In this document: positions 1 to 18,604 of the stretch, piece by piece
Numbering within the stretch: position 1 is the first letter of the stretch
How the letters are laid out: each line of letters begins with the position of its first letter
Assembly (NCBI GenBank): GCA_021789735.1
Contig: JAJYJB010000052.1
Location: forward strand, 1 to 18,604
Origin: Nitrospirota bacterium
GTDB lineage: Bacteria > Nitrospirota > Thermodesulfovibrionia > Thermodesulfovibrionales > JdFR-88
Length of the DNA: 18,604 bases
Reading direction: 5' to 3'
Position numbers and translations under genes: made by a program
Notes under the pieces: model-generated
The model's input: the letters and a program-made list of their open reading frames with translations, nothing else
What the model was told of the DNA's origin: nothing
Databases searched by the model: none

Positions 1-2
1 GC

Positions 3-164
3 AGGGTGCGCATCGGGGACAAGACGAAATTCGCCTGCATCGACGGGCCGGACTTCGACGGCCACCTTGTGGACTGGGACTGCCTGATAAACAGGCAGAA
101 GATGTACAAGGCCGAGGAAAAGGAGTCGTTCGAGGCCTGGAAAAAGAGGCACAACCTGGCCTGA
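3..164 (+). CDS. nfnA: NfnA C-terminal end (sulfide/dihydroorotate dehydrogenase-like FAD/NAD-binding subunit), partial
   Basis: Only the last 53 codons are in the window; the frame is open from the left edge to the TGA at 162-164. The visible part has a cysteine in FACIDGPDFDGHLVDWD, followed by an Arg/Lys/Glu-rich tail. This is the typical end of the ferredoxin-NADP reductase-like subunit of NADH-dependent reduced ferredoxin:NADP oxidoreductase. In that family the C-terminal cysteines bind a [2Fe-2S] cluster and the subunit carries FAD and the NADH site. The gene directly downstream encodes the partner NfnB, 46 bp away, which supports the call. A dihydroorotate dehydrogenase electron-transfer subunit (PyrK-like) is the alternative, but the neighbour makes NfnA much more likely. 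Confidence 0.75.
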   Translation, partial: RVRIGDKTKFACIDGPDFDGHLVDWDCLINRQKMYKAEEKESFEAWKKRHNLA

Positions 165-210
165 AAAGGGATGCCGGGAAACAGGGAAAATTTTTTTTGA
201 AGATAAAGAT

Positions 211-1620
211 ATGGCTGAAGAGAAAAAACCAAGGAAATTGAACCCCAGGCGGACCCCGGTGCGGGAGCAGGACCCGGCCCTCCGCAGGCGCAACTTCGAG
301 GAAGTGAGTTTCGGATACGGCCCGGAGGAGGCGGCGCTTGAGGCGTCCAGGTGTCTTGGATGCAGGAACAAGCCTTGCGTGGAAGGCTGCCCTGTGAGCG
401 TGCCCATACCGGAGTTCATAGCGGCGATGGCGGCTGGCGATTTCCAGGAGGCCTACAGGATAATCAGGAGCGCAAATGTGCTCCCGGCGGTCTGCGGGAG
501 GGTTTGCCCCCAGGAAAACCAGTGTGAGGGGTCATGCACCCTGGGCAAAAAACATGAGCCCGTGGCGATAGGCAGGCTGGAGAGGTTTTGCGCGGACTGG
601 CAGATGAAGAACGGGGCCAGGGCGGTGCCTGAGCTGGCCGGGCCAACCGGGATGAAGGTGGCGGTGGTGGGCAGTGGCCCGTCCGGGATAACATGCGCCT
701 ATGACCTCGCTCGCCGTGGCCACAAGGTCACGATGTTCGAGGCGCTGCACGAGCCCGGCGGAGTGCTTTTCTACGGCATACCGGAGTTCCGCCTTCCAAA
801 AAAGATAGTGACCGCCGAGATAGACACGCTCAGGCAGATGGGCGTGCAGATAATGACCAACGCGGTGGCCGGAAAGATCATCACCCTTGAGGAGATCATG
901 GGCCGGTTCGATGCCTGCTTCATAGGCGTCGGCGCGGGGCTTCCCAGGTTCATGGGCATACCCGGAGAGGACCTGAACGGGGTCTATTCGGCAAACGAAT
1001 TTTTGACGCGCACGAACCTGATGAGGGGCTACATGTTCCCCGAGTACGATACCCCTATAAAGACGGGAAAGCGCGTTGCGGTAATAGGCGGCGGCAACGT
1101 GGCCATGGATTCGGCAAGGACGGCGATGAGGCTTGGAGCGGAGGAGGTCACGCTGGTCTACCGGCGCTCCGAGGCGGAGCTGCCCGCCCGCGCCGAGGAG
1201 GTGCACCACGGCAAGGAAGAGGGCCTGCGCTTCGAGATGTGCACCCTGCCCACGAAGATAATGGGCGAAGACGGGTGGGTAAAGGCCATCGAGTGCGTGC
1301 GCATGGAGTTGTGCGAGATGGACCAGTCCGGCCGCAGGCGGCCCAACCCCATGGCCGGCTCCGAATTCGAGGTCCCGGTGGATACCGTCATCATGGCCAT
1401 CGGCACAGGGGCAAACCCGCTTCTGACAGGCACCGCCTCCGGACTTGCCTTGAATAGGGGGTATATCCAGGCCGGCCCCGAAACCGGCAAGACCAGCATT
1501 CCTGGCGTTTACGCCGGAGGGGACATCGTCACCGGCGCGGCCACCGTCATCTCCGCAATGGGCGCGGGAAGAAAAGCCGCCAGGGCCATACACGAATACC
1601 TTTCCTCCCGGAAGCGCTAA
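211..1620 (+). CDS. nfnB: NfnB, NADPH-binding large subunit of electron-bifurcating transhydrogenase (glutamate synthase small-subunit-like)
   Basis: 469 residues, the usual size for this family. The N-terminal part has two four-cysteine groups for [4Fe-4S] clusters: Cys48, 51, 56, 60 and Cys95, 99, 105, 109. An FAD-binding GxGxxG follows at about 153-158 (VVGSGPSG), and a second dinucleotide fold for NADP(H) at about 291-296 (VIGGGNVAMD). The C-terminal GGDIVTGAATV block is typical of the FAD domain. With NfnA the family couples NADH and reduced ferredoxin to NADPH in the cytoplasm by flavin-based electron bifurcation or confurcation. GltD, the glutamate synthase small subunit, has the same fold. 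The adjacent NfnA end and the absence of a glutamate synthase large subunit argue for Nfn. No strong ribosome binding site is visible before ATG 211; the upstream sequence is a T-rich run. Confidence 0.85.
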   Translation: MAEEKKPRKLNPRRTPVREQDPALRRRNFEEVSFGYGPEEAALEASRCLGCRNKPCVEGCPVSVPIPEFIAAMAAGDFQEAYRIIRSANVLPAVCGRVCPQENQCEGSCTLGKKHEPVAIGRLERFCADWQMKNGARAVPELAGPTGMKVAVVGSGPSGITCAYDLARRGHKVTMFEALHEPGGVLFYGIPEFRLPKKIVTAEIDTLRQMGVQIMTNAVAGKIITLEEIMGRFDACFIGVGAGLPRFMGIPGEDLNGVYSANEFLTRTNLMRGYMFPEYDTPIKTGKRVAVIGGGNVAMDSARTAMRLGAEEVTLVYRRSEAELPARAEEVHHGKEEGLRFEMCTLPTKIMGEDGWVKAIECVRMELCEMDQSGRRRPNPMAGSEFEVPVDTVIMAIGTGANPLLTGTASGLALNRGYIQAGPETGKTSIPGVYAGGDIVTGAATVISAMGAGRKAARAIHEYLSSRKR

Positions 1621-1673
1621 GTGCTCCTTTTCAATTTTTGATTTAGTTTAATTTAATTAAAAAGCGTGTCCTT

Positions 1674-2261
1674 ATGTCTCAAAAAGAAGCAGAAGTAAAG
1701 AAGAGTAAAAAAACCGTAAAGTATGTCCTGCTGCTGTTTGTTCTTCTTTTTGTCCTGCCCTGCCGGACTTTCGCTAAAAACCATGAGCCGCGCATCGATA
1801 AGTCATGGCTTGAAAGAAGGATACATGTGCTCATCAATATCGAAAGACGGAGGGCCGGATTGAGGCCGCTTGCGCTGAACAGGAAACTGTCCGCCATTGC
1901 CAGGCGGCATAGCCGGGACATGGCGGACAGGGATTATTTCTCCCACATGACCCCGGGCGGCCGGAGCCCTCTGGACAGGTACAGGGAGAGTGGTTTTGCA
2001 TGCCGGGTGCGGGAAGGCGGCCGCATATACCTGGGGGCGGAAAACATCTTCCAGAACGACCTTTACTCATCCATCGAGTACATTGACGGCAGGGCCTATT
2101 ACAATTGGAACAGCATGGAGGAGATAGCTCGCTCCACGGTGGAGGGGTGGATGGAGAGCCCCGGCCACAGAAGAAACATCCTCACACGCGCCTTCAGGTC
2201 TGAGGGCATAGGGGTGGCCATAAGAAACGGAAAGGTCTATATCACCCAGGACTTTTGCTGA
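1674..2261 (+). CDS. Secreted CAP/SCP-domain protein
   Basis: 195 residues. The N-terminus is lysine-rich, then a hydrophobic stretch (about residues 17-30, YVLLLFVLLFVLPC) forms a signal peptide; the cysteine at its end could suit lipoprotein processing, but the lipobox is poor. The rest is a CAP (cysteine-rich secretory/antigen 5/PR-1) domain: LINIERRRAGLRPL, then a His in the RRHSRDMADRDYFSH block, GAENIF and GHRRNIL, which are the family's conserved His/Glu cavity residues. Bacterial CAP proteins are exported; their biochemical role is mostly unknown. The gene stands alone, 53 bp after nfnB. No Shine-Dalgarno sequence precedes the ATG, so the start is chosen because it gives a complete signal peptide. 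The protein ends in Cys followed by a TGA stop. Confidence 0.8.
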   Translation: MSQKEAEVKKSKKTVKYVLLLFVLLFVLPCRTFAKNHEPRIDKSWLERRIHVLINIERRRAGLRPLALNRKLSAIARRHSRDMADRDYFSHMTPGGRSPLDRYRESGFACRVREGGRIYLGAENIFQNDLYSSIEYIDGRAYYNWNSMEEIARSTVEGWMESPGHRRNILTRAFRSEGIGVAIRNGKVYITQDFC

Positions 2262-2287
2262 GCATTTTGGGTCTCTTTTCCGCGCCG

Positions 2288-2308
2288 GGCCTTTTTATTA
2301 AAAAGGCC
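2288..2308 (+). terminator. Hairpin after the CAP gene, possible weak intrinsic terminator
   Basis: A perfect 9-bp inverted repeat (GGCCTTTTT at 2288-2296, AAAAAGGCC at 2300-2308) with a 3-nt loop lies 27 bp after the CAP stop. Two more outer pairs form if one G is bulged. The T tract sits inside the stem rather than directly after it, so termination efficiency is uncertain. The hairpin also overlaps the spacer of the promoter proposed at 2317-2322. Confidence 0.4.
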
Positions 2309-2316
2309 GGTTAGTC

Positions 2317-2322
2317 TATAAT
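2317..2322 (+). promoter_or_regulatory. Consensus -10 box just before atpZ, likely leaderless transcript
   Basis: TATAAT matches the sigma-70 -10 consensus exactly and ends 10 bp before the ATG at 2333. Transcription would start near 2329-2330, leaving about 3-4 nt of leader. No Shine-Dalgarno sequence lies before that ATG, which agrees with leaderless initiation. The -35 region 17 bp upstream (TTTATT) is poor. Confidence 0.4.
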
Positions 2323-2332
2323 TTTTCTATCG

Positions 2333-2620
2333 ATGCCAAAAGCGGAAAAACAGCAAGACCAAAAACCCGTCTGGAAGCAGATCATGGACGCCAGCCAGGT
2401 GGGCGTCAACCTGGTGGTGGCCACCTTGATCGGGGGTGTGATAGGCTATTTCATAGACAGGCATTTTCATACCATGCCATGGTTCACGCTTCTCTTTCTT
2501 TTCGCCGGCATGACCGCCGGGTTCAGGGAGGTTTTAAGATACACAAGGCGCAAGGATGAGGAAGAGGAAAAAGAAAGGGAGAAAAAGAAAAAAGAAGGAA
2601 ATGGAAAAAAGGATATTTAA
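2333..2620 (+). CDS. atpZ: AtpZ/AtpI-family small membrane protein
   Basis: 95 residues. After a short charged N-terminus the protein has two hydrophobic helices (about 24-45 and 49-66) with the pattern GVNLVVATLIGGVIGYFID, which is typical of the putative F0F1-ATPase subunit AtpZ/I family. The tail from about residue 72 is extremely charged (runs of Lys and Glu). Family members sit in front of ATP synthase operons and are thought to aid c-ring assembly or Mg/Ca supply. It overlaps the next gene by 20 bp, so the two are probably co-translated. No ATP synthase subunit follows in this window. Confidence 0.7.
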   Translation: MPKAEKQQDQKPVWKQIMDASQVGVNLVVATLIGGVIGYFIDRHFHTMPWFTLLFLFAGMTAGFREVLRYTRRKDEEEEKEREKKKKEGNGKKDI

Positions 2621-2954
2621 GATAGCCGGGACGGCCGTGCTTGTCCTGACGGCCGCCTCGGCGTTCTTCCTGCCAAAAAAAATACCGGCCGGCATACTGG
2701 CCGGGGGCGTGCTGTCGCTTGCCAATTTCAGGGCCCTGGCATGGGGGGTGACCGGATTGCTGGGGACCAGGAAGGCCACCGGCAAGATGATATTTTTCAG
2801 CGGGCTCCGGTTTGCGATAATAGTGGCGCTGCTGATAGGCCTTTTGAAGCTCGGGCTTGTGGACCTGCTTGGGGTGATCGTGGGCATGACGGCCGTTTTC
2901 TCCGTCATCATCGCGGCCGGGGCCAGGGAGCTGCTCAGGAACATCTCCGAGTAA
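2601..2954 (+). CDS. atpI: ATP synthase subunit I (AtpI-like) membrane protein
   Basis: 117 residues from ATG 2601, with AAGGAA just before it. The frame is open further upstream (to 2556), but that would add only an Arg/Lys-rich stretch overlapping the charged tail of the previous gene, so 2601 is preferred. The protein has four hydrophobic segments (about 9-23, 29-48, 60-80 and 86-107), the layout of the subunit I family. Pairing with the AtpZ-like gene supports the call. In many genomes atpB follows; here the next gene is pgi. The alternative is an unrelated four-helix membrane protein. Confidence 0.6.
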   Translation: MEKRIFKIAGTAVLVLTAASAFFLPKKIPAGILAGGVLSLANFRALAWGVTGLLGTRKATGKMIFFSGLRFAIIVALLIGLLKLGLVDLLGVIVGMTAVFSVIIAAGARELLRNISE

Positions 2955-2972
2955 AAATTAGAAAATCAGGCT

Positions 2973-3001
2973 GAGACAGCCGGGCCGGAAGATGATATAA
3001 T
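2973..3001 (+). promoter_or_regulatory. Predicted extended -10 promoter for pgi
   Basis: A -35-like GAGACA (2973-2978, four of six consensus bases) is followed by a 17-bp spacer and a perfect TATAAT (2996-3001). TGA directly before the -10 box supplies an extended -10 TGn element. The predicted start near 3008 leaves about 113 nt of leader before pgi. Confidence 0.45.
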
Positions 3002-3120
3002 GACCTCAAAAATGGACTTGTCTTCCGCTGGCAGGTCCGATACCCGTAAAAGCCTTTTGGGGGCAGAGAATAAAAAAAACTGTCTTGACAATATAGATGC
3101 GGTAGGGAAGGAGCCCGCTC

Positions 3121-4461
3121 ATGCTGGGTCTTAACTATTCCTTTATGATGGCCGAGACCATCGGCCAGAAAGGCATTACCAGCCGCAAACTGGAGAGCTT
3201 CCGGGTAAGGGCGCTTGAGGCGCTTGAGGAAGTAAAACGGAAGCGCCTACCGGGCCTTGCCTTCACGGAGCTGCCGTGGCAGGACGTCTCCCCTGTGAAG
3301 GAAGCCGCCAAGAGGCTGAAGGACCTGGACCATTTTATGCTCCTGGGCATAGGCGGCTCGGCCCTTGGGCCAAAGTGCATACTGGAGGCCTTAAGCCCTT
3401 TTCATAACCTGAGGGCGGACAAGGGCCCCAAGGTGTTTATCTATGAGAACGTAGACCCCTCCACGCTCCGCTCCATCATTGACAGTCTGGACGTAAGAAA
3501 GACCGGCGTGAATGTCATAAGCAAATCAGGCGGCACCTCGGAGACCATGGCCTCCTTCATGATCCTCTATGAGATGATGGAAAAGGCCCTGGGCAGCGAG
3601 GCCCGAAACAGATTTGTCCTTACCACCGACCCCGAAAAGGGGGACCTCCGCAAGCTTGCCCGGGAGGGAATGGGGTCCCTTCCCATTCTTCCGGGAGTGG
3701 GCGGAAGGTATTCCGTCCTTTCCCCCGTGGGGCTTCTGACGGCGGAGGTTATCGGAGTGGACTCCGAAGAGCTCCTTGCCGGCGCAAAGGAGGCGCATGC
3801 AAAGTGCATGGGCGGCGAGTTCTGGGACAATCCTGCCATAGTGGCTGCGACGCTTTTTTATGTGATGCAGAGGGATGAGGGCAGGAAAATAGATGTCCTG
3901 ATACCGTATGCCGACCGGCTCAAGTCCTTCTCGGAGTGGTTTTGCCAGCTGTGGTCCGAAAGCCTGGGCAAACAGGGCAGGGGCCTCACGCCGTACCCCT
4001 CTGTAGGGACCACGGACCAGCACTCGCAGGTGCAGCTCTGGATGGAGGGGCCGGAAGACAAGATAATCACATTTCTCAGGGTGGAGGATTATGGGGCGGA
4101 CTTCACTATACCGGATGTGTTCGGCCAATACGAGGGCATGTCCTTTCTCCGTGGACAGAGCCTTCAAGGGCTTATAAAGGCGGAAGAGGAAGCTACCGAG
4201 CTTGCCCTGGCAAAGGCAGGAAGGCCCAATATGTCGATAACCATCCCAGGGATAGACGCCTATCACCTTGGGCAGCTCTTCTACTTCTTTGAGGTCGTGA
4301 CGGTCCTCACCGGGCATTTCCTGGATGTTAACCCGTTTGACCAGCCGTCCGTGGAAGAGGGGAAAAAGCTCACTTTCGGACTCATGGGTAAAAAGGGTTT
4401 TGAGGACAAGAAAAGAGAGGTCGTCCAGGCCAGGGACAAGAAGAGCCAGTTCGTGGCCTAG
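3121..4461 (+). CDS. pgi: Glucose-6-phosphate isomerase
   Basis: 446 residues, the size of the shorter bacterial and archaeal-type phosphoglucose isomerases. It interconverts glucose 6-phosphate and fructose 6-phosphate in the cytoplasm. Recognisable family blocks are the two SIS sugar-phosphate domains: GIGGSALGP near residue 79, SKSGGTSET near 135-143, GGRYSVLSPVGL near 195, then DQHSQVQLWMEGP near 300 and NPFDQPSVEEGK near the C-terminus. AAGGAG at 3108-3113 lies 7 bp before ATG 3121 and fixes the start. It sits between the AtpZ/AtpI pair and the hydrogenase operon with its own predicted promoter, so it is probably a single-gene unit. No clear terminator follows; 4462-4560 is simply very AT-rich. 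Confidence 0.93.
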   Translation: MLGLNYSFMMAETIGQKGITSRKLESFRVRALEALEEVKRKRLPGLAFTELPWQDVSPVKEAAKRLKDLDHFMLLGIGGSALGPKCILEALSPFHNLRADKGPKVFIYENVDPSTLRSIIDSLDVRKTGVNVISKSGGTSETMASFMILYEMMEKALGSEARNRFVLTTDPEKGDLRKLAREGMGSLPILPGVGGRYSVLSPVGLLTAEVIGVDSEELLAGAKEAHAKCMGGEFWDNPAIVAATLFYVMQRDEGRKIDVLIPYADRLKSFSEWFCQLWSESLGKQGRGLTPYPSVGTTDQHSQVQLWMEGPEDKIITFLRVEDYGADFTIPDVFGQYEGMSFLRGQSLQGLIKAEEEATELALAKAGRPNMSITIPGIDAYHLGQLFYFFEVVTVLTGHFLDVNPFDQPSVEEGKKLTFGLMGKKGFEDKKREVVQARDKKSQFVA

Positions 4462-4623
4462 TGCTTTTTAGTTTCGCAACTTGTTGATTTATTTTGATTT
4501 ATTATTAAAAATTTATATTGAAATAAAAAATTTTTTGGGTTAATATCGCGTAAAAAAAGGAGGGCCGCTTAACTGGAAAGCCGTAAACCTGCATAAAAGG
4601 GAAGAAAGGGGGTCTTTATTTTC

Positions 4624-5706
4624 ATGGGGGAAGCAAGTGGAAGCATCTATGATTCCCTGAGGAAAAAAGGGGTATCGAGAAGAGACTTCATGAAGTTCTG
4701 CTCTCTGATGGCGGCGACCCTGGCGCTGCCGGCAGGGGGCGCCGCAAAGATCGCCGAGGCGCTCGAAAAGGCCCAAAAACCAACGCTCGTATGGCTTGAA
4801 TACCAGGACTGCTGCGGCAACACCGAATCCTTCCTGAGGGCAAGCGACCCTACGGTGGCCCAGATAGTTCTGGACCTCCTGTCTGTAAACTATCACGAAA
4901 CAATCATGGCCCCTGCGGGCAAGCAGGCGGAAAAATCCTTGGCCGATACCGTCAAGAACCAGAAAGGCAAATACCTGGTGGTGGTAGAGGGGGCGATACC
5001 TCTTAAGGACGGCGGCGTTTACTGCACGGTCGGGGGCAGGGCGGCCATCGACATAGCCAGGGAGGTCTGCGGCAATGCCCTGGCTACCATCGCGATGGGG
5101 GCCTGCGCATGGGACGGAGGCATTCCCGCGGCGGCGCCCAACCCCACTGGCGCGGTCGGTGTGAAGGATGCGGTCAAAGGCATAACGCTTATAAATCTCC
5201 CTGGCTGTCCGGCAAACGTGGTGAACCTGACCGGCACCGTCGTGCATTACCTGACCTTCGGCAGCCTGCCGCTTACCGATTCCATGGGCAGGCCGCTTTT
5301 TGCCTACAGCCGCAGGATCCACGACGACTGCGAGCGGAGGGCCCACTACGACGCCGGCCGGTATGTGCAGGCTTGGGGAGACTATGGGCATGAGCATGGA
5401 TGGTGCCTTTATCAGATGGGCTGCAAGGGCCCGGAAACCTTCAAGAACTGTCCGGCCCAGAGGTGGAACCAGGGCACGAGCTGGCCTGTCGAGTCCGGGC
5501 ACGGCTGCATTGGCTGCGCTGCGCCCCATTTCTGGGACACCATGACGCCGTTTTACAAGAGGCTTGAGAATGTGCCCGGCTTTGGGGTGGAGGCCACCGC
5601 GGACAAGGTCGGGGCCGGCCTTGCCGCCGCCACCGCCGCCGGCCTTATAGTCCACAGGATCGCAAGGGCCGCCAAAAAGAAATCATCCGATGAGGAGGGT
5701 AAATAA
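4624..5706 (+). CDS. hyaA: [NiFe] hydrogenase small subunit, Tat-exported, with variant proximal-cluster motif
   Basis: 360 residues. It carries the FeS clusters that take electrons from the NiFe site of the large subunit. The N-terminus has a twin-arginine signal (SRRDFMKF, Arg19-Arg20, then a hydrophobic stretch), so the folded dimer is exported by Tat. A hydrophobic segment near the C-terminus (about 325-345) followed by lysines anchors it in the membrane. Cluster ligands are visible: HDDC and the later cysteines for the distal cluster, NCP and CIGC for the medial cluster, and GACAWDGG plus GCPANVV for two proximal-cluster cysteines. The oddity is the first proximal motif. Where group 1 enzymes normally have C-x-x-C, this reads D-C-C-G-N-T-E-S (Cys63, Cys64, Gly65, Asn66), so the second usual ligand is Asn and an extra Cys sits beside the first. 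From memory, oxygen-insensitive group 1h enzymes also have a C-x-G-N-T motif and a 3Cys-1Asp cluster. First gene of the operon, 5 bp before the large subunit. Confidence 0.93.
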   Translation: MGEASGSIYDSLRKKGVSRRDFMKFCSLMAATLALPAGGAAKIAEALEKAQKPTLVWLEYQDCCGNTESFLRASDPTVAQIVLDLLSVNYHETIMAPAGKQAEKSLADTVKNQKGKYLVVVEGAIPLKDGGVYCTVGGRAAIDIAREVCGNALATIAMGACAWDGGIPAAAPNPTGAVGVKDAVKGITLINLPGCPANVVNLTGTVVHYLTFGSLPLTDSMGRPLFAYSRRIHDDCERRAHYDAGRYVQAWGDYGHEHGWCLYQMGCKGPETFKNCPAQRWNQGTSWPVESGHGCIGCAAPHFWDTMTPFYKRLENVPGFGVEATADKVGAGLAAATAAGLIVHRIARAAKKKSSDEEGK

Positions 5707-5711
5707 ATTAC

Positions 5712-7421
5712 ATGCCTAAGATCGCGATTGATCCAATAACCAGGATCGAAGGACATCTGAGAATCGAGGCCCAGGTGGACGGGGGCCAGGTAAAGGACGC
5801 GTGGGCCTCCAGCACTATGTTCAGGGGCATAGAGCTCATCCTTAAGAACAGGGACCCGAGGGACGCCTGGGCTTTTGCCCAGAGGATATGAGGGGTCTGA
5901 ACGACGGTTCACGCCACCAGCTCCGTGAGAGCTGTAGAAAACGCGCTTCAGATCACGATCCCGGACAACGCAAGACTCATAAGGAACCTTATTACCGGCA
6001 TACAGTATGTGCAGGACCACACCATTCATTTTTATCACCTGCACGCCCTGGACTGGGTTGATATCGTCAGCGCCCTGAAGGCGGACCCGGGCAAGACTGC
6101 GGCCCTTGCCCAGTCCATTTCGGACTGGCACAACTCCAGCAAGACATATTTCGCTGGCGTACAGGACAAGCTGAAGGCGTTCGTCGCCGGGGGGCAGCTT
6201 GGCCTCTTCGCCAACGGCTATTGGGGGCATCCTGCCTACAAACTGCCGCCCGAGGCCAACCTCATGGCGGTGGCGCATTACCTTGAGGCCCTGGACTGGC
6301 AGAAAAACATCATACGCATCCACGCGATACTTGGCAGCAAGAACCCGCACGCGCAAACTTATCTTGTGGGCGGGATGGCAACCGCCATGAACCCGAACGA
6401 CGAATCCACCCTTAACGCAAACAGCATCGCGCACATAATGCAGATGGCGCAGACCGCAAAGGAGTTCGTGGAGAAGGTCTACGTGCCTGACCTCCTGGCC
6501 ATAGCGTCCTTCTACAAAGACTGGGCCGGCTACGGGGCGGGTGTGGGCAACTACCTGGCATACGGCGAGTTCCCCAAGGACAATATATCGAACACGGACA
6601 ACCTCTTTTTGCCCAGGGGCCGGATACTTAACAAGGACCTCTCAAAGGTCTATCCGGTGGACCAGCAGAAGGTGGCCGAATACATCGCCCACTCCTGGTA
6701 CACGTATCCGGAGGGCAACAACGCCTCCTTGCACCCGTATGACGGCGTGACGGACTATAAGTACACCGGGCCCAAGCCGCCTTTCGAGTTCCTCAATACG
6801 GACAAGAAATACAGTTGGGTGAAGGCGCCCCGCTACGAGGACAAACCCATGGAGGTCGGTCCGCTGGCAAGGATGCTTGTGGCCTACGCCTCCGGGCACA
6901 AAAGGGTGAAGGAGGTTGTGGACGCGTCCCTGAAGAAGCTGGGAGTCGGGCCGGCGGCGCTCTTTTCCACGCTTGGGCGGACCGCCGCGCGCGGGATAGA
7001 GACTCTGGTCGTGGCCGAAGCGATACAGGGGTGGATAGGCCAGCTTGCCGATAATATGAAGAAGGGTGACCTGCGCATCCACGACAACTCGAAATGGGAC
7101 CCCTCCACATGGCCTTCGGAGGCAAAAGGGTATGGTTTCCATGAGGCCCCGAGAGGCGCCCTATGCCACTGGGTGCGGATAAAGGACGGGAAGATAGCCA
7201 ACTACCAGTGCGTGGTCCCAAGCACATGGAACGCCTCGCCCAGGGACGCCAAGGGACAAAGGGGCCCGTATGAGACGGCCCTGCTGGGCACCCCGGTTGC
7301 AAAGCCTGAGGAGCCCCTTGAGATATTGAGGACGGTGCATTCGTTTGACCCCTGTCTTGCCTGCGCCGTTCACATAACGGACGTAAACAGGAAAGAGCTC
7401 CTCAAGGTGAAGGTGTCTTGA
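5712..7421 (+). CDS. hyaB: [NiFe] hydrogenase large subunit with two in-frame TGA (selenocysteine) codons in the L1 motif
   Basis: Reading from ATG 5712 (GAGGAGGG 12 bp upstream) and decoding TGA at 5889-5891 and 5898-5900 gives a full-length protein of 569 residues; the shorter open frame downstream of 5900 is only its remainder. The N-terminus is canonical (IDPITRIEGHLRIE). At the L1 site, where the family has R-I-C-G-V-C-T-T-V-H, the gene encodes R-I-U-G-V-U-T-T-V-H, with Sec60 and Sec63. Both are ligands of the Ni-Fe centre. The L2 motif is F-D-P-C-L-A-C-A-V-H, with Cys548 (TGT) and Cys551 (TGC). After His554 there is a 15-residue tail of the kind removed by the maturation protease encoded two genes downstream. 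TGA at 7419-7421 is also the normal stop of this gene. With the small subunit it oxidises H2 in the periplasm. A damaged gene is unlikely, because the frame is intact and the TGAs hit exactly the two ligand codons. Confidence 0.93.
5918..5934 (+). promoter_or_regulatory. Putative bacterial SECIS element
   Basis: A perfect 6-bp stem (CAGCTC at 5918-5923 with GAGCTG at 5929-5934) closes a CGTGA loop. The loop starts 23 nt after the second TGA and 32 nt after the first. As I recall, bacterial SECIS elements have the apical loop about 16-37 nt downstream of the UGA and a G within its first two bases. Both conditions hold here for both codons. A second hairpin (TGAAC-GACG-GTTCA, 5898-5911) starts at the second TGA itself and may contribute to decoding the first. 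Confidence 0.65.
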
Positions 7422-7440
7422 GGAAGGGAGGACGCCAAAA

Positions 7441-8103
7441 ATGACCACTGAGCGGAAGAAGACTTACATCTGGGAATTCCCGGTCCGGTTGACGCACTGG
7501 GTCAATTTCTTTGCCATTATCTTCCTTTCGGTAACGGGAATATACATTGGCGGGCCTTTTCTCCATCCCTCCTCCAGTCAGAGTTTCACAATGGGATGGA
7601 TGAGGTTCATCCACCTGGTTGCTGGCTATACGCTGCTGATGATGATAATCATCAGGGTCTATTGGGCATTCGCGGGCAACAGGTACGCCAACTGGAGGGT
7701 CTTTTTGCCTCTCACCGGAAGGCAAAGGCACGACTTGGGTGACGCGACGAAATATTACCTGTTCGTGAGCAAAAAGCCCCCTTACGCGGCCGGGCACACG
7801 ATGTGCGCGGGCATCGCGTATTTTGTGCTGTTTCTCATGTTCCTGTTCCAGATATTCTCCGGGTTCGCGCTTTTTTCGTACAACAGCCCGGGGCTTGTCC
7901 ATCAGGTCCTTGGCGGGTGGCTGACTTCTCTTATGAACATCCAGGCGATCAGGTTCTGGCACCATATGGTAATGTATTTCATATGGGTTATAGCCCTTAT
8001 TCATGTGTATCTGGCGCTCTGGCTGGACTCCGTTGAGGGCAACGGGCTTATGGGTTCCATCTTCGGAGGCTACAAGTTCATAACAGGCAAGGAATGGGAA
8101 TAG
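7441..8103 (+). CDS. hyaC: Hydrogenase cytochrome b subunit
   Basis: 220 residues with four predicted membrane helices, typical of the HyaC/cytochrome b561 family that anchors group 1 hydrogenases and passes their electrons to the quinone pool. Histidines suited to bind two b hemes lie in or near the helices: LTHWVNF (helix 1), FIHLVAGY (helix 2), FWHHMVMYF (helix 4 side) and ALIHVYLAL (C-terminal helix). The ending GSIFGGYKFI is a family hallmark. It begins 19 bp after the large subunit, with a GGAAGGGAGG stretch before ATG 7441. Its end overlaps the next gene by 10 bp. Confidence 0.92.
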   Translation: MTTERKKTYIWEFPVRLTHWVNFFAIIFLSVTGIYIGGPFLHPSSSQSFTMGWMRFIHLVAGYTLLMMIIIRVYWAFAGNRYANWRVFLPLTGRQRHDLGDATKYYLFVSKKPPYAAGHTMCAGIAYFVLFLMFLFQIFSGFALFSYNSPGLVHQVLGGWLTSLMNIQAIRFWHHMVMYFIWVIALIHVYLALWLDSVEGNGLMGSIFGGYKFITGKEWE

Positions 8104-8672
8104 GGGGACGCGGCGCTCCGCGAGACGGGGCGCAAAAAAACTTGGCCCCAAAAAATGACGGACCCGCAGGCCAGGGCGTTGGCTTTCGGCAAGGGGGCAC
8201 AACCGTTCTTGGCATAGGCAATGTCCTGATGGGTGATGAAGGGGCAGGGGTCCGAGTGCTTGAAACCCTCCGGGAACAGTACGAGTTCCCGGAGGGCGTC
8301 TGCCTTCTGGACGGCGGGACCATGGGGCTTGACCTCCTTTATTACCTGGAGGGCACGGACAGGCTGATTATGGTAGATGCGGTCAGCATGGACGCGCCGC
8401 CGGGGACGGTCAGGATATTTGACGGCCCGCAGATACCTTCGCTGCTGGCGGGGAAATTTTCAGTTCACGAGATAGGTCTGCAGGACCTTTTTTTCGCGAT
8501 GGACATAACGGGAAGAAGGCCTTCCGAATCCTGCCTGGCGGGCATAGAGCCAAAAGTTGTGGAACTGGGGCTTGAGCTTTCCCCGGAGATGAAAAACGCG
8601 CTGCCGGTCCTTGCCGATGCCGTAGTGGAAAGGTTAGGCAGCTGGGGGATAGAAGTGAGGAGAAAACAGTAG
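8094..8672 (+). CDS. hyaD: Hydrogenase maturation endopeptidase (HyaD/HybD family)
   Basis: 192 residues. The enzyme senses nickel in the large-subunit precursor and cuts off its C-terminal peptide after the L2 histidine. Family motifs are GIGNVLMGDEGAGV (residues 40-53, with the acidic Ni ligand in DE), MVDAV (second acidic ligand) and SVHEIG (the His ligand). Homologues begin only a few residues before the GIGN motif. Here ATG 8094 gives about 37 extra residues of low-complexity Gly/Pro/Lys sequence, and AAGGA lies directly against the ATG. No better ATG or GTG exists in frame; TTG at 8142 is possible but lacks a Shine-Dalgarno sequence. The start is therefore uncertain, the identity is not. 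Confidence 0.88.
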   Translation: MGIGGRGAPRDGAQKNLAPKNDGPAGQGVGFRQGGTTVLGIGNVLMGDEGAGVRVLETLREQYEFPEGVCLLDGGTMGLDLLYYLEGTDRLIMVDAVSMDAPPGTVRIFDGPQIPSLLAGKFSVHEIGLQDLFFAMDITGRRPSESCLAGIEPKVVELGLELSPEMKNALPVLADAVVERLGSWGIEVRRKQ

Positions 8673-8908
8673 TGTGCCTTGCCATACCGTCAAAGATAAT
8701 CAGTAAAAACGGGTTTGAGGCGACGGTAGACCTCTACGGGGCTAGAAGGAAGGTGAACCTTATGCTCCTTCCCGAGGACGCCTCGGTCGGGGAGTACGTG
8801 CTTGTGCACGCCGGGTTTGCCATCCAGAAGATAGACGACTCCGCTGCCAGGGATGCCATCGGGCTCATCGACGAAATACTTAAGACCCTCGAACAGGAGG
8901 GCGCGTAG
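8672..8908 (+). CDS. hypC: HypC/HybG family hydrogenase assembly chaperone
   Basis: 78 residues starting with GTG at 8672, which overlaps the stop of the protease gene by 1 bp; GAGGAG lies 9 bp upstream. The N-terminus M-C-L-A-I-P is diagnostic: after Met removal the exposed Cys2 binds the Fe(CN)2CO precursor with HypD and delivers it to the large subunit. The protein has the small beta-barrel pattern of the family and a charged C-terminal helix. A dedicated chaperone inside the structural operon, rather than with the other hyp genes, is common for group 1 enzymes. A selenocysteine-ligated apo large subunit would be its client here. Confidence 0.93.
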   Translation: MCLAIPSKIISKNGFEATVDLYGARRKVNLMLLPEDASVGEYVLVHAGFAIQKIDDSAARDAIGLIDEILKTLEQEGA

Positions 8909-9020
8909 GAGCGCTTCAGGGCAAACCAAAACTCCTCCGCTTAAGGGGCGGCTGGGGCAAGGCATCTGCCTGCCGTCTGGCTTCCTTGTCTTTTTGGCCG
9001 ATTTTTCATAAACTAACCTG

Positions 9021-9695
9021 ATGTTCGCCGTGGTCCTGGCAGGTGGAGAAAATAGAAGGCTCCCCGTCACAAAGGGGCTTATCGATATAGGGGGCAGGAG
9101 GCTGATAGAGTCCATCCTTGACCGTCTCGCCGCCCATTTCGAGGGATTGGCCATAAGCACGAATGAGCCTGAAAAATATTTTTATCTGGGGCTGCCCATG
9201 ATAGGGGACGTTTACCCGGTGCGGGGCCCTATGACAGGCATCTTTTCGGCCCTCTCCTGGCTGGCCATAAAGGAGGATGCAAAAAAAAACGGGCAGGAAA
9301 AGGACGCCCCGGAAATTTCCGCCTTTTTTGCAGCCTGCGACATGCCCTTCGTGAGCGCCGGGCTCGCGGCAAGGCTGTACGAGACCAGGACCCCCGGATG
9401 GGAGGTGCTGGCCCCGGTATGGAACGGCCGCCCGGAGCCTCTTTTTTCATTTTACAGCGCAAGGTGCCTGCCTTTGCTTGAGAAAAGCATTCTGTCCGGA
9501 GAGGTCTCTCTCCAGGGGCTTTTGCTGAAGGCCTCCGTCCGGCTGCTCGAAGAAGACGCCGTGAAAGAGGCCGACCCGCTTGGGCGCTCTTTTGTCAACG
9601 TGAACACGGAGGATGACCTCAAAAGGGCACGGCAGATGTTTTCTTCCGCCCTCCAGGATGGAGGGCCTGCCTGCGCGCGCCGGGGGGTGTTTTAA
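9021..9695 (+). CDS. mobA: Molybdenum cofactor guanylyltransferase (MobA-like)
   Basis: 224 residues. The N-terminal LAGGENRRLPVTKGL corresponds to the nucleotide-binding LAGGxSxRMGxxK motif of MobA, and AACDMPF holds the metal-binding Asp of the family. MobA attaches GMP to molybdopterin, making the bis-MGD form used by formate dehydrogenases and related, often Tat-exported, molybdo- and tungstoenzymes. MobA proteins are usually about 190-200 residues; this one has a slightly longer charged insertion near residue 90-100 (KKNGQEKD). It lies 112 bp after hypC and 6 bp before a TatA-like gene. The alternative is another member of the MobA-like NTP transferase family, since the consensus RMG is replaced by RLP. 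Confidence 0.75.
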   Translation: MFAVVLAGGENRRLPVTKGLIDIGGRRLIESILDRLAAHFEGLAISTNEPEKYFYLGLPMIGDVYPVRGPMTGIFSALSWLAIKEDAKKNGQEKDAPEISAFFAACDMPFVSAGLAARLYETRTPGWEVLAPVWNGRPEPLFSFYSARCLPLLEKSILSGEVSLQGLLLKASVRLLEEDAVKEADPLGRSFVNVNTEDDLKRARQMFSSALQDGGPACARRGVF

Positions 9696-9701
9696 ATCAA
9701 A

Positions 9702-9866
9702 ATGGGAGATATCCTGCTTATCCTCCTGATAGCGCTTCTGTTTTCCCGGACATCCAGGCCCCGCCAGGTGGCGGGCGGCCTGGCAGAGGCCGTGAGGAAT
9801 TTCAGGCGCGAGGCATCGGGGCGGAACGAGATAAACATAACGCCTGGCAAAAGGCCCGGACGTTAA
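9702..9866 (+). CDS. tatA: Short TatA/E-like protein
   Basis: 54 residues. The protein starts M-G-D-I-L-L-I-L-L-I-A-L-L-F, a short membrane helix, then a basic hinge (SRTSRPR) and an amphipathic helix (VAGGLAEAVRNFRREA) that closely follows the TatA pattern of G-x-x-L-x-x-A-x-R-x-F. The tail is short and polar. TatA forms the pore element of the twin-arginine translocase. The usual F-G-x-x-K-L-P hinge is F-S-R-T-S-R-P here, so it is a divergent member. It begins 6 bp after mobA, so the two are probably one transcript. A Tat component next to mobA and downstream of a Tat-exported hydrogenase makes functional sense. Confidence 0.65.
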   Translation: MGDILLILLIALLFSRTSRPRQVAGGLAEAVRNFRREASGRNEINITPGKRPGR

Positions 9867-9954
9867 AAAAATAAAATGGCTTTTTTGTTTTTTTGCTTTT
9901 TTGAAAACCCTGTGATTTTGTGGAAGAAAGAAGATAAGGTGAAGGAAGTGCTTG

Positions 9955-11049
9955 ATGCTTAGAGGACAGGAGGCCAGGATAGATCTTGACGCCCTGTCCG
10001 GCAATCTAAGGAAGGTGAAATCCCTGTGCGCAAGGGGGCGCGGCAAAGGCCGGGTCATTGCGGTGGTGAAGGCCGACGCCTACGGGCACGGGGCGGCGCG
10101 GGTATCAAGGAGGCTTGAGAAGGAAGGTGTCCTGTCTCTTGCCGTGGCCTATGGCTCGGAGGCCCAGGCGCTCAGGGAAGAGGGTGTGAAAGCGCCCATC
10201 CTGGTTCTTTTTGACGAGGACCCGGCTCCCTTTTTCGACCTGGACCTTACGCCGGTGGTCCATTCCCTGAAGTCGGCGAGACGTTTTTCCCGGGAGGCCC
10301 AAAAAAAGGGAAGGCAGATAGGCGTTCACATCAAAGTGGATACGGGCATGGGGAGAATGGGGCTTTTCGGCGGCGATGCGTCCAGGCAAGCCGTCCAGAT
10401 TGCCTCTCTGCCTGGAATAAAGGTGGAGGGGCTCATGAGCCATTTTTCCGAGATAGGGCCAGGCAACCTTGGTTTTGCGCGGCTCCAGCTTGAAAAGTTC
10501 GACGCGCTTAGGAAAGAGCTTGCCTTAAAGGGCATCCGCCCGCTGGCCCACGTGTCCAGCAGCGCGGGGGCCCTGCTTTTGCCCGAAGCGCACCTGGATG
10601 CGCTCAGGGTGGGGCTTATCCTGTACGGATCTTCACCCTATGAAGCTGATGGAACCGGTCTTAAGCCAGTCATGAGCATAAGATCGAGGATCATTCTTCT
10701 TAAGAAGTTCGGGAAGGGCCAGCCGGTGAGTTATGACAGGACCTTCATCACATCGCGTGAATCCCTGATAGCGGTTGTGCCGGTCGGTTACGCGGACGGG
10801 TATTTAAGGTCTCTTTCAAACAGGGGATGCGCCATGGTGAGAGGCAAGAGGGCCTTTGTTGCCGGAAGGGTCTGCATGGACCTTACCATGCTTGACGTGA
10901 CCGCGGTCAAAGGGGTGTCCGAGGGGGACGAGGTGGTGCTGCTGGGGGACGGGATAACGGGAGAAGAGCTTGCCGGCCTGGCGGGGACCAATCCCTATGA
11001 GATAATGACCTCCCTTGGGGGCGGCGCAAGGAGGTCCTTCTCTGTTTAG
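9955..11049 (+). CDS. alr: Alanine racemase
   Basis: 364 residues, normal for the family. It interconverts L- and D-alanine for peptidoglycan. The PLP lysine is Lys39 in VVKADAYGHG, and the second catalytic base is the tyrosine near residue 279 in VGYADGY. RVCMDLTMLDVT and YEIMTSLGGG are further family blocks. TTG at 9952 is in frame directly before ATG 9955; GGAAG at 9943-9947 suits the ATG better, so 9955 is chosen. The 3' end overlaps the likely start of mlaE, suggesting co-transcription with the lipid transporter, so both envelope functions may be expressed together. The 85 bp before it are T/A-rich and show no clear promoter. Confidence 0.93.
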   Translation: MLRGQEARIDLDALSGNLRKVKSLCARGRGKGRVIAVVKADAYGHGAARVSRRLEKEGVLSLAVAYGSEAQALREEGVKAPILVLFDEDPAPFFDLDLTPVVHSLKSARRFSREAQKKGRQIGVHIKVDTGMGRMGLFGGDASRQAVQIASLPGIKVEGLMSHFSEIGPGNLGFARLQLEKFDALRKELALKGIRPLAHVSSSAGALLLPEAHLDALRVGLILYGSSPYEADGTGLKPVMSIRSRIILLKKFGKGQPVSYDRTFITSRESLIAVVPVGYADGYLRSLSNRGCAMVRGKRAFVAGRVCMDLTMLDVTAVKGVSEGDEVVLLGDGITGEELAGLAGTNPYEIMTSLGGGARRSFSV

Positions 11050-11815
11050 GCTGGCGGCGTATCTGGGGTCTGCCTGTATAAGGTTCACCAGGGGGCTGGG
11101 GAGCGTGCTCATGCTGTTTGCCGAGACCCTGAAGGAGATGCTTTTCCCCCCATTCGAGATAAAAAATACTTTCAAGCAGATGCAGGAAGTGGGGATAAAA
11201 AGCGTCCCCGTTGTCGTCATTACGGCCGTGTTCACGGGAATGGTCCTGGCGTTCCAGACATTCACGGGCTTTAAAAGGTTCGGTGCGGAAGCGCTTGTGG
11301 GCACGGTGGTCGCCCTTTCCATGACGAGGGAGATGGGCCCTGTCCTGACGGGCCTGGTAGTTGCGGGCAGGGCGGGGGCTGCCATGGCAGCGGAGCTTGG
11401 CACCATGCGCGTGACCGAGCAGATAGATGCCCTGGAGACGCTCTCAACAAGCCCGGTCAAGTACCTCATTGTCCCCAGGTTCGTCTCCTCGATGATCATG
11501 CTGCCTTGCCTTACTATAATCTCGGACATGCTGGGTATCCTCGGGGGTTATGCGATCGCGGTGTGGTTTTACGGAATGAGCTCCGCCCTGTACTGGCGCA
11601 GGGCATGGAACTACCTGGAGATGAACGATATCTATGGAGGGCTGGCGAAGGCCTGTTTCTTTGGGGCGGCTATCGCTATCGTCTGCTGCTACAAGGGTTT
11701 TTATACCGAAGGCGGGGCGGAGGGCGTCGGGAAGGCGACGACCGGGGCCGTCGTCATATCCTTCATGACCATACTGATATCGGACTATTTCCTCGGGGCC
11801 TGGCTGCTGAAATAA
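11042..11815 (+). CDS. mlaE: MlaE, ABC transporter permease of lipid transport system
   Basis: About 257 residues with five to six hydrophobic helices. It is the membrane permease of the Mla phospholipid transporter in the inner membrane. Family motifs are GMVLAFQTF, REMGPVLTGLVVAGRAGAAM, ELGTMRVTEQIDALE and the C-terminal GAEGVGKATTGAVV. The start is uncertain. AAGGAGG at 11028-11034 lies 7 bp before an in-frame CTG at 11042, and a start there matches the length of E. coli MlaE. The frame is also open from TTG 11015 (no Shine-Dalgarno sequence), and GTG 11102 would shorten the first helix. With CTG 11042 it overlaps alr by 8 bp. It is followed 49 bp later by mlaF. Confidence 0.9.
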   Translation: MFRLAAYLGSACIRFTRGLGSVLMLFAETLKEMLFPPFEIKNTFKQMQEVGIKSVPVVVITAVFTGMVLAFQTFTGFKRFGAEALVGTVVALSMTREMGPVLTGLVVAGRAGAAMAAELGTMRVTEQIDALETLSTSPVKYLIVPRFVSSMIMLPCLTIISDMLGILGGYAIAVWFYGMSSALYWRRAWNYLEMNDIYGGLAKACFFGAAIAIVCCYKGFYTEGGAEGVGKATTGAVVISFMTILISDYFLGAWLLK

Positions 11816-11864
11816 GCATGCACGGGAAAATTGAAATCCATGGCGTAAGGCCGGAGGCGGTGCT

Positions 11865-12629
11865 ATGATAGAAGTCTCCGGACTGCACAAGTCCTTCGGC
11901 GCCCATCACGTGCTGCGCGGTGTGGACCTTGTAGTGGAGGGCGGCCAGAGCATGGTTGTCATCGGCGGCAGCGGCTCTGGAAAAAGCGTGCTTATTAAGC
12001 ATATAATAGGTCTTCTTAAGCCGGACCAGGGCTCCGTTACCATAGACGGAGAGGACATAACAAGGCTTGACGCCAGGCATTTGTACGAGGTCCGTAAGAA
12101 GTTCGGTATGCTTTTTCAGGGCGCTGCTTTGTTTGATTCCATGACGGTCTGGGAAAATGTGAGTTTTGCACTGATGAGAAGCGGCATGAAATCCAAGGAG
12201 GCCAAGCAAGTGGCTGTCGAAAAGCTGCGCCTGGTGGGACTCCCGGGCGTTGAGGACCTTATGCCCGCGGAGCTTTCGGGCGGCATGCGAAAGCGCGTGG
12301 GCCTTGCCAGGGCCATAGCCCATCAGCCGCAGATATTGCTTTATGACGAGCCGACCACGGGGATCGACCCCATCATGGCCGATGCCATAAACGACCTTAT
12401 CATAAAGATGCGCGAGGAACTGCACGTGACAAGCGTCACCATAACCCACGACATGCAAAGCGCTTACAAGATAGCCGACCGCATAGCCTTTCTCTACGAG
12501 GGCAATATCATAGAGACCGGCACGCCGGAAGAGATAAAGAACACCTCAAACCCTTACACCAGACAGTTCGTCACGGGCAGCGCGCAGGGGCCCATCAAGC
12601 TGGAAGGGGTTGAGTTTAAAGGGGCCTGA
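11865..12629 (+). CDS. mlaF: MlaF, ATP-binding subunit of lipid transport system
   Basis: 254 residues with all ABC ATPase motifs: Walker A GGSGSGKS (34-41), Q-loop Gln85, signature LSGGM (137-141), Walker B ILLYDE (157-162) and switch His in VTITHDM. The pattern DEPTTGIDPIMADAIN is typical of the Mla/Ttg2A group. It would power lipid movement through MlaE and MlaD at the inner membrane. GGAGG lies 7 bp before ATG 11865. Its TGA stop shares one base with the ATG of mlaD, so the two are translationally coupled. Confidence 0.94.
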   Translation: MIEVSGLHKSFGAHHVLRGVDLVVEGGQSMVVIGGSGSGKSVLIKHIIGLLKPDQGSVTIDGEDITRLDARHLYEVRKKFGMLFQGAALFDSMTVWENVSFALMRSGMKSKEAKQVAVEKLRLVGLPGVEDLMPAELSGGMRKRVGLARAIAHQPQILLYDEPTTGIDPIMADAINDLIIKMREELHVTSVTITHDMQSAYKIADRIAFLYEGNIIETGTPEEIKNTSNPYTRQFVTGSAQGPIKLEGVEFKGA

Positions 12630-14104
12630 TGCCAAAAATCACCACTGAAGTCAAAGTAGGCATATTCGCCCTGATCGTCATCGCGATACTCTCCCTCATG
12701 ACCTTCTGGGTGGGCGGGCTCGCCTGGCTTAAAAAGCCCGGCTACAAACTCTATGTTTATTTCAACAATGTAAGCGGGCTTGAAACGAAGGGCAAGATCA
12801 GGGTGGCGGGGGTGGAGGCCGGCTACATAGAGAAAATATCCCTTGTGGACGGCAGGGCGAAGCTGACCCTCCAGGTCAACAAGGGGGTCGTCCTTTATTC
12901 GGACGCGGAGGCCGGGATAAGCTCAATGGGCCTGCTTGGCGAAAAATACCTGGAGCTGAAACCTGGCCACACGCTGCCAGTCCTTGGACCTGGGCAGACC
13001 ATAACCCAGTCGATCCCGAGTGTGGACATGGACGAGCTCTTCAGGAAGCTTTCCTCTCTTTCGGACAGTCTTACAAAGATAACCGGCAAGATAAACGAAG
13101 TGCTGTCGCCGCAGCAGATAGACGCCCTGAAGACGGCCATCAACAACGTAAAGCTCATCACCCAAAACGTTAACGACGCGGTAGTGCAGGACAACGCCAA
13201 GGTTAAAAACACGCTGGACAACGTCGATTCGCTGATAAGCAGCCTGAACGGGACGGTCAAGAAGAACAGCAGGAACGTAACCGAGCTTCTTGCAAACCTG
13301 AAGGACCTTTCACGCACTCTCGATGAGGAGGCTCCGGGCGTTCTGGCCAACATAAGGGACACAAGCCGGGCGATCAAGAAACTTGTGGTCAAAAACCAGC
13401 CCGGGATAGAGTCCATCGTAAACAGCACCAGCCAGATAACCACCAATCTGCGCGAGGGCAAGGGCACGCTTGGCAAGCTCCTTACGGACAAGTCGCTTTA
13501 CAATAACTTGAACACCAGCGTCAAGGACCTGAAAAATACCTTTGGCGCCATAAACCGCTTCAAGATATACCTGGACTTCCAGGGCAATTACCTCACAAGG
13601 CATTCAAACGGGGAAGGCCAGTTCCTGCTTACCTTGCAGCCCAGCCCGGACAAATACTACATACTGGGCGTGGTCTCAAACCCCATAGCGAGGATAGACA
13701 AGATACAGGTCTACGATCCGGCGACCAACGAGCTTGTGACGACCTCGGAAAATGTCCATTCGAACGTGGAATTCCTGGGCCAGTTCGCGCGCAGGTTCAA
13801 AAATACGGCGCTCCGCATAGGCGTCACCGACAACACATTCGGCATAGGCGCGGACCAGTTCTTTTTGAACGACAGGCTGAAGCTCTCACTGGATGCCTGG
13901 GATTTTGGCGCCAAGGAGGCCTTTGCCACTCGCGCCCATCTTAGGGCGGGCGCCCAGTATTTCCTCTTCAAGCATATCTATCTTAATGCGGGCTGGGACA
14001 ACCCTCTTAATTCCTACTGGAGCGGCCCGTACGTTGGAGCCGGCTTAAGGTTCGAGGACGAGGACCTCAAATACCTCTTCGGGGTGGCATCGATCAGGCC
14101 CTGA
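12629..14104 (+). CDS. mlaD: MlaD-type MCE protein with long helical segment and C-terminal beta-strand (barrel-like) domain
   Basis: 491 residues, against roughly 150-180 for classical MlaD. Residues 8-30 are a membrane helix (VGIFALIVIAILSLMTFWVG). The MCE domain spans about 37-115 (VYFNNVSGLETKGKIRVAGV to GEKYLELKPG). Residues about 130-305 are almost all helical and rich in Asn, Leu and Lys, like the coiled tunnel or bridge helices of long MCE proteins. From about residue 310 to the end the pattern changes to alternating beta strands with many aromatic residues and tight turns (YLDFQGNYL, FLLTLQPSPDKYYILG, ALRIGVTDNTFGIGADQFF, YLNAGWDN, YVGAGLRF), which looks like an outer-membrane barrel. 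Such MlaD-barrel fusions are described in Veillonella as transenvelope bridges for phospholipids. It ends the mla operon; no mlaC or mlaB follows. Confidence 0.9.
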   Translation: MPKITTEVKVGIFALIVIAILSLMTFWVGGLAWLKKPGYKLYVYFNNVSGLETKGKIRVAGVEAGYIEKISLVDGRAKLTLQVNKGVVLYSDAEAGISSMGLLGEKYLELKPGHTLPVLGPGQTITQSIPSVDMDELFRKLSSLSDSLTKITGKINEVLSPQQIDALKTAINNVKLITQNVNDAVVQDNAKVKNTLDNVDSLISSLNGTVKKNSRNVTELLANLKDLSRTLDEEAPGVLANIRDTSRAIKKLVVKNQPGIESIVNSTSQITTNLREGKGTLGKLLTDKSLYNNLNTSVKDLKNTFGAINRFKIYLDFQGNYLTRHSNGEGQFLLTLQPSPDKYYILGVVSNPIARIDKIQVYDPATNELVTTSENVHSNVEFLGQFARRFKNTALRIGVTDNTFGIGADQFFLNDRLKLSLDAWDFGAKEAFATRAHLRAGAQYFLFKHIYLNAGWDNPLNSYWSGPYVGAGLRFEDEDLKYLFGVASIRP

Positions 14105-14125
14105 CCGGCCTTTTGTTTTTTCTTT
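14096..14125 (+). terminator. Intrinsic terminator overlapping the mlaD stop codon
   Basis: AGGCC (14096-14100) pairs with GGCCT (14107-14111) around a CTGACC loop that contains the mlaD TGA stop. A T-rich tract (TTTTGTTTTTTCTTTT) follows at once. The stem is short but GC-rich. Confidence 0.55.
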
Positions 14126-14225
14126 TCGATCTTCCGTCCCGGGAAAAATTCTCAGGTGCGGCTTCTGCGCGCCAAGGCGCGGACGCCGCTGGAAGATACG
14201 GGTGCCAGTTTTTTGGGAAAATTGT

Positions 14226-14284
14226 GCCGCGGGCTTAACCTTCCGGCTTAGACCGGGGAAATCGCCTGCGGCTTTTTTGTTTTT
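14226..14284 (+). terminator. Branched intrinsic terminator downstream of mlaD
   Basis: GCCGCGGGC (14226-14234) pairs with GCCTGCGGC (14264-14272) over 9 bp with one G-U wobble. An inner hairpin (CCGG-CTTAGA-CCGG, 14243-14256) sits inside the enclosed loop. The outer stem is followed directly by TTTTTTGTTTTT. It is a second terminator for the mla operon, about 120 bp after the stop. Confidence 0.6.
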
Positions 14285-14460
14285 AAGCTGCATAGGGGGC
14301 GTGTGTCCTTTGCCTGTCAGGACCAATAATTCACCCCGGCTGTCTTTTTACGGCCTGGGCCGGGGAGAGAAGGTCATGATCGCACAAGGGCCGCAGAAAC
14401 TTTGCCGGCAGGATAAAACCTTAAAGACAGGCGGGACCTTCAAAAAAATTGCGTAAAGCA

Positions 14461-14556
14461 AAAAAACAAAAAAACTTAACTAAAACAGCCGTAGACGGAG
14501 GACCCATGCAAGAAAAGAATCCTCCGCCCCCGGCATTTGGGAGTTCCCCCTCCCGC
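14461..14556 (-). ncRNA. Possible small RNA driven by a sigma-54-like promoter
   Basis: Speculative. Starting about 12 bp after the -12 element of the site at 14567-14581, the minus strand contains hairpin A (GGGAG/CTCCC, 14539-14554) and hairpin B (CGGAGGA/TCCTCCG, 14496-14526, 17-nt loop). A poly-T tract follows (14475 down to 14461), about 20 nt after hairpin B. No good reading frame fits. The missing tight stem just before the T tract weakens the case. Confidence 0.25.
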
Positions 14557-14566
14557 AAAGTAAGTT

Positions 14567-14581
14567 AGCAATTAGCATGCC
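14567..14581 (-). promoter_or_regulatory. Sigma-54-like -24/-12 site, identical to the one before the cytochrome operon
   Basis: On the minus strand the site reads GGCATGCTAATTGCT. It has GG and GC separated by exactly 10 bases, matching the -24/-12 layout (TGGCAC-N5-TTGCA/T). The same 15 bases occur at 17605-17619 in the same orientation. No minus-strand protein gene lies downstream of this copy within the window. Confidence 0.5.
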
Positions 14582-14751
14582 TTTAAAATGCGCTGTAAAA
14601 ACCGCTTAAAAACCGTCATTATTCAGTTTATTGCCTGGACCGCCGTGGAATTAATGCGGAAAATGACACAGCCGCTGAGTGAAATTACAAATTTTAAAAC
14701 GCCCATGGCTCCATCTGCCAGGAGATGTTTTTTTACCTGGCGCCAGACCTT

Positions 14752-16158
14752 TCAGTAAAGGCTGGGCAGAAAACCGGTAGTGTCATCAAAGTCCAGCACA
14801 TGGCATTTATTGCAAAGCTGCCTCTGGTAAGGGCCAAACAGCTTTCCGATGTCTCTTCCGTAGTATGGGGCGTTTGTTATGTATGCGCCGTAAGGGCTGT
14901 GTTCGATAGAGCCGTCATAGACAGGGCCCGGGATGGAGTTTACAAGGAATGTAGCCCTGGTGTCCCATCTGGTTGACCACTCGAAGGCCGAGGCGTGCGC
15001 CCTGTGGCAGGTCAGACATGAGGGAAACCCCGGATTGGCAGGTGTGGGGCCGCTTGTATTTTGGCCATTAAGCTGGGAGGGGTCTGATATTATCCTTTCA
15101 AAAGGCACCAGAGACAGCCATGCGCCGGCTGCGTTCGTGATTTTTTTTGTGAGGTCCCCGCTGGCAATGTATGCATTATATAAAAGGGGGACGCCCTCCG
15201 CCGATGTCCCCGTAACGGGGTGATGGGCAAACTGGCCCCACGGGTGGCAGTTTTCACACCACTGGGAAATGTCATCGTAAGGCGGATACATATGGGTTCC
15301 GTAATCAACATGATGCTTGTTGTCTGCTGTTTCAGCAAAATTATAGGCCGGCGAACTGTCCGCAGCCGCCATTGGAGCACCGTAGGTGAAAGTAAAAGGG
15401 GCAAGGCTGTTGCCTTTGTAATGGGTGTCTCCAAGGAGCCTGTAGTTGCCGCAAATGGTTCCTTTAGGCACGTTCGAACAGCCATAAGAGCCGGACTTGA
15501 TTACAGGCCTCTGTCCGTTTCTGGTCCCTCCGTTTACCTGTCCGTGGGGGTCGTGGCAGCTCGTGCACGTGAGGGCGGCGGACGGATAGATGCCACCGGG
15601 CGCGTTTTTGAAACTGGTATCCGCGAGCATGTTGAAGTCCTTTGCGACCACGCTATGGCCGTGGTCCTGGCCTTTTATAACGTATGAGGCTCCGTTTTCC
15701 ATCGAAGTGTATGTGACGGTCAGGCTAAGCCAGTAAAAATCCCCGCCGGGGTTGTTATTGACGTTTCCGTCAACGCTCAGCACACGGTAGGGCACCCCTT
15801 TTTGCGCATGGCAGTTAAGGCATGTGGAGCTGTCGTCCGATCCCCTGAGCAGAAAAGGGCTTGGCGTGTTGCCGGCAGCCCCTTGCCGGTTCAGAGGGCT
15901 GCCATCCCAGGAGCTGGCCCCCGGATTCAGGGAGCTCTGGTCCGGGGAGAATTTGGGCGTGCTCCCCGCGGACACCGAATTGTGCATCGTATGACAGCCT
16001 TCGCAAAACCCGGCGCCGCCGTTGTGGAAGGCATGAGCGCGGTCGGGCCCGGCGGCCAGGGCAAGCGCTGCAAGGGCCAGGAAGACGGCGGCCAGCAGAT
16101 ACTTTTTCCCCATGCCCCCTTCCGGTTTTTCCTGGCAACGGCCCTTGACCGCGCTCAT
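14752..16158 (-). CDS. OmcS/OmcT-family hexaheme c-type cytochrome (second of tandem pair)
   Basis: 468 residues from the ATG at 16158, with AAGGAGGG 10 nt upstream. ATG at 16113, beginning M-G-K-K-Y-L-L, is a plausible shorter start with AGGGGG just before it. A signal peptide (hydrophobic stretch LLAAVFLALAALALAAG) ends before AFHNGGAGFCEGCHTMHN. Six CxxCH heme motifs are present: CEGCH, CLNCH, CTSCH, CENCH, CLTCH, CNKCH. The spacing and flanking blocks (GGDFYW, HSVVAKDF, CHDPHG, LSLVPFE, CHRAHASAF, YYGRDIGKLFGPYQR) follow the Geobacter nanowire cytochrome OmcS. A paralogue of the upstream gene, 119 bp away, it has a longer segment between hemes 1 and 2 and a C-terminal extension after the last heme (LDFDDTTGFLPSLY). 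Expected location is outside the cell. Confidence 0.88.
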   Translation of the reverse strand: MSAVKGRCQEKPEGGMGKKYLLAAVFLALAALALAAGPDRAHAFHNGGAGFCEGCHTMHNSVSAGSTPKFSPDQSSLNPGASSWDGSPLNRQGAAGNTPSPFLLRGSDDSSTCLNCHAQKGVPYRVLSVDGNVNNNPGGDFYWLSLTVTYTSMENGASYVIKGQDHGHSVVAKDFNMLADTSFKNAPGGIYPSAALTCTSCHDPHGQVNGGTRNGQRPVIKSGSYGCSNVPKGTICGNYRLLGDTHYKGNSLAPFTFTYGAPMAAADSSPAYNFAETADNKHHVDYGTHMYPPYDDISQWCENCHPWGQFAHHPVTGTSAEGVPLLYNAYIASGDLTKKITNAAGAWLSLVPFERIISDPSQLNGQNTSGPTPANPGFPSCLTCHRAHASAFEWSTRWDTRATFLVNSIPGPVYDGSIEHSPYGAYITNAPYYGRDIGKLFGPYQRQLCNKCHVLDFDDTTGFLPSLY

Positions 16159-16251
16159 TTTTATTTGTCCCTCCTTCGTTTCTGTCCGTCTTTTGCGCCC
16201 TTGGCCGGGGCGTAAGGGGTCCTTTCACTTTTGATCATATGAGGCCCTGCG

Positions 16252-16265
16252 GGCGGCTTGCCGCC
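16252..16265 (-). other. GC-rich hairpin between the two cytochrome genes
   Basis: GGCGG-CAAG-CCGCC on the minus strand, 5 bp with a tetraloop, 12 nt after the first cytochrome's TAA. No T tract follows, so it is more likely an RNA stability or processing element in a two-gene transcript than a terminator. Confidence 0.35.
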
Positions 16266-16277
16266 ATCCATTATCCC

Positions 16278-17582
16278 TTAATCCTGCGCATGGCACTTGT
16301 TGCACAGCGATCTCTGGTCTGGTCCGAATACGGATTTAATGTCCCTCCCGTAATAAGGGGCGTTGGCCACGTAGGGTTTGAGCAGGCGCTGGCCAATGTT
16401 GTAAATGGGGCCCGGGGAGGAGTCGTTAAGAAAAGTCGCATATGTGTCCCATCTTGTGTCGAAGTCGAAAGCCGAGGCGTGCGCCCTGTGGCAGGTCAGG
16501 CACATCACATTTTCCTTCCCCGTGGATGGGCCGTCCGTTCTTTCCCCGTTTAGCATGGTGACATTGGTCACTCCCCGCTCAAATGGGACCAGGGAAAGCC
16601 ACGAATCCGCTTCGGAGCCTGTAAAAACACCTGTGCTTATATATGAGTTGTAATTGGCCGCAACTCTGGTCAAAAGCGCCTGTTCGCCTGCAGGGTGTCT
16701 GTGAGCGGATTGGCCGGATGTATTGCCGCTGTTTAAGAAATTGCAGTGGCAGTTTGCGCACCATTCGGACATGCCCGAGCCGTAGTCCACGTGGTGCCTG
16801 TTGTCCGCCGTCTCGGAAAAATGATATCTGGGGTCCGAGTCGGCCACTGCAATCGGGACCCCATGGTCCCATGGGGGCGCTCCCGTGCGGACGTTGTTCC
16901 AGTCCGTGCGGTTTAAGAGCCTGTATTTTCCAACGCTGTAGCTATTAGTAGGCGTTGCGCCATACGAACCGGACTGGCTTATGGGAGGCAGAGAGACGCC
17001 GCCGTTGCCGCCATAGGTGTTGCTTGGCAGCCTGCCGTGCGGGTCGTGGCAGTTTATGCAGGAAAAATCGGCGCTGGTGACGGTAAAACCCGGAGAGTTC
17101 GTGTCGCAACTGCTGTTTCCCGGAGGCTCCTGCATAAAAGGACTGTTCGTGAGCCCGTAGTCGATCGCTACTATTGCGTGGCCTTTGTTAAAACGATTGT
17201 ACGGCGCGATGGTTTTTGTGACGTCCGGATTGACTATCGTAACGGAGCCGCTTTCGGTCAGCCAGAAAAAATCCCCTCCCGGGGAAAATACGCTGCCGTC
17301 CGTGCTTAGCACCTGGTATGGCATGCCTTTCACGGCATGACAGTTCAGGCAGGTAGAGCTTGGGTCCGAGCCCCTGATATACCCGGGCCCTCCCCTGGGC
17401 TCGCCAGGCCCTCCGGGATGCATGACATGGCAACCTTCGCAATAGCCCACGCCGCCTGAATGAAACAGCACGCTTCCGGATGCGTTGATGCCTGTAAGGA
17501 GTATGAACACAGCCAGGACGAAAAACATCGCCGCAAACCGCGCTGCCCTCTCAAGCACTCTAAGGTTGCATTTGCTTGACAT
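16278..17582 (-). CDS. omcS: OmcS-like hexaheme c-type cytochrome (first of tandem pair)
   Basis: 434 residues from ATG at 17582-17580, which has GGAG 5 nt upstream. The frame is open to a TTG at 17609, but that codon lies inside the promoter site. A signal peptide (RFAAMFFVLAVFILLTGI) precedes VLFHSGGVGYCEGCH. Six CxxCH motifs bind six c hemes: CEGCH, CLNCH, CINCH, CANCH, CLTCH, CNKCH. Length and blocks match Geobacter OmcS as I remember it: FHSGGV-x2-CEGCH, PGGDFFW, KGHAIVAIDY, CHDPHG, GMSEWCANCH, HPAGEQ, SWLSLVPFERG, CHRAHASAFD and an ending in APYYGRD-FGPDQR-LCNKCHAQD. OmcS polymerises into extracellular heme filaments that carry electrons to minerals or partners. Heme attachment in the periplasm needs Ccm/Ccs factors encoded elsewhere. 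Nanowire assembly here is inference from homology. Confidence 0.9.
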   Translation of the reverse strand: MSSKCNLRVLERAARFAAMFFVLAVFILLTGINASGSVLFHSGGVGYCEGCHVMHPGGPGEPRGGPGYIRGSDPSSTCLNCHAVKGMPYQVLSTDGSVFSPGGDFFWLTESGSVTIVNPDVTKTIAPYNRFNKGHAIVAIDYGLTNSPFMQEPPGNSSCDTNSPGFTVTSADFSCINCHDPHGRLPSNTYGGNGGVSLPPISQSGSYGATPTNSYSVGKYRLLNRTDWNNVRTGAPPWDHGVPIAVADSDPRYHFSETADNRHHVDYGSGMSEWCANCHCNFLNSGNTSGQSAHRHPAGEQALLTRVAANYNSYISTGVFTGSEADSWLSLVPFERGVTNVTMLNGERTDGPSTGKENVMCLTCHRAHASAFDFDTRWDTYATFLNDSSPGPIYNIGQRLLKPYVANAPYYGRDIKSVFGPDQRSLCNKCHAQD

Positions 17583-17604
17583 CTTTTCTCCGGCGACTGT
17601 GGTA

Positions 17605-17619
17605 AGCAATTAGCATGCC
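17605..17619 (-). promoter_or_regulatory. Sigma-54-like promoter of the cytochrome operon
   Basis: Minus-strand GGCATGCTAATTGCT: the -24 GG is at 17619-17618 and the -12 GC at 17607-17606, with 10 bases between. The predicted transcript start is near 17594, leaving a short leader of about 12 nt that still contains the GGAG ribosome site. RpoN control implies an enhancer-binding activator, not encoded in this window. Confidence 0.6.
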
Positions 17620-18183
17620 CTGAAACCGGATTTGTTTTAAAAAAGGAATCCGAAATCTAAATTTCTTTTTTCTACCAATGGTTGTATGTATTCATGCGGG
17701 AAAAGGCAGTCCTGCCAGGAATAGCGGTATATGCCGCATATGTGCGCAATATCACGAAATTATCGACGAAGCCGGGAACATGCAGGCGGGGTATCGCAAA
17801 CGTAAAATTCCTCATTTTTTATTTTCATTTCGAAACAAATATTTATTTATGGTTGTATAAGTTGCAGGGCTTTTATGCGTTTGGACGGAGTGCGTGTATT
17901 ATGCGCTTGATACGTGCGTAAAGTCCTTGTTGTCTGCCCCTGTTCCCGGGATTTTTCCCGGGGCGCGGACGAGGGCATCCGGCTTTTTTGCCCGCGGGGT
18001 CTAAAAAAGGACGGAGTGTGTCTTCATGGCAGGCAAGATGGCGAGCTCCCAAAAAATGTCTGGGTGAACCCTTCAATTCTTCACGCCGGAAATTCTATAA
18101 TATCGGGAAAGCCTTTTTTTGCCCGTTGATTTTTATGCGTTTCGTTTTTTGTTTAAATTTTTTTGGAGGTCATCCCGCTAAAG
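17620..18183. other. Gene-free interval between divergent cytochrome operon and leuS
   Basis: Short open frames occur at 17678-17860 and 17914-18129, but they lack ribosome sites and resemble no family. The interval holds an AT-rich stretch near 17810-17865 that may include the activator site of the cytochrome promoter. It also has a CCCGGG-ATTTTT-CCCGGG hairpin (17945-17962) without a T tract, and the predicted leuS promoter and leader. Confidence 0.5.
18096..18101 (+). promoter_or_regulatory. Predicted -10 box for leuS
   Basis: A perfect TATAAT with only a weak TTCAAT-like -35 region about 18 bp upstream. Transcription near 18108 would give a leader of about 76 nt before the GTG start. An imperfect hairpin (CGGGAAA with TTT-g-CCCG, 18104-18125) falls at the very start of that leader. 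Confidence 0.35.
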
Positions 18184-18604
18184 GTGAAAAAAAGATATGA
18201 GCCCGGGGAGATAGAGCTTAAATGGCAGGCGGCCTGGGCCGGAACCGGGAAAAATATTTTTTCTGCCGGCTTCCCGGACGCCAGGCCTAAATTCTACTGT
18301 CTCGAGATGTTCCCTTATCCTTCCGGGAAGATACACATGGGCCATGTCAGGAATTACGCCATAGGCGATGTCATAGCAAGGTATAAGAGGATGCGCGGCT
18401 ACAACGTGCTGCATCCGATGGGCTGGGACGCCTTCGGGCTGCCCGCCGAAAATGCTGCCATAAAGGAAGGCGTACACCCCGCTCGCTGGACCCACGAAAA
18501 CATCGCCTATATGAAAAAGCAGCTTGTAAGGCTTGGGCTCTCCTATGACTGGTCCAGGGAGGTGGCCACCTGCCTGCCCGAATATTACAGATGGAACCAG
18601 TGGT
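18184..18604 (+). CDS. leuS: Leucyl-tRNA synthetase, N-terminal part (runs off the window)
   Basis: The first 140 codons of a class I aminoacyl-tRNA synthetase of normally about 800-870 residues. It charges tRNA-Leu. The HIGH signature is HMGH, inside [17 protein letters not shown] near residue 45, followed by [20 protein letters not shown] and [11 protein letters not shown], which are specific to bacterial LeuRS. The start is GTG 18184; GGAGGT at 18165-18170 is 13 bp upstream, rather far, but no other start codon lies in frame between them. The frame is still open at the right edge. Confidence 0.93.

Follow-up and report, generated by a model that had tools for sequence, protein, structure and literature searches.

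The window, a stretch of 18,604 nucleotides of one Nitrospirota contig, carries a hydrogenase operon in which the genes for a small subunit, a large subunit, a cytochrome b, a protease and HypC all run in one direction (Table 1). The small subunit has a Tat signal and adjoins the large subunit, as in group 1 hydrogenases. Its proximal-cluster motif is DCCGNTES (region 4792-4860), with Asn in place of the second Cys of CxGC. The window also has two adjoining cytochrome genes that look alike (14752-16158 and 16278-17609, reverse strand), each encoding six CxxCH motifs.

Table 1. Features of the hydrogenase operon and of the region around its in-frame TGA codons.
Feature	Position	Strand	Remarks
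Hydrogenase small subunit (HyaA-like, Tat signal)	4624..5706	+	TIGR00391 441 bits and TIGR01409 21 bits, both above cut-off
[NiFe] hydrogenase large subunit (HyaB-like)	5712..7421	+	Read through two TGA codons; 569 aa
TGA codon 60, first L1 ligand	5889..5891	+	Aligns with E. coli Hyd-2 C61; predicted Sec
Possible second hairpin, from between the TGAs to past TGA 63	5892..5915	+	Weak candidate; forms in the majority of 13 sequences, disrupted in L011
TGA codon 63, second L1 ligand	5898..5900	+	Aligns with E. coli Hyd-2 C64; predicted Sec
Codons 64-78, lowest synonymous change in the gene	5901..5945	+	Predicted SECIS region
Candidate SECIS hairpin CAGCTC-CGTGA-GAGCTG	5918..5934	+	GU in loop; starts 17 nt past UGA 63
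498-aa ORF from GTG, lacking L1	5925..7421	+	Database form of such genes
L2 ligands Cys548 (TGT, 7353) and Cys551 (TGC, 7362)	7353..7364	+	Motif DPCLAC
b-type cytochrome membrane subunit	7441..8103	+	TIGR02125 above cut-off
Hydrogenase maturation protease (HyaD/HybD-like)	8094..8672	+	TIGR00072 above cut-off
HypC-like maturation chaperone	8672..8908	+	TIGR00074 above cut-off

As the original prediction held, the large-subunit frame is open except for TGA at codons 60 and 63, with its terminal TGA at 7419-7421. Translation gives the L1 context AFAQRI-U-G-V-U-TTVHA, confirming that the flanks are canonical (R-I-U60-G-V-U63). Both ligand motifs of group 1 large subunits, RxCGxC in L1 and DPCxxC in L2, are present in the right register, U replacing C in L1. 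The correspondence with Hyd-2 C61 and C64 comes from the alignment of a relative, and the window protein begins in the same register against its PDB match. In [NiFe] hydrogenases the first Cys of each pair is the terminal Ni ligand and the second forms the Ni-Fe bridge. We take codon 60 to specify the terminal and codon 63 the bridging ligand. Like a [NiFeSe] hydrogenase, the gene has a predicted Sec codon at a Ni ligand, here TGA at both L1 ligand codons; at the first L2 Cys, the place of Sec in the described bacterial members, it has no Sec codon, L2 being TGT/TGC.

The best PDB match of the large subunit is 3myr_B (E 2e-222). NCBIfam hydrogenase large-subunit models span its full length with scores below their equivalog cut-offs (HyaB 644 against 1101; HybC 629 against 969), and by these scores it is a relative of E. 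coli HyaB/HybC and not an equivalog. The [NiFeSe] HysA model NF045518 gives 425.8 bits, short of its cut-off of 780. Since the glutamate of RIEGH and the arginine of APRG are both found, the remainder of the active site looks normal. The sequence APRGALCHW has an additional Cys after the conserved Arg; among 10 relatives compared, two have ALCHW, seven ALGHW and one FLGHW.

To determine how common the two TGAs are, the L1 codons of relatives were surveyed. An initial scan of genome contigs gave 19 loci, 12 with TGA-Gly-Val-TGA in L1 (11 Nitrospirae records and one Chloroflexi record, HyVt-544) and seven with CGVC or CGIC. Of 395 genomes from the phylum of G006 (the Nitrospirae genome containing L006), 155 have a match. 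L1 and L2 codons were read in 130 records, and dropping 10 same-genome duplicates left 120 distinct records, the window included; L019 was left out as too short, though it has Cys in L1. Tabulating these with TGA as U, the check proposed with the original prediction, gave 74 UGVU, 25 CGVU, 20 CGVC and one CGIC (21 with all-Cys L1), and no UGVC among the 120. Codon 63 is thus TGA in 99 of the 120 and codon 60 in 74. All 99 L1-TGA records have Cys codons at both L2 ligands, as seen in the window (TGT and TGC), and none has another in-frame stop from 20 codons before L1 through L2. The UGVU genes share their TGAs at identities as low as 52%, and the neighboring codons differ synonymously. The same two TGAs at the same codons in 74 of 120 records, with synonymous differences nearby and no other stop, lie far beyond chance. 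Codon-position diversity is coding-like on both sides of the UGAs, the third position being about 3.6-5.7 times as diverse as the first and second.

Another 81 loci, two of them from genomes already counted, added one UGVU (G596) and two CGVU genes (G355 and G415), the others having Cys. In the phylum of G011, the Chloroflexi record, 50 of 400 genomes have a match; 30 loci read there comprise two UGVU (G011 and G596) and 28 Cys forms, and of two more rows bearing a TGA one is CGVU (G415) and one Cys. The Chloroflexota UGVU genomes number two and perhaps reflect one event, as the stretch after L1 differs between them by 1 base in 75. The G415 gene (L277) encodes a CGVU hydrogenase of the window's type with 68% identity over 367 residues and ends at a contig edge. 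Only Cys was found in L1 in the phylum of G014 (match in 36 of 195 genomes; 20 loci and two with a TGA read) and in that of G018 (match in 23 of 269 genomes; 20 loci read). Carriers span Nitrospirota and Chloroflexota, and this is a widespread family and not a single gene. One record of the table, L017 (Actinomycetota bog_752, 42% identity to the window protein), has a TGA in L2 (DPUMGC), the classical [NiFeSe] place.

The L1-TGA genes fall into two hydrogenase types. One is the window's own, a group 1f-like, cytochrome-b-linked Hya type, with 73 UGVU and four CGVU records at 60% identity or more. The other, a clade with full support at about 50% identity, has 21 CGVU, one UGVU and two CGVC records; G355 is one more CGVU, at 48% identity. 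By gene order and a HybC-like large subunit this clade is of the Hyd-2/Hyb type (group 1c). The gene order is HybA-HybB-large subunit-HybD in L117, L127 and L123. In L117 HybA scores 365, above its cut-off of 263, while HybC, the best model, gives 879 against 969 and a HybB-type model 283 against 450, both below; the best PDB match is E. coli Hyd-2, 6en9. In L123 (G333) a Hyd-2-type CGVU operon is followed in tandem by a window-type UGVU operon (about 300-8800). Close Cys homologues of the window protein, among which the UGVU set branches, include an Anaerolineae protein (P0039, 72% identity) and a Geotalea protein (P0087, 70%), with L1 given as CGVC in the database. The link to group 1f comes only through P0039, which is named 'hydrogenase, group If'; for the other Cys relatives we infer the label.

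On a tree of 165 proteins made by a quick method, including 45 database proteins with Cys unchecked on DNA, the four L1 states require 15 changes, against 70 on average after shuffling. Cys forms branch from within the UGVU forms, L078 and L079 being verified as Cys on DNA, which suggests that Sec was probably lost as well as gained and that double Sec is not indispensable. As CGVU exists in two hydrogenase types and UGVC was not seen, selenium probably took the bridging position before the terminal one (CGVC to CGVU to UGVU). The four window-type CGVU rows group, with support, together with nine UGVU rows, and the only Hyd-2-type UGVU is placed among CGVU rows. These groupings fit the order and do not prove its direction.

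The original prediction also proposed a check for sel genes, which was run on the relatives. SelA (matches with E at most 1e-60) is encoded in 93 of 95 L1-TGA genomes compared with 81 of 300 others in the phylum sample, counts that ignore kinship; the 300 include G355, later read as a CGVU carrier, which has SelA. SelB is over its cut-off in 78 of 80 carriers and a tRNA-Sec was found in 70 of 80, with the anticodon TCA in all 30 loci examined. All 46 carriers searched for SelD have it, each with a match bearing one in-frame TGA, and in the 15 read this TGA falls at U in the UxxK site, a site given for SelD in the accessible text of a selenoproteome review (PMC13188914). It serves as a positive control that carrier cells read UGA as Sec. 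Among the first 12 UGVU genomes 12 have SelA, 11 SelB and eight a tRNA-Sec of at least 60 bits; SelB over the cut-off was lacking in G011, and a 60-bit tRNA-Sec match in four of the 12. At the thresholds used none of SelA, SelB and tRNA-Sec was found in G361 (UGVU) and neither SelA nor SelB in G232, two assemblies of which the completeness is not given. The expected machinery is therefore present in the great majority of relatives and incomplete in these two. In L001, the nearest relative of the window by sequence (96% of residues, 92% of bases), SelA, SelB and tRNA-Sec are found, together with a SelD that is split over contigs. Five genomes (G302, G171, G387, G333 and G213) have two tRNA-Sec matches each with E < 1e-11, which could reflect mixed bins or true duplicates.

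A bacterial SECIS predicts silent constraint right after the UGAs, and this was found in both U-containing groups and is absent in the Cys homologues. In 13 close sequences codons 64-79 are silently conserved relative to the rest of the gene (Fisher p 2.6e-5). The lowest 12-column codon-entropy window of the 73 UGVU genes is codons 59-74 (0.47, median 0.90) and the lowest window of the 22 Hyd-2-type genes is codons 61-76 (0.41, median 0.84). In the 21 Cys genes the lowest window is 0.80 and lies elsewhere, with 166 usable columns versus 288 and 349. The loop of the candidate hairpin is 23 nt from TGA 63. The hairpin is perfectly paired in one of two registers in 63 of 73 sequences, and the loop GT is present in all 73. 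Of 77 window-type L1-TGA genes 75 carry the motif CTCNGTG[AC]G[AG]G, versus none of 21 Cys genes. A two-sided change in the candidate hairpin was seen among the 13 close sequences; across the 73 sequences fixed-register covariation did not clearly exceed the shuffled level, 369 of 500 shuffles reaching its score for one register and 31 of 500 for the other. For the downstream stretch the folding energy in the window's clade is unremarkable (mean z -0.23), compared with -2.23 in the Hyd-2-type clade and -0.67 in the Cys genes.

We consider it very probable that both L1 UGAs encode Sec inserted by SelA, SelB, SelC and SelD, and that Ni is held by a terminal Se, a Se bridging to Fe, and two S. 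Conservation across two phyla, the Sec machinery of almost every carrier, the SECIS-like silent constraint and the finding of no other UGA-reading tRNA in the single-contig genome G033 all support the double L1 Sec with all-Cys L2 originally proposed; Sec insertion and the metal-site chemistry at L1 are predictions. One SECIS hairpin right past UGA 63 would serve both UGAs, which are 9 nt apart. The Ni site would have two Se from L1, one terminal and the other bridging to Fe, and two S from L2. The mature enzyme would be a membrane-bound respiratory uptake hydrogenase passing electrons to quinone through the cytochrome b.

The two L1 seleniums may shield the Ni-Fe site from oxidation or hasten its re-activation afterwards. 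With modest confidence, and by analogy, we favor such a protective role, based on the group 1f oxygen-protecting label and on the proximal cluster of the UGVU partners. Asn or Asp replaces the second Cys of CxGC in 66 of 67 legible small-subunit partners of UGVU enzymes of the window's type, in four of four CGVU partners and in five of 11 Cys partners. The Asn/Asp of most UGVU partners is reminiscent of O2-insensitive actinobacterial enzymes. It is also possible that the double Sec is real and has a role other than with oxygen, tuning redox bias or proton/hydride chemistry in an anaerobic uptake enzyme, for example toward low H2, or aiding Ni insertion. According to the accessible text on E. 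coli Hyd-2, putting Sec in place of one ligand Cys changes both bias and reversibility (PMC11212049), consistent with this possibility. It is plausible, and we would bet slightly against it given the proximal cluster and the group If label of the close relative P0039, as the accessible HydDB text describes group 1f as oxygen-protecting with its role unresolved (PMC5037454). We lean toward the fuller reading in which a bridging selenolate occurs in two hydrogenase types and a Ni(Se2S2) site with both Se from L1, a mirror of the known [NiFeSe] site, in one large family, the bridging Se having come first and the seleniums working with the Asn/Asp proximal cluster against oxidation.

Decoding of both UGAs has its own alternatives. 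Only one, likeliest the SECIS-proximal UGA 63, might be decoded well, with UGA 60 poorly read or read as another amino acid, giving a mixture of truncated, single-Sec and double-Sec products. Such a mixture would agree with the single obvious hairpin, placed past both UGAs, with the stable natural occurrence of CGVU (25 of 120 records) and with a downstream fold of ordinary stability in the window's clade. However, 74 records retain TGA at codon 60 though TGC and TGT are one step off, and codon 59, directly before it, is strongly constrained too (relative entropy 0.07), making efficient reading of UGA 63 alone improbable.

A still smaller chance attaches to the UGAs being read as Cys, by a suppressor tRNA-Cys or near-cognate misreading, in an ordinary Cys4 [NiFe] hydrogenase. 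No record read has anything but Cys or TGA at the L1 sites, and a tRNA-Cys with a UCA anticodon has been reported from some bacteria. We rejected such a tRNA based on G033, one genome in a single 2.37-Mb contig, in which the only UCA anticodon found belongs to tRNA-Sec and tRNA-Cys has only GCA (ARAGORN on 44 loci holding its 44 tRNA matches and its tRNA-Sec). The strong SelA enrichment in carriers and the SECIS-like constraint in TGA forms only also argue against Cys. Reassignment of UGA was rejected because TGA persists as a stop codon: it is the terminal stop in 22 of 74 UGVU and eight of 25 CGVU genes. In the window too, in agreement with the original prediction, TGA ends five of the 17 ORFs with a stop read (5712-7421, 1674-2261, 11865-12629, 12629-14104 and 14752-16158), the others ending in TAA or TAG.

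That the TGAs are true stops or errors, in a pseudogene, through misassembly or with a short peptide followed by a restart at GTG 5925, is barely credible in spite of the 498-aa restart form in databases (P0002, P0010, P0024, P0026 and P0074), as frameshift, pseudogene and assembly error are rejected by identical TGAs across many assemblies (74 of 120 distinct records, two of them on contigs of 2.4 and 3.2 Mb, G033 and G326), and the restart by coding-like conservation before the UGAs, as strong as in the remainder, by the lack of another in-frame stop and by its product being without both L1 nickel ligands.

The predicted double-Sec L1 differs from the arrangement in known systems. To our knowledge, [NiFeSe] hydrogenases have one Sec, in L2. 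In the HysA enzymes of Desulfovibrio and Desulfomicrobium this Sec is the terminal ligand. Like the window enzyme they belong to group 1 and have Sec as a Ni ligand at a UGA, whereas the window gene has two predicted Sec in L1, one of them bridging, and all-Cys L2. Single Sec variants of Hyd-1 were reportedly made by Evans (PNAS, 2021). The methanogen Fru/Vhu enzymes (VhuU) share Sec as a Ni ligand but are of group 3, with a UxxC motif and one Sec per large-subunit entry in the accessible review text (PMC13188914; the motif also in PMC9312934). In E. coli Hyd-2, single Cys-to-Sec changes at 61, 64, 546 or 549 all gave active enzyme at lower levels, as far as the accessible text goes (PMC11212049). 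Two of these positions, 61 and 64, correspond to the L1 sites of the window enzyme, and the natural CGVU clade is Hyd-2-type; the engineered enzymes were laboratory-made by UAG recoding at one site each, unlike the natural UGAs of the window, which occur together. The synthetic complex [NiFe('S2Se2')(CO)3] has two selenolates on Ni, one terminal and the other bridging, the arrangement predicted here, in a small molecule with thioether and carbonyl ligands described in the accessible text as a mimic of the terminal Sec in known enzymes (PMC4510704). Two Sec three residues apart are also found in UxxU selenoproteins (Prx-like, mercuric-reductase-like and FmdB-like), which are families other than hydrogenase in the accessible parts of PMC13188914 and PMC9312934.

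Those parts of the two selenoproteome reviews mention no UxxU or L1-Sec hydrogenase, and the accessible HydDB text names [NiFeSe] variants for 1a, 3a and 3c (PMC5037454). A UxxU or L1-Sec hydrogenase was likewise absent from the accessible text of PMC4730141, PMC13111528, PMC9961374, PMC9469722, PMC11291895 and PMC9499178, engineered single-Sec enzymes excepted. A literature search for a Ni-Fe site with two Se from L1, with subscription papers and preprints mostly outside it, gave no match, in line with the original statement that no such enzyme has been characterized.

Two Se ligands from L1, one bridging Ni and Fe, as predicted from these genes, would be new among [NiFeSe] hydrogenases. They bear on an open bioinorganic question, why hydrogenases use selenium and why it is known only at one L2 ligand. 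The natural C-C, C-U and U-U forms in close relatives are a ready series for separating the roles of bridging and terminal selenium and could be used to probe activity, recovery from O2 and Ni insertion. How two UGAs nine bases from each other are decoded with a single apparent SECIS is a further problem. In protein databases such genes are truncated, their five 498-aa forms beginning after L1 and looking like proteins without the L1 nickel ligands, and H2 metabolism in the bacteria that carry them is likely under-read.
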